A DNA stretch of 64,000 bases from Halioglobus maricola (lineage in GTDB: Bacteria > Pseudomonadota > Gammaproteobacteria > Pseudomonadales > Halieaceae). Positions 1 through 64,000 of this stretch are shown in pieces (within the stretch, counting starts at the first letter, position 1; each line of letters starts with the position of its first letter). Where the stretch lies: the NCBI RefSeq assembly GCF_009388985.1, contig NZ_CP036422.1, forward strand, positions 1,006,501 to 1,070,500, written 5' to 3'. The notes under the pieces are model-generated. The model saw only the letters and a list, made by a program, of their open reading frames with translations. It searched no databases and had not been told where the DNA came from. The position numbers were made by a program, and so were the translations under genes.

Positions 1-1
1 C

Positions 2-1411
2 AACAACCCTGATGGCGTGGACATCAAAAAGCACAAGGACGAGAGCGGCGTGCCGCTGGACGGCGTTGCGTTCCATCCCTACTACACGGTTCATGACCTG
101 CAGGCGATTGCGGTATTCCTGTTTATCTTCTGTGCAGTTATGTTTTTCCTGCCGGAGATGGGCGGTTACTTCCTGGAGTTCGCAAATTTTGAGGAAGCCA
201 ACGCGCTGAAGACCCCCGAGCACATCGCGCCTGTCTGGTACTTCACGCCGTTTTATTCGGTGCTGCGAGCGGTGCCCGACAAGTTCTGGGGCTTTATCGC
301 CTTTGCGGCTTCGGTAGCTATTCCGTTCCTGTTGCCGTGGCTGGATCGCAGCCCGGTTAAGTCCTGGCGCTACCGCGGCAACATCACCAAGGTTATGTTG
401 GTGCTGTTCGTGGCCTGCTTCCTGATTCTCGGTGTGCTGGGCGTGAAGAACCCTACACCCGCGCGTACCTTCCTCGCGCAGATCTGTTCGGTGTTCTATT
501 TTGCCTTCTTCTTGCTGATGCCCATCTGGAGCGCCATGGATAAAACCAAGCCGGTTCCAGAGCGTGTCACCACCGATGGCGGCATTGGCTTCTGGGGCAG
601 CATGGCGGGTCTGGCACTGATTCTGGCACTGACCATTATTCCGCTGAAAGCGGTGGGTGCCGAATCTGCCTACGCCTGTGGTGAGATCGAGTGCGACGAA
701 ATGGTTGTCGATCTCAGCAATAAGGCGTCACTGCAGAACGGTGCCAAGTTGTACATGAACTACTGCATGGCTTGTCACTCGCTGCAGTACTCTCGCTACA
801 ATCGCGTGGCCGAGGATCTCGGCATTCCCGCGGATCTTATGGAATCCCATCTGATGTTCGACCCGAACTACAAGATTGGTGACCTGATGGAGAACGCGAT
901 GGACGAGCGCACCGCCAAAACCTGGTTCGGTGCGACTCCTCCTGATTTGACCCTGGTGGCCCGAGCTCGTGCATCTGCGGCACGCAGTGGGCCTGATTGG
1001 CTGTACACATACCTGCGCAATTTCTATCGCGATGACAGCCGCCCCTATGGCGTCAACAACCGCGTATTCAAGGACGTGGGCATGCCCCATGTGATGTTGG
1101 AGATGCAGGGCATGCAGGAATGTGCCTCGGGTCCGGTAAAGGCGGGTAATGGCGGCGTGAAGCGCGACCCACTGACTGGCGCTGATATTCTCGACGATCC
1201 CTGTGGTTCCTGGTCAGTCGCTGAGCCAGGTACTTCAACGCCTGAAGAGTTCGACGCGGCGATCTACGACCTGGTCAACTTCCTGGCCTACACAGCCGAG
1301 CCAATGGCTATGGAGCGCAAGCGCACTGGCGTTTTCGTTCTTCTGTTTATCGCACTGTTCTTCGTTTTCGCCTGGTTGCTGAACCGCGAATACTGGAAAG
1401 ACGTACACTGA
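2..1411 (+). CDS. Cytochrome b (C-terminal part) fused in frame to cytochrome c1; 5' end outside window
   Basis: Ubiquinol-cytochrome c reductase (complex III) subunits of the inner membrane. The frame is open from base 2 and begins inside cytochrome b (NNPDGVDI), so the N-terminal part of cytochrome b lies upstream. About 190 residues of cytochrome b with hydrophobic segments run past the usual PVPERV end. No stop follows; the frame continues through a hydrophobic, signal-like segment (bases 578-665) into cytochrome c1. The c1 part has the heme motif CMACH (764-778), the GMPHVM region carrying the likely Met ligand, and a C-terminal membrane anchor (1321-1390). In Pseudomonas petB and petC are separate, while Bradyrhizobium FbcH is a fused b/c1 precursor that is cleaved. 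An in-frame ATG at 602 just before the signal-like segment could also start a separate c1, so one polypeptide is inferred, not shown. Confidence 0.93.
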   Translation, partial: NNPDGVDIKKHKDESGVPLDGVAFHPYYTVHDLQAIAVFLFIFCAVMFFLPEMGGYFLEFANFEEANALKTPEHIAPVWYFTPFYSVLRAVPDKFWGFIAFAASVAIPFLLPWLDRSPVKSWRYRGNITKVMLVLFVACFLILGVLGVKNPTPARTFLAQICSVFYFAFFLLMPIWSAMDKTKPVPERVTTDGGIGFWGSMAGLALILALTIIPLKAVGAESAYACGEIECDEMVVDLSNKASLQNGAKLYMNYCMACHSLQYSRYNRVAEDLGIPADLMESHLMFDPNYKIGDLMENAMDERTAKTWFGATPPDLTLVARARASAARSGPDWLYTYLRNFYRDDSRPYGVNNRVFKDVGMPHVMLEMQGMQECASGPVKAGNGGVKRDPLTGADILDDPCGSWSVAEPGTSTPEEFDAAIYDLVNFLAYTAEPMAMERKRTGVFVLLFIALFFVFAWLLNREYWKDVH

Positions 1412-1431
1412 TCCTTAGCGATCGCACTGCA

Positions 1432-1463
1432 GCAGCGTGGCGTGACGTCTCGCTGCGTTTTTG
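1432..1463 (+). terminator. Intrinsic terminator after cytochrome b/c1 gene
   Basis: GCAGCG (1432-1437) pairs with CGCTGC (1451-1456), followed by G and five T residues. It lies 20 bases after the cytochrome c1 stop and before sspA. The 13-base loop is long, so strength is uncertain. Confidence 0.5.
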
Positions 1464-1492
1464 TTTCTAGTTAATCAATAGAGGAATTCTCC

Positions 1493-2125
1493 ATGGGTGT
1501 TGTGGCAAAGCGGTCTTCAATGACCTTTTTTTCGGACCCCACCAGTCACTACAGCCACCGGGTGCGTATCGTCCTGGCGGAGAAAGGTGTGACAGTGGAT
1601 CTGATCGAATCCGACTCGGCCCACCCCCCGGCGGAACTGTCAGAACTCAATCCGTACAACAGCCTGCCGACGCTACTGGATCGCGACCTCGTTCTGTACG
1701 AGTCCAAGGTGATGATGGAATATCTCGATGAGCGTTTTCCGCATCCACCGCTGTTGCCGGTGTACCCGGTTGCGCGCGCCGAGAGCCGCCTGCTGATTCA
1801 TCGCATCGAGAAAGACTGGTGTGCCCTGGTTGACGCCATCCTGCACACACGCAGCGACAACGTGATCAAGAAGTCCACCAAGGAGCTGAAGGAGAGCATC
1901 ACCGCCATTGCGCCGATCTTCGCCGAGAAGCCTTTCTTTATGAGCGAAGAATTCACTCTGGTCGATTGCTGTATTGCTCCTATCCTGTGGCGCCTGCCTG
2001 CCCTGGGCGTTGATATCCGTAACACCAAGCAGACCAAACCGCTGTTCACCTACATGGACGCGTTGTTCGCTCGTGAATCCTTCCAGGAGAGTCTTTCCGA
2101 GCAGGAGCGGGAGATGCGCTCCTGA
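1493..2125 (+). CDS. sspA: Stringent starvation protein A
   Basis: RNA polymerase-associated protein with a glutathione-S-transferase fold that helps transcription under starvation and acid stress. The 210 residues comprise a thioredoxin-like N-terminal half ([20 protein letters not shown], then [14 protein letters not shown] with the cis-Pro turn) and a helical GST C-terminal half. Length agrees with the family. The ATG has AGAGGAA about 6-8 bases upstream. A second in-frame ATG at 1520 would give a shorter N-terminus close to E. coli SspA, so the first nine residues are uncertain. It sits directly upstream of sspB, as in most gammaproteobacteria. Confidence 0.96.
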
Positions 2126-2153
2126 GGGGGCGCTCATTGACGAACCGCGTTAC

Positions 2154-2558
2154 ATGAAAATGACCTCCAGCCGGCCCTATATTATGCGCGCGCTCTACGA
2201 GTGGATCGTGGACAACGGCTGCACGCCATACATTCTTGTGGATGCCATGCAGGAAAACGTGATGGTGCCGGAGCAGTATGTGAAGGATGGGCAGATTGTC
2301 CTGAACATCTCTCCCACGGCTGTGATGGATCTTGATATTAGCAATGAAGCGGTGGCTTTCAACGGTCGTTTTGGTGGCGTAGCCAAAGACGTCTACGCTC
2401 CCACCAGTGCAGTCATCGGTATCTACGCCCGTGAGAACGGTCAGGGTATGGTGTTCGAGCCAGAGGAGGAGCCGGAGGATGAGCCTACGCCACCGGACGA
2501 TGCCCCGCCGGAACCGAGCAAGCCCGAGGGCCGGCCCTCACTGAAAATCGTCAAGTAA
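2154..2558 (+). CDS. sspB: ClpXP adaptor / stringent starvation protein B
   Basis: Adaptor that binds ssrA-tagged and other substrates and hands them to ClpXP. The 134-residue product starts MKMTSSRPYIMRALYEWI; the typical SspB N-terminus could equally use the ATG at 2160. The folded domain is followed by an acidic, proline-rich linker (from about 2455) and ends RPSLKIVK, the short C-terminal ClpX-binding motif seen in E. coli SspB. Upstream open frame overlapping sspA lacks SspB similarity, so I trimmed it. The GAGGGGG sequence 24 bases upstream is far for a ribosome site, so coupling to sspA is possible. Confidence 0.95.
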   Translation: MKMTSSRPYIMRALYEWIVDNGCTPYILVDAMQENVMVPEQYVKDGQIVLNISPTAVMDLDISNEAVAFNGRFGGVAKDVYAPTSAVIGIYARENGQGMVFEPEEEPEDEPTPPDDAPPEPSKPEGRPSLKIVK

Positions 2559-2563
2559 ACTGG

Positions 2564-2592
2564 AAGGCGCGATTGAGAATCGCGCCTTTTTC
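2564..2592 (+). terminator. Intrinsic terminator after sspB
   Basis: Perfect stem AAGGCGCGATT / AATCGCGCCTT with loop GAG and a T tract at 2587-2591. It lies between the convergent sspB and dolP genes and may also slow transcription arriving from dolP, though the T tract favours the plus strand. Confidence 0.85.
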
Positions 2593-2595
2593 GTT

Positions 2596-3180
2596 TTAGT
2601 CCAGCAGTTCGAACAGTTTGACCACTTTCTGCACGCCGCCGACATCGGAGGCTTCGGCTGCAATACGATCAGCTTCTGCGCGAGTCGCCAGTCCCATCAG
2701 ATAGACCACTCCGTTTTCAGTGACGACTTTTACCCGTTGCCCCTGGATGTCTGAACTCCCGAGGTAGAACGACTTCACCTTGGTTGTAATCCATGTATCC
2801 GAGGTGCGGGTCATGCCAGAACTGGGAGCGGCAATTTCCAGTTCGTTGTAGATCCGCCTGACGCCGCGAATTTCGCGGACAACATCTGTTGCCTTGGCTT
2901 TCAGTGCTTCGGAGGAAACCTGTCCCGCAATCAGGACATAACCGTTGTAGCTGACGATATTGAGGTGCGCGTTGTCGAAGGCTTCATCGGCAGCGTGAAT
3001 GTTCACTCGCGATTTGGTCTCAATGCTATCGTCCTCGACCATGCGCCCCCAGGTGCGTTCACCCTGATCTTCCTCAATTGCGTTGGTTTCCATGCCCGCG
3101 AGCATGTGGCCGCAGCCAGCCAAAGTCAGCAGAGAGGTTAGCAGGGCAGTCAGGAGCAGGGGGTGGGATGGTCGATTCAT
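2596..3180 (-). CDS. dolP: Outer-membrane lipoprotein with two BON domains (DolP/YraP)
   Basis: DolP is a lipoprotein of the outer membrane involved in envelope integrity and linked to BamA and septal cell-wall amidase control. The 194-residue product starts at ATG 3180, which follows the diaA stop by two bases. It has a signal peptide and the lipobox LAGC with Cys23. Two BON domains follow (roughly residues 45-110 and 120-190), each with the conserved pattern ending in a Gly-rich strand (NGYVLIAGQV, NGVVYLMGLA). A longer frame up to 3225 would only add residues before a good signal peptide. Order lpoA-yraN-diaA-dolP is as in E. coli. Confidence 0.93.
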   Translation of the reverse strand: MNRPSHPLLLTALLTSLLTLAGCGHMLAGMETNAIEEDQGERTWGRMVEDDSIETKSRVNIHAADEAFDNAHLNIVSYNGYVLIAGQVSSEALKAKATDVVREIRGVRRIYNELEIAAPSSGMTRTSDTWITTKVKSFYLGSSDIQGQRVKVVTENGVVYLMGLATRAEADRIAAEASDVGGVQKVVKLFELLD

Positions 3181-3182
3181 TG

Positions 3183-3746
3183 TCAGTGTCCGGTTCCGAA
3201 GAGGCTGGCCTCGATGAGTTCGCAAAGCGTTTGTAGCACCATGGTATGTAGTTCGACCACGGTACGCCGAGTGGTTCCGTTGATCGTAATGGAAAACATC
3301 GCGTCGGGGATATCGTTGGCGTTACACAGCGCGACGGTGGTCATACCGCGCTCGCCGGCTACCTCTAGCGCGGATATCACGCTGGGGTCTGGCTCGGCGC
3401 TGCTGATGGTCAGGAGCACATCTCCCTCCTGGCCCAGGGCGCGGAGCGTATGGCTGAAACGGTGTGCCGCTGGCGCGGTCGGCGAGGCGCCTGCGTCCCA
3501 GCCCAGGCTTATAGCCGGCAGTGCGGGGCGTTCTTCGCCCAGGCTGTAGAGCAGGCTGTTGCTGAAGAGTTGGGACAGGGCGGCGTCGACGCCGGCCCCG
3601 CAGCTGATGATTTTCCGGTCCTGCAGCAGCGCCTGAGTGATCAATTCACAGGCGCTGGCGATGGGGTCGGCGAGTTGGTCGACCGACATGGCAGCGCTTT
3701 CTAGTGTGTTCTGAAATCGTTCGGCGATAATCTGGTAGTGATCCAC
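3183..3746 (-). CDS. diaA: SIS-domain protein, DiaA/GmhA family
   Basis: In E. coli DiaA binds DnaA and promotes timely replication initiation; it is a relative of the phosphoheptose isomerase GmhA. The 187-residue product contains one SIS domain, with IISCGAGVDAALSQLFSN near the N-terminus and LLTISSAEPDPSVISAL in the middle. The start is GTG 3746, preceded by AAAGGGA at a good distance; the open frame further upstream has no family similarity. The assignment to DiaA rather than GmhA rests on the yraN-diaA-dolP neighbourhood. The usual C-G-NGGSA loop is altered to CGAGVDA, so enzymatic activity is doubtful. Confidence 0.88.
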   Translation of the reverse strand: MDHYQIIAERFQNTLESAAMSVDQLADPIASACELITQALLQDRKIISCGAGVDAALSQLFSNSLLYSLGEERPALPAISLGWDAGASPTAPAAHRFSHTLRALGQEGDVLLTISSAEPDPSVISALEVAGERGMTTVALCNANDIPDAMFSITINGTTRRTVVELHTMVLQTLCELIEASLFGTGH

Positions 3747-3780
3747 AGTGTCCCTTTTTGTTGTCGTGCAATCCTGGGTT

Positions 3781-4134
3781 TCAGAAGGCTGAGCGAATCC
3801 AGCGGACGGCAGGTTCATCCGGGAATTGTCGCGGCTCGATGGCGATCACGTCAAATCTACAGTGCACCCTGGTTGTGCCCCGGGTCTTCTGCAGGTAGTG
3901 AAGCGCAGCGAGGCGCAGCTTGCGTTGTTTGCGCCGGTCAACTGTTGCCACAGCGGAAGCAAAGCGAGGGTTGCTGCGGGCGCGTACCTCCACGAAAACA
4001 AGCTGATCTCCGTCCAGAGCGATCAGGTCTATTTCGCCCACCTTGCAGCGAAAATTTCGCTCCAGTAACCGCAAGCCTCTGTCCAGCAGCCACTGGCTCG
4101 CGAAGTTCTCATAGCTGTCTCCCAGGTGCTTCAT
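3781..4134 (-). CDS. yraN: YraN family endonuclease-like protein (UPF0102)
   Basis: Small 117-residue protein of the UPF0102/YraN family, which has a restriction-endonuclease-like fold; its biological role is not settled. The family core is visible: ERNFRCKVGEIDLIALDGD followed by LVFVEVRAR, i.e. the G-E-I-D and V-E-V-[KR] catalytic-type motif. It sits between lpoA (15 bases upstream) and diaA, the same order as in E. coli and Pseudomonas. Confidence 0.93.
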   Translation of the reverse strand: MKHLGDSYENFASQWLLDRGLRLLERNFRCKVGEIDLIALDGDQLVFVEVRARSNPRFASAVATVDRRKQRKLRLAALHYLQKTRGTTRVHCRFDVIAIEPRQFPDEPAVRWIRSAF

Positions 4135-4149
4135 GCCCCGGGATTTTAA

Positions 4150-5946
4150 TCAGCGTGGGGCGAGTTCGCCTCCATCAAATTTGGCCGGTACCAGCTCTCG
4201 CTCGATCTGCAGTTGCGGGTTCAGGCTTAACAAGCCGGTGTCTCCGCGGATAAGCAGGTCGGGTCCTGCCTGGAGCTGCAGGAAGCGCGATTGAAGCAAG
4301 TACGCGTCGGCGCCCAGCGCGTTCAGGCGAGGGTAGGCGTCGATGCTCGCCTTCGCCAAGGCCTCGCTCAGCTCGCGATTGGAGCCCAGTAGCCAGGGTA
4401 ATTCAACGAGGTTCAAGCCGTTCAGATCCCGATCGCGGTCGTCGGCGCTGCCACGGTAAACACTGGAAGTGGCGTAGACCGGAAGCGCTCCGGCGTAATG
4501 GAAGGCGAGCAGGGGCTTCATGGAGCGGGCCTCGGCGGCGTTCCTTGCCAGCAGGAAAATGGCGTCAATGTCCTGTCTGCGCCGGGGGGTAAACTCGACG
4601 GGCTCGGCCAGCATGTCGCGCAACTGGCGGCGGCGCGCCTCGCTGCTGGCGATGCCGAGGCCGTTTTTTATGCTGGCGGAGTAGTCGTCCTGACCCGTGT
4701 AGGCAAGGGCGCTGCTAAAGGTCCCTCCCAGTGTTTGCCAGCGAGCGCGCAAGGCCTGCTCCATTTTATCGCCCCAGGCGCCAGCTGGGCGCAGCAAAAG
4801 GGCTCGGCGAGCACCATCGCCAAAGGCGACTTCGGCTATCTGGGCGGCCTCATCTTCCGGGGCCAGGGCAAATTGAATAAGCGCGCTATTCCCGGCGGGA
4901 AGGCTCCCATCCATTTGATTGAGGGCCAGGATGGGCACCGGCCTGCCGGGCTCGAGTGCCAATTCGGCTACAGCATTTTTGCTGAGTGGGCCGACAACCA
5001 TGCGGGCGCCGCCGTTTATTGCAGCCCGGTAGGCTTCAGTGACGGAAGGGTAGAGATCACTGTCGACAACCCTGATTTCAAAGGGGGCGGCGTTCCCCTG
5101 GCGAGCCTTGAAGTAACTTGCCAGATATCCGTCTCGCACAGCCTTGCCAGCGGGGGCTAGTCGGCCCGAAAGCGGCAGCATAAGGGCCACCTGATGCGGC
5201 GCCGCCGTCTGATCCTGAAGATACTGCAAGCCGCCGGGGAGTGGTGAATTCGCGGGGTGCCCCGGGTTGTTGGCCTGCCAGGCGGGAAGACCCGTCGCCA
5301 GATGGGTGGAGTCCTGGTTGGCGAGTTCTGCCAGTTCCAACCATGCGGCCCACTGCTGATCGGTACTGGTGCCTCGGGCTCGCGCAATGTTAGCGGGGGG
5401 CGTGCGCATGAGGTCGTGCCATACGCTGCGCTTGAGGGCCAACTGGTCGCTTGAGGGGGCGATGGCCAGCAGTTGTGCGCCCAGTGCAGCGCTGGTCAGG
5501 TAATCGCGTTGCAGGTCGAGCAGGTGACGCTGAAAATTGTGCGCGCGGTAGGCGATGGCCGGGTGCAGTCCAGGTTGGTCCATGGCCTTGAGTAGAGCCT
5601 GGGCGCCAGGATCGTCACCGCGAAGATGTGCAATGCGCGCCTCTGTGTAGGTGAGACGCGCGCTATCGTTTGCATCCAGGGTTGTTTCAGCGAGTGGGGT
5701 CAGGCTGGTTTCTGCCACCATCCACTGGTTGCGAGCCAGTGCTGCCTCGGCAGCCTGGAATTCATTGCGATAGAGGCTCGCTGGCATTGTCAGGCCTTTG
5801 AGGTCCGGCGTCGTTTCCGTCGCCGGCGACACAGGTTCAGGCGCCTCTTTTTGCGGCGTTCCGCCACAGGCGATCAGGAGGGTGGCCAAGGCTAGGCCAA
5901 AGCTGGCCCGGGTCATATACCAAGGCAGGGGATGGGTTGCTCTCAT
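4150..5946 (-). CDS. lpoA: Penicillin-binding protein activator LpoA
   Basis: Outer-membrane lipoprotein that stimulates PBP1A in peptidoglycan synthesis. The product has a signal peptide with lipobox LIAC (Cys27 when started at ATG 5946), an N-terminal helical TPR-like domain (about residues 55-260) and a C-terminal periplasmic-binding-protein-like domain starting at VALMLPLSGRLAPAGKAV. Length of 598 residues agrees with LpoA. The start could also be ATG 5916; neither has a clear ribosome site. It is divergent from rsmI and first of the lpoA-yraN-diaA-dolP group. Confidence 0.93.
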   Translation of the reverse strand: MRATHPLPWYMTRASFGLALATLLIACGGTPQKEAPEPVSPATETTPDLKGLTMPASLYRNEFQAAEAALARNQWMVAETSLTPLAETTLDANDSARLTYTEARIAHLRGDDPGAQALLKAMDQPGLHPAIAYRAHNFQRHLLDLQRDYLTSAALGAQLLAIAPSSDQLALKRSVWHDLMRTPPANIARARGTSTDQQWAAWLELAELANQDSTHLATGLPAWQANNPGHPANSPLPGGLQYLQDQTAAPHQVALMLPLSGRLAPAGKAVRDGYLASYFKARQGNAAPFEIRVVDSDLYPSVTEAYRAAINGGARMVVGPLSKNAVAELALEPGRPVPILALNQMDGSLPAGNSALIQFALAPEDEAAQIAEVAFGDGARRALLLRPAGAWGDKMEQALRARWQTLGGTFSSALAYTGQDDYSASIKNGLGIASSEARRRQLRDMLAEPVEFTPRRRQDIDAIFLLARNAAEARSMKPLLAFHYAGALPVYATSSVYRGSADDRDRDLNGLNLVELPWLLGSNRELSEALAKASIDAYPRLNALGADAYLLQSRFLQLQAGPDLLIRGDTGLLSLNPQLQIERELVPAKFDGGELAPR

Positions 5947-5979
5947 GCTATGCTGCACCGATTCAATTCTGGCAAGCCT

Positions 5980-5994
5980 GCCACAGCTTGTGGC
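5980..5994. promoter_or_regulatory. Small palindrome between divergent lpoA and rsmI
   Basis: GCCACA-GCT-TGTGGC is a perfect 6-bp inverted repeat in the 74-base gap between the lpoA and rsmI starts. It could be an operator for either gene; no known consensus is recognised. Confidence 0.25.
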
Positions 5995-6020
5995 GCGTGG
6001 CGATATTATAAGGGGAAATC

Positions 6021-6851
6021 GTGGAAACTGGGTTGTATATTGTTGCCACACCCATCGGAAATCTGGGTGATATGGGGCAGCGAGCGGTGCAGGTGCTGCG
6101 CGACGCCGACCTTATCGCCGCTGAGGATACCCGCCACAGCGCCCGCCTGCTGCAACACTTCGGTATTGAAAGCCCCGCTATTCCCTATCACGAGCACAGT
6201 GGTGAGCGAGCGCCCGCCCGTATTGTGAATACCTTGCGAGATGGCGGTACTGTGGCCCTTATTTCTGACGCCGGTACACCACTGATCTCCGATCCCGGAT
6301 ACCGTCTGGTGCGAGAGGTGCAGGCAGCCGGTCACAAGGTTGTCGCCATTCCCGGGCCCTGCGCTGCCATTGCTGCTCTGAGTGTCTGTGGCCTGCCCAC
6401 TGATCGCTTCCGCTTTGAGGGTTTTCTTCCCGCCAAGGCAGGGGCTCGCGCTCAGCGCCTGCAGGATCTGGTCGACGAAGCCGCGTCTCTGGTTTTTTAT
6501 GAGGCACCGCACCGGGTAGCGGACGCATTGCACGCCATGGTTGGCGTGTTTGGCCCCGAGCGCGAAGCCGTGCTGGTCAGGGAGATCACCAAGACCTTTG
6601 AAACCGTTCATCGTGCGCCGCTGGCAGAGCTTCACGGCTTTGTTGTCAGCGATGCCAACCAGCAGAAAGGTGAGATTGTGCTCGTAGTCGCCGGCCGAGA
6701 TCAGGGAGATGTGAGCCTGGACGCCGACACGGCGAGGTTACTTGAACGGATCGCCGAAGAACTTCCCGGCAAAAAGGCTGCCGCCATTGTTGCTGAGCAC
6801 ACTGGCCTGAGGAAGCGCGATCTGTACGACTACCTGCTCGGCCAGAAATAG
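6021..6851 (+). CDS. rsmI: 16S rRNA (cytidine1402-2'-O)-methyltransferase
   Basis: Methylates the 2'-OH of C1402 in the ribosomal P site using SAM. The 276-residue product has the tetrapyrrole-methylase-type fold. Family motifs are visible: LYIVATPIGNLGDMGQRAV, AAEDTRH, ALISDAGTPLISDPGYRLV, VVAIPGPCA and FEGFLPAK. The start is GTG 6021 with AGGGGAAA just upstream. Length matches the family. It precedes rnpB by 36 bases, as in Pseudomonas. Confidence 0.97.
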   Translation: METGLYIVATPIGNLGDMGQRAVQVLRDADLIAAEDTRHSARLLQHFGIESPAIPYHEHSGERAPARIVNTLRDGGTVALISDAGTPLISDPGYRLVREVQAAGHKVVAIPGPCAAIAALSVCGLPTDRFRFEGFLPAKAGARAQRLQDLVDEAASLVFYEAPHRVADALHAMVGVFGPEREAVLVREITKTFETVHRAPLAELHGFVVSDANQQKGEIVLVVAGRDQGDVSLDADTARLLERIAEELPGKKAAAIVAEHTGLRKRDLYDYLLGQK

Positions 6852-6887
6852 GCTTGTAACCGGTTCCCATGCTAGGTAACCTGCGCC

Positions 6888-7233
6888 GCGAGTTGGTTGG
6901 GCGATCGCTCCTCACGTGTGAGGGGAGGAAAGTCCGGGCTCCACAGGGCAGGGTGCCAGATAACTTCTGGGGGGCGTGAGCCTACGGAAAGTGCAGCAGA
7001 AAGGATACCGCCTCTGTTCGCAGAGGTAAGGGTGAAAAGGTGCGGTAAGAGCGCACCGCGTGGCTGGTAACAGGCGCGGCGATGGTAAACCCCACTCGGA
7101 GCAAGACCAAATAGGAACCCTTAAGCCGCGGCCCGCGGCGGGTTCGGGTAGGTCGCTTCAGGCAATCGGTGACGGTTGTCGCAGATGAATGGTCGTCCAC
7201 GACAGAACCCGGCTTACAGACCGACTCGCTTAC
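6888..7233 (+). ncRNA. rnpB: RNase P RNA (type A)
   Basis: Catalytic RNA that trims tRNA 5' leaders. Closely follows the E. coli rnpB consensus: GAGGAAAGTCCGGGCTCC (6923-6940), the CAGGGTGCCAG block, GGTAAGGGTGAAA, GTGCGGTAAGAGCGCACCG, GGTAAACCCCA and the 3' conserved ACGACAGAACCCGGCTTA. The P1 helix pairs GCGAGTTGGT (6888-6897) with ACCGACTCGC (7220-7229), which sets the ends. A strong terminator follows at once. Confidence 0.97.
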
Positions 7234-7234
7234 T

Positions 7235-7272
7235 GAAGCCCCTGGACCTTGCCGGTCCAGGGGCTTCTTCTT
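7235..7272 (+). terminator. Intrinsic terminator of rnpB
   Basis: Perfect 14-bp stem GAAGCCCCTGGACC / GGTCCAGGGGCTTC with loop TTGCC, followed by the T-rich tract TTCTTTTC. It separates rnpB from the dcw promoter region. Confidence 0.92.
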
Positions 7273-7277
7273 TTCTC

Positions 7278-7485
7278 CCAATCGTTAAAATGTATCCCGG
7301 TTATTCCAATAGGTAATAAAAAAAGCCCTCCAGATAAAAAACTAGCCTGTAACTTAAAGTGATTACTTAAGTGTTGGAGTTATGAGGCTGTTTTGTAGGT
7401 ATATTTATCTCGTAAAATACTCAAAAATGCGCTTAAATGCCCCGTAACGGCTTGAATTTACAGCGTTTTTTCTAAGCTGCCTCGG
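7278..7485. other. AT-rich gap between rnpB and the dcw promoter, no gene seen
   Basis: This stretch is clearly AT-richer than its surroundings and has no plausible coding frame. It contains a short inverted repeat (ACTTAA-N9-TTAAGT near 7353-7375) and several A/T runs. It probably serves as an upstream promoter region for mraZ; nothing more can be assigned. Confidence 0.5.
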
Positions 7486-7514
7486 TTGACCTGCTATATC
7501 CACAGGCCTATAGT
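7486..7514 (+). promoter_or_regulatory. Sigma-70-type promoter of the dcw cluster (Pmra)
   Basis: TTGACC (7486-7491) and TATAGT (7509-7514) are separated by exactly 17 bases. Transcription would start near 7521, immediately before the MraZ boxes. This is the expected main promoter of the mraZ operon. Confidence 0.75.
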
Positions 7515-7522
7515 GTCGAAAA

Positions 7523-7577
7523 GTGGGAATAAGTGGGTAAATCTGTCTTTTTGTGGATCAATTGGACAGTGAGTGGG
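7523..7577 (+). promoter_or_regulatory. MraZ operator: phased GTGGG boxes
   Basis: GTGGG at 7523 and 7533, GTGGA at 7553 and GTGGG at 7573 all fall on one 10-bp register. MraZ of E. coli binds TGGGN direct repeats separated by 5 bases, so autoregulation is expected. The last box overlaps the mraZ ribosome site (GGGGAA, 7575-7580). Confidence 0.75.
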
Positions 7578-7587
7578 GAAGCGCGCC

Positions 7588-8043
7588 GTGTTTCGTGGAG
7601 TACAGCACATATCAATGGATGCGAAGGGTCGCCTGGCAATGCCGGCGCGCCAGCGTGAGCCATTGCTGTCTCAATGCGAAGGCAAGATTGTTGTCACCAT
7701 TGATACCCAGACTGCGTGTCTCGCGGTTTATCCACTGCCAGAGTGGGAGCGCATCGAGCGCGAAATCCAGGCCCTGCCAGCTCTCAAGCCGGCCATCAAG
7801 CGCTTTCAGCGCCTGGTGCTGGGCTACGCCACCGATATTGAGTTGGACGCCAGTGGGCGCATGTTGTTGCCCCAGTCACTGCGCGAGTACGCCGAATTGA
7901 GCAAGAAGCTGGTGTTGGTCGGGCAGGGCAACAAGATGGAAATCTGGTCCGAAGCATTGTGGATGGCCGAACGGGAGCAGGCGCTGGCGGACGCGGGTCC
8001 GCTGACGGAAGTTCCCGACGAATTGTTCTCGCTGACACTGTAG
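7588..8043 (+). CDS. mraZ: Transcriptional regulator MraZ
   Basis: DNA-binding repressor of the division and cell wall cluster, forming a ring of AbrB-like folds. The 151-residue product has two MraZ repeats, each with the DxxGR turn (MDAKGRLAMPAR and LDASGRMLLPQS). I chose GTG 7588 because it gives the canonical MFRG start and has GGGGAA at 8 bases; an upstream GTG at 7573 adds five residues not seen in the family. First gene of the dcw cluster, one base block before rsmH. Confidence 0.95.
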   Translation: MFRGVQHISMDAKGRLAMPARQREPLLSQCEGKIVVTIDTQTACLAVYPLPEWERIEREIQALPALKPAIKRFQRLVLGYATDIELDASGRMLLPQSLREYAELSKKLVLVGQGNKMEIWSEALWMAEREQALADAGPLTEVPDELFSLTL

Positions 8044-8052
8044 GTGGCCAGC

Positions 8053-8970
8053 ATGCATTTGACAGTACTACTACGAGAGGCAACTGAAGCTCTGGTAACG
8101 GCGCCCAGTGGCTTCTACGTGGATGGTACTTTTGGTCGGGGTGGTCACAGTCGCGCAGTGCTGGATCGCCTTGCTGATGACGGTCAGCTGCTGGGCGTCG
8201 ACAAGGACCCCGTTGCGATAGATTCTGCCCGCGAGCTCGCTGCTGCTGATCCCCGCTTTACTTTTTATCACGGTTCTTTTGCCAGTCTTCCGCTTCACCT
8301 GAGTGAACTGGGTTGCGAGTCTGTAGACGGCATTCTGGTTGATCTTGGCGTTTCCAGTCCCCAGTTGGATGAGGCCGAACGCGGCTTCAGTTTCTTGCAG
8401 GATGGCCCGCTGGATATGCGTATGGATACCAGCTCCGGCGAGACTGCCGCCGAGTGGCTCTCTCGTGCCGACGAGCAAGATATTGCTTACGCGCTGAAAG
8501 AATACGGAGAAGAGCGTTTTGCCAAGCGTATCGCGGGCGCCATCGTCGCCGCGCGCGATACCGGCTCGCTGACAACGACCGGCCAGCTGGCCCAGGTTGT
8601 TAAAGAGGCAAACCCCCGTTGGGAGAAACACAAGCATCCCGCCACACGCGCCTTCCAGGGGATTCGCATTCAGGTGAACCGCGAGCTGGGCGATTTGCGC
8701 GATTTACTCGATTCCGCGCTGGACATGCTCAAGGTGGGAGGTCGCCTTGTGGTGATCAGTTTTCACTCGCTTGAAGACCGGATGGTCAAGCGCTATATGC
8801 GCGATATGGCGCGTGGCGAGCAATTGCCGCCGGGCGTGCCGGTCACTGATGCTGCGCTCAATCGGCGCATGAAGCTGGTGGGCAAGGCGGTGAAGGCTTC
8901 CGAAGAGGAGCTGGGAGAAAACGTCCGGTCCCGCAGTGCTGTGATGCGCGTGGCGGAGAAAATCGCATGA
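8053..8970 (+). CDS. rsmH: 16S rRNA (cytosine1402-N4)-methyltransferase
   Basis: Methylates N4 of C1402 of 16S rRNA, the same nucleotide that RsmI modifies at the ribose. The 305-residue SAM-dependent enzyme shows [37 protein letters not shown] and the C-terminal [16 protein letters not shown] 8053 has AGGTGG five bases upstream, overlapping the mraZ stop; GTG 8044 is an alternative. The stop overlaps the ftsL start by four bases. Confidence 0.97.
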
Positions 8971-9302
8971 GCTCGCGGGTGCAGGGCAAGAAAATGGTCA
9001 CCGCGAAAGTGCGCGCCAGCGAAACTGCCAGCGAGCGCCCATGGCAGCTCGGCACCCTGGCGCTCGGCGTGTTGGTGCTGGTCTCCGCCTTTGCTGTGAT
9101 TCATACAACTCACGCGTGTCGCGAGCTCTATACGCATTTGCAGGCCTTGGAGGCCCGCCAGTGGCATTTGCAGGAAGATTACGGTCGACTGCTGCTCGAG
9201 GAAAGTACCTGGGCGTCACACTACCGGGTCGAAAAGGTTGCCCGCGGTGAGTTGCAAATGGCGGAGCCCGACCTGGCTCGCTATGAAGTGGTGGGCCGAT
9301 GA
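8967..9302 (+). CDS. ftsL: Cell division protein FtsL
   Basis: Small bitopic divisome protein that forms the FtsQLB complex with FtsB and FtsQ and recruits FtsW/FtsI. The 111 residues comprise a short cytoplasmic N-terminus, one transmembrane segment ([20 protein letters not shown], about residues 28-48) and a periplasmic coiled coil with heptads ([20 protein letters not shown]). Overlaps rsmH and ftsI by four bases each (ATGA). Confidence 0.93.
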
Positions 9303-11035
9303 AGGCGGCAGCGCGCAAGAGAGCACAGCAGCAGCCTTCAATGTGGCGCCTTTACCTGGTGGCGTTTGCCCTGCTGTCGATGGCGGTGGTGTTGATTGGT
9401 CGAGTCCTGTCCCTGCAGATTCTTGAAACAGAGCGCGGGTATACCTTTCTCCAGAATCAGGGTGATGCCCGTTCGCTCCGCAGTGCTGAAATTCCCGCCT
9501 ATCGCGGTGTCATTACGGATCGCCACGGTGAGCCCCTGGCCGTGAGTACCCCGGTCGTGTCGATCTGGGCAAACCCCCTTCACCTTGATACGGAGCGTTT
9601 GCCCGAGCTGGCTGCGGCGCTGGGTATGACGCTGTCCTCGCTCAAGGAGCGAGTTGCGCGGTACGAGGGGAAGCAGTTTATGTATCTCGATCGGCACCGT
9701 GTGCCACACGAGGCGCGTGAAATTCTCGGTAAGCGGATTCGGGGTGTGTATGGCGAGCGTGAATATCGTCGCTTCTACCCTGCAGGTGAGGTCGCGGCGC
9801 AGCTGGTTGGTTTTACCAATCTCGATGATGAAGGTATCGCCGGCATGGAATTCGCGTTCGATGCGCATCTGCAGGGTGTGCCGGGCAAGAAAAAGTACAT
9901 CAAGGATCTCAGGGGCCAGATGATCCGTGATATCGGTGTGGTGCAGCCAGCACGTCCCGGTAATCCATTGCGTCTGAGTATCGATTTGCGCTTGCAGCAC
10001 CTGCAGCACCGCGAATTGGCGAAGGCGGTCACGGCAGCGGGTGCTGCAAGTGGCACCGTGGTGACTCTCGATGCGCATACGGGCGAAGTGCTGGCGATGG
10101 TCAACTATCCGGTGTTCAACCCCAATAGCCGCAAGAACATGAAGGGCGGGACCACTCGTAATCGCGCGCTCACTGACACGTATGAGCCGGGCTCGACTAT
10201 GAAGAGTCTGACGCTGGTTGCTGCGCTCGAAAGTGGCCTCTACACCACCGATACCATGATTGATACATCGCCGGGCTGGATTCGGGTGGGCCCCAAGACC
10301 TATCCCGATCCGCGCAACTATGGCGAGATCAGCCTTTCGCGGGTGATTGAAAAGTCCAGCCAGGTCGGTGTAACCAAGCTGGCGGTTGAGCTCGGTCATG
10401 AGCCGATCTGGGAGGTATTTAACCGTTTCGGAATTGGTCAGCCGCTGGGAACGGGTTTCCCTGGGGAAAGCGCCGGCGTATTGCCCAACAGGCCCCGCTG
10501 GTATTCCACTGAAAAAATTTCCCTGGCCTTCGGTTATGGCATCACTACCACGCCCTTGCAATTGGCGCGCGCCTACAGTGTGTTCGCCAACAACGGCATT
10601 ATGCAGGAGGTTTCTCTGCTCGCCCGTGACGGCGAGGCGGAGGAGGGTGTTCAGGTTATATCTCCGGATGTTGCGGCAGAGGTGCTCAAGGTCCTCGGTC
10701 GGGTTACTGGAGAACACGGCACGGCGCGCAAGGCGCGCGTAGCCGGATATGAGGTAGGGGGTAAAACAGGCACTGTGCACAAGGTGGGGCCTCAGGGGTA
10801 TATCGATAACTCCTACGTCGCTCTTTTTGCCGGGGTCGCGCCGGTCGATGATCCACGTGTGGTCACCGTTGTGGTCATCAATGAACCCAAGGGCGAGTCT
10901 TACGGCGGCGGGTCTGCAGCAGCTCCGGTCTTCTCTAAAGTGACTCGTGGCGCGCTGCGCCTGCTGGGCGTTACTCCGACTGATTTGCCCGAGGAGGTCG
11001 CTGTGGCCTCGACCGGGCGTGGTGGTGCCGCATGA
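9299..11035 (+). CDS. ftsI: Septal peptidoglycan transpeptidase FtsI (PBP3)
   Basis: Class B penicillin-binding protein that cross-links septal peptidoglycan with FtsW. The 578 residues comprise a short cytoplasmic tail, one transmembrane segment (about 15-40), a pedestal domain (RGVITDRHGEPLAVST) and a transpeptidase domain. The catalytic motif STMK has Ser299 and the third motif is KTGT (Lys489). The second motif, usually SxN, reads SSQ (Ser353-Gln355; codon CAG at 10361), a change from Asn to Gln. All else looks intact. Confidence 0.97.
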   Translation: MKAAARKRAQQQPSMWRLYLVAFALLSMAVVLIGRVLSLQILETERGYTFLQNQGDARSLRSAEIPAYRGVITDRHGEPLAVSTPVVSIWANPLHLDTERLPELAAALGMTLSSLKERVARYEGKQFMYLDRHRVPHEAREILGKRIRGVYGEREYRRFYPAGEVAAQLVGFTNLDDEGIAGMEFAFDAHLQGVPGKKKYIKDLRGQMIRDIGVVQPARPGNPLRLSIDLRLQHLQHRELAKAVTAAGAASGTVVTLDAHTGEVLAMVNYPVFNPNSRKNMKGGTTRNRALTDTYEPGSTMKSLTLVAALESGLYTTDTMIDTSPGWIRVGPKTYPDPRNYGEISLSRVIEKSSQVGVTKLAVELGHEPIWEVFNRFGIGQPLGTGFPGESAGVLPNRPRWYSTEKISLAFGYGITTTPLQLARAYSVFANNGIMQEVSLLARDGEAEEGVQVISPDVAAEVLKVLGRVTGEHGTARKARVAGYEVGGKTGTVHKVGPQGYIDNSYVALFAGVAPVDDPRVVTVVVINEPKGESYGGGSAAAPVFSKVTRGALRLLGVTPTDLPEEVAVASTGRGGAA

Positions 11036-12501
11036 TGGCGCTGGCACAATTGATTGAGCGCCCCGATTGCGAGGGTGCTGGGACTGAGCTTCGGGGAATC
11101 GAGCTCGACAGCCGCAAGGTTCAGGCGGGAGATTTGTTCCTGGCCATACCCGGTGAGCAGCACGATGGACGCCAGTTTATAGAGCAGGCGGTCGCCAATG
11201 GCGCGAGCGCAGTGCTGGCCGAACCGCCGATAGCCGGCTTTGTGGATGCGGTACCGGTGCCGCTGGTCGAAGTGCCCGAGCTGCAGCAGGAGTCTGGTTT
11301 TCTTGCGTCGAAATTCTATGGTCATCCCTCTCGCGAACTGCACATGGTTGGGGTCACGGGTACCAACGGGAAAACCACCGTCAGCCGCCTGGTGGCCCAA
11401 CTGGTACGCCTGCTGGGTAAGCCCTGTGGCGTGATTGGCACGCTTGGAGCGAGCCTGGATGAGGCTGTATCCCAGGGCGGTAATACCACACCTGACTCAG
11501 TGTCTCTGCAACATCAGCTTGCAGCGTGGCGCGATGACGACGTCTTCGCTGTGTGCATGGAAGTGTCCTCCCACGCGATGGTTCAGGGGCGGGTTAATGG
11601 CGTCGCGTTTGAGACCGCTATCTTCACAAATCTTTCTCAGGACCATCTGGATTATCACGGCAGCATGGAGGCCTATGGCCGGGCCAAGCTTGCGCTGTTT
11701 AACACAGAAGGTCTGCGCTACGCATTGGTCAATCTTGACGACGCGTACTCACCGCGAGTACTGCAAGTGCTCGACCCCGCCGTTACCGCTTATCGCTATT
11801 CCTTGCGGGATGCCACGGCAGATATCTACGTAGAAGGCGCCACTTTCGCGGCGGGTCGTGTGCATGGGCTGCTGCGAACCCCCTGGGGTAAAGGCGAATT
11901 CGATAGCCCGCTCGCGGGCGACTTCAATTTGTTAAATCTGGCGGCCGCTATTACCGCGGTAGTGCTGGCGGGTGAGGCGCTCGACAAGGTCCTGGCCGCA
12001 GTCAGTCAGCTGCAGCCAGTGCCAGGGCGCATGCAGGCCATCGCGAACGAGCAGGGATTGCAGGTGATCGTCGACTACGCCCATACCCCTGATGCACTCG
12101 AGAAAGTATTGCTTGCCCTGCGACCGCAGGTAGCGGGCGAGCTTATTACCGTATTTGGCTGTGGTGGCGATCGCGATCAATCCAAGCGGCAGGTGATGGG
12201 CAGGATAGCCTGTAGCCATTCTGACCGCGTCGTGGTCACCAGCGACAACCCGCGCGGAGAAGACCCGGCTGCCATTGTTGCCGATATAGAGGTCGGATGT
12301 AGCGGCCAGTATCAACTTGAGGTCGATAGAGCGAAGGCCATTGCGTTGGCGATTACTGACGCACAGGCGGGTGATTGTGTGGTGATCGCAGGCAAGGGAC
12401 ACGAGGATTACCAGATTATTGAGGGTAACAAGATCTACTTCAGCGATGAGGCCCAGGCTGCGAAGGCGCTGCAAGCCGCGCAAGAGAGGGTGGAGGCATG
12501 A
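11032..12501 (+). CDS. murE: UDP-MurNAc-L-Ala-D-Glu:meso-diaminopimelate ligase
   Basis: Adds meso-diaminopimelate to the peptidoglycan precursor in the cytoplasm. The 489-residue Mur ligase has the ATP loop GVTGTNGKTTVSRLV, the central domain with HAMVQGRV and DHLDYHGSM, and the DNPR motif (SDNPRGEDPAAI) that selects meso-DAP over lysine. Start overlaps the ftsI stop; a second ATG follows at once at 11035. Confidence 0.97.
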   Translation: MMALAQLIERPDCEGAGTELRGIELDSRKVQAGDLFLAIPGEQHDGRQFIEQAVANGASAVLAEPPIAGFVDAVPVPLVEVPELQQESGFLASKFYGHPSRELHMVGVTGTNGKTTVSRLVAQLVRLLGKPCGVIGTLGASLDEAVSQGGNTTPDSVSLQHQLAAWRDDDVFAVCMEVSSHAMVQGRVNGVAFETAIFTNLSQDHLDYHGSMEAYGRAKLALFNTEGLRYALVNLDDAYSPRVLQVLDPAVTAYRYSLRDATADIYVEGATFAAGRVHGLLRTPWGKGEFDSPLAGDFNLLNLAAAITAVVLAGEALDKVLAAVSQLQPVPGRMQAIANEQGLQVIVDYAHTPDALEKVLLALRPQVAGELITVFGCGGDRDQSKRQVMGRIACSHSDRVVVTSDNPRGEDPAAIVADIEVGCSGQYQLEVDRAKAIALAITDAQAGDCVVIAGKGHEDYQIIEGNKIYFSDEAQAAKALQAAQERVEA

Positions 12502-13868
12502 TGCGTTCATTCAGTCTTGCGGAATTGTGTGAGCCGCTCAATGCGATCCTCGTCGGTGGCGATTGCCGGATAGACAGTGTTTGCACCGATAGCCGAGAGC
12601 TCAAAACAGGTGACCTGTTTGTCGCTCTGTCGGGTGATAACTTCGACGGCCATAACTACCTCGATGTCGCTGCCAACGCGGGCGCTGCGGCAGTCATGAT
12701 CAGCCGCGAAAGTACGGCGGCTCTGCCGCAGCTGCAAGTTGCGGACACACAGCGCGGGCTTGGTCTGCTGGGCGCCTATAATCGCGCTCAGTTCAGCGGG
12801 CCGCTGGTGGCAATTACCGGCAGTGCCGGGAAAACCACAGTCAAAAATATTGTGCACGCTGTTTTGTCGCAGCGAGGTGAAACCCTCGCGACTGATGGCA
12901 ACTTTAATAATGAGGTGGGTGTTCCACTCACATTGTTGCGCCTTGGCCCCGGCGATGAATTCGCTGTGGTGGAGATGGGTGCCGCGGGTAAAGGCCATAT
13001 CGAGTGGCTGTGTGAAATCGGCAAGCCCACTGTTTCCCTGTTGCTTAATGCGATGCCTGCACATCTCGATGGCTTTGGCAGTGTAGAGCAGATTGCCGAT
13101 GCCAAGGCTGAGATATATGACGCCCTTGGCACTCAGGGTGTGGCGGTGATAAATGCCGACCAGGCCTGGGCTGATGCCTGGCGAGCGCGTGCAGGAGAAG
13201 CCCGTGTCATTGATTTCTCCACCGTATCGAGCGCTGCTGCGGTGCACCTGTTGGAGGCGCGTTCACTCGGTATCGAGGGTAGTGAATTGCGGATTGCTAC
13301 GCCGGTGGGTGAGTTCGTTGCCATGCTGGCTTTGCCCGGCCCCCATAATCATAGCAATGCCCTCGCAGCTGTTGCTGTGGGCCTGGCCTGCGGTTTGGAA
13401 CTTGCCGAAATCGCCGCCGGGCTAGCTGCGGTGCAACCGGTTGCTGGCCGTCTTGCCGCGGTGCGCAATGCCAGTGGGGCGTTGGTCATTGACGACAGCT
13501 ATAACGCCAACCCGGGCTCGGTTAAAGCTGCCATCGAAACGCTTATTGAGGCATCAGGACGCCGTACCCTCGTGCTCGGTGTAATGCGTGAGCTGGGCCC
13601 CGAGAGTGCGATGATGCATAGGCAGATGGGCGAATTTTCCCGGGAGGCCGGCCTGGATCAATTCTGGGGTGTCGGGGAGGAACTGCGAGAGGCGGTCGAG
13701 GTGTTCGGCAGCGGCGGGCGCTGGTTCGAAGATTGTGACCAGGCACTTGCAGCAGGCGTGGAGTCGTTCGGCCCTGAAGATGCGGTTCTCGTGAAGGGAT
13801 CTCGTGGGGCCCGGATGGAGCGTGTGGTGAATGGACTGACGGCGCTCGCAAGCGCAGGAGAGCGCTGA
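12498..13868 (+). CDS. murF: UDP-MurNAc-tripeptide:D-Ala-D-Ala ligase
   Basis: Completes the UDP-MurNAc-pentapeptide. The 456-residue Mur ligase has the ATP loop [15 protein letters not shown], the substrate segment [14 protein letters not shown] typical of MurF, and the C-terminal [17 protein letters not shown]. Overlaps murE by four bases and shares one base with the mraY start, suggesting coupled translation. Confidence 0.97.
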
Positions 13869-14950
13869 TGCTCCTTTTTCTCGCTGAATACCTCAGTCAG
13901 TTCGAAAGTGGATTTCAGGTTTTCCAGTATCTCACGTTGCGCGGGATTCTCGCTGCGGGCACGGCGCTGGCTATATCGCTCATGGTTGGTCCCTACATGA
14001 TTCGCAAGCTGAGCTACTACCAGGTGGGACAGGCCGTGCGGGATGATGGGCCCCAGAGCCATCTTAGCAAGGCCGGTACACCGACCATGGGCGGTGCGCT
14101 CATTCTGGTTGCCATAGCGATTTCCACGTTGCTGTGGGCGGACCTGCGCAATGCCTATGTCTGGATAGCGCTGCTGGTAACGGCTGTTTTTGGCGCGGTG
14201 GGCTGGGTAGATGACTATCGCAAGGTCGTCGAGAAAAATTCCCGGGGCCTGCCGGCTCGTTGGAAGTACCTGTGGCAGTCGATCGCGGGTCTCGCCGCTG
14301 CGCTCTATCTCTATGTCTACATCGATACCCCGGTCACTACTGAATTGTATGTTCCCTTTATCAAGGATTTCGCCTGGGACATGGGCCCGCTGTTCATCCT
14401 GCTGACCTACTTCGTGATCGTCGGTTCCAGCAATGCTGTCAATCTCACCGATGGTCTGGACGGCCTGGCGATTATGCCGACGGTGATGGTGGGCGGAGCA
14501 TTGGGGATCATTGCCTACTTGACCGGCCATGCAAATTTCGCTGACTACCTGCAGATTCCCTATGTGGCAGGGAGCGGGGAAATGGCTGTGTTCTGCGGCA
14601 GCATCGCCGGGGCCGGGCTTGGTTTCCTCTGGTTTAACACCTATCCCGCTCAGGTATTCATGGGCGATGTAGGTGCGTTGGCGCTGGGCGCCGCGCTGGG
14701 AACAGTCGCAGTGATCACGCGTCACGAGATCGTATTTTTTGTGATGGGAGGCATTTTCGTACTGGAGACCGTATCGGTCATTCTCCAGGTAGCCTCCTTC
14801 AAGCTGACAGGTAAGCGCATTTTTCGCATGGCCCCAATCCACCACCACTACGAATTGAAGGGGTGGCCAGAGCCCAGGGTCATTGTGCGTTTCTGGATTA
14901 TCACCGTGATGCTGGTCCTGTTTGGGCTGGCGACACTGAAGCTGAGGTAG
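13868..14950 (+). CDS. mraY: Phospho-N-acetylmuramoyl-pentapeptide transferase
   Basis: Integral membrane enzyme making lipid I from UDP-MurNAc-pentapeptide and undecaprenyl phosphate. The 360 residues form about ten transmembrane helices. Active-site signatures are visible: [10 protein letters not shown], the VDDYRKV motif, [20 protein letters not shown] and the HHHYELKGW loop near the C-terminus. Length matches the family exactly. Confidence 0.98.
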
Positions 14951-14952
14951 GA

Positions 14953-16308
14953 GTGACACAGGCAGTGGTACAGGACGTAATAGCAAGCAGCGTGAACCGG
15001 GTGGTAGTCGGCCTGGGCGTCACGGGTTTGTCCTGCGCGCGCTTCCTGCACAAGAGCGGCCAACCTTTTGCTATCGTCGATACCCGCGAAAAGCCACCCG
15101 GCCTGGCGCAAGTGCAGGCTGAGATGCCGGATGTCCCGGTCTATCTTGGCGAGTTTCCCGCCGAGCTTCTTACCGGTGCAGATGAGCTTATTGTGAGCCC
15201 CGGTATTGCGCCTGATGACCAGATGCTGGCTCCAGCACTGGAGGCGGGTGCCACACTGGTCGGTGATATCGACCTGTTCGTCGCAGCGGCGCAGGCGCCA
15301 GTGGTTGGTATTACCGGCTCGAACGCGAAATCCACAGTGACTGAGCTGGTCGGCGCCATGGCGCTGGAGGCAGGTCTGGATGTGGGTGTTGGCGGGAACC
15401 TTGGGACCCCGGCGTTGGACTTGTTGGCACCAGCAAGAGATCTGTATGTACTCGAGCTGTCCAGCTTTCAACTGGAGCGTGCCGGAAATCTCGGCCTTGA
15501 AGTCGCGACCGTACTGAACGTCAGTGCCGATCACCTGGACCGCCACGGTAACCTGGTGCGTTATCACCAGGCCAAGCACCGTATATTTCAGGGTTGTCGT
15601 AAAGTCGTGGTCAATCGCAGCGACCCACTTACCGTGCCATTGGTGCCGGAAGACGTTGAGGTGGTGAGCTGGCGACTCGGCGAGCCTGAATTGCACGGCT
15701 TTGGTCTGCGCGATGGTTACCTTTGCTATGGGGCTGAGCCATTGCTGGCTATTGATGAGCTCGGCATTGTAGGCCTGCACAATCAGGCAAACGCGCTTGC
15801 AGCACTAGCGCTCGGGAGAGCCGCCGGACTACCGGTCGACGCTATGTGTCGCGCCCTGAAACTGTTCCGCGGGTTGCCGCACCGCTGCGAGCTCGTGGCC
15901 CGGCTTAACGACGTCAGCTATGTCAACGATTCCAAGGGAACGAATGTAGGTGCGACCCAGGCGGCACTCGCCGGGCTGGGCGGAGAGCGCGATGTTCTGC
16001 TCATTGCCGGTGGTCAAGGTAAAGGGGCGGACTTCAGTGCCATGCGCCGCGTTGTGCAGCAACACTGCAAGCACGTGCTGTTGATCGGCGAAGATGCGGC
16101 CCTGCTGGAAGAGGCGCTCGGGCCTGTCACTGAAATCCTGCGCTGTGAGGACATGGCTGAGGCTGTGCGTAATGCTGCTGCGCTCGCCGCGCCGGGTGAA
16201 ACGATACTGCTTTCGCCGGCCTGTGCGAGCTTTGATATGTATCCCGGTTTTGCCGCTCGCGGCGACGCCTTCCGCGAAGCCGTTTCGATGCTGGAGGTGG
16301 ACGCATGA
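14953..16308 (+). CDS. murD: UDP-MurNAc-L-alanine:D-glutamate ligase
   Basis: Adds D-glutamate to UDP-MurNAc-L-Ala. The Rossmann-like N-terminal domain begins VVVGLGVTGLSCARFL, the ATP loop is GITGSNAKSTVTELVG, and the C-terminal domain has NDSKGTNVGATQAAL. The start is uncertain: GTG 14953, 14965 and 14992 are all in frame; 14953 follows the mraY stop by two bases and gives 451 residues, slightly longer than E. coli MurD. An open frame reaching back into mraY is not part of the gene. Confidence 0.95.
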   Translation: MTQAVVQDVIASSVNRVVVGLGVTGLSCARFLHKSGQPFAIVDTREKPPGLAQVQAEMPDVPVYLGEFPAELLTGADELIVSPGIAPDDQMLAPALEAGATLVGDIDLFVAAAQAPVVGITGSNAKSTVTELVGAMALEAGLDVGVGGNLGTPALDLLAPARDLYVLELSSFQLERAGNLGLEVATVLNVSADHLDRHGNLVRYHQAKHRIFQGCRKVVVNRSDPLTVPLVPEDVEVVSWRLGEPELHGFGLRDGYLCYGAEPLLAIDELGIVGLHNQANALAALALGRAAGLPVDAMCRALKLFRGLPHRCELVARLNDVSYVNDSKGTNVGATQAALAGLGGERDVLLIAGGQGKGADFSAMRRVVQQHCKHVLLIGEDAALLEEALGPVTEILRCEDMAEAVRNAAALAAPGETILLSPACASFDMYPGFAARGDAFREAVSMLEVDA

Positions 16309-17441
16309 GTCGCGCCGTCAGTGCTCCCTCTCTTATGCCTGATACCGGTCTGCTGATGCTGGGGGTCGCCCTGATGTTGGTGGGGCTTGTAGCGATTAGC
16401 TCTGCATCGATTGAGTATGCCGATATTAACTACAGCAGTACCTGGTTTCACACCGTGCGTCATCTGATTTACATGGGAGTGGCGTTGGGTGCAGCGATAG
16501 TGGTTTATCGCATTCCGCTGGAGTTCTGGGAGCAGACCGGCTGGGTCTGGCTGTTTATCGCACTTGCGCTGTTGATTCTGGTGCTGATACCCGGCGTCGG
16601 GCGCGAAGTTAATGGTAGTCAGCGCTGGCTGCCTCTGGGTCCTTTCACGCTGCAGCCATCGGAGTTTGCCAAGCTTGCCATGGTCGTCTATCTGGCGGGT
16701 TACATGGTGCGGCGCGAGCACGAGGTGAGGTATGAGTGGCAGGGTTTCCTCAAGCCCATGGCCGTCCTGTTTGCTGCCACCTTGCTGTTGATGGTGGAGC
16801 CTGACTTTGGTGCCACGGTCATTGTTGCCGGGAGCGCTTTCGGTATGTTGTTCCTGGCGGGCGTGAAGATTGTTCACTTCATGGTGGTGGGCGCCGGCGC
16901 GTTGGGCGCTTTGCTGGTTCTGGTGGTCAGTGAACCGTATCGCGTAAAACGACTCACGGCGTATACCGATCCCTGGGCCGATCCTTATGACACCGGTTTT
17001 CAGTTGACGCAGTCATTGATCGCATTTGGCCGCGGCGAGTGGTTTGGCGTTGGCCTGGGTAACAGCGTCCAGAAGCTGTTCTACTTGCCTGAGGCACACA
17101 CCGATTTCGTCTTTTCGATCTGGGCTGAGGAGACCGGCTTCGTCGGTGCCTTGGCGGTGATCTTGCTGTATATCGCACTGATAGGTCGAATTCTCTGGGT
17201 GGGTCGCGCGGCTCAATTAGCAGCGCAACCTTTTGGCGCCTATGTCTGCTATGGCGTGGCGCTGGTGTTCTCCGGTCAGGCATTTGTGAACATGGGTGTG
17301 AGCTCGGGCCTATTGCCCACCAAGGGGCTGACCCTGCCGTTCGTTTCCTATGGCGGCACCAGTCTGATTGTGTGCTGTGTCATGTTGGCGCTGGTATTGC
17401 GTATCGAAAACAGCGTGCGTCACGGGGAGGTGAAGAAGTGA
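16305..17441 (+). CDS. ftsW: Peptidoglycan glycosyltransferase FtsW (SEDS)
   Basis: SEDS-family polymerase that makes septal glycan strands together with FtsI. The 378-residue integral membrane protein has about ten transmembrane helices. SEDS signatures are present: GREVNGSQRWLPLGPFTLQP, QPSEFAKL, EPDFGATV and the C-terminal KGLTLPFVSYGGTSL. Four-base overlaps with murD and murG. Confidence 0.97.
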   Translation: MSRAVSAPSLMPDTGLLMLGVALMLVGLVAISSASIEYADINYSSTWFHTVRHLIYMGVALGAAIVVYRIPLEFWEQTGWVWLFIALALLILVLIPGVGREVNGSQRWLPLGPFTLQPSEFAKLAMVVYLAGYMVRREHEVRYEWQGFLKPMAVLFAATLLLMVEPDFGATVIVAGSAFGMLFLAGVKIVHFMVVGAGALGALLVLVVSEPYRVKRLTAYTDPWADPYDTGFQLTQSLIAFGRGEWFGVGLGNSVQKLFYLPEAHTDFVFSIWAEETGFVGALAVILLYIALIGRILWVGRAAQLAAQPFGAYVCYGVALVFSGQAFVNMGVSSGLLPTKGLTLPFVSYGGTSLIVCCVMLALVLRIENSVRHGEVKK

Positions 17442-18526
17442 GCTCCCTGGTCCTGATGATGGCAGGTGGCACTGGTGGCCATGTTTATCCAGCCCTGGCT
17501 GTCGCCAATGAATTGCGTGAGCGCGGACACCGGGTTGAGTGGGTGGGGACGTCTCGAGGCCTGGAGCAGCGAGTTGTTCCGGCTGCTGGCATCACGCTCC
17601 ATCATCTCGCCGTGCGCGGTGTGCGCGGCAAGGGGATCCTGGACAAGATCCAGGGGTTAATTGCACTGGGCGTGGCGTCACTTCAGGCGCTCTGGTTGGT
17701 GTTGCGATTGCAACCGGCTTGTGTGGTCGGCATGGGCGGTTATGTCGCCGGCCCCGCCGGGGTGGCAGCCTGGTTGCTGCGCCGGCCGCTGCTGATTCAC
17801 GAGCAGAATGCCATCGCGGGTACGACTAATCGAATGCTGTCACCGCTGGCTAAAACCGTAGTCACAGGTTTCCCGGCAGCTTTTAACAGTGATATCGAAA
17901 CGCTCACGCTGGGCAATCCTGTACGCGAGGAGATTATTGCCGCCGGTGAAGAGCAGCAGTATGACTACGACGGTAGCCGCAGCCTGCATGTCCTTATTCT
18001 GGGCGGCAGCCTCGGCGCGAAGCCATTAAACGAAGCGGTTCCCGCGGCGGTGAGTGCCCTGCTGCAAGAGGGCGCGAACATTCATGTGTGGCACCAGACC
18101 GGAGAGGCGCATGTTGGCCCGGTCAGTCACGCCTATCCAGAGGATGCGGCGGACAGGGTGAGGGTGGCTCCCTTCATTGAAAACATGGCCGAGGCTTATC
18201 AGTGGGCGGATGTGGTGGTGTGCCGAGCCGGTGCGCTGACTGTTTCAGAGCTGGCGGTCATGGGTAGGCCGTCTATTTTGGTGCCACTACCCCACGCTAT
18301 CGATGACCACCAGACGGCGAACGCGCGCTCTCTTGCAGACCGAGGCGGTGCAATCCTGATGCGTCAGGCCGATATGAGCGTTGCCGTTCTTACGCAGTCG
18401 CTTCGCGGGTACATAAACCATCCAGAGCGACTGCAGGCGATGGCTCTAGCGGCGCGTGCCGTTGCAACTCCCAGAGCCACCGCCGACGTGACCGATCGCT
18501 GCGAGGAGCTGTTCCGTGCTGACTGA
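17438..18526 (+). CDS. murG: Lipid I N-acetylglucosaminyltransferase MurG
   Basis: Peripheral membrane GT-B enzyme converting lipid I to lipid II with UDP-GlcNAc. The 362-residue product starts at GTG 17438, overlapping the ftsW stop and following GGGAGGTGAAG. Motifs: [50 protein letters not shown] and [16 protein letters not shown]. Overlaps murC by 11 bases. Confidence 0.97.
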
Positions 18527-19952
18527 CAAGAGCGCTTATACAGTTCCCGAGATGCGCCGTGTGCGCCGCATCCACATGATAGGCGTTGGTGGCACAGGCA
18601 TGAGTGGCATCGCTGAAGTCCTGGTTAACCTTGGGTACGAAGTGGGCGGCTCTGACTTGCGCGCCAGCCCGGTTACGCGTCGCCTGCAGGAGCGGGGCGT
18701 TGAAGTCTTTATCGGTCATCAGGCGGAGAACGTCGGTGCAGCGGATGTCGTTGTGAGTTCGAGCGCGGTTGACGAATCCAATCCCGAAGTGGCCGCGGCG
18801 CGCGAGGCGCGTATTCCGGTTGTGCCGCGCGCTGAAATGCTTGCGGAGCTGATGCGCTACCGGCACGGCATCGCAGTGGCGGGCACGCATGGCAAAACGA
18901 CGACCACCAGCCTGATTGCCAATGTCTTTGGCGAGGCCGGTTTGGATCCAACCTTTGTGATCGGCGGGCTCGTTAACAGTGTCGGCAGTAATGCTCAGCT
19001 TGGCGCGAGCCGGTTCCTGGTCGCAGAAGCTGATGAAAGTGATGCCTCGTTCTTGCACCTGCAGCCCATGGTGACTGTGATCACCAATATTGAAGCCGAT
19101 CATATGGATACCTACGGCGGTGATTTTTCCGTCCTGCGCCGTACCTTCCTTGAGTTCCTGCACAATTTGCCGTTCTACGGTGTGGCGGTGATGTGTGTTG
19201 ATGACCCCGTGGTTCGCGAGATGCTCGCTGATGTGAGCCGTCAGGTGATTACCTATGGATTTGCGGATGATGCTGACTACCGCATTGACGATATGCAGCG
19301 TGAAGGCCTTGTTACTCGCTTTATCGTGCATCGTCCTGGTGAGGCCGGGTCATTGAATGTCGAGCTGAATATGCCCGGGGAGCACAATGTGCTCAATGCC
19401 ACAGCAGCCGTTGCGGTGGCCTGCGACGAGGGTCTTGAGGACGCTGCCATACTCCGCGGCCTGGCGGGCTTTGCAGGCGTTGGTCGCCGCTTCTCAAATA
19501 TGGGTGAACTCTCTTTGCCCGCGGGTAAGGCACTGCTCATTGATGACTATGGTCATCATCCAACCGAGGTCAGGGCCACCCTCGACTCCGCGCGACAGGC
19601 TTTCCCGGAGCAGCGAGTGGTGATGGTTTATCAGCCTCACCGCTACTCACGTACACGCGATCTTTACGAGGACTTTGTCGCAGCGCTCTCTCGCTGCGAC
19701 GTACTGGTGTTGCTCGATGTTTACGCTGCGGGGGAAGAGCCCATCCCGGGTGCGGACAGCCGCAGTCTGACCCGCAGTATTCGCCAGCGAGGTCAGTTGG
19801 AGCCAATTTTTGCCGAGAGCATCGACGATGTGCCGCGCATTCTCTGTGACGTGGTGCAGAGCGGCGATGTGGTGGTCACCCAGGGCGCGGGCAATATCGG
19901 TGCTCTGGCGCGGGACCTGGCCGGTCTTGATTTTTTTGAGGTGTGTAAGTGA
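18516..19952 (+). CDS. murC: UDP-N-acetylmuramate:L-alanine ligase
   Basis: First Mur ligase, adding L-alanine to UDP-MurNAc. The 478 residues include the N-terminal nucleotide fold [17 protein letters not shown], the ATP loop [14 protein letters not shown], the acidic [10 protein letters not shown] segment and [14 protein letters not shown]. The GTG start at 18516 has GAGGAG nine bases upstream, within the murG end. Confidence 0.97.
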
Positions 19953-20875
19953 TGACTAGCGCACAGCTGAAGCAGGGAAAGATCGCGGTGTTGCTCGGTG
20001 GGACGTCGGCTGAGCGCGAAGTTTCTCTCAATAGCGGCGCCACTGTCGTTGACGCCTTACGTTCGCTCGATTACACCGTACGCGAAGTTGATCCGGCGGA
20101 TGACGCCTGGATGGCGCAGCTCGAAGGGGTAGATTTCGCGTTCAATATTCTTCACGGCCCCGGCGGTGAAGACGGCTGTATTCAGGGTGCCCTGCAGGCG
20201 CTCGGTATTCCCTACACCGGTTCCGGTGTACTGGGGTCGGCGTTGGCGATGGACAAACAGCGTAGCAAGGAACTCTGGCAAGGTATCGGTATTGCCACGG
20301 GTGGTTTCGCCATGCTGCAAGAAAACACGGACTGGCAAGCGGTCATCGATCGTCTGGGTAAAGTATTCGTCAAACCTGCGTGCGAGGGCTCCAGCATAGG
20401 TATGGCCCCGGCAGACACTGCAGCGGCATTGCAGTCGGCCTATCACGACGCGGCTCAGTATGGCGTAGGAGTGCTGGCCGAGAAGTTTATCAATGGTCCC
20501 GAATACACCGTAGGGATTCTGGGAGATCGCGCTCTGCCCTCCATCTGCATGCAGACAGACAACGAATTCTACGACTACGAAGCAAAGTACATTTCCAACG
20601 ACACGACCTACAACTGCCCTTCGGGCCTGTCTGCGGAAGACGAGGCTGAAGTGGGTGCGCTGGCGCTGGCAGCCTTTCGCTCTCTGGGCTGCGCGATCTG
20701 GGGACGAGTGGATACGATGCGTGATGTCGATGGCCGTTTCTATGTACTGGAAGTGAACACGATTCCCGGTATGACGTCACATAGCCTCGTGCCGATGGCT
20801 GCGCGAGAGGTGGGAATGACCGTGCCGCAGTTGGTTGAGCAGATTCTTACTTTGAGCTGGGAGGCGCAGGCATAG
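19949..20875 (+). CDS. ddl: D-alanine:D-alanine ligase
   Basis: ATP-grasp enzyme that makes the D-Ala-D-Ala dipeptide used by MurF. The 308-residue product shows [50 protein letters not shown] and the metal-binding [13 protein letters not shown]. Start GTG 19949 overlaps the murC stop; ATG 19952 directly after is equally possible. Ends one base before the ftsQ start. Confidence 0.97.
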
Positions 20876-20876
20876 C

Positions 20877-21788
20877 ATGGGTGTAGCGATTAAATTGCCG
20901 GTGTTTGGCCGGCGCCCCGAACAAGAGAGCAAGCCGAAGAAAGCTCGGCGTGCGGCCGCTAAGAAAAAAGCGCCTCAGGAACAGGTGAAGCGCAAGTCGC
21001 GGCAAACCCCTGCGAAAGGTGCGACGCGTAAACAGCAGACCAAGGTAGAGAAGGCGCCAGCGAGTTTCGCATGGTTGAACCGCATCCTGATTCTTTTGGG
21101 TGTCGGCGTGGTGGCGGCTGCAGGAATGCAGGCCTGGGTCTATCTCTCTGCTATCCCGGTAGAGCGCATCGTCGTGACTGGTGAGCTGGAAAACACGCGT
21201 ACCAGTGCGGTTCAGGACATGGTGCAGCCGGCCCTGGTTGGCGGTTTCCTGGGCGCGGATCTCAAAGAAGTGCGCGGCCAGCTTGAGGCGCTGCCCTGGA
21301 TTTACGAGGCGAATGTACGCCGGGTGTGGCCAAACGCGCTAGAGATTCATGTTGTGGAGCAGCTGCCGATAGCGCGTTGGGGCGATGGGGCTTTCCTGAA
21401 TCACGAAGGCGAGGTTTTCCGACCCAGTCACAACGAAGACTGGTCAGCGCTGCCGCAGCTGCGGGGCCCTGAAGGTGCTGCCGGGGAGTTAATGCACACT
21501 TACCAGCGGCTGGTGGATATTCTCGCACCGCTGCGTCTGAACGTCAGTCAATTACTGGTGGATGACCGTGGTCAGGTGGAGGCGGTGCTCGCAGGTGGGC
21601 AGTCGCTGATGATCGGCGGCGATGATTTTCGCCAGCGTATGCAGCGGTTCAGCCGCTTGTATCACGTGGAATTGGCCTCGCGGATGAGTGAGGTAGAGCG
21701 GGTGGACCTGAGGTATCACAAAGGGGTCGCGGTAGCGTATCGCGAGTTACCGCCTCAGGAAGAAAAAACGGATAAAGAAAAAGCCTAA
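20877..21788 (+). CDS. ftsQ: Cell division protein FtsQ
   Basis: Bitopic divisome protein linking early and late division proteins. The 303 residues have an unusually long, Lys/Arg/Ala-rich cytoplasmic tail (about residues 15-60, with KKARRAAAKKKAPQE), one transmembrane helix (about 67-92), a POTRA domain starting IPVERIVVTGELENT, and the FtsQ beta domain. The extended basic tail is longer than in E. coli and could contact nucleic acid or acidic phospholipid; that is only inference. Confidence 0.93.
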   Translation: MGVAIKLPVFGRRPEQESKPKKARRAAAKKKAPQEQVKRKSRQTPAKGATRKQQTKVEKAPASFAWLNRILILLGVGVVAAAGMQAWVYLSAIPVERIVVTGELENTRTSAVQDMVQPALVGGFLGADLKEVRGQLEALPWIYEANVRRVWPNALEIHVVEQLPIARWGDGAFLNHEGEVFRPSHNEDWSALPQLRGPEGAAGELMHTYQRLVDILAPLRLNVSQLLVDDRGQVEAVLAGGQSLMIGGDDFRQRMQRFSRLYHVELASRMSEVERVDLRYHKGVAVAYRELPPQEEKTDKEKA

Positions 21789-21802
21789 GGGGAGAGACTG
21801 CC

Positions 21803-23047
21803 ATGGGCAGCGCGCAGGACAAAAGAATGATCGTCGGCCTGGATATCGGGACATCCAAGGTGGTGGCGATCGTCGGTGAAGTCGGCATGGACGGCGAAAT
21901 CGAGGTTGTGGGTATTGGTTCACATCCGTCCAAAGGCATGAAGAAAGGGGTGGTGGTCAATATTGAATCCACGGTCCAGTCGATTCAGCGCGCGGTGGAA
22001 GAGGCCGAGCTGATGGCCGGCTGTCAGATCCACTCGGTGTATGTGGGGATTGCGGGCAGCCACATTCGCAGCCTGAACTCTCATGGCATCGTTGCGATTA
22101 AGGATAAGGAAGTTTACAGCCATGATCTGGAGCGAGTGATCGACGCAGCCCAGGCAGTAGCGATTCCTGCAGACCAGAAGATTCTGCACATCCTGCCGCA
22201 GGAATACGTTATCGATAACCAGGAGGGGATCAAGGAGCCTCTGGGTATGTCGGGTGTGCGGCTGGAGGCCAAGGTTCACCTCGTGACCTGCGCCGTGAAT
22301 GCGGCCCAGAATATTGAAAAATGTATTCGTCGCTGCGGGCTGGAAGTTGAGGAGATCATTTTAGAGCAACTTGCATCCAGCTACTCGATTCTCACTGAGG
22401 ATGAGCGCGACCTGGGTGTTTGTCTGGTGGATATCGGCGGCGGTACGACCGATATCGCGATCTTTACTGAGGGTGCAATTCGCCACACAGGCGTCATACC
22501 GATTGCGGGCGACCAGGTGACTAACGATATCGCCATGGCCTTGCGCACACCGACGCAGCATGCGGAAGAAATCAAGATCAAGTACGCCTGTGCTCTGACT
22601 CAGCTGGCCGGCGCGGACGAAACCATCAAAGTACCCAGTGTAGGCGACCGGCCGCCGCGAGACTTGTCGCGCCAGTCGCTGGCGGAAGTGGTTGAGCCCC
22701 GCTACGACGAATTGTTCACCCTCGTGCAGGCCGAACTGCGCCGTTCGGGCTTCGAAGACATGGTGCCGGCGGGCATCGTGCTCACCGGGGGTACCTCCAA
22801 GATGGAAGGTGTGGTGGAGCTGGCGGAAGAAATTTTTCACATGCCGGTACGCGTGGGATATCCCCAGAGCGTGCAGGGGCTGAATGACATCGTGCGCAAC
22901 CCGATCTACGCAACCAGCGTGGGTTTGTTGCATTACGGCGTCGACCATACGGAAGAGAACAGTCAGAGCGGTGGCCGCAGTAGCAGCGGCGCACCGGCCG
23001 AGAGTTGGATCAATCGGGCCAAGGCCTGGATTTCAAGTAATTTTTGA
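21803..23047 (+). CDS. ftsA: Cell division protein FtsA
   Basis: Actin-like ATPase that tethers FtsZ to the membrane. The 414-residue product starts with GLDIGTSKVVAIVGEV (phosphate 1 motif), carries the SHIRSLNSHG domain 1C region, VDIGGGTTDIAIF (phosphate 2) and GIVLTGGTSKMEG (adenosine motif), and ends with the amphipathic membrane-targeting helix WINRAKAWISSNF. Clear ribosome site AGGGGAGAG before ATG. Confidence 0.98.
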   Translation: MGSAQDKRMIVGLDIGTSKVVAIVGEVGMDGEIEVVGIGSHPSKGMKKGVVVNIESTVQSIQRAVEEAELMAGCQIHSVYVGIAGSHIRSLNSHGIVAIKDKEVYSHDLERVIDAAQAVAIPADQKILHILPQEYVIDNQEGIKEPLGMSGVRLEAKVHLVTCAVNAAQNIEKCIRRCGLEVEEIILEQLASSYSILTEDERDLGVCLVDIGGGTTDIAIFTEGAIRHTGVIPIAGDQVTNDIAMALRTPTQHAEEIKIKYACALTQLAGADETIKVPSVGDRPPRDLSRQSLAEVVEPRYDELFTLVQAELRRSGFEDMVPAGIVLTGGTSKMEGVVELAEEIFHMPVRVGYPQSVQGLNDIVRNPIYATSVGLLHYGVDHTEENSQSGGRSSSGAPAESWINRAKAWISSNF

Positions 23048-23052
23048 GTGGT

Positions 23053-23077
23053 AAGCGGTCGCATTCGAGTGCGGCTT
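23053..23077 (+). other. Imperfect hairpin with T run between ftsA and ftsZ
   Basis: AAGC-GGT-CGCA / TGCG-GCTT with loop TTCGAG and a short T run (23076-23079) lies in the 55-base ftsA-ftsZ gap, followed by the small palindrome CTTTT-CTAT-AAAAG. It could act as a weak attenuator or an RNA processing site setting FtsZ levels; this is not shown by sequence alone. Confidence 0.25.
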
Positions 23078-23102
23078 TTCTATAAAAGGGGAGAAATAAA
23101 CC

Positions 23103-24275
23103 ATGTTTGAACTGATAGACAATGTACCAAGCAACGCCGTCATAAAGGTGATCGGAGTGGGCGGAGGCGGTGGCAACGCTGTCAAGCACATGATCGATAA
23201 CTCGGTTGAAGGTGTTGATTTCATCTGTGCCAACACAGACGCGCAGGCGCTCTCGGACATCGAGTCCAGGACTGTGCTGCAACTCGGTGGCGAGATCACC
23301 AAGGGTCTCGGTGCTGGCGCTAACCCTGAGATTGGTCGGGCTGCTGCAATGGAGGATCGCGAGCGTATCGCCGATTCTATTCGCGGTGCCGATATGATCT
23401 TTATCACTGCGGGTATGGGTGGCGGAACCGGTACTGGTGGCGCTCCGGTGGTTGCAGAAGTGGCGCGCGAGCTGGGCATCCTGACGGTTGCCGTGGTAAC
23501 CCGTCCGTTCCCTTTCGAGGGCAAAAAGCGTTTGAAAATTGCCCAGGAAGGTGTGGGTGAACTGCAGCAGCATGTGGACTCTTTGATCACGATTCCCAAT
23601 GAAAAATTGCTCGAAGTGCTAGGTAAAAATACCAGTCTGCTCGATGCCTTTAAGGAGGCGAATGATGTATTGTTGGGCGCAGTTCAGGGGATCGCAGATC
23701 TGATTATTCGCCCCGGTATGATCAACGTCGATTTTGCCGATGTGCGGACCGTAATGTCCGAAATGGGCATGGCGATGATGGGCACCGGCAGCTCCAAGGG
23801 TGAAAATCGTGCCCGTGAAGCGGCTGAAAGAGCGATAAACAGCCCCCTCCTGGATGACATTGATTTACAAGGTGCCCGCGGGATTTTGGTTAATATCACC
23901 GCTGGTCTCGATCTCGCATTAGGCGAGTTCGCCGAAGTTGGCGACACGATCGAGGAATTTGCATCCGAAGAAGCGACAGTTGTTGTAGGAACGGTTATCG
24001 ATCCGGATATGACGGACGAGCTGAAGGTAACCGTTGTTGCCACTGGACTTGGCAGTGAAGCGGCGCGCGCGCCGTTGCAGGTAGTAGATACCGCGCCCGC
24101 CAGGTCCGCCGTGAGCACGGAGTCCGAACTGGACGAGCCCAACTACGCCGACCTGGACCGCCCCGCGGTGCAGCGCAGGCAGAGGGCCGCCGCAGGTGGA
24201 CAGACCGCTGTCGCTGCAGACGCAGGCGAGGAGTATTTCGATATTCCCGCATTCCTGCGTAGACAGGCCGACTGA
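23103..24275 (+). CDS. ftsZ: Cell division GTPase FtsZ
   Basis: Tubulin homologue that forms the Z ring. The 390 residues comprise the GTPase domain with GVGGGGGNAVKHM, the tubulin signature GMGGGTGTGGAPVVA and the T7 loop NVDFADVRTVM, then a variable linker from about residue 320. It ends with the conserved C-terminal peptide YFDIPAFLRRQAD that binds FtsA and ZipA. GGGGAG ribosome site seven bases before ATG. Confidence 0.99.
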   Translation: MFELIDNVPSNAVIKVIGVGGGGGNAVKHMIDNSVEGVDFICANTDAQALSDIESRTVLQLGGEITKGLGAGANPEIGRAAAMEDRERIADSIRGADMIFITAGMGGGTGTGGAPVVAEVARELGILTVAVVTRPFPFEGKKRLKIAQEGVGELQQHVDSLITIPNEKLLEVLGKNTSLLDAFKEANDVLLGAVQGIADLIIRPGMINVDFADVRTVMSEMGMAMMGTGSSKGENRAREAAERAINSPLLDDIDLQGARGILVNITAGLDLALGEFAEVGDTIEEFASEEATVVVGTVIDPDMTDELKVTVVATGLGSEAARAPLQVVDTAPARSAVSTESELDEPNYADLDRPAVQRRQRAAAGGQTAVAADAGEEYFDIPAFLRRQAD

Positions 24276-24342
24276 GACACGCTGAGGAGAGATCCGGGTA
24301 GTGCTCAGGGCTTAACGCCTTTGGGCAACTGACGGAGTGAGT

Positions 24343-25257
24343 ATGATTCGACAGCGCACACTGAGAAACGCGATCAAGGCGACCGGCGTCGGCTTGCACA
24401 CGGGTGATAAGGTCTACCTGACTTTGTGCCCTGCACCGGTGAATACTGGCATCGTATTTCGCAGGGTTGATCTTGACCCGGTAGTTGAAATCCCCGGCCG
24501 GGCGGACAACGTTGCTGACACCACTCTCTCTACCAGCCTTTTCGCCAATGGCGAAAAAGTGTCTACCGTGGAGCATCTCATGGCAGCCATGGCGGGCCTG
24601 GGAATTGACAACGCATACGTCGATGTCAGTGCCCCGGAAGTCCCCATCATGGATGGCAGCGCGGGGCCCTTTGTTTTTCTTCTCCAGTCAGCGGGGATCG
24701 AAGAGCAAAACGCGCCCAAGAAGTTTATTCGCATAAAGCGGAAGGTCACAGTCGAGGACGGCGACAAAGTAGCCAGCTTCCTCCCCTTTGATGGCTTCAA
24801 AGTCTCCTTTACTATCGACTTTGACCACCCCGTTTTCCGCGATCGCGCCGCTCATGCCGAGGTGGACTTCTCCTCAACGTCTTTTGTCAAAGAAATCAGC
24901 CGGGCGCGAACGTTCGGCTTTATGCACGAAATCGAATACCTCCGCTCCCAGGGCCTGGCCCGGGGCGGCAGTGTCGATAACGCCATCGTGGTTGATGATT
25001 ATCGAATCCTGAATCAGGATGGCTTGCGTTACGACGATGAATTTGTGCGGCACAAAATTCTTGACGCCATCGGTGATCTGTATCTATTGGGTAACAGCCT
25101 GATTGGTGAATTCCGTGCCTTCAAGTCTGGCCACGGCCTGAACAATGCTTCGCTGCGCGCACTGATCGCCCAGCCCGATGCCTGGGAAGTGGTTACCTTT
25201 GAAGACGAGGCCAAGGCCCCGATTTCCTATACGCTCAACCCAATCCCGGCTATCTGA
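24343..25257 (+). CDS. lpxC: UDP-3-O-acyl-N-acetylglucosamine deacetylase
   Basis: Zinc enzyme for the committed step of lipid A synthesis. The 304-residue product shows the zinc-binding [16 protein letters not shown] region, the catalytic-site [10 protein letters not shown] segment and the second metal/active-site motif [17 protein letters not shown] 24343 is preferred ([15 protein letters not shown]) with ACGGAG at six bases; GTG 24337 is in frame two codons earlier. Usual last gene after the dcw cluster in gammaproteobacteria. Confidence 0.97.
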
Positions 25258-25279
25258 CGAAATTCGCCGCTGATCGGCT

Positions 25280-25329
25280 CAGATTGGGCGCCAGTTCACA
25301 CCGTTTGTGGCTATTTCGTGGCCAATCTG
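25280..25329. other. Long-range inverted repeat downstream of lpxC
   Basis: CAGATTGG (25280-25287) is the exact reverse complement of CCAATCTG (25322-25329), with a shorter GCCA/TGGC pair inside, in the 120-base lpxC to M23-peptidase gap. A CCTTTTATGG sequence follows. It may be a weak terminator or an RNA element. Confidence 0.3.
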
Positions 25330-25377
25330 GGCCTTTTATGGCATAGTTCGCGGCCCTGTGATCGATTTCTCCCATAG

Positions 25378-26307
25378 ATGAAAGTCATTCTCATAAATCG
25401 TAAGCACGGCGGCTCCCGCTCGATTGAGTTGGGGCGCTGGTCGCGTGCATTGCTCTCCCTCTGCTGCCTGGGCTTGCCCTTGGGTATGGTGGGCGTGGGC
25501 TATATGCTGGGCCAGGATTCCGAGGCGAATACCATGCGCGAGGTAGCGCTGGATCGCTTGCAGGACGAATTGGAGCAGCAAGAGAAAGATCTTGTTGCCT
25601 TGCAGGCCCAGGCCGAGCGCAAGATGGCCGCCATGACCCGCAATGTGTCGGAAATGCAGGCCCGAATGACCCGCCTTGATGCCCTAGGGCAGCACCTGAC
25701 GGCCATGGCCGACCTCGAGGAAGGCGAGTTTGATTTCAGTCAGCCCCCCGCTGTGGGTGGCCCACTTGGTGGCGAATTCAGCGTTGAGTACAACACTTCC
25801 GACTTGATGGCAGAGCTGGGCTTGTTCCAGGCCCGGGTAGAAGACCGGGAACAGCAGTTGGAGATTCTTGAGACACTGCTGAGCAATCGCAAGCTTGACG
25901 AGCAATCATGGCTGTCCGGGCGGCCTATCGAAAAGGGCTGGATATCTTCCTACTACGGTAAGCGTAATGACCCCTTCACCGGGAAGCCGAGCTTCCACCA
26001 CGGCGTCGATTTTGCCGGCAAAGAGGGGTCTAACGTTATTGCTGTGGCGTCCGGGGTCGTTACCTGGACAGGCTCCAAGAGCGGTTATGGCGAAACCATA
26101 GAAATTTCCCATGGCGATGGCTTTGTCACTCGCTATGCTCACAACAAAGAGAGCCTGGTGTCGCCGGGAGATGTTGTGCGCAAAGGTCAGGCCATTGGCC
26201 TGATGGGTTCCACCGGTCGCAGCACCGGTGCCCATGTTCACTACGAAGTCTACAAACACGGCCGCTCGGTCGACCCCTCAAGTTACATACGACGAACACG
26301 TCGCTGA
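25378..26307 (+). CDS. M23-family peptidoglycan endopeptidase, membrane-anchored
   Basis: Zinc metallopeptidase of the LytM/M23 type, predicted to cut peptide cross-links in periplasmic peptidoglycan or to activate amidases. The 309 residues comprise an N-terminal membrane anchor (about 24-44), a coiled coil (about 50-105, QDELEQQEKDLVALQAQAE) and a C-terminal M23 domain. Metal motifs HHGVDFAG (HxxxD) and HVHYEV (HxH) are intact, so it should be active. The lpxC-M23-secA order is also seen in Pseudomonas. No assigned gene name. Confidence 0.92.
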   Translation: MKVILINRKHGGSRSIELGRWSRALLSLCCLGLPLGMVGVGYMLGQDSEANTMREVALDRLQDELEQQEKDLVALQAQAERKMAAMTRNVSEMQARMTRLDALGQHLTAMADLEEGEFDFSQPPAVGGPLGGEFSVEYNTSDLMAELGLFQARVEDREQQLEILETLLSNRKLDEQSWLSGRPIEKGWISSYYGKRNDPFTGKPSFHHGVDFAGKEGSNVIAVASGVVTWTGSKSGYGETIEISHGDGFVTRYAHNKESLVSPGDVVRKGQAIGLMGSTGRSTGAHVHYEVYKHGRSVDPSSYIRRTRR

Positions 26308-26395
26308 CGCGTATAATCCCTTCTTTTTGATCCCGCCCGCCCCTATAGCTAGAGGCCTGGTGGTTTTTTTCGTATTCAAGACAAGATGAAGAGCC

Positions 26396-29101
26396 ATGAT
26401 TAGCAAACCCCTGAAGATGATTTTCGGCACCCGCAACGATCGGGAGCTGAAGCGCTACGGCAAAGTGGTCAAGAAAATTAACGCCCTGGCAGAAGACACC
26501 GCTGCACTCAGCGACGAGCAACTGCAGGCGAAGACTGATGAATTCAAGAGCCGCCTGACGGCTGGCGAAACTCTCGATCAGATTCTGCCAGAGGCTTTCG
26601 CGGTCGCCCGCGAGGCGGGTGAAAGGGTGCTGGGCATGCGCCATTTCGACGTCCAGCTGATTGGCGGTATGGCTCTGCATGAAGGCAAGATTGCCGAGAT
26701 GCGCACCGGTGAGGGTAAAACACTGGTGGCCACGCTGCCCGCCTATCTCAATGCGCTTGCTGGCAGCGTACACCTGATCACCGTCAACGATTATCTGGCA
26801 GCGCGCGACGCCGCCTGGATGGGGCCGCTCTACGAGTTCCTGGGTGTGAAGGTGGGTGTAGTTCGCTCCGGCCAGTTGCCAGAGCAGAAGACGGCAGCCT
26901 ATAACGCTGACATTATTTACGGTACCAACAACGAGTTTGGCTTCGATTACCTGCGCGACAACATGGCGTTTACCATGGGCGACAAGATGCAGGGTAACCT
27001 GGCGTTTGCCATTGTCGATGAGGTGGACTCGATTCTGATCGATGAGGCGCGGACTCCGCTGGTGATCTCCGGCGCGTCCGAGGACAGCTCCGAGCTGTAC
27101 AAGCGCATCAATAAGCTGATTCCGTCTCTCACCCCCGACCTTGAAGGTCAGGATGGTCATTTCACAGTCGACGAGAAGGCGCGGCAAGTCGAACTGACCG
27201 AGGAGGGCCATGTCTACATTGAGGGTCTGTTGATCACTGAAGGTCTGTTGGAAGAGGGGGACAGCCTCTACGCAGCTACCAACCTCAACCTTTTGCATCA
27301 TGTGTATTCTGGCCTGCGCGCGCACGCCATGTTCCAGCGGGATGTAGAGTACATCGTGCAAGACGGACAGGTTGTGTTGATCGACGAGCACACAGGCCGC
27401 ACCATGGCTGGCCGCCGTCTCTCGGAAGGCTTGCACCAGGCGATTGAAGCCAAGGAAGGGGTTGCGATCCAGAGCGAGAGCCAGACGCTCGCGTCTACCA
27501 CATTCCAGAACTATTTCCGTCTCTACGACAAGCTTGCCGGTATGACCGGTACAGCCGATACCGAGGCTTTCGAATTCCGTCAGATTTACGGTCTCGAAGT
27601 ACTGGTTATACCCACCAACAAGAAGCAGGAACGCAAGGACCTCAACGATGTGGTCTACCTCAGCAGCGAAGAAAAATTCGATGCGATAGTGGCGGATGTC
27701 AAAGACTGTATGGAGGCTGGTGCGCCGGTTCTCGTGGGTACCGCTTCAGTAGAAACGTCAGAGGAATTGTCGACTCGATTCCGCAATGCAAAGATCAAGC
27801 ACAAGGTTCTCAACGCAAAATACCACGAGCAGGAAGCCGAGATTATCGCCCAGGCGGGACGCCCAGGCGTGGTCACCATCGCCACCAATATGGCTGGCCG
27901 GGGAACTGATATTGTTCTTGGCGGCAACATGGATGCGGAACTCGCAGCAGCCGGAGACATTTCGGACGATCGTAAAGCCGAGCTTAAGGAAGACTGGGAG
28001 CAGCGCCATAAGCAGGTGCTTGAGGCTGGCGGTTTGCACATTCTGGGTACCGAGCGCCACGAATCCCGGCGTATCGACAACCAGTTGCGCGGTCGCGCCG
28101 GTCGTCAGGGCGACCCCGGTGTATCCCGGTTCTACCTGTCTCTGGAAGACAACCTGATGCGAATCTTCGCTTCCGACAGGGTGAAGAACTTCATGCAAGC
28201 CCTGGGGATGGAGAAGGGCGAGGCGATTGAACATCGCATGGTGACCAACGCGATTGAAAAAGCACAGCGCAAAGTGGAAGGCCGCAACTTCGATATTCGT
28301 AAGCAACTGCTGGAATATGATGATGTCGCCAATGACCAGCGTCAGATCATCTACGAACAGCGCAATGACCTGCTCGGAGAAGCTGACATTTCCGAAACTA
28401 TCACCGCGATTCGCGCGGATGTGGTCAACGAGGCAATCGACAGCTTTATTCCGCCAATGAGCGTCGAGGAGCAGTGGGATGTTCCGGCGCTGGAGAAGCA
28501 GCTCGAAGCTGAGTTCGCCATTCCCCTGCCAGTGCAGGAATGGTTGGATTCTGACGACAAGTTGCATGAGGAAGCTCTGCGCGAGCGCATTGTTGATGAA
28601 GTTCAGAAATCCTACGAGGCCAAGTGTGAGGCTGTGGGCCCGGACATGCGCAAGATCGAGAAGCAGATCATGCTGCAGGTGTTGGATACCCTGTGGAAAG
28701 AGCACCTTGCCACCATGGATCATTTGCGCCAGGGCATTCATCTGCGCGCCTATGCACAGAAGAACCCAAAGCAGGAATACAAGCGCGAGTCTTTTGAGCT
28801 GTTTGAAGAACTGCTCAGTAGTCTGAAGATGGAAGTCGTGAAGTTTCTCAGCCATGTGCAGATTCAGCGCCAGGACGAAGCGGCACTCATAGAGCAGCAG
28901 CGTAGAGAAGCGGCCGAGCGCGAAAAGCTGGCATTCCAGCATGCTGAAGCCTCAGCGATGCCAGAGCAGCAGGCCGAGCAAGCGCCGGAAGAAGTGGCGC
29001 CGCCCACCACATTTACCCGCGAAGCGCCGAAGGTTGGCCGCAATGATCCATGCCCCTGTGGCAGCGGGAAAAAGTACAAGCAGTGCCACGGCAAGCTCTG
29101 A
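26396..29101 (+). CDS. secA: Preprotein translocase ATPase SecA
   Basis: Motor that drives unfolded preproteins through SecYEG. The 901 residues show NBD1 with [17 protein letters not shown] (Walker A) and [15 protein letters not shown] (Walker B), the DYLRDNMAF region, NBD2 with [12 protein letters not shown] and [11 protein letters not shown], a helical scaffold, and a C-terminal zinc tail [16 protein letters not shown] that binds SecB and phospholipids. A TATAAT sequence at 26312-26317 upstream could be its -10, but no good -35 is visible. No secM-like leader frame is apparent. Confidence 0.98.
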
Positions 29102-29111
29102 GGGTATAACG

Positions 29112-30338
29112 ATGGCTGTAGGTAACGATCAGCTGCCAGAGCTGCTGCCTGTTCCGGGGCTGCGCCTGAGTACGGTGTCGGCGGGGATTAAAACGCCGGG
29201 GCGTAAAGACCTGGTGTTGATGGAACTCACAGCGGGCTCACACTGTGTGGGTGTGTTCACCCAGAACGCTTTCTGTGCGGCGCCAGTCACGGTAGCAAAG
29301 GCGCACCTGCAGGCCAGTGCTTCCCAGCCCGGCTATCTTCTTACCAATACAGGCAACGCTAACGCGGGAACCGGTGAGTCGGGCATAGCCGACGCCCGCG
29401 ATTGCTGCGCCTTCGTCGCTACTGCAGTCGATGTGAACGCATCGCAGGTGCTGCCGTTTTCAACCGGCGTCATCGGTGAGCCACTGCCTGTCGACAAAAT
29501 TAAAGCGGCTGTTCCCGCTGCTGTAACAAACCTTACCGAAGATGGCTGGGCCGCTGCCGCTGAGGGCATCCTCACGACAGATACGCGGCCTAAAGGACTA
29601 TCTGTTAGCTTTAACTGTGAGGGCAGGGATTACGTGGTCACCGGCATTGCCAAGGGAGCGGGCATGATCCGCCCCAATATGGCGACGATGCTGGGTTACA
29701 TTGCCACCGACGCCGCAGTGGCGCCCGGCTTGCTCCAGCAGCTTCTGGCTGACGCAACGAAAATTTCATTCAATCGCGTCTCTGTTGATGGTGATACCTC
29801 GACCAATGATGCCTGCGTGTTGGTGGCGACCGGGAAAGCGGGGAACGCGCTGGAATCCGATGCCAGCTCTCCTCTGGCGCTGGCGCTGCGCGACGCGGTG
29901 CAGGAGGTTTGTGTCGTTCTGGCTCAGGCGCTGGTGCGCGATGGAGAGGGCGCCAGCAAGTTTGTCACGGTGGCCGTAGAGAGTGGTGCCAGCGAGGAGG
30001 AGTGCCTGGATGTGGCGTTTACTATTGCCCATTCTCCACTGGTTAAGACCGCACTGTTTGCATCCGACCCCAACTGGGGGCGGTTGCTCGCCGCAATCGG
30101 TCGTGCAGGCGTGCCTGACCTCGACGTCGACCGCGTTGGGTTGTATCTCAACGGGGTGTTGATCGCCGAAAATGGATGTCGCGCTGCCAGCTACACTGAG
30201 GAACAGGGCGTAACCGCGATGGCGGAGGAAGAGATCGTGATCCGGGTTAGTCTGAATCGCGGAGACGCCGCTGCGAGCGTGTGGACCAGCGATTTTTCCT
30301 ATGACTATGTCCGGATTAACGCCGAGTATAGGACCTGA
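29112..30338 (+). CDS. argJ: Ornithine acetyltransferase / N-acetylglutamate synthase ArgJ
   Basis: Arginine biosynthesis enzyme that transfers acetyl from N-acetylornithine to glutamate and may also use acetyl-CoA. The 408-residue precursor autocleaves before a Thr nucleophile, here in NMATMLGY (around 29680-29700), and the KGAGMIRPN oxyanion/active region precedes it. Near the C-terminus SDPNWGRLLAAIGRAG is typical. ATG 29112 is chosen; an open frame extending back into secA has no family match. The mutT start follows the stop directly. Confidence 0.96.
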   Translation: MAVGNDQLPELLPVPGLRLSTVSAGIKTPGRKDLVLMELTAGSHCVGVFTQNAFCAAPVTVAKAHLQASASQPGYLLTNTGNANAGTGESGIADARDCCAFVATAVDVNASQVLPFSTGVIGEPLPVDKIKAAVPAAVTNLTEDGWAAAAEGILTTDTRPKGLSVSFNCEGRDYVVTGIAKGAGMIRPNMATMLGYIATDAAVAPGLLQQLLADATKISFNRVSVDGDTSTNDACVLVATGKAGNALESDASSPLALALRDAVQEVCVVLAQALVRDGEGASKFVTVAVESGASEEECLDVAFTIAHSPLVKTALFASDPNWGRLLAAIGRAGVPDLDVDRVGLYLNGVLIAENGCRAASYTEEQGVTAMAEEEIVIRVSLNRGDAAASVWTSDFSYDYVRINAEYRT

Positions 30339-30734
30339 ATGAGCGAGGTGCATGTGGCGGTCGGCGTCATTCTCGATGCGCAGAAAAACGTTCTCCTGAC
30401 GCGGCGAGCTGCCGACGCACATCAGGGCAGCCTGTGGGAGTTCCCTGGTGGAAAAGTTGAGGTCGGCGAGTCTGTTCCGCAGGCGCTGGCGCGGGAACTG
30501 CGCGAGGAACTTGGCATCGATGTTACTGCTTTTCAGCCACTGCTGGAAATTCGCCACGACTACGGTGACAAGGCCGTACTGCTCGATGTTTATATTGTTT
30601 CAGGCTTTGCCGGCGAGCCTCGCGGCCTGGAGCTTCAGCCCATGGTTTGGGTGGCGGCTGCGGAACTGGTGAATTATGAGTTTCCAGCGGCCAATGTCCC
30701 GATCGTTGAGGCGGTGCAGGCCTACCTGGCCTAG
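30339..30734 (+). CDS. mutT: 8-oxo-dGTP diphosphatase MutT (Nudix)
   Basis: Removes oxidised guanine nucleotides before they cause mutations. The 131-residue product has a complete Nudix box, GGKVEVGESVPQALARE continuing to REELGI (residues 37-60), preceded by SLWEFPGGK as in MutT. Starts immediately after the argJ stop with no gap, so translation is probably coupled. Convergent with coaE 12 bases downstream. Confidence 0.93.
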   Translation: MSEVHVAVGVILDAQKNVLLTRRAADAHQGSLWEFPGGKVEVGESVPQALARELREELGIDVTAFQPLLEIRHDYGDKAVLLDVYIVSGFAGEPRGLELQPMVWVAAAELVNYEFPAANVPIVEAVQAYLA

Positions 30735-30746
30735 AGGTTTTACCTG

Positions 30747-31349
30747 CTAGCTGAACTGGGTATCGATTCTGCCAAGAATTTCTTCGTGTAACGCCTTGAC
30801 CGCGTCGTCGAGTTCTTCAAGCGAACCCGAGTTGTCGATCACAAAATCAGCCTTCGCGAGGCGATCTTCGCGCGCCATTTGTGCAGCCATAATGCGTTTG
30901 ACCTGAGCTTCGTCATTGTCATCTCTGCTGATGGTGCGTGAAAGTTGCAGCGCTTCCGGAACATCCACGACCACGATGAAATCAGTGAGATCTTTCTGGC
31001 TGGACTCCAGCAGGAGAGGAGAGGCCAGAATCGCATAAGCAGAGGAAGCCGCGTCTAGTTGCTCGCGGATTTCCCGACCGATCAAGGGGTGCGTGAGTTG
31101 TTCGAGCCACAGCCGTTCAGCCTCATCGGCAAAGACAATTTTGCGCAGTGCTGCCCGGTCAAGATGGCCGTCTTCCAACAGGATTGAGATGCCATGCCGT
31201 TCGGCAATCGCTGTGAGTGCAGCGCTGCCCGGCTCGACCACGACTCTGGCAGCAAGGTCGGCATCAACCACGGTGATTCCGAGCTGTTCAAAGCGAGTGG
31301 TGACCGCAGATTTGCCGCTGCCGATACCGCCGGTGATGCCGACGATCAT
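30747..31349 (-). CDS. coaE: Dephospho-CoA kinase
   Basis: Last step of coenzyme A synthesis. The 200-residue P-loop kinase starts MIVGITGGIGSGKSAV (Walker A at residues 7-14), then VVDADLAAR and the LTHPLIG segment typical of CoaE. Four-base overlap with the pilD stop places it at the end of the pilBCD operon, as in Pseudomonas. Confidence 0.97.
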   Translation of the reverse strand: MIVGITGGIGSGKSAVTTRFEQLGITVVDADLAARVVVEPGSAALTAIAERHGISILLEDGHLDRAALRKIVFADEAERLWLEQLTHPLIGREIREQLDAASSAYAILASPLLLESSQKDLTDFIVVVDVPEALQLSRTISRDDNDEAQVKRIMAAQMAREDRLAKADFVIDNSGSLEELDDAVKALHEEILGRIDTQFS

Positions 31350-32209
31350 TGCGGCGGGATGCCAAAAAAATTGCTGTTGAGTGTGTCGCCTATGACCAGT
31401 GCCAACCAGCCTGCCGCCGCCAGATAGGGACCGAAGGGAATAGGTACCTCACGGCCACGATTGCGGGCAATGATCAAAGCTATGCCGACGATCGCGCCGA
31501 CAACAGATGATAGCAGGATGATCAGCGGCAGCATTTGCCAGCCGAGCCAGGCACCGAGAGCGGCGAGCAGTTTGAAGTCGCCATAGCCCATGCCCTCCTT
31601 GCCGGTCAAAAGCTTGAATATCCAGAATACGCTCCACAGGCAGAGATAGCCGCCCATCGCACCGATCACAGCGTCCTGAATCGAAACGAATGTCCCGAAC
31701 AGGTTGAACAGCAGGCCAAGCCACATCAGTGGCAGGGTTATATCATCCGGTAGTAGCTGGTGGTCGATGTCTATCATGGTCAGTGCGATCAGCGACCAGG
31801 TGAGTAGCATAGCTCCCAGTAGTGCGGGGGAAAGGGGCAAGAACCACGCAAGAGCGAGTGTCATCAGCCCGGTAACTAATTCAACGATGGGGTAGCGCGG
31901 TGAAATACTTACGCCACAATTGGCACAACGTCCACGTAGCAGGAGATAGCTGAGAACCGGTATATTTTGCCAGGGCTTGATGGCCGATTGGCAGGCAGGG
32001 CAATGAGAATTCGGCGTGGCCAGTGTGAGTTTGGGTTCTTCCTTCTCCTGCTCTACTTCTAAAAGCTCACAGCAATCCCGGCGCCAGCGCGATTCCATCA
32101 TGATGGGTAATCGGTGTATGACAACATTGAGAAAGCTGCCAACGATCAGCCCCAGCGCCATCAGAACGGTGTAAAGAAACCCCGGGTGCAGGGCGAAGAC
32201 TTCAGACAT
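31346..32209 (-). CDS. pilD: Prepilin peptidase / N-methyltransferase
   Basis: Inner-membrane aspartic protease that removes leader peptides from type IV prepilins and T2SS pseudopilins and methylates the new N-terminus. The 287 residues contain the zinc-type cysteine pairs HCPACQS and GRCANCGVS in the cytoplasmic loop, catalytic Asp motifs MIDIDHQLLPD and GYGDFKLLAALG, and about eight membrane helices. It would serve both PilA and the Gsp pseudopilins in this window. Confidence 0.97.
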   Translation of the reverse strand: MSEVFALHPGFLYTVLMALGLIVGSFLNVVIHRLPIMMESRWRRDCCELLEVEQEKEEPKLTLATPNSHCPACQSAIKPWQNIPVLSYLLLRGRCANCGVSISPRYPIVELVTGLMTLALAWFLPLSPALLGAMLLTWSLIALTMIDIDHQLLPDDITLPLMWLGLLFNLFGTFVSIQDAVIGAMGGYLCLWSVFWIFKLLTGKEGMGYGDFKLLAALGAWLGWQMLPLIILLSSVVGAIVGIALIIARNRGREVPIPFGPYLAAAGWLALVIGDTLNSNFFGIPPQ

Positions 32210-32254
32210 AGTGGCGCTGTTCCCGGAGCCGAATTGCGATTGAGTGGAGTGGCT

Positions 32255-33472
32255 TTAGATCACCGTACCCAGCATGAAGATGGGCAGATACATAGCGACC
32301 AGAAGTCCGCCCACCAGTACACCCAGTATTGACATGATCATGGGTTCCAGTAGTGCACTGAGGTTGTCGACGGCGTTATCTACAGCTTCCTCATAGTGAT
32401 CGGCTACCTTGTCGAGCATTTCGTCCAGAGAACCCGACTCCTCGCCGATGGACACCATCTGCAAGAGCAGATTGGGGAACAGGCCAGTGGTCTTGATCGA
32501 CGCATAAAGCGTGGTACCTGTGGTCACATCGTCCTTGATCTGGCGAATGGCCTTGGCATAGATGGCATTACCTGCGGCACCTGCGGTAGATTCCAGTGCA
32601 TCTACCAGCGGAACACCGGCGGCGAAGGTTGTCGACAATGTTCGCGCAAAGCGGGCGATGATCGCATCGTGAACAATGCCACCAATAATGGGCATCTTGA
32701 GCATTACCTTGTCGAGGAACTCAGCAAATTTCACCGATCGGAATTTGGCTTCCCTGAAGCCGAAGAATGCTGCGATTGATATGAGGAGGAAGATAAACCA
32801 CCACTCTTGTACAACCTCGGAAATATTGAGCACAAAGAGGGTGAATGCCGGCAGATCGGATCCGAATCCACGGAAGGTTTCTGCGAAAGTCGGCACAACT
32901 TTCACCAGCAGCACCACGGTGACGATAACTGCGACAGCGATTACCGCCAGCGGGTAAGTCATCGCCTTTTTGATTTTGCGCTTTAGGGCCTCGCTTTTTT
33001 CCTTGTACGTTGCAACCCTGGCCAGCATGACCTCCAGGGTGCCGGATTCTTCACCGGAAGCGACCAGGCTGCAATAGAGGTCGTCGAAGTGGCGGGGGTA
33101 TTTTTCCAGTGCAGGCGCCAGGCCGGAGCCTGAGGCCACATCGTTCTTGATGGCGTTGATCATGTCGCGCATGGTCTCTTTCTCGGAGCCGTCGGCCACG
33201 ATCTCGAAGCTCTGCACGAGGGGCACACCTGCTTTCATCATTGTTGCCAGCTGGCGGGTAAAGGTGGCAATGTCCTCGGGCTTGATCGGTTTGCCCTTGC
33301 CGCCAAACAGAGGTTTGGGTTTTTTCTTAACCGATTTTGGCACGACACCCTGGCGGCGCAACTGCGCCTTGGCCATCGCCTGGCTGGACGCATTGATCTC
33401 GCCCTTGGTGGTGCGGCCGTTTTTATCGGTGCCTGCCCAAATATATAAATCGTTTCCAGTTGCTGTTGCCAT
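32255..33472 (-). CDS. pilC: Type IV pilus inner-membrane platform protein PilC
   Basis: Polytopic GspF-family protein on which the PilB/PilT motors act. The 405 residues contain two T2SSF domains, each with the FTRQLATMMKAGVPLVQSFE-type signature (second copy FARTLSTTFAAGVPLVDALE), and three transmembrane segments near 175-200, 225-245 and 380-400. Lies 30 bases after pilB. Confidence 0.97.
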   Translation of the reverse strand: MATATGNDLYIWAGTDKNGRTTKGEINASSQAMAKAQLRRQGVVPKSVKKKPKPLFGGKGKPIKPEDIATFTRQLATMMKAGVPLVQSFEIVADGSEKETMRDMINAIKNDVASGSGLAPALEKYPRHFDDLYCSLVASGEESGTLEVMLARVATYKEKSEALKRKIKKAMTYPLAVIAVAVIVTVVLLVKVVPTFAETFRGFGSDLPAFTLFVLNISEVVQEWWFIFLLISIAAFFGFREAKFRSVKFAEFLDKVMLKMPIIGGIVHDAIIARFARTLSTTFAAGVPLVDALESTAGAAGNAIYAKAIRQIKDDVTTGTTLYASIKTTGLFPNLLLQMVSIGEESGSLDEMLDKVADHYEEAVDNAVDNLSALLEPMIMSILGVLVGGLLVAMYLPIFMLGTVI

Positions 33473-33502
33473 GTGGTAACGCCTCTTCCCCTAGTCTTGT
33501 TA

Positions 33503-35218
33503 TTAATCCACCGTGATCCGGTTGGCTTCTTCCAGGCTGATAAAGCCTTGCGCTACCTTGCGCAGGGCTGACACGCGAAGAGTATTAAACCCTTCCTCGC
33601 TGGCCTGGTCCTGGATTTGAAGTGAATTCCCTTCTTCCATGATGATCCGCGCGATCGCAGGAGTGATTCTTACGACCTCGTATACGCCGACACGGCCTTT
33701 GTAGCCGTCCTGGCAAATGCTACAGCCCACCGCTTTCTTGATGGTGGCTCCCGACAACATTGCGTCGGTAAAACCCTGTTTGATCAGTACATCATGAGGT
33801 ACGTCATCGGCGGGTTCTGCGCACTCCTTGCACAGCCGGCGCGCCAGTCGCTGGGCAATAATCAGATCGACAGATGTCGCGACGTTAAACGCCGGCACGC
33901 CCATGTTCAACATACGGGTGACGGTCTCGGCCGCGCTATTGGTGTGCAACGTGGAGAGTACCAGGTGACCCGTCTGGGCTGCCTTAATGGCTATCTCCGC
34001 CGTTTCCAGATCGCGAATCTCACCTACCATGATGATGTCCGGATCCTGACGCAGGAAAGAACGCAATGCCTCGGCGAAATTAAGGCCAACTTTGGGGTTT
34101 ACATGAACCTGGTTGATACCCTCGAGGTTGATCTCCACGGGATCTTCCGCGGTGGAAATATTGCGCTCTGCGGTGTTCAGAATATTGAGGCCGGTATACA
34201 GCGATACGGTTTTACCCGAACCAGTGGGGCCTGTGACCAGAATCATGCCCTGAGGCTGATTCAAGGCCTTCAGATACATCTGTTTCTGTTCGTCCTCATA
34301 GCCAAGCGCATCAATACCCAACTGGGCGCTGGTGGGGTCGAGGATACGCAGTACGATCTTTTCACCGAACAGCGTCGGCAGGGTGTTAACACGGAAGTCG
34401 ATGGCCCGATTGCGCGACAGTTTCATCTGGATGCGCCCGTCCTGGGGCACTCGCCGCTCGGAAATGTCCATCTGCGACATGACTTTGAGGCGCGCTGCGA
34501 GGCGGTGCGACAGGTTGCGTGGTGGCTTGACCATCTCGCGCAATACGCCGTCGGTGCGAAAACGCACTCTGTAGCTGTTCTCGTAGGGCTCGAAGTGAAT
34601 ATCCGAAGCGCCCTGTTTGATGGCGTCGATCAGAACCTTGTTGACGAAACGTACGATGGGGGTTTCATCGAGATCACTGCCTTCGTCGTCATCACTGCTC
34701 TCGCCGGTTGAGACGTCGATACCCTCAAGATCGGCGGAATCCAAATCGTCCAGGCCATCGGACAGGGAGTCCTGCATTTCGACCCAGCTAGAGATCATCT
34801 TGCTGAGGGTTTGCTCCTCCAGCAGGACCGCGTCGGTGTTGACCCCGGTGTGGAATTTGATTTCGTCCAGCGCGGCCAGGTTGGTCGGGTCGGAGACAGC
34901 AATGAACAGGCGGTTGCCGCGGCGATAAAGTGGCAGGGCGTGGTGTTTGGTGACGAGCTCGACATCTACCAGGCCAACCGGAATGTTGGCTGTGTCGAAG
35001 CACTCGGTGTCAAACTGTGGGACACCGAATTCCTGGGATGCCACCTCAGCGAGGCGGTGCCCATCTACATTTTGTTTTTCGACCAGGAATTGCACAAAGT
35101 GCATCTGTTCCATAGATGCACTGCGCTGGGCCTCTGCCGCTGCCTCGGCGGATATCATCCCCTCGGCGACAAGCCGGCCCGCAAGGCCACTCAGTTGCCC
35201 GATGGCTTTGTCGTTCAT
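33503..35218 (-). CDS. pilB: Type IV pilus assembly ATPase PilB
   Basis: Hexameric extension motor. The 571 residues comprise an N-terminal MshEN-like domain (residues about 1-150; such domains can bind c-di-GMP), an acidic linker, and the ATPase with Walker A GPTGSGKT, the Asp box, Walker B and His boxes (LSTLHTNSAAETVTRM). A zinc tetracysteine motif is present (CKEC and CSIC). First gene of the pilB-pilC-pilD-coaE group, divergent from pilA. Confidence 0.97.
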   Translation of the reverse strand: MNDKAIGQLSGLAGRLVAEGMISAEAAAEAQRSASMEQMHFVQFLVEKQNVDGHRLAEVASQEFGVPQFDTECFDTANIPVGLVDVELVTKHHALPLYRRGNRLFIAVSDPTNLAALDEIKFHTGVNTDAVLLEEQTLSKMISSWVEMQDSLSDGLDDLDSADLEGIDVSTGESSDDDEGSDLDETPIVRFVNKVLIDAIKQGASDIHFEPYENSYRVRFRTDGVLREMVKPPRNLSHRLAARLKVMSQMDISERRVPQDGRIQMKLSRNRAIDFRVNTLPTLFGEKIVLRILDPTSAQLGIDALGYEDEQKQMYLKALNQPQGMILVTGPTGSGKTVSLYTGLNILNTAERNISTAEDPVEINLEGINQVHVNPKVGLNFAEALRSFLRQDPDIIMVGEIRDLETAEIAIKAAQTGHLVLSTLHTNSAAETVTRMLNMGVPAFNVATSVDLIIAQRLARRLCKECAEPADDVPHDVLIKQGFTDAMLSGATIKKAVGCSICQDGYKGRVGVYEVVRITPAIARIIMEEGNSLQIQDQASEEGFNTLRVSALRKVAQGFISLEEANRITVD

Positions 35219-35400
35219 CTGCTCTGGATCCCTTTAGCAGGAGTGACTGTAGCTTCTTTATAAGCGCTGATTTCCCTTCAGTATAACCATGGGTTGAGGG
35301 ACCTCCTAGCCTTGAGCGGGTATAAGTGGAGAATTTTGGAGTGAATATGACACTGTTCACAGACTGGGGAGACGCCAAGAGGGTTAGTGAGCAGCAGGAA

Positions 35401-35425
35401 GTGACAAAAATTGTCACAAAATGTC
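35401..35425. promoter_or_regulatory. Candidate PilR upstream activating sites for pilA
   Basis: The inverted repeat GTGAC-N7-GTCAC (35401-35417) contains one TGTC (35412) and a second TGTC follows 10 bases on (35422). PilR of Pseudomonas aeruginosa binds sites ending in [C/G]TGTC upstream of the pilA sigma-54 promoter. The distance to the -24 element is about 115 bases, suitable for an enhancer. Confidence 0.45.
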
Positions 35426-35536
35426 GACTGTTGTGATTTGGGCGTTTAGCTTGGGCCACCCTCTCCCGGAGTGGTGTCGGGCCTAAGTTTCTGTATTTAT
35501 TGCGTAAATGAAAATTTTATTGGTATTTTGTCAGAA

Positions 35537-35553
35537 TTGGCTCGTTTACTGCA
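35537..35553 (+). promoter_or_regulatory. Sigma-54 (RpoN) promoter of pilA
   Basis: TTGGCTCGTTTACTGCA closely matches the consensus TTGGCACG-N4-TTGCA, with the invariant GG (35539-35540) and GC (35551-35552) exactly ten bases apart. Transcription would start near 35564, leaving an untranslated leader of about 80 bases before pilA. Confidence 0.78.
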
Positions 35554-35645
35554 GCACATTTATGGCACCTTGGAGTCCGTGAGCATTTTGCTGTGACTCA
35601 CGGCGCTGTAACCATAATCTAGATTCTCGAATGGAGTAGGGAAAC

Positions 35646-36131
35646 ATGAACATTCAAAAGAAAGCTCAACAGGGTTTTACCTTGATCGAACTGATGATCG
35701 TCATCGCGATCATCGGTATTCTGGCTGCCATCGCGCTGCCTGCCTACCAGGATTACACTATCCGCGCCAAGATGTCTGAGCCTATGGCTTATATGTCCGA
35801 GCTGAAGACCAGTATCACTGAATATTACTCAGCGACTGGTCGTCTGCCAACCGATGACGCCCAAGCGGGTGTTGGCGATGCTCCCAGAACGGATATCACC
35901 GACACAGTATCTTACGATGCGACCAATGCCCCACTGATCTATGCGAACGTTGTGGGTTCAGTATTCCCTGACGGCAATGCGAGATACTTTGTACTTTCCG
36001 GTGTCACCGTTGGCGCTGAGCGTGAGATTCGCTGGACTTGCAAGCCTTTTGCTGCCACTCCTCCTGGTGGCGCAGCGAGCAATGACTTCCAAAGCGACAC
36101 TAACTGGCTGCCAGCTACCTGCCGTGGCTAA
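35646..36131 (+). CDS. pilA: Type IV major pilin PilA
   Basis: Main structural subunit of type IV pili. The 161-residue prepilin has a short positive leader ([10 protein letters not shown]) cut by PilD before Phe, then the hydrophobic N-helix [20 protein letters not shown] with Glu5. The C-terminal disulfide loop is likely between the Cys of WTCKP and that of PATCRG. AGGGA ribosome site. Abundant Ser/Thr in the globular part gives possible O-glycan sites; the C-terminus is Gly, not the terminal Ser used by TfpO-type modification. Followed by its own terminator. Confidence 0.96.
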
Positions 36132-36150
36132 TTAGCCGTCTGGTACTGAA

Positions 36151-36176
36151 AAGCCCGGCATTAGCCGGGCTTTTTT
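36151..36176 (+). terminator. Intrinsic terminator of pilA
   Basis: Perfect 9-bp stem AAGCCCGGC / GCCGGGCTT, loop ATTA, followed by six T residues. It implies that pilA is mostly monocistronic and that the downstream glycosyltransferase genes are expressed by read-through or from their own promoter. Confidence 0.93.
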
Positions 36177-36224
36177 GTATCTGCATCAAAAAACTGTGGC
36201 ATCATCCGCTATCAGCCTCACCGT

Positions 36225-38186
36225 TTGCCCGATCTGAATTTGAGTCGATATATCCGTTCGCTTCCTTACGCAGCGCTCTTTGCGATGCTCCTGCTCGGCC
36301 TTGGGATCTATTGCCATGGCAGCGGGGACTATTGGTTGTACGATGACCACCCGAATCTGGTCAACAATCCCGACCTGCAGTTAGATGGCAGCGAGTTGGA
36401 TGATTGGCGCACAGCAGCGCTCAGTTCAGGTTCAGGGCCGCTCCGCCGTCCAGTCGCGATGATCAGCTTCGCTGCGAACGCAGTCGTCAGCGGAGAGCTT
36501 GACGCCCCGATTCTTAAAATGACCAATGTTGTGATACACGCATTGGCTGTGCTTGCGCTGTGGGGCTTCTTCTCTACTCTGTTGCGTTACTTCCGAAGCT
36601 CCGGAAACAGGGAGTGGGCGCCATGGTTGGCCCTTGCTGCCGCCGTCGCCTGGGGTTTACACCCTCTGCATGTCTCAACCGTTCTCTACCCGGTGCAGCG
36701 GATGGCACAGCTCTCTGCGCTGTTTGTGATCACGGGTCTCTGGTTGTTTGCCTATTACCGCAATCGCTGGTCAGAATCCGGGGGCACTCCAGGCGAAGTG
36801 ATAGCAGCCGCGCTGTGGCTTGGGCTGATTACAGCTTGTGCCGTGCTATCAAAAGAAAATGGCATTCTGTTACTTTGGATGATGGCTGCGCTCGAATTTG
36901 CTGTCTATCGCGGCCGGTGGCGGGGGCACGATCTTCCCTGGTTGCGCAGGTGCGCAGCGACGGCAGTAGTGGTTCCTGCGCTGGTACTTTTAGCGGTTTT
37001 TGCTGTGGCCCCGGATTGGCTTGTGTCTCGCTACAGCATGCGCGAGTTTGACCTGTATGAACGAGTGCAGACGCAATTGCGCCTCCTGTGGATCTATCTG
37101 AGATGGTTGCTGCTCCCTGATATTACTCAGTACGGACTTCATCACGATGCCATTACCTGGTCTCGCACACTGTTCAATCCGGTGACGACGGTATTGGCGT
37201 TGCTGGCCTGGGTTGGCATGCTTCTCACAGCCCTGTGGAAGCGACGCGAGCATCCGCTGTTTTTACTGGCGGTCTTGTTTTATCTGGTGGGTCACAGCAT
37301 GGAGTCTTCTGTTTGGCCTTTGCTGATGGTTTTCGAGCACCGCAACTATCTGCCGGGCATTGGCGTATATCTGGCGTTGATGATTGGCCTCGTTGGAGCA
37401 TTGCAAAGGAGTCAAGCAAAGCATCCTGTGCTCCCCATATTGTTTCTTCCGCTTGTTCTGCTCGCGATGCTTGCGCTGCGAGTGAACACGTGGTCTTCCC
37501 AGGATGGCCTGGGTGAAGCTGGGGTTCGACATCATCCTGATTCATCGCTCTCGCATTATGTCTATGCCAATGACCAGTTACGCGATGCTGAATCGGGCGC
37601 GGCATACGCTGAGCATGTCGAGGCTGTGACGCTCGCACGCTATCACTTCGAGCAGGCTTCGCGGCTGGATCCACGCGACCTCGGTGCGCTGGTAACACTG
37701 CATCAGTTGGATTCCACGTATTTTTCCGGCTTGGCGAATAGAACCGACTGGCTGGCAAAAATAGAGCAGATCCTGATCGCAGCGCCACTCAGTAAAAAAG
37801 ACGCTGCGGCATTGGAGAACCTTATGTCGTGTCTTGGCGACGACGGTTGCGCAGGGGGTGAGGTGGCCTATCGGAGGGTTTCCGATCTACTCGCTTCGCG
37901 CTTTCCACGATGGAGTCAGCGCTACGTGCTGGAGCATGTTTACGCGACCAAGTCGCAGGTGTCGGCTGTGGACCGTATTCCGATCTTGCAGGCAGGTTTG
38001 GCGCAGCACCCCGGGCATGTGACGCTGCTCCACAAAGCGCTTGCAGACGCTGTGGAAATCGGTGATATGGGTCTGGTTTATGATCTTGCTCTGCAGTTGT
38101 ACCAGGCCGACCCTATGCGTTACCAGCTGTCGCGTATGACGACGCTATTTCCTGCCACTGTGCGTTTAGAGCATCGGGGGAACTGA
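36225..38186 (+). CDS. TMTC-like GT-C membrane glycosyltransferase with C-terminal repeat domain (copy 1)
   Basis: Predicted polytopic membrane protein of 653 residues with about ten hydrophobic helices and a soluble C-terminal third. I recognise the layout of eukaryotic TMTC O-mannosyltransferases: a double acidic motif in the first periplasmic loop (YDDHPNLVNNPDL, Asp40-Asp41), a GPLRRPVAM stretch, the HPLHVSTVLYPVQRMAQLSA block, LSKENGI, and EHRNYLPGIG near the end of the membrane part. The C-terminal part (from about 430) is helical and TPR-like. It likely transfers a sugar from a polyprenyl-phosphate donor to an exported acceptor, perhaps PilA. The start is weak: TTG 36225, alternative TTG 36240, no clear ribosome site. 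Function is inference. Confidence 0.75.
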   Translation: MPDLNLSRYIRSLPYAALFAMLLLGLGIYCHGSGDYWLYDDHPNLVNNPDLQLDGSELDDWRTAALSSGSGPLRRPVAMISFAANAVVSGELDAPILKMTNVVIHALAVLALWGFFSTLLRYFRSSGNREWAPWLALAAAVAWGLHPLHVSTVLYPVQRMAQLSALFVITGLWLFAYYRNRWSESGGTPGEVIAAALWLGLITACAVLSKENGILLLWMMAALEFAVYRGRWRGHDLPWLRRCAATAVVVPALVLLAVFAVAPDWLVSRYSMREFDLYERVQTQLRLLWIYLRWLLLPDITQYGLHHDAITWSRTLFNPVTTVLALLAWVGMLLTALWKRREHPLFLLAVLFYLVGHSMESSVWPLLMVFEHRNYLPGIGVYLALMIGLVGALQRSQAKHPVLPILFLPLVLLAMLALRVNTWSSQDGLGEAGVRHHPDSSLSHYVYANDQLRDAESGAAYAEHVEAVTLARYHFEQASRLDPRDLGALVTLHQLDSTYFSGLANRTDWLAKIEQILIAAPLSKKDAAALENLMSCLGDDGCAGGEVAYRRVSDLLASRFPRWSQRYVLEHVYATKSQVSAVDRIPILQAGLAQHPGHVTLLHKALADAVEIGDMGLVYDLALQLYQADPMRYQLSRMTTLFPATVRLEHRGN

Positions 38187-38187
38187 G

Positions 38188-40068
38188 TTGCGCCTGCGTT
38201 TCCTGCCTCTGCTGATATTCGTGCTGTTGCTTGCAGCGATCACCTGGGCCTATCTACCCGGAGTAGCTGGGCCCACATTGCTGGACGACCACAGTAGCCT
38301 GAATGCACTGGTCGGACTGGAAGACAACCCCGAGTTTGGCATTGAGTATATTCAGGGCGAGCAATCAGGACCCCTGGGCAGACCCGTGGCAATGTGGACA
38401 TTTGTCGCCGAAAGGATCTACCTGGGCAGCGACATTGCCGTCACCAAGTCGGTCAACATTTCAATACACCTGTTAAACGGTGTTCTCGTGGCCTGGCTCC
38501 TGCTGTTGATGTTCAAACCATTGCAGTTGTCGGGTGCGGGCTACCTGGCTGTGGTATTGGCTGGGATCTGGTTGGCTTCGCCATTGTGGGTCAGCAGTGT
38601 GTTGTATGCCGTGCAGCGAATGGCGTTGCTGTCGACCAGTTTCATGCTGATGGCCCTGGTGAGCTATTGCTACTGTCGCGGCGTTTTGCATCGACCAGTA
38701 CAGTTTTTTGTGACACTGGCGGTGCCGCTTGTATTTGTCCTGCTGGGCGTTTTCACCAAGGAGAACGCCATAGTCGTGATACCCATAATGCTTGTGTTGG
38801 AGCTGTTCTGGTTCCAATGCCGTGATCACCGCGGTGCCCAACTGTCCTGGTTCAAGCGAGGTGTCATTTTCTCAATTTTCATTGGTGCCGTTGCGCTTAG
38901 CCTGGCATTCGTGCTGAGTTTGGAGGGTATTGCTGCTTCCTATCGAGGTCGGGATTTCACGTTACCTGAGCGCTTGATGACTGAGGCGAGAGTGCTCTGG
39001 GACTATGTGCTGCAATTTGTATGGCCCGAGGTCGGGCGGATGGGGATTTACCACGACGACTTCATCATTTCCCGGTCGCTGTGGGAACCCGCCACCACAC
39101 TGCCGGCCATACTTGCCTGGGTTGGCGTTGGAGCCGCGACGTTAGTGCTCGGCCTGGGTCCGTGGCGATGGGGCAAGCTGGTCGCCCTGGTGCCCGCCTG
39201 GTATATGCTCGGTCATGCAGTGGAATCGACGGTCCTGCCTTTGGAGTTGTACTTCGAGCACCGCAACTACTTTCCCGCGATAGGCTTACTACTGGCTCCC
39301 GCCCTTTTGTACGGCAAAGCTGTGCGGGTCTGGCCGGAGACGGCCAGACCTCTGTTGGTTTATGCAGGATTGGCGGCAGGTTGCCTGTTGTTCCTGACCA
39401 GCTCCCAGGCGCAGGTATGGTCCAGTAGGCCGCTGCTGGCGTTTAATCATGTCTCCGGACACCCAGATTCTTTTCGTGCCAACACTGATATGGCCGTCAT
39501 CCTTGCGAGTCTGGGCGACTATGAGCGCGCTGCGGAATATTCTGAACGCGCAAGCGCGGTCAATCCACATCGTCGCAGTGGCGATTTTGGCGTTCGAAAT
39601 ATGGCACTGGCGTGCATGGCTAACGCCCGAGTTGAGGCCAAAGATATTGCGAGTCTGGGTGCAGAGGAGCGGCGCCCTCTCAGCTCATCGTTGGGCCTGG
39701 TAGTGCTGGTAAGGATGTTGGAGGAAGACCGCTGCCCGCGCTTTGATCGTTTCGCTTTTGCCGACCGCCTTGAAAGTCTTTACCTGGGCGAGGAGGCCAG
39801 TGCTCGGGGAAATCGTTCTGTGTATCTCGGGCTGGCGCTGTTGGAGAATGCCCTGCAGCGCTTTGAATACGCCGATCAGTACATAGATATCTATCTTGAG
39901 CTCCTGCCCGGTGACGTCAGGGCATTGCTCATGAAACTCCATTTTTCTGCAGCGATGCGAGATTCAGCGCAAGTGAAAAAGATCATCGCCCAATTGCAGC
40001 AACTGGATGCAGAAGGTAAATTGACTGAACGCCAACGCCAGACACTGGCCCTCTATCTGGAGAACTAA
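38188..40068 (+). CDS. TMTC-like GT-C membrane glycosyltransferase with TPR domain (copy 2)
   Basis: Second member of the same family, 626 residues, one base after the previous stop; TTG start with GGGGGA seven bases upstream. Same motif order as copy 1: LLDDHSSLNALVGLEDNP (Asp33-Asp34), GPLGRPVAMWTF, LASPLWVSSVLYAVQRMALLS, FTKENAI and EHRNYFPAIG. The C-terminal region has a clear TPR-type repeat (ANTDMAVILASLGDYERAAE). Sequence has diverged strongly from copy 1 outside the motifs, so the two may use different acceptors or act as a heteromer. Role in glycosylation of pilin or other surface proteins is inferred from neighbours. Confidence 0.75.
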   Translation: MRLRFLPLLIFVLLLAAITWAYLPGVAGPTLLDDHSSLNALVGLEDNPEFGIEYIQGEQSGPLGRPVAMWTFVAERIYLGSDIAVTKSVNISIHLLNGVLVAWLLLLMFKPLQLSGAGYLAVVLAGIWLASPLWVSSVLYAVQRMALLSTSFMLMALVSYCYCRGVLHRPVQFFVTLAVPLVFVLLGVFTKENAIVVIPIMLVLELFWFQCRDHRGAQLSWFKRGVIFSIFIGAVALSLAFVLSLEGIAASYRGRDFTLPERLMTEARVLWDYVLQFVWPEVGRMGIYHDDFIISRSLWEPATTLPAILAWVGVGAATLVLGLGPWRWGKLVALVPAWYMLGHAVESTVLPLELYFEHRNYFPAIGLLLAPALLYGKAVRVWPETARPLLVYAGLAAGCLLFLTSSQAQVWSSRPLLAFNHVSGHPDSFRANTDMAVILASLGDYERAAEYSERASAVNPHRRSGDFGVRNMALACMANARVEAKDIASLGAEERRPLSSSLGLVVLVRMLEEDRCPRFDRFAFADRLESLYLGEEASARGNRSVYLGLALLENALQRFEYADQYIDIYLELLPGDVRALLMKLHFSAAMRDSAQVKKIIAQLQQLDAEGKLTERQRQTLALYLEN

Positions 40069-40071
40069 TAC

Positions 40072-40944
40072 GTGGATTTTTCCATCGTTATACCTGCCAA
40101 GGACGAAGAGCTGGGCCTGGCGAAAACGCTGCCGCTCTTGCGCGAGCACTATCCGGAAGCGGAGGTGGTGGTTGTTAATGACGGCTCTACCGACAACACA
40201 CTGCAAGTGTGTGAAGAGTATGGTGTCAAGGTGGTGACTCACCCGTACCCCAAGGGCAATGGTGCTGCGATCAAGTCGGGCGCGCGTGCTGCGAACGGCA
40301 AATATATCGTGTTTATGGACGGTGACGGGCAACATAACCCGGCCGATATTGAGCGCCTGTTGTACAAGCTGGAAGAAGGTTACGACATGGTCGTCGGTGC
40401 TCGAGGAGGGCGCGAAGACCAGGCAAATATTGCGCGCTGGAGCGCTAATAGCCTCTATAACTGGCTTGCCAGCTGGATGGTAAATCGTCGTATTGATGAT
40501 CTTACCTCGGGGTTTCGTGCGGTGAACCGGAAGAAGTTTCTCGGTTTTCTCTACCTGCTTCCCAACGGTTTTAGTTACCCCACCACGTCGACCATGGCAT
40601 TTTTCCGCGCAGGTTATTCGGTGGGTTTTGTCCCGATCTCTGTCGCCCCCCGGTTGGGGAAAAGCCACATTAGCCTGGTGCGGGACGGGGTGCGCTTCTT
40701 CCTGATCATTTTCAAGATAGGCACATTGTATTCGCCGCTAAAGGTCTATTTCCCGATGTCGCTGCTGGTTTCGGGGATGGGCGTGTTGAACTACTTGATG
40801 GGCAGTCTTACGTCTGGGGGTTGGCGGTTCACGAATATGAGCACGCTGCTGATTCTCGCTGGCATGGTGATGTTCTTGATGGGGCTGCTCGCAGAGCAGC
40901 TCACCAACTTGCAGTACAAGGACGCGGTCGAGGAAGAGGACTGA
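40072..40944 (+). CDS. GT2 glycosyltransferase, dolichyl-phosphate-mannose-synthase type, membrane-bound
   Basis: Family 2 glycosyltransferase of 290 residues predicted to charge a polyprenyl phosphate carrier with a sugar at the cytoplasmic face. The GT-A fold shows FSIVIPAKDEELGLAKTL, VVNDGSTDNT, and the DxD metal motif in FMDGDGQHNPADIERLL, then a DLTSGFRAVNRKKFLGF segment as in DPM1/GtrB-like enzymes. Two C-terminal transmembrane helices (about 225-245 and 255-280). GTG start four bases after copy 2, with GGAG upstream. It would supply the donor lipid for the two adjacent GT-C proteins. The sugar cannot be told from sequence. Confidence 0.88.
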   Translation: MDFSIVIPAKDEELGLAKTLPLLREHYPEAEVVVVNDGSTDNTLQVCEEYGVKVVTHPYPKGNGAAIKSGARAANGKYIVFMDGDGQHNPADIERLLYKLEEGYDMVVGARGGREDQANIARWSANSLYNWLASWMVNRRIDDLTSGFRAVNRKKFLGFLYLLPNGFSYPTTSTMAFFRAGYSVGFVPISVAPRLGKSHISLVRDGVRFFLIIFKIGTLYSPLKVYFPMSLLVSGMGVLNYLMGSLTSGGWRFTNMSTLLILAGMVMFLMGLLAEQLTNLQYKDAVEEED

Positions 40945-40964
40945 TCTTGTCTGGTACTGAGTGA

Positions 40965-40982
40965 GCGCGGCGAAAGCCGCGC
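40965..40982. terminator. GC hairpin between convergent genes
   Basis: GCGCGGC-GAAA-GCCGCGC is a perfect 7-bp stem with a GNRA-type tetraloop between the GT2 gene and the convergent glcB. There is no T tract on either side, so it may be an RNA 3' end stabiliser or a Rho-associated site rather than an intrinsic terminator. Confidence 0.4.
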
Positions 40983-41000
40983 CCACCTGGAGGGCAGAAA

Positions 41001-43181
41001 TCAGGCGCCGTACTTGGCCTTGGCTTCTTTGCGTCGTGCGTGCAGCACCGGCTCTGTGTAACCGCTTGGCTGTTCTTTGCCCAGAAATACCAGATCGCAA
41101 GCGGCCTGGAATGCCACGTTGTCATCGAAGTTTGGTGCCATCTTTCGATACGCCGGGTCGCCGGCATTCTGCTCGTCAACCACAGCAGCCATCCGTTCAA
41201 GAGTTTCGCGTACCTGCTCTTCACTGCACACCCCGTGGCGCAGCCAGTTGGCGAGGTGCTGGCTGGAAATGCGCAGGGTGGCCCTGTCCTCCATCAGTCC
41301 TACATTGTTGATGTCCGGAACCTTGGAGCAACCAACCCCCTGATCTACCCAGCGCACCACGTAGCCAAGAATGCCCTGGGCGTTGTTGTCGAGCTCGCGT
41401 TGGATGTCGTTCTCGGAAAGGCCCTCTGCCCCCTTGAGAGGGATGCTGAGAATGTCGTCCAGCGACGCAGTTGGCCGCGAGCTCAGCTCGCGCTGGCGCT
41501 CCGCCACATTGACATCATGGTAGTGCATGGCATGAAGCGTCGCTGCGGTGGGTGAGGGCACCCACGCTGTGTTGGCGCCGGCCAGAGGATGGCCTACTTT
41601 GGCGACCATCATCTCTGCCATCATGTCGGGCATCGCCCACATACCCTTGCCGATCTGGGCCTTACCTGGCAGGCCGCAGGCGAGCCCCTGATCAACATTC
41701 CAGTCTTCATAGGCGTTGATCCAGGGCTCCTGTTTCATGGCGCCTTTGGGTGTCATGGCTGCTGCTTCCATGCTGGTGTGGATCTCGTCACCGGTGCGGT
41801 CGAGGAAGCCGGTGTTGATAAAGACCAGACGATCCTGGGCAACCCGAATGCAGGCTTTCAGGTTGACGGTGGTACGGCGCTCCTCGTCCATGATGCCCAC
41901 CTTCAGGGTATTGCGCGCCAGGCCGAGTGCGTCTTCGATGCGGTCAAACAATTCGCAGGTAAACGCCACTTCTTCCGGTCCGTGCATTTTTGGCTTCACT
42001 ATGTAGACACTGCCCTCGCGTGAGTTGCGCGGCTGGTCGGCACCTTTGTTCAGATCGTGCATGGCGATCAGTGCGGTGAACATACCGTCCATGATCCCCT
42101 CGGGAATTTCGTTGCCGGCGCTGTCGAGGATCGCGTCGTTGGTCATCAAATGGCCGACATTGCGCACGAACAGCAGGCTGCGTCCTGGCAGGGTGATAGT
42201 CGATCCGTCCACGGTGTTGTAGTTGCGGTCCGGGTTAAGGGTGCGGGTCTGGGCCTGGCCACCTTTCTGGAAGCTGTCGGTGAGGTCGCCACGCATCAGC
42301 CCGAGCCAGTTGCTGTAAACAACGGCCTTGTCGTCTGCGTCGACGGCGGCGATGGAGTCTTCACAATCCTGGATAGTGGTCAGTGCCGCTTCGAGTGCCA
42401 GGTCTTTGATGCCGGCCTTGTCGGTCGCACCAATAGGGCTGCTGGGGTCGATCTGGATTTCGATATGCAGGCCGTTGTGGCAGAGCAGGATGGTTTCAGG
42501 CTGTTCAGGCGCGCCGGTGTAGCCGCGCAGTTGGCTTGTGTCGGCCAGAGTCGTTGTCGAGCCGTCTTCCAGGCTGACCTGCAACCCACCGTCGGCGATG
42601 GCGTAGGTGGTCGCGTTGCTGTGATCACCCTGCGCCAGCGGGCAATGTTTGTTGAGAAAGTCGCGAGCGTAGGCGATAACACGGTCACCACGCACAGGGT
42701 TGTAGCCACCTGCGCGTTCGGCCCCGCCCTCTTCTGAAATGACATCGGTACCGTAGAGCGCATCGTACAGGCTACCCCAGCGCGCATTCGCTGCATTGAG
42801 TGCGTAGCGGGCGTTCATAACTGGCACGACCAATTGGGGGCCCGCAAGTGTTGCGACTTCGGGGTCTACATTACGGGTTGTGATGGTGAAATCTTCGCCT
42901 TCAGGCAGCAGGTAGCCAATTTCTTGCAGGAAGGCCTTGTAGGCGGCGCGATCGTAATCTGCACCGGGGTTGTGTTGGTGCCAACTATCAATCTGCGTTT
43001 GTAGCTGATCGCGTTTGGCGAGCAAGTCGCGATTTTTCGGTGCGAGGTCGCGGAGAATGGATTCCAGGGCGGTCCAGAAATCTGCCGGTGCAATACCGGT
43101 TCCCGGGGCGATGTCAGTTTCCAGTAGTTGGTGAAGTACGGGTGCGATGTGCAGTTCGCCCACTTGAATTCGATCTGTCAT
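41001..43181 (-). CDS. glcB: Malate synthase G
   Basis: Condenses glyoxylate with acetyl-CoA to malate in the glyoxylate/glycolate route. The 726-residue product matches the long G isoform (A forms are about 530). Visible signatures: [15 protein letters not shown] with catalytic-site acidic residues, [50 protein letters not shown] and, near the C-terminus, [18 protein letters not shown] with its active-site Asp. AAGGA about ten bases before ATG. A GC-rich hairpin lies in its leader. Confidence 0.98.
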
Positions 43182-43206
43182 GGCATGGTCCTTGTGACAC
43201 AGGGAA

Positions 43207-43230
43207 GGGGCTCCCCGACGGTGGGGCCCC
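43207..43230 (-). other. GC-rich hairpin in the glcB leader
   Basis: On the minus strand GGGGC-CCC pairs with GGG(G)-A-GCCCC around ACCGTC, about 26 bases before the glcB start. It could modulate glcB mRNA stability or translation. No riboswitch family is recognised. Confidence 0.35.
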
Positions 43231-43347
43231 AGTAACAGCGGGAATTTTAGGAGAGAGGGTTAAATTTAGCTAATTTATCGTTTTTATCGTTGCCATTCGT
43301 TTCGTGAATCGAGAGCCCGGGCCGCTCAAGCCGTCCGGGCGGCACCC

Positions 43348-44304
43348 TTAGAGTGTAGGCGCCTGGCCATCGAGCTCCCGGGCGGTGTCGGCGATCAGTT
43401 TGCGCAACCAGCGGTTGGCCGGATTGTGCTGCAGTAGTGGGCTCCAGGCCATCTTCAGTTCCAGTGGCGGGATCTCCAATGGCGGATCGCGCAGTACCAC
43501 GCGGGGATTGTCGCGCTTGAGCTGTGCGGCGCGCGTTGGGAGGGTGACAATGAGATCGTTCTGCTCTGCCAGCGTCATCGCCGCCTGATAGTGGCGGGTG
43601 AATACTCTTATCTGGCGTTTCTTGCCGAGTTTGTCCAGCGCCGAATCTACCCAGCCCAGACGCTGTACGTCATCGGGGTTCACGCCCACACCGACACCCA
43701 TGCCTGTTTTGCTGACCCAGACGTGGTCGCTGTCCAGGTAGTTGTCCAGGGTGAATTCGTCCAACAGCGGATGGCTGGCGTTGAGGACACAACTGAACGT
43801 GTCCTTCCACAGGAGTATCTGGTGAAAAGACTGCGGCATGGAGTCGAAACGGTTGATCACCATGTCCACCTTGCCCCGTTCAACATCCAGGAAGCTCACG
43901 TCGGAGGGGGTCATGATGTCGAGAGTGATGCCTGGCGCCATCTCTCGCAATTTCGCCAGTACGGCAGGGAAAAGAGTGGCCTCGGCGTAGTCGCTGGCCA
44001 TGATCCGGAATACGCGATGAGCCTCTGCTGGCTCGAATTCGCTGCGCGGTTGGACCGCCCGATCGATGTTGGTGAGCACTTCGCGTACCACTGGTTCAAG
44101 TTCCAGGGCGCGCTCCGTCGGTGTCATACCTTCGCTGGTGCGCACCAGCAGTGGGTCATCAAACAGTTCCCGCAGGCGGCGCAGACCATTGCTCATGGCC
44201 GGCTGTGACAGGTTTAGCTGGTTGGCAGCCTGGGTGACGTTGCGTTCCCGCAACAGGGCGTCCAGGTAGACCAGCAGATTGAGATCAATTCGATTGACGT
44301 TCAC
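43348..44304 (-). CDS. LysR-family transcriptional regulator
   Basis: The 318-residue product has an N-terminal winged helix-turn-helix (DLNLLVYLDALLRERNVTQA followed by QPAMSNGLRRLRELFDDPLLVR) and a C-terminal effector-binding domain of the PBP2 type. The N-terminal pattern resembles the NodD/LeuO/NahR-like branch. Lies between glcB (same strand, downstream) and a divergent acyl-CoA dehydrogenase, either of which could be its target. A promoter and a T-N11-A dyad lie just upstream, suggesting autoregulation. The ligand is unknown. Confidence 0.94.
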   Translation of the reverse strand: MNVNRIDLNLLVYLDALLRERNVTQAANQLNLSQPAMSNGLRRLRELFDDPLLVRTSEGMTPTERALELEPVVREVLTNIDRAVQPRSEFEPAEAHRVFRIMASDYAEATLFPAVLAKLREMAPGITLDIMTPSDVSFLDVERGKVDMVINRFDSMPQSFHQILLWKDTFSCVLNASHPLLDEFTLDNYLDSDHVWVSKTGMGVGVGVNPDDVQRLGWVDSALDKLGKKRQIRVFTRHYQAAMTLAEQNDLIVTLPTRAAQLKRDNPRVVLRDPPLEIPPLELKMAWSPLLQHNPANRWLRKLIADTARELDGQAPTL

Positions 44305-44314
44305 GGGCTCTCCG

Positions 44315-44331
44315 CATTCACTAAATGAATG
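44315..44331. promoter_or_regulatory. LysR-type operator (T-N11-A dyad)
   Basis: CATTCA-CTAAA-TGAATG is a perfect 6-bp dyad whose core TTCACTAAATGAA fits the T-N11-A rule of LysR-type regulators. It lies 11 bases upstream of the lysR start, within its predicted leader, a position suited to autorepression. Confidence 0.55.
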
Positions 44332-44359
44332 TTGAAAATACTATGTATAGCGTAGGGGA

Positions 44360-44387
44360 ATTATACGCGTGCAGATAGAATTGCCAA
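44360..44387 (-). promoter_or_regulatory. Sigma-70-type promoter for the LysR gene
   Basis: On the minus strand TTGGCA (44387-44382) and TATAAT (44365-44360) are separated by 16 bases. The start would fall near 44353, giving a leader of about 50 bases that contains the T-N11-A dyad. Confidence 0.55.
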
Positions 44388-44432
44388 ACTCTACGGCCAT
44401 TGACCAAAGTCTAATCGCCGGGCAGCCTTCGC

Positions 44433-44441
44433 GCGTATAAT
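44433..44441 (+). promoter_or_regulatory. -10 element upstream of the acyl-CoA dehydrogenase gene
   Basis: CGCGTATAAT contains a perfect TATAAT (44436-44441) about 50 bases before the ATG. No good -35 sits at 16-18 bases, so it may depend on an activator, possibly the divergent LysR protein. Confidence 0.4.
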
Positions 44442-44493
44442 CGCGTATCCAAAATCGCACCTAGATATGTAGCTGGAATTAGCAGGAGTTAGC

Positions 44494-46263
44494 ATGGGAA
44501 CTTATCGCGCCCCCGTTGAAGATATGAACTTTCTCGTCGACGAAGTCCTCGATGTGGAGAGAGTGCTCGGCGGATTGCCGGATTTCGCCGATTATGGCCT
44601 GGGATCCGAACTGACCACTGCGCTTATCGATGAGGCAGCAAAGCTGGCGGGCGATGAGCTTGCGCCGTTGCGCAGGGTGGGGGACGAGCATCCTGCGACC
44701 TGTGCAGATGGTGTGGTCACTGCTTCTCCGGGCTTCGAAGACGCTCTGAACAAGCTGGGCGAAGGTGGCTGGATTGGCATATCTTCCGACGCAAATTATG
44801 GCGGCCAGGGGCTGCCGGAAATCTACAATACCGTCGGCACAGAGATGTGGAATGCCGCCAACCTCGCGCTGGGTCTGGCTCCCATGCTCTCAAGCGGCGC
44901 GGCTCTTGCGATTCACGCTCACGGTACCGAGGAGCAGAAGCAAACCTATCTCGAGAAAATGCATAGTGGACAGTGGATGGGCACTATGAACCTCACAGAG
45001 GCGGGCGCCGGCTCCGACCTTGGCGTGATGAAGGCCACTGCCGTGCCTGAGGGTGATCACTATCGGATCAAGGGACAGAAAATCTACATTACCTGGGGCG
45101 ACCATCAGGCCACGGACAATATTATCCACCTGGTGCTCGCCAAGCTGCCGGGTGCCCCCGCGGGAAGCCGTGGCATTTCCCTGTTCATTGTGCCCAAGTT
45201 TCTGATCAATGAAGACGGTTCCCTGGGAGAGCGCAATGACGTATATCCCGTTTCCACCGAACACAAATTGGGCATTCACGGCAGTCCGACTTGCGTGATG
45301 GCTTTCGGCGACAATGAGGGCGCGCTAGGCTACCTGCTCGGCGAGCCTAACAATGGCCTGGCCTGTATGTTCACCATGATGAACGAAGCGCGTTTGAAAG
45401 TCGGTGTGCAGGGTCTGAGCGCTTCTGACGGTGCTTTGCAAAAAGCGATCGCATATGCCCGGGAGCGGGTTCAGGGTGGGGTGCCCATTATTGAGCACGC
45501 TGACGTAAAACGCATGCTGCTGGTGATGCGTTCTCTCACCGAATCCATGCGCGCTTTGGCTTACACCGAAGCCATTACCATGGATCTCGCTCATCGAGGT
45601 CCCGAGGCAGAGCGTGATGCTCAACAGCGTCGTGTCGACCTCATGATTCCGGTTATCAAGGGCTGGCTCACTGAGGTAGGCCAGGAAGTGGCTTCTCTCG
45701 GTGTCCAGGTGCATGGCGGTATGGGCTACATCGAAGAGACGGGGGCGGCCCAGTACCTGCGCGATGTTCGTATCACCCCAATCTATGAAGGCACCAACGG
45801 TATTCAGGCAGCCGACCTCGTTGCCCGTAAGCTGGGGCGTGACGGCGGCGCTACTATGGAGTTCGTCGCCGGTGAAATTCGCGCAACCATCACCCAGTTG
45901 GAAACGTCCGGTGATGTGCGTCTGGCTCCGCTGGCGGCGGCCCTGGCGACAGCGCTGTCTGATCATGAGCGCACGACCCAGGTCGTGCTCGAGGCGTTGC
46001 GAGACGATGCCGCGGTTGCCATGGGGGCCAGTTTTGAATACATGATGCAGACCGGCTACCTGCTGGGTGGTTGGCATATGGCGCGCAGTGCGCTGGTGGC
46101 GCTGGAGAAGCTCGGTGCTGGTAGTGACAACCCTTTCTATGAGGCCAAGATAGCTACCGCAGGTTTCTACGCGGAGCAGATTCTGCCTCGTTGCGCAGGC
46201 CATGCAGGCGCTGTGGCAGGGGCCGCAGGCCAGCTGCAGTCCTTCCCTCTTGAGTGGATGTGA
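44494..46263 (+). CDS. Long-form acyl-CoA dehydrogenase, DmdC-like
   Basis: FAD-dependent oxidation of an acyl-CoA thioester to the enoyl-CoA. The 589-residue product is longer than usual short/medium-chain enzymes (about 380) and has an extra C-terminal helical domain (from about residue 460), as in the DmdC/FadE-like group that includes methylmercaptopropionyl-CoA dehydrogenase. Motifs: [36 protein letters not shown] and [16 protein letters not shown]. The true substrate cannot be set from sequence; a fatty acyl or DMSP-derived thioester is possible. AGGAG before ATG. Confidence 0.93.
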
Positions 46264-46264
46264 T

Positions 46265-47647
<1,383 letters not shown>

Positions 47648-47728
47648 CTAACGTCAGGAGGCGTTGAGTGACAGTGCGCTACTGGCCTATTATGCAGGCA
47701 TGGGTTTCAACCAGATACAGGGAAAGAC

Positions 47729-48295
47729 ATGAGCGCGGCGATCAGCAATGGCTGGCTGCGGGACGCCAGGCATGCGCCCTCACCAAACTGTGAAGTCCGC
47801 CCGGCAGGCTGTTCGCCTGAGCTGTTGGTGATACACAATATTTCCCTACCTCCTGGCCAGTTCCACGGCAATTGTATCGAGGAGTTTTTTTGCAATCGTC
47901 TGGATTGGGACGCCGATCCCTTCTTTGAAGAGATCCGTGATGTCAGGGTGTCGGCACATTTGCTGATTCGTCGCGACGGTGAGCGGGTCCAGTTCGTCAG
48001 CTTCGACGAGCGGGCATGGCATGCTGGCCAATCCTGTTTTGAGGGGCGCGACAACTGCAACGACTTCAGTATCGGTATTGAGCTGGAAGGCAGTGACGAT
48101 ATCCCCTATACCGAGCTTCAGTACCGAGCCCTGGAGGAGGTGACCTTATTACTGTTCGCGGCCTACCCCGGCATGACACCGGGGCGAGTGACCGGGCACT
48201 CAGACATTGCTCCCGGGCGTAAGACAGATCCGGGGCCGGCTTTTGACTGGGCGAAATACCGACGAAATATCGATGTGGAGGGGGAGATAGCGTGA
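47729..48295 (+). CDS. ampD: 1,6-anhydro-N-acetylmuramyl-L-alanine amidase AmpD
   Basis: Cytoplasmic zinc amidase of peptidoglycan recycling; loss usually raises AmpC beta-lactamase. The 188-residue product keeps the zinc ligands His36 (LVIHNIS), His157 and Asp167 (TGHSDIAPGRKTDPG) and the acidic residue of IGIELEG. AGGGAAAG ribosome site. Overlaps ampE by four bases. Confidence 0.97.
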   Translation: MSAAISNGWLRDARHAPSPNCEVRPAGCSPELLVIHNISLPPGQFHGNCIEEFFCNRLDWDADPFFEEIRDVRVSAHLLIRRDGERVQFVSFDERAWHAGQSCFEGRDNCNDFSIGIELEGSDDIPYTELQYRALEEVTLLLFAAYPGMTPGRVTGHSDIAPGRKTDPGPAFDWAKYRRNIDVEGEIA

Positions 48296-49134
48296 CTTTT
48301 TTAGCGATGATTCTGGCGTTGGTTCTCAGCATGGTCTGGTCGTATCGTGGCATCCTTCACCAAGATGACTGGTATGCTCGGCTGAAGGCTCAAGTGGCCG
48401 GGCTCGGGCTAGGTGAAGGCATCGCCGTCGCCATTCAGGTGGGCCTGCCGGTGCTCGCAGTCACCCTGTTGCTGGAGCAACTCGAGCGCGTTCTTTTCGG
48501 CCTCCCCTGGATTGTGGCCGCGAGTTTTTTGTTGCTCTATTCGCTGGGGCGGGTCAATACCGGGCAGTGGGCCGAAAGGTACCGCTCGCAGTGTCGTCGC
48601 GGGGATTTTGAAGCGGCATTGCTAGATGCCAATGAGCAGTCTCCCGATGCCACTGACACTGAGGGCGCTGCCCCCCACGACCCTCAGAGTGTGCATCTAA
48701 CGGTCCAGAGGGCTCTGCTGCAGGCCGAGATGCGGGGGTGGTTTGGCGTACTCTTCTATTTTGTACTTCTGGGCCCCGCCGCTGCTCTGGCTTACCGTCT
48801 GCTCGACCTCAGTGCGGAGCCGGGTAAGGGCCACTGGTGGATGAATGTTGCTGATTGGTTGCCCTCGCGGCTCGCTGCTGCCTCATTCATGGTCATGGGT
48901 AATTTTGTCGATAGCGTTGATGAGTGTTACGAGGGCTTCAGGCATCCGGAAATGTCAGCCAACGCTCTGCTGCTGAGTGTTGCCAGGGCCGCCGTCAGCC
49001 ATGACAAGATCGCCCCTCCAGTCGACGGTTTCGGTGATTTCGCAGCCCGCCAGAACGAAGAGCTCAGTGCTCTGGTTCATCGCGGAGCGATCTGCTGGTT
49101 GCTGGTGATCTCTCTCTGGGCAATGGCGGGGTGA
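48292..49134 (+). CDS. ampE: AmpE family inner-membrane protein
   Basis: AmpE is an inner-membrane protein co-transcribed with ampD and proposed to take part in beta-lactamase/cell wall signalling; its biochemistry is not settled. The 280 residues contain about four membrane helices (near 1-18, 47-85, 145-170, 262-280) with a hydrophilic middle. The family segment ALLQAEMRGWFGVLFYFVLL is present. GTG start overlaps ampD. Confidence 0.93.
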   Translation: MTFLAMILALVLSMVWSYRGILHQDDWYARLKAQVAGLGLGEGIAVAIQVGLPVLAVTLLLEQLERVLFGLPWIVAASFLLLYSLGRVNTGQWAERYRSQCRRGDFEAALLDANEQSPDATDTEGAAPHDPQSVHLTVQRALLQAEMRGWFGVLFYFVLLGPAAALAYRLLDLSAEPGKGHWWMNVADWLPSRLAAASFMVMGNFVDSVDECYEGFRHPEMSANALLLSVARAAVSHDKIAPPVDGFGDFAARQNEELSALVHRGAICWLLVISLWAMAG

Positions 49135-49175
49135 ACCCCGTCGGGATTTTGGGCAGAATCGTGGGCAGCTGCTAA

Positions 49176-49218
49176 GCTTTCCTGTCACCGCCGGCCGTCG
49201 GGGCCGTGACAGGAAAGC
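49176..49218 (+). repeat. Perfect 13-bp inverted repeat covering the ribosome site of the FHA activator gene
   Basis: GCTTTCCTGTCAC (49176-49188) is the exact reverse complement of GTGACAGGAAAGC (49206-49218), with a 17-base GC-rich spacer. The right arm contains AGGAAAG, the ribosome site for ATG 49221. No T tract follows, so it is not a typical terminator. It may be an operator or an mRNA hairpin that hides the ribosome site. Confidence 0.9.
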
Positions 49219-49220
49219 GT

Positions 49221-50801
49221 ATGCCTGATACTGACGCTACTGAATCCACGCTGCCATCATTGGATGCAGCCCTTCCAGGGCTGCGCCCGAGAAATCGTCT
49301 GATTGCCACCATTGTCTACCATCCGGATCTGACGCGAGTGGGCGACTACGCTTTGATTCCCCGGTCGCGCGCACCCATCATTCTCGGCCGCGAAACCATG
49401 GGGTTTCGCCAAGTCCCAGGCGGGCGTGAGAGGTACCTGGATGAACCCTATTTGAGCCGTCGCGCACTCTGTATAGAATTCACAGCGGCGGGCCTCCATC
49501 TGCAACGCGAACCTCACGCGAGTCGCTGCCGTGTTGACGGCGCGGAACTTGACGGCGATCTATTGATCGATCAAGAGCAGTTGGAGCGGGGCGTGGCCAT
49601 TTTGCTGGCTCACTGTGTGGTGTTGTGGCTCGCGATGGGGCAGGAGCGCGAGGCAGAAACCGAGGCGCTCGATTATGGTCTGGTCGGTTCCAGTAGCTAC
49701 ACCCAATCACTGCGGCACCAGTTGGCGCAGGTGTCCGGCACCGATATGGATGTTCTTCTGCGTGGTGCGACGGGGACTGGCAAGGAAGTTCTGGCGAGGG
49801 CAATACATGCCTCTAGCAATCGTAGCCAGCGGCGTATGGTCACAGTGAATATGGCGGCTATACCGGCGTCGCTGGCACCCGCGGCCCTGTTCGGTGCAAA
49901 CCGGGGGGCATACACCGGCGCTGACAAGAGCCGCCCTGGCTACTTCCAGCAAGCAGCTGGGGGAATACTGTTTCTGGATGAGATCGGCGACGCCCCCGCT
50001 GAGGTGCAGCCCCAACTCCTGCGCGCTTTGCAGGAGCGCGAGATCCAGGCAGTGGGGGGTGAGGTGACAAAAGTGGAGCTTCGCGTCATCTCCGCTACTG
50101 ACGCAGATGTCGACAACAAAGAGAGTGGGAACGGTTTCAATGCGGCTTTACGTCATCGCCTCGCGGCGCTGGAGATTGTGTTGCAGCCGCTCAGTGCACA
50201 CCGCGAGGACCTTGGCGAGTTACTCAGCTATTTTCTCCAGCAGTCGTTCGCGGGACAGGGGCGTGAACGGCTTCTGACCGGGCCAGAAAACACCGCCAGA
50301 AAGGTGGCCGGTTGGGCGAATTTTTACTACGAGTGCCTGCGCTGCGATTGGCCTGGAAATATTCGCCAGCTGCAGAATGCCTGCCGCCAGGTAGCGGTGG
50401 CGAGCCGCACGGCGCTGGTGGTCCCCGCTCCCTTGCTCGATATGTTCATGCAGGGCGCCGCGCGCGGCGGTCCTGGTGTCAGTGAAGCGCCCACTGTCGA
50501 GCAGCGCTTGCGCCAGATCGCGGATGTGACTGAGGAGGAATTTGCCAAGGCGATGCATGAGCATGAATGTGAGGTGCGCCCGGTTGCTCGCAGTCTGAAT
50601 GTGAGTCGACAGGCGGTGTATAGAAAAATCGCCAGTGATGAGCGTTATCGTCTCGCTGCTGATATCTCTGAGGACGAACTGCGCGACGCTCTGGCCCGGT
50701 GCAGTGGGGATGCTGAGAAAGTCGCCCGCCAACTCGAAATTTCTCCCAGCGGTCTAAGGGCCCGCCTGCGTCAGGAGCAGGCCCTGCACCGGGGTCCGTG
50801 A
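49221..50801 (+). CDS. FHA-domain sigma-54-dependent transcriptional activator
   Basis: Enhancer-binding protein of 526 residues. The N-terminal part (about 30-145) looks like an FHA phosphothreonine-binding domain (IILGRETMGF, EPYLSRRALCIEF, SRCRVDGAEL). The central AAA+ domain has Walker A GATGTGKE, the sigma-54 contact loop as GAYTGA (instead of GAFTGA), and Walker B GGILFLDEIGDA. The C-terminus carries two Fis-like helix-turn-helix units (VARSLNVSRQAVYRKI; VARQLEISPSGLRARL). ATG 49221 has AGGAAAG at a good distance; GTG 49206 is alternative. Overlaps the kinase gene by four bases, so phosphothreonine signalling from the kinase is the likely input. Target genes unknown. Confidence 0.9.
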   Translation: MPDTDATESTLPSLDAALPGLRPRNRLIATIVYHPDLTRVGDYALIPRSRAPIILGRETMGFRQVPGGRERYLDEPYLSRRALCIEFTAAGLHLQREPHASRCRVDGAELDGDLLIDQEQLERGVAILLAHCVVLWLAMGQEREAETEALDYGLVGSSSYTQSLRHQLAQVSGTDMDVLLRGATGTGKEVLARAIHASSNRSQRRMVTVNMAAIPASLAPAALFGANRGAYTGADKSRPGYFQQAAGGILFLDEIGDAPAEVQPQLLRALQEREIQAVGGEVTKVELRVISATDADVDNKESGNGFNAALRHRLAALEIVLQPLSAHREDLGELLSYFLQQSFAGQGRERLLTGPENTARKVAGWANFYYECLRCDWPGNIRQLQNACRQVAVASRTALVVPAPLLDMFMQGAARGGPGVSEAPTVEQRLRQIADVTEEEFAKAMHEHECEVRPVARSLNVSRQAVYRKIASDERYRLAADISEDELRDALARCSGDAEKVARQLEISPSGLRARLRQEQALHRGP

Positions 50802-52210
50802 AAACGTCGATAGGCCCTTACGAACTGGTCCGCCTGATCGAGTCAGGTGGACAGGGGCAGGTCTATCTTGGCTACGATTCGCGCCTCCATCGGCAGGTCG
50901 CTATAAAAATTCACCGCCTGCCCGATGGACGATTGGCGCGCAAAACGGCCATGCGCGAGGCTCGTCTGGTGGCGAGTTTGCGCGATGAACGCGTGGTTAG
51001 AATCTACGATGTCATTGAATCATCAGGTTATCTGGTGCTTGTCATGGAGTATGTCCCCGGCGTCGATCTGGAGCATCTATTGGCAAACACCCGACTCCGC
51101 GTCAGCAGCGTCCTGAGGGTGTCGAGTGATGTTGCAGCTGCGCTGGCTGCAGCGCGCCAGATCGGAGTGGTCCATGGCGATATCAAGGCTTCCAATGTGC
51201 TTGTCACTGCCGACGGGCGGGCCCGCCTCGTAGATTTCGGTATCGCCAGTGGGCTTCCGGGAGCCAATGATATCGTCACCGGGGGCAGTCTCTCGGCAGT
51301 GGCGCCGGAGCAGCTGTTGGGCGAGACTGTCGATGTGCGCGCAGATCTCTTCGCCCTGGGGCGCTTGCTCTATCGCATGCTGACTGGCGAGCACGCATTC
51401 CCGAGTACATCTCACGCTGCCCGACAGGCTCTATTGGCCGAGCACTACCCCCTGTCGGCACTGGATGCCCCAGAAGTGGCTGCCGAGGTTCCTCCGGCGC
51501 TGGTCAGCCTGGTGCGGCAATTGTTGCAGCGCGACCCTGCCAAGCGGCTTCAGGATACGCATCAGGTGCGACGCATCCTGCGTGCACTGCGCCTTGAACA
51601 GTCATCGGCGGGCTCGTCGGACCTGTTGCAGCAAGCGAAACCGAGTTTTCGGCCTGAATCGGCAACCGATGTGCCGCTGGAAATTCCGGGCCAGCTGCAG
51701 GAACGTCGGCTGGGCGCCAGGCGCGGCGCAGCGTTACGCGCCATCTGGAGCAAATGGATGCCCGCTTCAACGGCCGGGCGAATCGGGCTGCTCGGTGCTG
51801 CGGTGCTTTTCTGTGCGGGCTTTGCATGGTGGATACAGCCTGAGGTAGTTGCGATAGAGATAGATTTAACGGATGTAGATCCCCAATCTGCCGCCTGGGC
51901 CGCGCCGCAAGTCGATGTGAGCGCAATTGGGTTGTTGCTCAGTCGCGAGCTGGAGTCGCATATTCCCGGGGTGCGTCTGGGTGGGGCCGCGCGCCCCAGT
52001 GTGGTTTACGGTGGCGCGGCGGAGCTATCAGAATCGCGAGATATCGTGGCGGTACGTCTCCGTTGCGCCGATGCGATCTGTCTTTTGGCACTGGAACGCC
52101 AGGGCTCCTCTGGCCAGGGCAGGGCACAGCGGCTGCTTTTTGCGGACGCTGCGCCGGAACGCTGGGCATTGGAGATCAGGCACCTTGTTGCCGCTGTGTA
52201 TCCGGATTAG
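50798..52210 (+). CDS. Membrane-anchored Hanks-type Ser/Thr protein kinase
   Basis: Eukaryotic-like kinase of 470 residues. The kinase domain (about 6-265) has the glycine loop ESGGQGQVYLG, VAIKIH with the catalytic Lys, HGDIKASNVLV (HGD in place of HRD, a non-RD form), DFGIASG and the SAVAPEQLLGE segment. A basic linker and one transmembrane helix (about 328-348) are followed by a periplasmic domain of about 120 residues with no clear family and two cysteines (CADAICLLAL). GTG start overlaps the FHA activator gene. Likely phosphorylates the activator's partner or the activator itself. Confidence 0.92.
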   Translation: MKTSIGPYELVRLIESGGQGQVYLGYDSRLHRQVAIKIHRLPDGRLARKTAMREARLVASLRDERVVRIYDVIESSGYLVLVMEYVPGVDLEHLLANTRLRVSSVLRVSSDVAAALAAARQIGVVHGDIKASNVLVTADGRARLVDFGIASGLPGANDIVTGGSLSAVAPEQLLGETVDVRADLFALGRLLYRMLTGEHAFPSTSHAARQALLAEHYPLSALDAPEVAAEVPPALVSLVRQLLQRDPAKRLQDTHQVRRILRALRLEQSSAGSSDLLQQAKPSFRPESATDVPLEIPGQLQERRLGARRGAALRAIWSKWMPASTAGRIGLLGAAVLFCAGFAWWIQPEVVAIEIDLTDVDPQSAAWAAPQVDVSAIGLLLSRELESHIPGVRLGGAARPSVVYGGAAELSESRDIVAVRLRCADAICLLALERQGSSGQGRAQRLLFADAAPERWALEIRHLVAAVYPD

Positions 52211-52863
52211 TAGAAGGCGACCGATGACGCAAGCAGGTACTGGGCGAGAAAATACAGTGGTGTGCCCCAAAGCTGGTTGTAGCGCGACGAGCTGATGAAT
52301 TGGCGTCGGGCCACGGCGAGATCCGAAATCGCAAATGCCCAGGCCCCTGAAATGATAAGAGCGCTGGCCGGCAGTCCCATCGTCCCGCCAGCGACAACCA
52401 GCATCGAAGCGATGACGAGAATATAGAGGGGTACTGCATATCGCATCACCCCGGAAATATGTGGGATCAGCCAGCGGAGGCTCCCCGTAACCAGGCCTGT
52501 CGCGAGAAGCAATGAAGTCCATAGTCCGGTGGCATTCATAGGCAGAAGCGCAAACGCCGCGACGTAGGCGAGATGGCCGCTAAGAAACGCGACGAGCCCT
52601 AGCAGGAAGGCATCTTCGCGTTCGAACATCAACGCCAGATCACCGACCATGCAGAGCGCAAGACCAATTAGAAGCGTGGTGCCATAACTGGATTGAGTTG
52701 CTCCCAGCGACCAGGCCAGCCAGATAAAAGCCAGTGCGGACAGGGGCTTAAACAGGTAGCGCCCAGGGCGCCAGCCGCGAAAGTCGCAGGCTACGAGCGC
52801 CAGGGTTGAGAGTAATCCCATCGCCAGAGGAAGCCCGGCTGAATCCCAGAAAGCGTCAGGCAT
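52207..52863 (-). CDS. YhhN family membrane protein, lysoplasmalogenase-like
   Basis: Polytopic protein of 218 residues with about eight membrane helices, related to YhhN/TMEM86. TMEM86B hydrolyses lysoplasmalogen; whether bacterial members do this is less certain. Family motifs: MVGDLALMFE, FLSGHLAYVAAF and WAFAISDLAVARRQF, with paired acidic residues in the membrane. The 3' end overlaps the kinase gene by four bases on the opposite strand. Overlaps the panE-like gene by eight bases, so the two are probably co-transcribed. Confidence 0.9.
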   Translation of the reverse strand: MPDAFWDSAGLPLAMGLLSTLALVACDFRGWRPGRYLFKPLSALAFIWLAWSLGATQSSYGTTLLIGLALCMVGDLALMFEREDAFLLGLVAFLSGHLAYVAAFALLPMNATGLWTSLLLATGLVTGSLRWLIPHISGVMRYAVPLYILVIASMLVVAGGTMGLPASALIISGAWAFAISDLAVARRQFISSSRYNQLWGTPLYFLAQYLLASSVAFY

Positions 52864-53740
52864 GTCTAATTTGCTCCAGTAGTTTGCTATTCAGCGGGGC
52901 CGCAACGCCTAGCTGATCAGCCCTGGCGACAAGGTGGCCAGTAATGAAATCGATCTCAGTGGGCCGGTCGGCCAGGGTATCTTGAAGCATGGAAGATCGA
53001 TTTTCTGCAGTATTTTCGATGACAGTAAAGGCGTCATGCTCGATGTTGTTGGCGGTGCTCTCAAAGCCTGCGGCGGCGGAAACCCGGGCGATTTCACTGC
53101 ATAGCTGTCGCACCTGGGCCGCCAGCTCAGGCCGGGTCGCTAGCGCTCCGTTCTGGCAGCGGTGTATGGCGGTGAGTGGGTTGATGGCGCAATTGATGGC
53201 CAGTTTGTGCCATAGCGCGGGCTCGATGCTTTCAGTCCATCGACATTTCAAGCCGAGGTTTTGCCAGGGAGTGAACCAGTCTGCCGGAGCGCTTGCGGTC
53301 ATTGCGCCCACCAGTGTTACCCCTTGGCCGGCGTGACAGAAATCCCAGGGGCCTCGCCGAAAAACACCCTCCGTGGTGGTCGCGCTGTACAGCGTGATGT
53401 CGGGTGCAATTTGAGCGACCTGGTCTGCATAGCCAAGGCCGTTGACCAGCAGTACCACGTCAGCTCCGAGGGCCAGCCGATGGCGCACAGACCCGATAGC
53501 TGAAACCACGTCGTAGGCCTTGGTGGTGACGAGCAACCGCGAAATTTGATCTGCTGCGGAGGCTGGAGTGCTGGCCAGCTGCCGGTTGTAGGTCTTGCCG
53601 TCCCGCTCAAGAGTCAATAAAGGTGCGCTAGCGGCGCAGTCGCGCAGCACCAGCGTGGTTGTAATCCCCTGCGCTGTGAGGGCGTCGGCAAACAGGCAAC
53701 CAATAGCCCCTGCACCGAGAATGTGCCAGCTTGTGGGCAT
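52856..53740 (-). CDS. 2-dehydropantoate 2-reductase-like protein (PanE/ApbA)
   Basis: NADPH-dependent reductase of the ketopantoate reductase family, involved in pantothenate synthesis if orthologous. The 294 residues begin with the Rossmann motif HILGAGAIGCLFADAL; LLVTTKAYDV, LLVNGLGYADQV and LWHKLAINCAINPLTA follow, the latter holding the catalytic Lys. The start is ATG 53740, which places the nucleotide motif at the N-terminus; upstream open frame is not coding. Several PanE paralogues occur in bacteria, so the pathway role is not certain. Confidence 0.88.
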   Translation of the reverse strand: MPTSWHILGAGAIGCLFADALTAQGITTTLVLRDCAASAPLLTLERDGKTYNRQLASTPASAADQISRLLVTTKAYDVVSAIGSVRHRLALGADVVLLVNGLGYADQVAQIAPDITLYSATTTEGVFRRGPWDFCHAGQGVTLVGAMTASAPADWFTPWQNLGLKCRWTESIEPALWHKLAINCAINPLTAIHRCQNGALATRPELAAQVRQLCSEIARVSAAAGFESTANNIEHDAFTVIENTAENRSSMLQDTLADRPTEIDFITGHLVARADQLGVAAPLNSKLLEQIRHA

Positions 53741-53894
53741 GTGAGTCTCGCGATAGTAGCAGCGACACACTATGCCATTGTTTGATCCTGCGGAGGAAGT
53801 CATCCAGATTGCATCGGCGGAAATGCGAGCATAAACTAGGAGACCTATAAAAATTAGCCCGGGGAGTCGTCAGCCCGGCCAGCGTGGGTGGTAC

Positions 53895-55037
53895 ATGGCA
53901 GATAAAAACGGTACAGGCCGTTTGCACCGGGAAGAAATCCAGGGTGCCCCTCCGGCGACTTCACGCGCGGAATTGCGCGAGCGCCGTATCTCCGAAACCG
54001 TTCCGCTCAATCGTTATCTCTACCAGCAATGCCAGCAATTCGAACACATGCTGTTGGATGCTCCCGATTTAACCTCACTGCTTGAGGTGCTGATTTTCAG
54101 CTTCCCGCGCCATTTCTCTTACAGGGTGGCCGAACTCTGGCTGCTTGATCCGGAGGGAAGCCTGGATGAGCTGATTGCCGGTGGCGAACGCTTCGGGCAT
54201 TACCTGCAGATTCATCATGACGCCTTTGCGCTGCAGGAGCTTTACGATCTGGAGCCGGATGTGGAGCTGATCGACGCGACCGATTCCAGGATGTTTGAAG
54301 TCCTCAAGTCTGAGCACGGCATTGACTACGCACTGATGATGCCGCTCATGGAATCGGGCCGTCTGATCGGCAGTCTGCATCTGGGTATTCAGGAAGAGGG
54401 GCTCAGCTTCGGAGAGGCCGAAGAGGATCTTATCGCCCATATTGCAGCTATCGTGTCTCGCAGCTACCGCACCGGGGTTCAGCGCCAGCATGTAGAGAGC
54501 CTGATTCGTCTCGATCCGCTGACCCGGGTCGCTAATGCACTTGGTTTTCAGCAGGATCTGTCCCGTGAAATTTCGCGGGCGCGGCGAAATAACCAGCCGA
54601 TCACGGTGCTGCTCATGGAGATCGACGAGTACGCCGAGCTGCACGACCACTATGGCGAAGAACGCAGCCAGTTCGTTTTGAAACGAGTAGCGCAGCGAAT
54701 TTCGTCTGACTTGCGCCTTACCGATATGATGGCGCGGCTGGAACATTCCCGTCTTGCGGTATTGCTGTGCGGGTGTGGCGAGGCGCTGGGGCAGGATATC
54801 GCCGAGCGGATGCGGCAGGATATAGAGGACTTTGCTATCGATGATGGACGCGGTGCCGTGCTTCAGGTCACCATAAGCGTTGGCCTTGTCTCCTGGGAAC
54901 CTCAGCACTACCCGGCGGTTGATATGAAGCAATTGGCCAGACAGATAGAATCGGTAGGTGAGAAAGCGTTAGAATCAGCGCGCGCGATGGGCGGCAATAA
55001 CACCAACATTTCGCGCCTGAGTACCCTGATAGTTTGA
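53895..55037 (+). CDS. GAF domain plus degenerate GGDEF domain protein (possible c-di-GMP receptor)
   Basis: Soluble protein of 380 residues. Residues about 50-200 resemble a GAF sensor (AELWLLDPEGSLDELIAGGE, DYALMMPLMESGRLIGSLHL). Residues about 205-375 have a GGDEF fold (LIRLDPLTRVANALGFQQDL, ITVLLMEIDEYAELHDHYGE). The signature is degenerate: EHSRL stands where GGDEF should be, so cyclase activity is unlikely. An RxxD (RLTD) lies exactly five residues before it, the spacing of the inhibitory I-site that binds c-di-GMP. GAF plus inactive GGDEF with I-site is the cytoplasmic layout of PelD, but no membrane helices are present here. Neighbours give no clear pathway. Confidence 0.88.
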   Translation: MADKNGTGRLHREEIQGAPPATSRAELRERRISETVPLNRYLYQQCQQFEHMLLDAPDLTSLLEVLIFSFPRHFSYRVAELWLLDPEGSLDELIAGGERFGHYLQIHHDAFALQELYDLEPDVELIDATDSRMFEVLKSEHGIDYALMMPLMESGRLIGSLHLGIQEEGLSFGEAEEDLIAHIAAIVSRSYRTGVQRQHVESLIRLDPLTRVANALGFQQDLSREISRARRNNQPITVLLMEIDEYAELHDHYGEERSQFVLKRVAQRISSDLRLTDMMARLEHSRLAVLLCGCGEALGQDIAERMRQDIEDFAIDDGRGAVLQVTISVGLVSWEPQHYPAVDMKQLARQIESVGEKALESARAMGGNNTNISRLSTLIV

Positions 55038-55046
55038 GGACCCCCT

Positions 55047-55688
55047 GTGACAAAACAGCTGACAACACTATTTGAAAACAACCGCCAATGGGCTGAGCGG
55101 GTAAAAACAGACGACCCGGAATTTTTCGAACGCCTGGCAGCGCAACAGAGCCCCGATTATTTATGGATTGGCTGTTCTGACAGCCGTGTTCCGGCGAACC
55201 AGATCGTTGATCTGTTGCCGGGAGAAGTCTTTGTGCACCGCAATGTGGCCAACATCGTGGTCAATACCGACCTGAACTGCCTTTCGGTCATGCAGTACGC
55301 GATAGAAGTGTTGCAAGTCAAGCACGTGATGGTTGTCGGGCATTATGGCTGTGGCGGCGTGGCGGCGGCTTATGGCGACAGCGATACTGGCCTGGTCGAT
55401 AACTGGCTGCGCAATATCAAGGATGTACTGGCTGCCCACAGCCCCGAACTTGATGCAATTGCCGATGAGAGTGAGCGTTTGGATCGGCTGGTAGAGCTCA
55501 ATGTGGAGCATCAGGTGGCCAATGTGTGTCACAGCTCCATCGTCCAGAATGCCTGGGCCCGTGGGCAGTCGCTCTCGGTTCACGGTTGGGTATACAGCCT
55601 CAAGGACGGACTGTTGCGCGACCTCGGCTGCGCGGTAGACGGCCCCGAGGGCGTGGCTAAGCCCTATCGCCTATCGCCTGGCGGCTGA
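55047..55688 (+). CDS. can: Beta-class carbonic anhydrase
   Basis: Interconverts CO2 and bicarbonate, supplying bicarbonate for biosynthesis. The 213-residue product has zinc ligands Cys43, Asp45 (IGCSDSRVPA), His99 and Cys102 (VVGHYGCGG) and the typical VFVHRNVAN segment. Highly similar in pattern to E. coli Can. GTG start with GAGGA upstream. Confidence 0.97.
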   Translation: MTKQLTTLFENNRQWAERVKTDDPEFFERLAAQQSPDYLWIGCSDSRVPANQIVDLLPGEVFVHRNVANIVVNTDLNCLSVMQYAIEVLQVKHVMVVGHYGCGGVAAAYGDSDTGLVDNWLRNIKDVLAAHSPELDAIADESERLDRLVELNVEHQVANVCHSSIVQNAWARGQSLSVHGWVYSLKDGLLRDLGCAVDGPEGVAKPYRLSPGG

Positions 55689-55701
55689 GCGTCCAGACAC
55701 A

Positions 55702-56412
55702 ATGACGCCGGAGCGTATTGCCAGGCTGCGGGGAGTCCTGGACCGGCGCCAACCTGACCTCACCGTGGTCACCGATTTTGTCCACAAACAGCGCAACTTA
55801 TCCGCCATTGTTCGCAATTGTGACGCTGTCGGTGTGGCGCAGATGCACGCTGTGGTGGGCGATGAGGACTATACCGCCTTCCGCGGCACCGCCATGGGTT
55901 CGCATACCTGGGTAGATGTCATCAGGCACAGCTGTGCTGGCGATGCCCTCGCTGGGTTGCGGTCGGAGGGTTTTCAGACTGTGGCGGCTCATTTGGATGA
56001 TTCAGCGGAGGATTACCGAAGTGTGGACTACACGCGGCCCACTGCCTTGGTGCTTGGGGCGGAGCGACGCGGTTTGAGCGCGGTCGCCGCCGCGCAGGTA
56101 GACCAGTGTGTCACTATTCCCATGGTCGGTATGGTGGAATCCTTCAATGTGTCGGTTGCTGCCGGTATTATTCTCGCTGAGGCGCAGCGGCAACGGCAGG
56201 AAGCGGGCATGTACGATCGTCCTCGCCTGGATCGGGACATTTATGAGCGAACCTACTTCGAGTGGGGGCACAGTTCGGTCGCTGAGTTCTGTCGCGAGCG
56301 GGGCCTGGCCTATCCCTCACTGAATGAGGAGGGGGAGATCGACTGTCCTTCAGACTGGTATGCAAGTGTACGGCGCGGTGAGGCGCCCCTCTCAGGAGCT
56401 GAAAATGGATAA
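55702..56412 (+). CDS. trmH: tRNA (guanosine18-2'-O)-methyltransferase
   Basis: SPOUT-class enzyme methylating G18 in the tRNA D-loop. The 236 residues show RNLSAIVRNCDAVGV, MGSHTWVDV, LVLGAERRGLS and VGMVESFNVSVAAGIIL, the knotted SAM-binding motifs. Additional C-terminal residues with DIYERTYFEWGHS are as in TrmH. Starts 13 bases after can; its end overlaps a small membrane-protein gene by eight bases. Confidence 0.95.
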   Translation: MTPERIARLRGVLDRRQPDLTVVTDFVHKQRNLSAIVRNCDAVGVAQMHAVVGDEDYTAFRGTAMGSHTWVDVIRHSCAGDALAGLRSEGFQTVAAHLDDSAEDYRSVDYTRPTALVLGAERRGLSAVAAAQVDQCVTIPMVGMVESFNVSVAAGIILAEAQRQRQEAGMYDRPRLDRDIYERTYFEWGHSSVAEFCRERGLAYPSLNEEGEIDCPSDWYASVRRGEAPLSGAENG

Positions 56413-56587
56413 TCTACTGATATTGCTGGTCGCAATATTCGGCGGAATTGCGCTGATTTCCTTCGTTCTTGAGCGATTTGCCAAGCCGATGGAGCCAGAG
56501 CAGGCGCAGAAACTGAGCCGCTGGATATACCCGCTGGTCGGCCTCTCCCTCGTTCTGGCGATAGGGCGTTATTTTTTGCAGGGATAA
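56405..56587 (+). CDS. Small two-helix membrane protein of unknown function
   Basis: A 60-residue product with two hydrophobic helices (NLLILLVAIFGGIALISFVL and WIYPLVGLSLVLAIGRYFL) joined by a short charged loop (ERFAKPMEPEQAQKLSR). ATG 56405 lies inside the trmH end, with AGGAG at a good distance, so translational coupling is likely. I do not recognise a family. The strong ribosome site and membrane-protein composition support a real gene. Confidence 0.65.
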   Translation: MDNLLILLVAIFGGIALISFVLERFAKPMEPEQAQKLSRWIYPLVGLSLVLAIGRYFLQG

Positions 56588-56614
56588 TTCCTTGGAAACT
56601 CCGCAATCGCGCGG

Positions 56615-56643
56615 TTTTAACTTTAGTCTTTGCCCCCTATAAT
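56615..56643 (+). promoter_or_regulatory. Candidate promoter of the gsp operon
   Basis: A perfect TATAAT (56638-56643) is preceded at 17 bases by a weak -35 TTTTAA (56615-56620). The start would be near 56650, about 24 bases before the GTG of gspC. Confidence 0.5.
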
Positions 56644-56673
56644 CGAGCGAATCTATCAACCTGCGCGCGAAGC

Positions 56674-57729
56674 GTGCACAGAGAGAGCAGTCAGTCCTTG
56701 CCAGCCCAGTGGCTCAGCAAAACCAGCGACGTTTCAGGCCGGATCAGTGCCTTCATTGATCCTGTGCTGCGCCAGATTGGCCAGCCGACGAATTTACGCC
56801 GTATCCGCAATTTCGCCATCGTCCTGCTTGTTTGCTGGCTGCTATATTCGCTTGCCCGGATTGTCTGGGCACTCGCCGTTCCCGCAGAAGAGATCAGCCA
56901 GGTCGCCCCTGCCATCAACCCCATCCAGTTTCAGGGCGACAGCGTCGGCCGGGCGGAGGTCGATATTGAGGCCATGCGCGACTGGCACCTGTTTGGCGAA
57001 GTTGGCGCAGAGGCACCCGCCGTGATTGAAGAGGTAGTCACTGAGACCAGTGACGCGTTGGCCCGCGAAGGGATTGAGAAGGGCGCTCGTGAGTCGCGCC
57101 TGCAGCTGAAATTGCGCGGCGTGGTGGCGTCTACTGAGGACGGTCTCGGTCACGCCATTATTGAGCATCGTAACAAGCAGGCAGTTTATGCCGTTGAAGA
57201 TAAATTGCCGGTGTCGGGCCGGGTAACCCTGGCCAAGGTGATGCAGCGACAGGTGGTGCTGGATAACGGCGGTACTTACGAGTTGCTCACCCTGTTTGAA
57301 GAAACGGAACTGGATGTCCAGGCCGATACCCGGAGTAAACCCGCACCGCAGCGCAAGACGCTGACGAAGGCGGAAGTAGACAAGCGCAGTGATACCTCGG
57401 CGACTGAACTCGCCCGAGGGTACCGGGAGCGGCTCTATCAGAATCCCCAGTCACTGGCCGAGGTGGTCAATGTGGCAGCAGTGCGCAACGACGGCAACCT
57501 GCAGGGTTACCGCGTATCGCCGGGCAAGGACAAGGATCAGTTCAAGCAACTGGGATTTAAATCCGGTGATCTCGTTACCAGCGTGAATGGCATTGCGCTC
57601 GATGACCCTTCCAACACCATGCGCCTTTACCAGACTTTGCGCACTGCGACGGAGGCGGTTTTCGAACTGGAGCGCGGCGACCAACCAGTATCCATCACGG
57701 TGAGCCTGGGCGAGACGCAGGCACAATGA
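56674..57729 (+). CDS. gspC: T2SS inner-membrane protein GspC
   Basis: Links the inner-membrane platform to the GspD secretin. The 351-residue product has a cytoplasmic N-terminus, one transmembrane helix (about 46-72), a homology region (RDWHLFGEVG; LQLKLRGVVAS; HAIIEHRNKQAVYAVEDKLP) that contacts the secretin N0 domain, and a C-terminal PDZ-like domain (NLQGYRVSPGKDKDQFKQLG; SGDLVTSVNGIALDDP). GTG 56674 is the longest start and has no strong ribosome site; TTG 56698 is possible. Confidence 0.92.
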   Translation: MHRESSQSLPAQWLSKTSDVSGRISAFIDPVLRQIGQPTNLRRIRNFAIVLLVCWLLYSLARIVWALAVPAEEISQVAPAINPIQFQGDSVGRAEVDIEAMRDWHLFGEVGAEAPAVIEEVVTETSDALAREGIEKGARESRLQLKLRGVVASTEDGLGHAIIEHRNKQAVYAVEDKLPVSGRVTLAKVMQRQVVLDNGGTYELLTLFEETELDVQADTRSKPAPQRKTLTKAEVDKRSDTSATELARGYRERLYQNPQSLAEVVNVAAVRNDGNLQGYRVSPGKDKDQFKQLGFKSGDLVTSVNGIALDDPSNTMRLYQTLRTATEAVFELERGDQPVSITVSLGETQAQ

Positions 57730-57760
57730 TGATCGCACTCAGGACAGAGGACAATATTTC

Positions 57761-59779
57761 GTGAGAGCACTTTTTTCCCAGCTACGTATACCCCTGGGGG
57801 CTGTCTTGCTGGCGTTGGCCGTTACTGCCGGGCCATCATCCGCTCAGGACTTTACGGTTAACCTGAAAGAAACTGACATTCAGGAGCTAATCAAGTTCGT
57901 GGCGGAGGTCACGGGAACGACCATCGTTGTCGACCCCGCGGTCAAGGGCAAGGTCAAAGTGGTGTCCAGTAAACCGGTCTCCCGCGACGAGCTGTACGAT
58001 CTGTTCTTGTCGATCCTTGAAGTGCATGGATATACAGCGGTGCGCAGCGGCGGTGTTGTTCGCGTTATCCCGAGCAAGGATGCACGCTCGTCACCGGTTT
58101 CCATTGCGGATGAAAGCCGCCGCCCGGCGGATGAATATGTCACCCAGGTTATTCGGCTGGACAATATCTCCGCCGCAAAACTGATTCCGGTGCTGCGTCC
58201 ATTGGTACCCCAGCAAGCCCATATGGCCGCCTACGCGCCGAGTAATGCCATCATTATTTCCGATGTCTCGGCCAATATTGATCGGATCCGCGGCATCATC
58301 GAGCGGATGGATAACTCCGCTGTGCAGCAAACCGACATTATTCAACTGCGCTATGCGGTGGCTGAAGATGTGGTGTCGATGATCGATCAGCTCAGTAAAT
58401 CGGAAGCCAAGCAGAGCGGTGGTGCGGAGCCCGAAATGTTGCTGGTGGCTGACTCCCGCACCAATAGTGTTTTGGTTACCGGGGATGAGTTGGAGCGAGC
58501 CAGGGCGGCTCAGTTGATTCGTCATCTTGATACGCCGCTGGAGCAAAGTGGCAATGTGAAAGTGGTGTACCTGGAATACGCCCAGGCCACCGAAATCGCG
58601 GAAGTTCTGACCCGCGTTATGCAGAATATCGACAAGCTGGATGAGGGCGAGGGCAAGCGTCGCGCCAGTGGCAACACCTCCACGATTGAAGCGGATGAGG
58701 GTACCAATGCGCTGATTATTACCGCCGATGCAGACGAGATGGCGGCGCTGGAGGCGGTGATTCATCGTCTTGATATTCGTCGAGCCCAGGTGTTGGTAGA
58801 GGCCATTATTGTTGAAATGACAGCCTCGGATGCTCAGGAACTCGGTCTGCAGTGGTTGTTTGCCAATGACGGGGGCTTTTACGGCAGCAATATCAACAGC
58901 CAAAGTACGGCGGAGCGCCTTGCGGGCGCCATTACCCCCCCCGACGATGGTGATGATGGCGATTCAGGGGACGGCAGTTTCAGCTCCCAGGATCTGGCGG
59001 GTGCTCTGGCCGGGATTCCCGGTATGTCTCTGGGCTGGGGTAGCGTGGATGATGACCTGACGATGACCGTCGTGCTCAACGCGCTGAAGACCGCGGGCAA
59101 TGCGAACATTCTGTCGACACCCAGCCTGCTCACCCTGGATAACCAGGAGGCCTATATCACGGTTGGCCAGAACGTACCCTTTATCACTGGTTCCTATACC
59201 AACACAGGTTCCAATAGCGGTTCCACCAATCCTTTCCAGACCATCGAGCGTGAGAACGTGGGTATTACCCTGTCGGTCACACCGCGCATTAATGAAGGTA
59301 ACTCGGTGGTGCTGGATATTGAGCAGGAGGTATCGAACGTTATCGTAGGTGCCTCGGCGATTTCTGACGCGGCTGACCTGATCACCAGTGAACGTAAAAT
59401 TCAGACCACGGTTCTGGCCAATGACAACCAGATCGTGGTGCTCGGTGGTCTTATAGAGGACAGCGCCCAGGACGGCCAGCAGAAGGTGCCTATTCTTGGC
59501 GATATTCCGTTCCTGGGACGCCTCTTTCGCAGTGATGCGGTCGAGGTAGACAAGACCAATCTGCTGATTTTTATTCGTCCCACAATTATTCGTGACGACG
59601 CACAAATGGACGGCGCGACCGCGGAGAAATACCGCTACATTCGCGATCAGCAGTTGCTCCGCCGGGAGCAGGGGCTGATGTTCCTCGATGACGGGAACCT
59701 GCCGGTACTGCCCGAGTGGGATGAGCAGATCAAACAGCTGGAACAGATGACGGACGAGGCCGCACCTGGTGACGGTTGA
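57761..59779 (+). CDS. gspD: T2SS outer-membrane secretin GspD
   Basis: Forms the outer-membrane channel of the type II secretion system. The 672-residue precursor has a signal peptide ending SSAQD (about residue 30), an N0 domain (FTVNLKETDIQELIKFVAEV), N1-N3 KH-like repeats, a Gly/Asp-rich loop (about 390-415) and the secretin core with VPILGDIPFLGRLFRS. A C-terminal region of about 60 residues may act as S-domain. GTG start with AGAGGAC upstream. Overlaps gspE by 11 bases. Confidence 0.97.
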   Translation: MRALFSQLRIPLGAVLLALAVTAGPSSAQDFTVNLKETDIQELIKFVAEVTGTTIVVDPAVKGKVKVVSSKPVSRDELYDLFLSILEVHGYTAVRSGGVVRVIPSKDARSSPVSIADESRRPADEYVTQVIRLDNISAAKLIPVLRPLVPQQAHMAAYAPSNAIIISDVSANIDRIRGIIERMDNSAVQQTDIIQLRYAVAEDVVSMIDQLSKSEAKQSGGAEPEMLLVADSRTNSVLVTGDELERARAAQLIRHLDTPLEQSGNVKVVYLEYAQATEIAEVLTRVMQNIDKLDEGEGKRRASGNTSTIEADEGTNALIITADADEMAALEAVIHRLDIRRAQVLVEAIIVEMTASDAQELGLQWLFANDGGFYGSNINSQSTAERLAGAITPPDDGDDGDSGDGSFSSQDLAGALAGIPGMSLGWGSVDDDLTMTVVLNALKTAGNANILSTPSLLTLDNQEAYITVGQNVPFITGSYTNTGSNSGSTNPFQTIERENVGITLSVTPRINEGNSVVLDIEQEVSNVIVGASAISDAADLITSERKIQTTVLANDNQIVVLGGLIEDSAQDGQQKVPILGDIPFLGRLFRSDAVEVDKTNLLIFIRPTIIRDDAQMDGATAEKYRYIRDQQLLRREQGLMFLDDGNLPVLPEWDEQIKQLEQMTDEAAPGDG

Positions 59780-61289
59780 GGCCGACATAGCGCCCGAACC
59801 CCTGCAGGGCGGTCAGCCCGCTGGCAGGCGCAGCCTGCCGTTTGCGTTTGCGCAGCAGCAGGGTGTGCTGTTGGTCGACGGCAGTGAAGGACCTGAAATT
59901 CTCTATCACGGCAAGCCGGCGCTTCAGGTATTGGTCGAATTACGCCGTTTCCTGCAGCAGCCGTTTTCTTTGCACGAGGTTGGCGCCGAGGAGTTTCAGC
60001 GCCGCCTGACGGTTGCCTATCAACGCGATAACAACGAGGCGGTGCAAATGGCTGAGGACATCAGTGCTGATGTCGATCTCAGTCGACTCGCGGACGAAAT
60101 TCCCGAGGCCGGAGACCTCATGGAAGCGGAAGATGACGCGCCCATCATTCGGCTGATCAATGCCATCCTGTCACAAGCTGTGCGTGATAAGGCCTCGGAT
60201 ATCCACGTTGAAACCTTCGAAGATCGGCTGAGCGTGCGCTATCGCATTGACGGTGTGCTTGCTGAAGTGCTCTCGCCCAAACGTATGCTTGCGCCGCTGC
60301 TGGTGTCCCGGCTCAAGGTAATGGCCAAACTGGACATCGCGGAAAAGCGCGTGCCTCAGGATGGTCGTATCTCGGTGAGGATAGCCGGCCATGCGGTAGA
60401 TATTCGGATGTCTACGATCCCCTCTGCGCATGGCGAGCGGGTCGTTCTGCGCCTGCTCGATACCGCCGCAGGCCAGTTACAGCTCGAACAGCTGAATATG
60501 AATGAGCAGGTACAGGAGGCCTATGGACGCCACCTGCACAGTCCGCACGGGATTATCCTGGTTACAGGACCTACCGGTTCGGGTAAAACCACCACGCTTT
60601 ACGCCGGCCTTTCCAGCATCAATGAGAGCTCGCGGAATATCCTGACGATTGAAGACCCGGTTGAGTACATGTTGCCGGGAGTGGGTCAGACCCAGGTCAA
60701 TACCAAGGTGGATATGACCTTTGCCCGCGGACTGCGCGCTATTCTCCGGCAGGACCCGGACGTCGTCATGGTGGGGGAGATTCGCGACATTGAGACTGCT
60801 GAAATTGCGGTGCAGGCATCGCTGACGGGCCACCTGGTGCTGTCGACTTTGCATACCAATACGGCCATTGGCGCCGTTACCCGGTTAAAGGATATGGGGG
60901 TGGAGCCTTTTCTGTTGTCGTCCAGCCTGCTGGCGGTCATGTCCCAGCGTCTCGTGCGTCTACTGTGCCCTGAGTGCAAGGAGTCGGCTCCTGCGACCGA
61001 AGGCGAGTCTGAGCTGCTCGGGTTGGCTGCTGGCGAGGATGTACAGCTTTTCCAGCCCCGCGGTTGCAAGCACTGTAACTACTCAGGCTACCGCGGCCGG
61101 ACCGGTATCTACGAATTGATCGAAGTGGATACGACCCTGCGCGGCCTTATCTATGAAGGCGCGAGTGAGCAGGACATGCTCGCCCATGCACGCGAACACT
61201 ACCCCGGGATCGAAGGAGACGGACGCCGCCGTATTCTCGCCGGCGAAACCAGCATAGCGGAAGTCCTCCGCGTCACCGCCGTCAGCTGA
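59769..61289 (+). CDS. gspE: T2SS assembly ATPase GspE
   Basis: Cytoplasmic motor that drives pseudopilus growth. The 506 residues comprise an N-terminal domain that binds GspL, then the ATPase core: KASDIHVE, Walker A GPTGSGKTTTLYAGL, RAILRQDPDVVMVGEIRD (Walker B) and LSTLHTNTAIGAVTRL. Zinc cysteines are CPEC and CKHC near residue 400-435. GTG start overlaps gspD. Clearly a GspE, distinct from the PilB at 33.5 kb. Confidence 0.97.
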   Translation: MTVEADIAPEPLQGGQPAGRRSLPFAFAQQQGVLLVDGSEGPEILYHGKPALQVLVELRRFLQQPFSLHEVGAEEFQRRLTVAYQRDNNEAVQMAEDISADVDLSRLADEIPEAGDLMEAEDDAPIIRLINAILSQAVRDKASDIHVETFEDRLSVRYRIDGVLAEVLSPKRMLAPLLVSRLKVMAKLDIAEKRVPQDGRISVRIAGHAVDIRMSTIPSAHGERVVLRLLDTAAGQLQLEQLNMNEQVQEAYGRHLHSPHGIILVTGPTGSGKTTTLYAGLSSINESSRNILTIEDPVEYMLPGVGQTQVNTKVDMTFARGLRAILRQDPDVVMVGEIRDIETAEIAVQASLTGHLVLSTLHTNTAIGAVTRLKDMGVEPFLLSSSLLAVMSQRLVRLLCPECKESAPATEGESELLGLAAGEDVQLFQPRGCKHCNYSGYRGRTGIYELIEVDTTLRGLIYEGASEQDMLAHAREHYPGIEGDGRRRILAGETSIAEVLRVTAVS

Positions 61290-61302
61290 GCCGAGGCCAC
61301 AC

Positions 61303-62523
61303 ATGACTGCCTATCGCTACCGCGCACTCAACCAGGAAGGCAAGCTGGTTAAAGGTGTTGTTGAAGGTGACTCCGAGCGCCAGGTACGAGGCCAGTTGCG
61401 CAGCAAGAGCCTGCGTCCGGTAGAAGTGGCAGAGGCAAATCGTCAGGCCGCGAACACCGGCAGTTGGCGGCCCACACTGTTTAAGCCCCGTATTAGTCCG
61501 GGGGATCTGGCGATGGTCACGAGACAATTGTCGACCCTGGTACAAAGCAACCTGCCGATTGACGAAGCGCTGCAGGCAGCTGCAGAGCAGAGCCGCAGTG
61601 CGCGGATCAAAGGGCTTCTGTTGCAGGTGCGCAGCCGGGTGGCAGAGGGCTATACCCTGGCCTATGCCATGGGTGAATTTCCTCAGGTTTTCAACGAAAT
61701 GTACAGGGCGATGGTCAACGCGGGCGAGCACGCCGGTTTTCTGGGCCCGGTCCTGGAACAGTTGGCCGACTACACCGAGCAGCGCCAGTACACCGGCCAG
61801 AAGTTGAAAATGGCGATGATCTACCCCTTTATTCTGGTGGGTGTCGCTGTCGCAGTTGTCACGGCCTTGATGGTGTTCGTGGTGCCCGAACTGGTGGGAA
61901 TCTTCACCCACTCCAGTCGGGAACTCCCGGCGCTGACCAGAGGTCTGATAGCCAGCAGTGATTTTTTGCGAGAGTGGGGCGGGTGGATGCTGCTGGTGCT
62001 GGTCGCCCTTGTGGTTGTGGTCCAACGCTTGCTGCGCAATGAAGGACGCAAGCGAGCCTGGCATAGCCTGCTGTTGCGAGTGCCTGGTATCTCTCGCCTG
62101 ATTATCGCCCTCGATACGGCCCGTTTCGCGTCCACCCTGAGCATCCTGATGGCGAGCGGCGTGCCGCTGCTTGAGTCACTGCGGATCGCAGGCCAGGTAC
62201 TCACCAATCGGGTGTTGCGCGAAGATAGTCAGAAGGTCGCGGAGATGGTAGCCGAGGGAGGCAGTTTGCACCGTGCGTTGCGTGAGAGCGGGCGTTTCCC
62301 GCCGATGATGGTGCATATGGTGGCCAGCGGCGAGGCCAGTGGCGAACTTGAGACAATGCTGGAGCGTTCAGCGAGTAATCAGGAGCGCGAACTTGAGATG
62401 ACGCTCGGTACAATGATGGCCCTGTTTGAACCGCTGATGGTTGTGGTGATGGGCGGCCTGGTACTGATGATTGTACTGGCTATCCTGTTGCCAATTTTTG
62501 ATTTGAACACAATGGTGAAATGA
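61303..62523 (+). CDS. gspF: T2SS inner-membrane platform protein GspF
   Basis: Polytopic protein on which GspE works. The 406 residues hold two T2SSF domains (VTRQLSTLVQSNLPIDEALQ; ARFASTLSILMASGVPLLES) and three membrane helices (about 170-195, 220-245, 375-400). The N-terminal RYRALNQEGKLVKG is typical. GAGG ribosome site before ATG, 13 bases after gspE. Confidence 0.97.
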   Translation: MTAYRYRALNQEGKLVKGVVEGDSERQVRGQLRSKSLRPVEVAEANRQAANTGSWRPTLFKPRISPGDLAMVTRQLSTLVQSNLPIDEALQAAAEQSRSARIKGLLLQVRSRVAEGYTLAYAMGEFPQVFNEMYRAMVNAGEHAGFLGPVLEQLADYTEQRQYTGQKLKMAMIYPFILVGVAVAVVTALMVFVVPELVGIFTHSSRELPALTRGLIASSDFLREWGGWMLLVLVALVVVVQRLLRNEGRKRAWHSLLLRVPGISRLIIALDTARFASTLSILMASGVPLLESLRIAGQVLTNRVLREDSQKVAEMVAEGGSLHRALRESGRFPPMMVHMVASGEASGELETMLERSASNQERELEMTLGTMMALFEPLMVVVMGGLVLMIVLAILLPIFDLNTMVK

Positions 62524-62527
62524 CGAT

Positions 62528-62962
62528 ATGAATGCTTCTAGACAGGCGGGTTTCTCGCTGGTGGAAATCCTGGTGGTGCTGGTCATCATGGGCCTGTTAA
62601 TCAGTGTGGTAGCACCCACGGTGCTCAATCAAGCGGACGACGCCCGAGTGCAGAAAGTCCACGCAGATTTCAAGTCGATCGAAACGGCGCTGAAGATTTA
62701 CCGGCTGGATAACTACGTATATCCAACCACAGAGCAGGGCCTGGACGCATTGGTTGAGGCCAGTACGCTGGACCCGGAACCGCGCAACTTCAAAAAGGGC
62801 GGCTATCTGTCCGAAGTCCCTCTGGACCCCTGGGGTCGCCCCTATCTGTATCTGAGCCCCGGTGAAAATGGCGAGGTGGATATCTACTCGCTGGGCGCTG
62901 ATGGTCTTTCCGGAGGGGAGGGCCAGAACGCCGATGTGGGCAACTGGAAAGCTGAAGAGTAA
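62528..62962 (+). CDS. gspG: T2SS major pseudopilin GspG
   Basis: Main subunit of the periplasmic pseudopilus. The 144-residue precursor has the leader MNASRQAG cut before FSLVEILVVLVIMGLL with Glu5. The globular part includes YPTTEQGLDALV, PLDPWGRPYLYLSPG and SLGADGLSGGEG, the last with the calcium-site region typical of GspG. Processed by PilD. Confidence 0.98.
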   Translation: MNASRQAGFSLVEILVVLVIMGLLISVVAPTVLNQADDARVQKVHADFKSIETALKIYRLDNYVYPTTEQGLDALVEASTLDPEPRNFKKGGYLSEVPLDPWGRPYLYLSPGENGEVDIYSLGADGLSGGEGQNADVGNWKAEE

Positions 62963-62967
62963 ATCTC

Positions 62968-63543
62968 ATGAGTCACCCGTTTCGGCGGACGTCACAGCGA
63001 GGCTTCAGCCTGCTGGAATTGCTGGTGACTCTATTCGTGGTAGTGCTGGTGACATCCCTGGTGACACTCAACGTCGGCGGTGGTGCCGGCGATTATGAGT
63101 TAGAGGGGCAGGTCGACGAGCTCCTTGATACGGCCACCTATGCACTGGATGAGGCACAATTTCTCGGCTGGGACTTCGGCCTGTTGATTGTGCGAGAGTA
63201 CAGTCGTGACCCTTCTTATACGCTGCAATGGCTGGAGCGAGGCCCCGATCGATGGAGCGCTCCCCGCAGCGGCAAAGACGTTTTTGCAGAGCTTGAGCTC
63301 CCACCCGGCGTTGAATTGGAGTTGGAACTTGATGGTGTGCTCCTGCAACAAGATGTATTTTCCCCTCGCGAAGAGCTGCCCGAACCGCAAATCGTATTTT
63401 ACTCAAGCGGCGAAACTGCACCGGGTAACCTGGTCATTCGTGCGAGTGATACTGGCGACTTGCTGTGGCGAGTGGAGTGGGACCTGCTGGGGAATTTTCG
63501 CGCCTTGCATCGTGGTGAAGAATCGGAGTTTGACGAATCATGA
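62968..63543 (+). CDS. gspH: T2SS minor pseudopilin GspH
   Basis: Minor pseudopilin near the tip complex. The 191-residue precursor has a prepilin leader ending RG before FSLLELLVTLFVVVLVTSLV, with Glu5 present. The C-terminal part is beta-rich with acidic patches. Least conserved pseudopilin by nature; assigned by position between gspG and gspI and by size. Confidence 0.92.
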   Translation: MSHPFRRTSQRGFSLLELLVTLFVVVLVTSLVTLNVGGGAGDYELEGQVDELLDTATYALDEAQFLGWDFGLLIVREYSRDPSYTLQWLERGPDRWSAPRSGKDVFAELELPPGVELELELDGVLLQQDVFSPREELPEPQIVFYSSGETAPGNLVIRASDTGDLLWRVEWDLLGNFRALHRGEESEFDES

Positions 63544-63965
63544 GGTCGCCGGCGACCAAGGGTTTTACCCTGGTTGAGGTCATGGTCGCGCTCGCGATCG
63601 TTGCCCTGGCCCTGCCGGCTTTGCTGGTGGCCCTGTCGAGCCAGATCGACGCCACTGGCTATCTGCGGGACAAGTCTCTGGCACATGTTGTGGCGGAAAA
63701 TAAACTGGCTGAGTTGCGCCTGCTGTCGCGGGTAAGACAAGAACTGTTCAAGGGCAAGGAAAGCGGCTCGGAAGAGATGGCTGGTCGCGAGTGGTACTGG
63801 TGGCTGGAGAGTGCCGCTACCGAAGTGCCGGACTTTTATCGTGTGGAAATTGATGTCGCGTTGGATCAGGGTGACGCGGAGGAACCGTTGTATACGCTGG
63901 TTGCGTTCCTGAGCGGAGACCTGGCCTCACTGCAGGACGACACAGAGGAGCAGCCCGGTGGATAG
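63540..63965 (+). CDS. gspI: T2SS minor pseudopilin GspI
   Basis: Minor pseudopilin of the GspI-J-K tip. The 141-residue precursor has the leader KG before FTLVEVMVALAIVALALPAL with Glu5, followed by the SLAHVVAENKLAELRL helix typical of GspI. Overlaps gspH by four bases. Confidence 0.94.
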   Translation: MRSPATKGFTLVEVMVALAIVALALPALLVALSSQIDATGYLRDKSLAHVVAENKLAELRLLSRVRQELFKGKESGSEEMAGREWYWWLESAATEVPDFYRVEIDVALDQGDAEEPLYTLVAFLSGDLASLQDDTEEQPGG

Positions 63966-64000
63966 CGCGCGTGGCTTCACTCTGATCGAGGTGCTGATCG
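63958..64000 (+). CDS. gspJ: T2SS minor pseudopilin GspJ (partial, cut by window end)
   Basis: Only the first 14 codons are visible: a short leader VDSARG followed by FTLIEVLI, the prepilin cleavage site and N-helix. GTG 63958 overlaps the gspI end by eight bases. Position right after gspI fits gspJ. Confidence 0.75.
   Translation, partial: MDSARGFTLIEVLI

Follow-up and report, generated by a model that had tools for sequence, protein, structure and literature searches.

TMTC1-4, which form family GT105 in CAZy, are O-mannosyltransferases of animal cadherins. In bacteria, the known pilin glycosyltransferases are mainly of the Wzy/WaaL type, and TfpW, a GT-C arabinosyltransferase, is the known GT-C exception. 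Pilin glycosylation protects Pseudomonas from pilus-specific phages. Type IV pilins are modified by TfpO/PilO, TfpM, PglS and PglL, several of which are encoded beside the pilin gene (PMC12645811). The gene for TfpW in the Pseudomonas aeruginosa group IV belongs to a pilin-accessory cassette that follows pilA (PMC11841053), and the enzyme uses a lipid-linked pentose donor (PMC11127046). Full-length prokaryotic homologues of the TMTC proteins have already been noted, and the motifs M1 (DD), M2 (SHKSYRP), M3 (RxD), M4 (KE) and M7 (E/R/Y) are described for the TMTC proteins (PMC7801869). An open-access literature search, with subscription papers and preprints outside its reach, returned no work that joins TMTC-like proteins with pilins.

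The locus behind pilA and its distribution

The host genome, that of Halioglobus maricola, consists of one contig of 4.3 Mb. We analysed a stretch of 64,000 nucleotides of it, here called the window. ORF calls and Pfam matches in the window gave the order pilB, pilA, A, B, GT2 and glcB, with only pilB and glcB on the minus strand (Table 1). The divergent neighbour pilB places pilA in a type IVa pilus context. An earlier note on this DNA, made from the sequence alone, had described two tandem large membrane proteins and then a GT2 enzyme after pilA. This was borne out by the ORF coordinates, where A, B and GT2 nearly abut on the plus strand, and only the proposed start of the module at 36151 had to be given up, since it falls into the terminator hairpin of pilA and outside gene A. 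The start codon of protein A, a TTG, is uncertain. From reading the protein, we take the product of the last gene to be that of glcB. Upstream of the pil genes, the window carries an ordinary division and cell wall cluster (8044-29101; mraW to ftsA, lpxC, secA).

Table 1. Features of the pilA locus, in window coordinates.
Feature	Position	Strand	Basis or remark
pilB	33503..35218	-	T2SSE and MshEN domains; PilB model over cut-off
pilA, major type IVa pilin	35646..36131	+	Pfam N_methyl and Pilin (7.5e-11); C-terminus LPATCRG
Rho-independent terminator, gap between pilA and accessory gene	36147..36177	+	12-bp hairpin
Protein A, TMTC-like GT-C, C-terminal TPR-like domain, 653 aa	36225..38186	+	Predicted fold and catalytic residues
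Protein B, TMTC-like GT-C, C-terminal TPR-like domain, 626 aa	38188..40068	+	Predicted fold and catalytic residues
GT2, C-terminal membrane helices	40072..40944	+	Pfam Glycos_transf_2, 3.6e-33
glcB (malate synthase G, presumably)	41001..43181	-	Right border of the cassette, unrelated; same neighbour in relatives, cassette-free ones included

The hairpin directly 3' of pilA is GC-rich, reads AAAAGCCCGGC-ATTA-GCCGGGCTTTTTT and is followed by a T run. Its z-score against shuffled sequence was -5.96, and the same feature stands after pilA in 18 of 19 relatives. Pilin-accessory cassettes commonly have a terminator after the major pilin gene, and gene A lies directly behind pilA with this Rho-independent terminator between them, as in the published definition of such a cassette (PMC11841053). 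The terminator fits the reading of A-B-GT2 as a pilin-accessory cassette without proving it, since any pilA may carry one, and taken alone it does not discriminate.

The pilins themselves were compared as well. No enrichment of serine and threonine was found in cassette-linked pilins against the pilins of cassette-free relatives (p 0.32). The conserved PilA end LPANCRG was considered as a glycosylation signal and dropped; it is common to several pilins of cassette-free relatives, so that no acceptor site stands out. Extra pilin genes were observed around the cassette in some relatives (L042:5702-6181, L039:4255-4692, and L052 and L056 near 10.1 kb), which suggests pilin duplication or replacement at the cassette site.

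Homologues of A and B were found in 56 of the 140 genomes of the window's bacterial family, nearly always as a tandem pair; in two Halieaceae genomes there is just one copy, of the B-like kind. Where the flanks were long enough, the family loci kept the order pilB, pilA, A, B, GT2. PilB scored over the family cut-off in 51 of the 56 carriers (Fisher 1.2e-8), and the five carriers without it are fragmented assemblies. In the cassette-free relatives L167 and L168, glcB stands directly after pilA. At this one site, the three genes A, B and GT2 have therefore been acquired or lost together, which ties them to each other and to pilA.

Beyond the family, 112 of the 369 sampled genomes of the window's class (about 30%) carry these proteins. 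In 23 of the 29 loci of the class survey, a same-strand pilin gene lay no more than 1.5 kb upstream, and four of the other six have a tandem homologue between the pilin and the gene. In the phylum survey, 15 of the 21 strong matches were linked to a pilin, whereas none of the seven weak, distant matches was (Fisher 1.9e-4). Both surveys together gave an upstream same-strand pilin within 1.5 kb in 38 of 50 loci, a fraction that holds for this subfamily and not for all TMTC-like proteins, since the loci surveyed were the best-scoring matches. In the survey flanks, a pilin on the opposite strand was never seen and a downstream pilin once. Carriers include Haliea, Parahaliea, Marinobacter, Microbulbifer, Lysobacter, Rhodanobacter, Undibacterium, Dechloromonas, Thiotrichaceae and one Acinetobacter. 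The link that the earlier note had drawn from one locus proved tight across genomes for the pilin and mostly held for the GT2 gene too, and the cassette arrangement is shared by many proteobacteria.

Mobile spread on plasmids or phages was also considered and dropped, as neither the plasmid nor the phage collection gave a match. A TMTC-like gene of the subfamily was observed in a contig labelled as a Klebsiella pneumoniae MAG (L120, CAMCQE010000004.1), which is probably mislabelled or mis-binned.

Predicted fold and conserved residues

The structures of A and B were predicted with AlphaFold2, giving a pLDDT of 89.7 and a pTM of 0.89 for A and a pLDDT of 93.5 and a pTM of 0.92 for B. The models were compared with solved structures by VIA-align. 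The closest folds to B were Pmt4 and Pmt1-Pmt2 at a Z of about 19, with 321-355 residues aligned, followed by STT3/AglB (Z 18) and ArnT (Z 15). For A, AglB came closest, and then STT3, ArnT (Z 17.0) and Pmt4 (Z 16.9). Over both proteins, the membrane part aligned with PMT, STT3, AglB, PglB and ArnT at a Z of 13-19. The GT-C fold that had been proposed from the letters of the DNA was therefore recovered, with best Z values of 19.3 (B with Pmt4) and 18.1 (A with AglB), and at the level of the models A and B are confirmed as predicted members of the GT-C superfamily, of the PMT/STT3/ArnT type. The match came from VIA-align; the top ranks of Foldseek were mostly TPR proteins, and a sequence profile searched against solved structures found TPR proteins only, with no direct match to a GT-C enzyme. 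No Pfam or NCBIfam model covered the membrane part of A or B, and annotation therefore misses the family at present.

The last 200 or so residues of A and B match TPR proteins, in B by fold over residues 421-626 with a Z of about 10, and the Pfam TPR match in this part is weak. Among other TPR proteins, PilW also resembles this domain at moderate Z. The TPR array would be located in the extracytoplasmic space. Both A and B have paired cysteines in the domain. One cysteine of the pair is shared by 115 of 125 homologues, the second by 39 of 125 (A) or 76 of 125 (B). Such a pair would fit a periplasmic disulphide.

Conservation was scored over the 125 homologues, with residue numbers given for protein B. 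D33, R65, K191, E357-H358-R359, Y361 and W411 were conserved in all of them, and E192 and D290 in 99%. The catalytic aspartate of the first periplasmic loop, D33 in B and D40 in A, is the first residue of the DD motif (125/125), the second being kept in 116 of 125. These near-invariant residues correspond to the positions of GT-C enzymes that bind the metal, the lipid phosphate and the acceptor. The motifs DD, RPVAM, KEN and EHRNY are present in A as well as in B; their TMTC-like order, pointed out in the earlier note, was thus found in both proteins. Since both keep the catalytic residues, both are predicted to be active, and the idea that one of them is a dead paralogue was ruled out.

Compared with the described TMTC motifs, the proteins contain M1, M4 and M7, the arginine of M7 being shifted by one position. 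Across the 125 homologues, M2 is reduced to R65-P66, and in place of the RxD of M3 the arginine R144 is kept with mostly A or T at position +2. The Pfam model TMTC_DUF1736 (PF08409) matched neither A nor B nor any other protein of the genome. It also failed to match five bacterial TMTC-like relatives that we fetched, which indicates that the model is narrow. An hhalign comparison of the A/B profile with bacterial TMTC-like proteins of the phylum survey that are not pilin-linked gave a probability of 100% and an E-value of 4e-38. In its wider meaning, covering the fold, the profile and most of the motifs, the label TMTC-like therefore applies. Two marks of the animal TMTCs, the DUF1736 signature and the acidic residue of RxD, are missing, and we do not claim membership in the animal family.

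A and B are paralogues with 35% identity over the GT-C part. In a phylogenetic tree they formed two separate clades with 100% support each, and A grouped with proteins of other Gammaproteobacteria; this was a quick tree whose deep forks are uncertain. A recent tandem duplication is unsupported, given the separate clades. In two loci outside the family (L118, L129), three tandem TMTC-like paralogues of three clades were observed behind one pilin with a single GT2, which suggests distinct, non-redundant jobs. In another genome (G010), a further TMTC-like gene, the third, adjoins glcB (L050:7732-9507); it lies several kb away from the pilA cassette and has no orthologous GT2 beside it.

For the GT2 protein, profile matches in the PDB were the GtrB-like sll0501 (6.5e-23), ArnC and the DPM synthase. 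Together with the Pfam match, this agrees with the DPM1/GtrB type that had been assigned to it, and the enzyme is predicted to be a polyprenyl-phosphate sugar synthase that loads one sugar. No flippase of the GtrA type (PF04138) was found in the locus or elsewhere in the genome. Outside the window's class, some loci lack an adjoining GT2 gene. Among these, the loci L172-L188 of the families f205 and f209 have a pilin and a TMTC-like gene; a close GT2 homologue was located elsewhere in two of the three f205 genomes searched, and f209 has distant ones only. In a further genome (G112), an island beside pilB (L166:1656-5750) takes the place that pilA and the cassette have in relatives. It encodes a GtrA flippase, a GT2, a methyltransferase, a GNAT acetyltransferase and a DegT aminotransferase, and is possibly another surface sugar system.

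Candidate O-glycosylation of the pilin and other readings

We consider it probable, at roughly 0.78, that A-B-GT2 is a cassette for the O-glycosylation of the type IV pilin, in which a polyprenyl-phosphate sugar is used by a transferase of the TMTC/PMT type. At the cytoplasmic side of the membrane, GT2 would load undecaprenyl phosphate with one sugar taken from a nucleotide-sugar donor, and a flippase would move the lipid-linked sugar to the periplasmic side. There, A and B would transfer it at the membrane onto hydroxyl groups of PilA, with their periplasmic TPR-like domains possibly docking the pilin. Since A and B are old, distinct paralogues that are both predicted to be active, the two probably modify separate sites, lengthen the glycan in turn or work as a pair like Pmt1-Pmt2.

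Within the glycosylation reading, we tentatively consider, at somewhat less than even odds, that one of the two is the pilin transferase and the second supplies an additional sugar or acts as its partner, such that a short glycan is made in the periplasm. The separate, well-supported clades of A and B, the two Halieaceae genomes with a single B-like copy and the loci with three paralogues and one GT2 speak for this division of labour. However, a heteromer or separate acceptor sites would fit equally well.

The substrate could instead be another envelope molecule, such as lipid A, the O-antigen or periplasmic proteins, with the GT-C transferases placed behind pilA for their expression. The close folds include that of the lipid A transferase ArnT, the TPR domains could bind many proteins, and the extra copy in G010 lies away from pilA at glcB and lacks a GT2. 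Yet the same-strand upstream pilin in 38 of the 50 loci, across classes and with none among the distant relatives, would hardly be kept by chance or shared expression alone, and we regard a non-pilin substrate as unlikely. That A and B have lost their enzymatic activity and serve as pilin chaperones or assembly factors on a GT-C scaffold, in a role like that of TfpY, is very improbable. In its favour are the TfpX/Y/Z accessory proteins, which are encoded behind pilA and have no known modifying action on the pilin (PMC11841053), and the likeness of the TPR-like part to PilW. Against it, A and B both keep the near-invariant GT-C catalytic set, and they are accompanied by a polyprenyl-phosphate sugar synthase.

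Extending the pilin glycosylation reading to the whole subfamily, we think it fairly likely that these proteins represent an undescribed class of pilin-dedicated O-glycosyltransferases of the TMTC/PMT type that use a monosaccharide polyprenyl phosphate. In Gammaproteobacteria it would rank among the most common systems for modifying pilins, and it would extend to further classes of proteobacteria; specialised paralogues in tandem would build or place the pilin glycans. If so, the pilin would be the first probable substrate for bacterial TMTC-like proteins, and the cassettes could serve as single-substrate models for the poorly understood family of animal O-mannosyltransferases. It would further point to a wider occurrence of pilin glycosylation than has been documented.

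Comparison with known glycosyltransferases

The solved folds closest to B are those of Pmt1, Pmt2 and Pmt4, with a Z of 19 over about 320-355 residues. The identity is only 8-11%, and A and B carry TPRs where the PMTs have the MIR domain. Neither the PMT nor the MIR domain of Pfam matched A or B, so that the likeness is one of fold alone. With TMTC1-4, A and B share a GT-C part followed by TPRs and the DD, KE and E-R-Y motifs in the same order. They differ in the absence of DUF1736, in having QRM for RxD, KEN for KE(T/Q) and EHRNY for ERxxY, and in their linkage to a pilin.

The three-component Gtr systems likewise combine a GT2 polyprenyl-phosphate sugar synthase with a GT-C enzyme that acts in the periplasm. 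Their acceptor is the O-antigen, whereas here it is probably the pilin, and GtrA is missing from the locus and the genome. TfpO/PilO, TfpM, PglS and PglL are oligosaccharyltransferases of the WaaL/Wzy type, in contrast to the predicted PMT/STT3/ArnT-type GT-C proteins A and B; no O-antigen ligase/Wzy_C or PglL_A domain was matched by Pfam in A, B or their relatives.

The earlier note had held the arrangement to be unlike those known. Within the open-access literature searched, this stands for a TMTC/PMT-type pair with its own GT2, but a GT-C pilin transferase beside pilA has its precedent in TfpW, and the A-B-GT2 arrangement is therefore not a new principle. Like TfpW, A and B would be GT-C enzymes in a cassette behind pilA. 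Compared by description only, they differ from TfpW in that they usually occur in tandem, carry TPR-like domains, are accompanied by a GT2 synthase of their own and keep the conserved order pilA-A-B-GT2.
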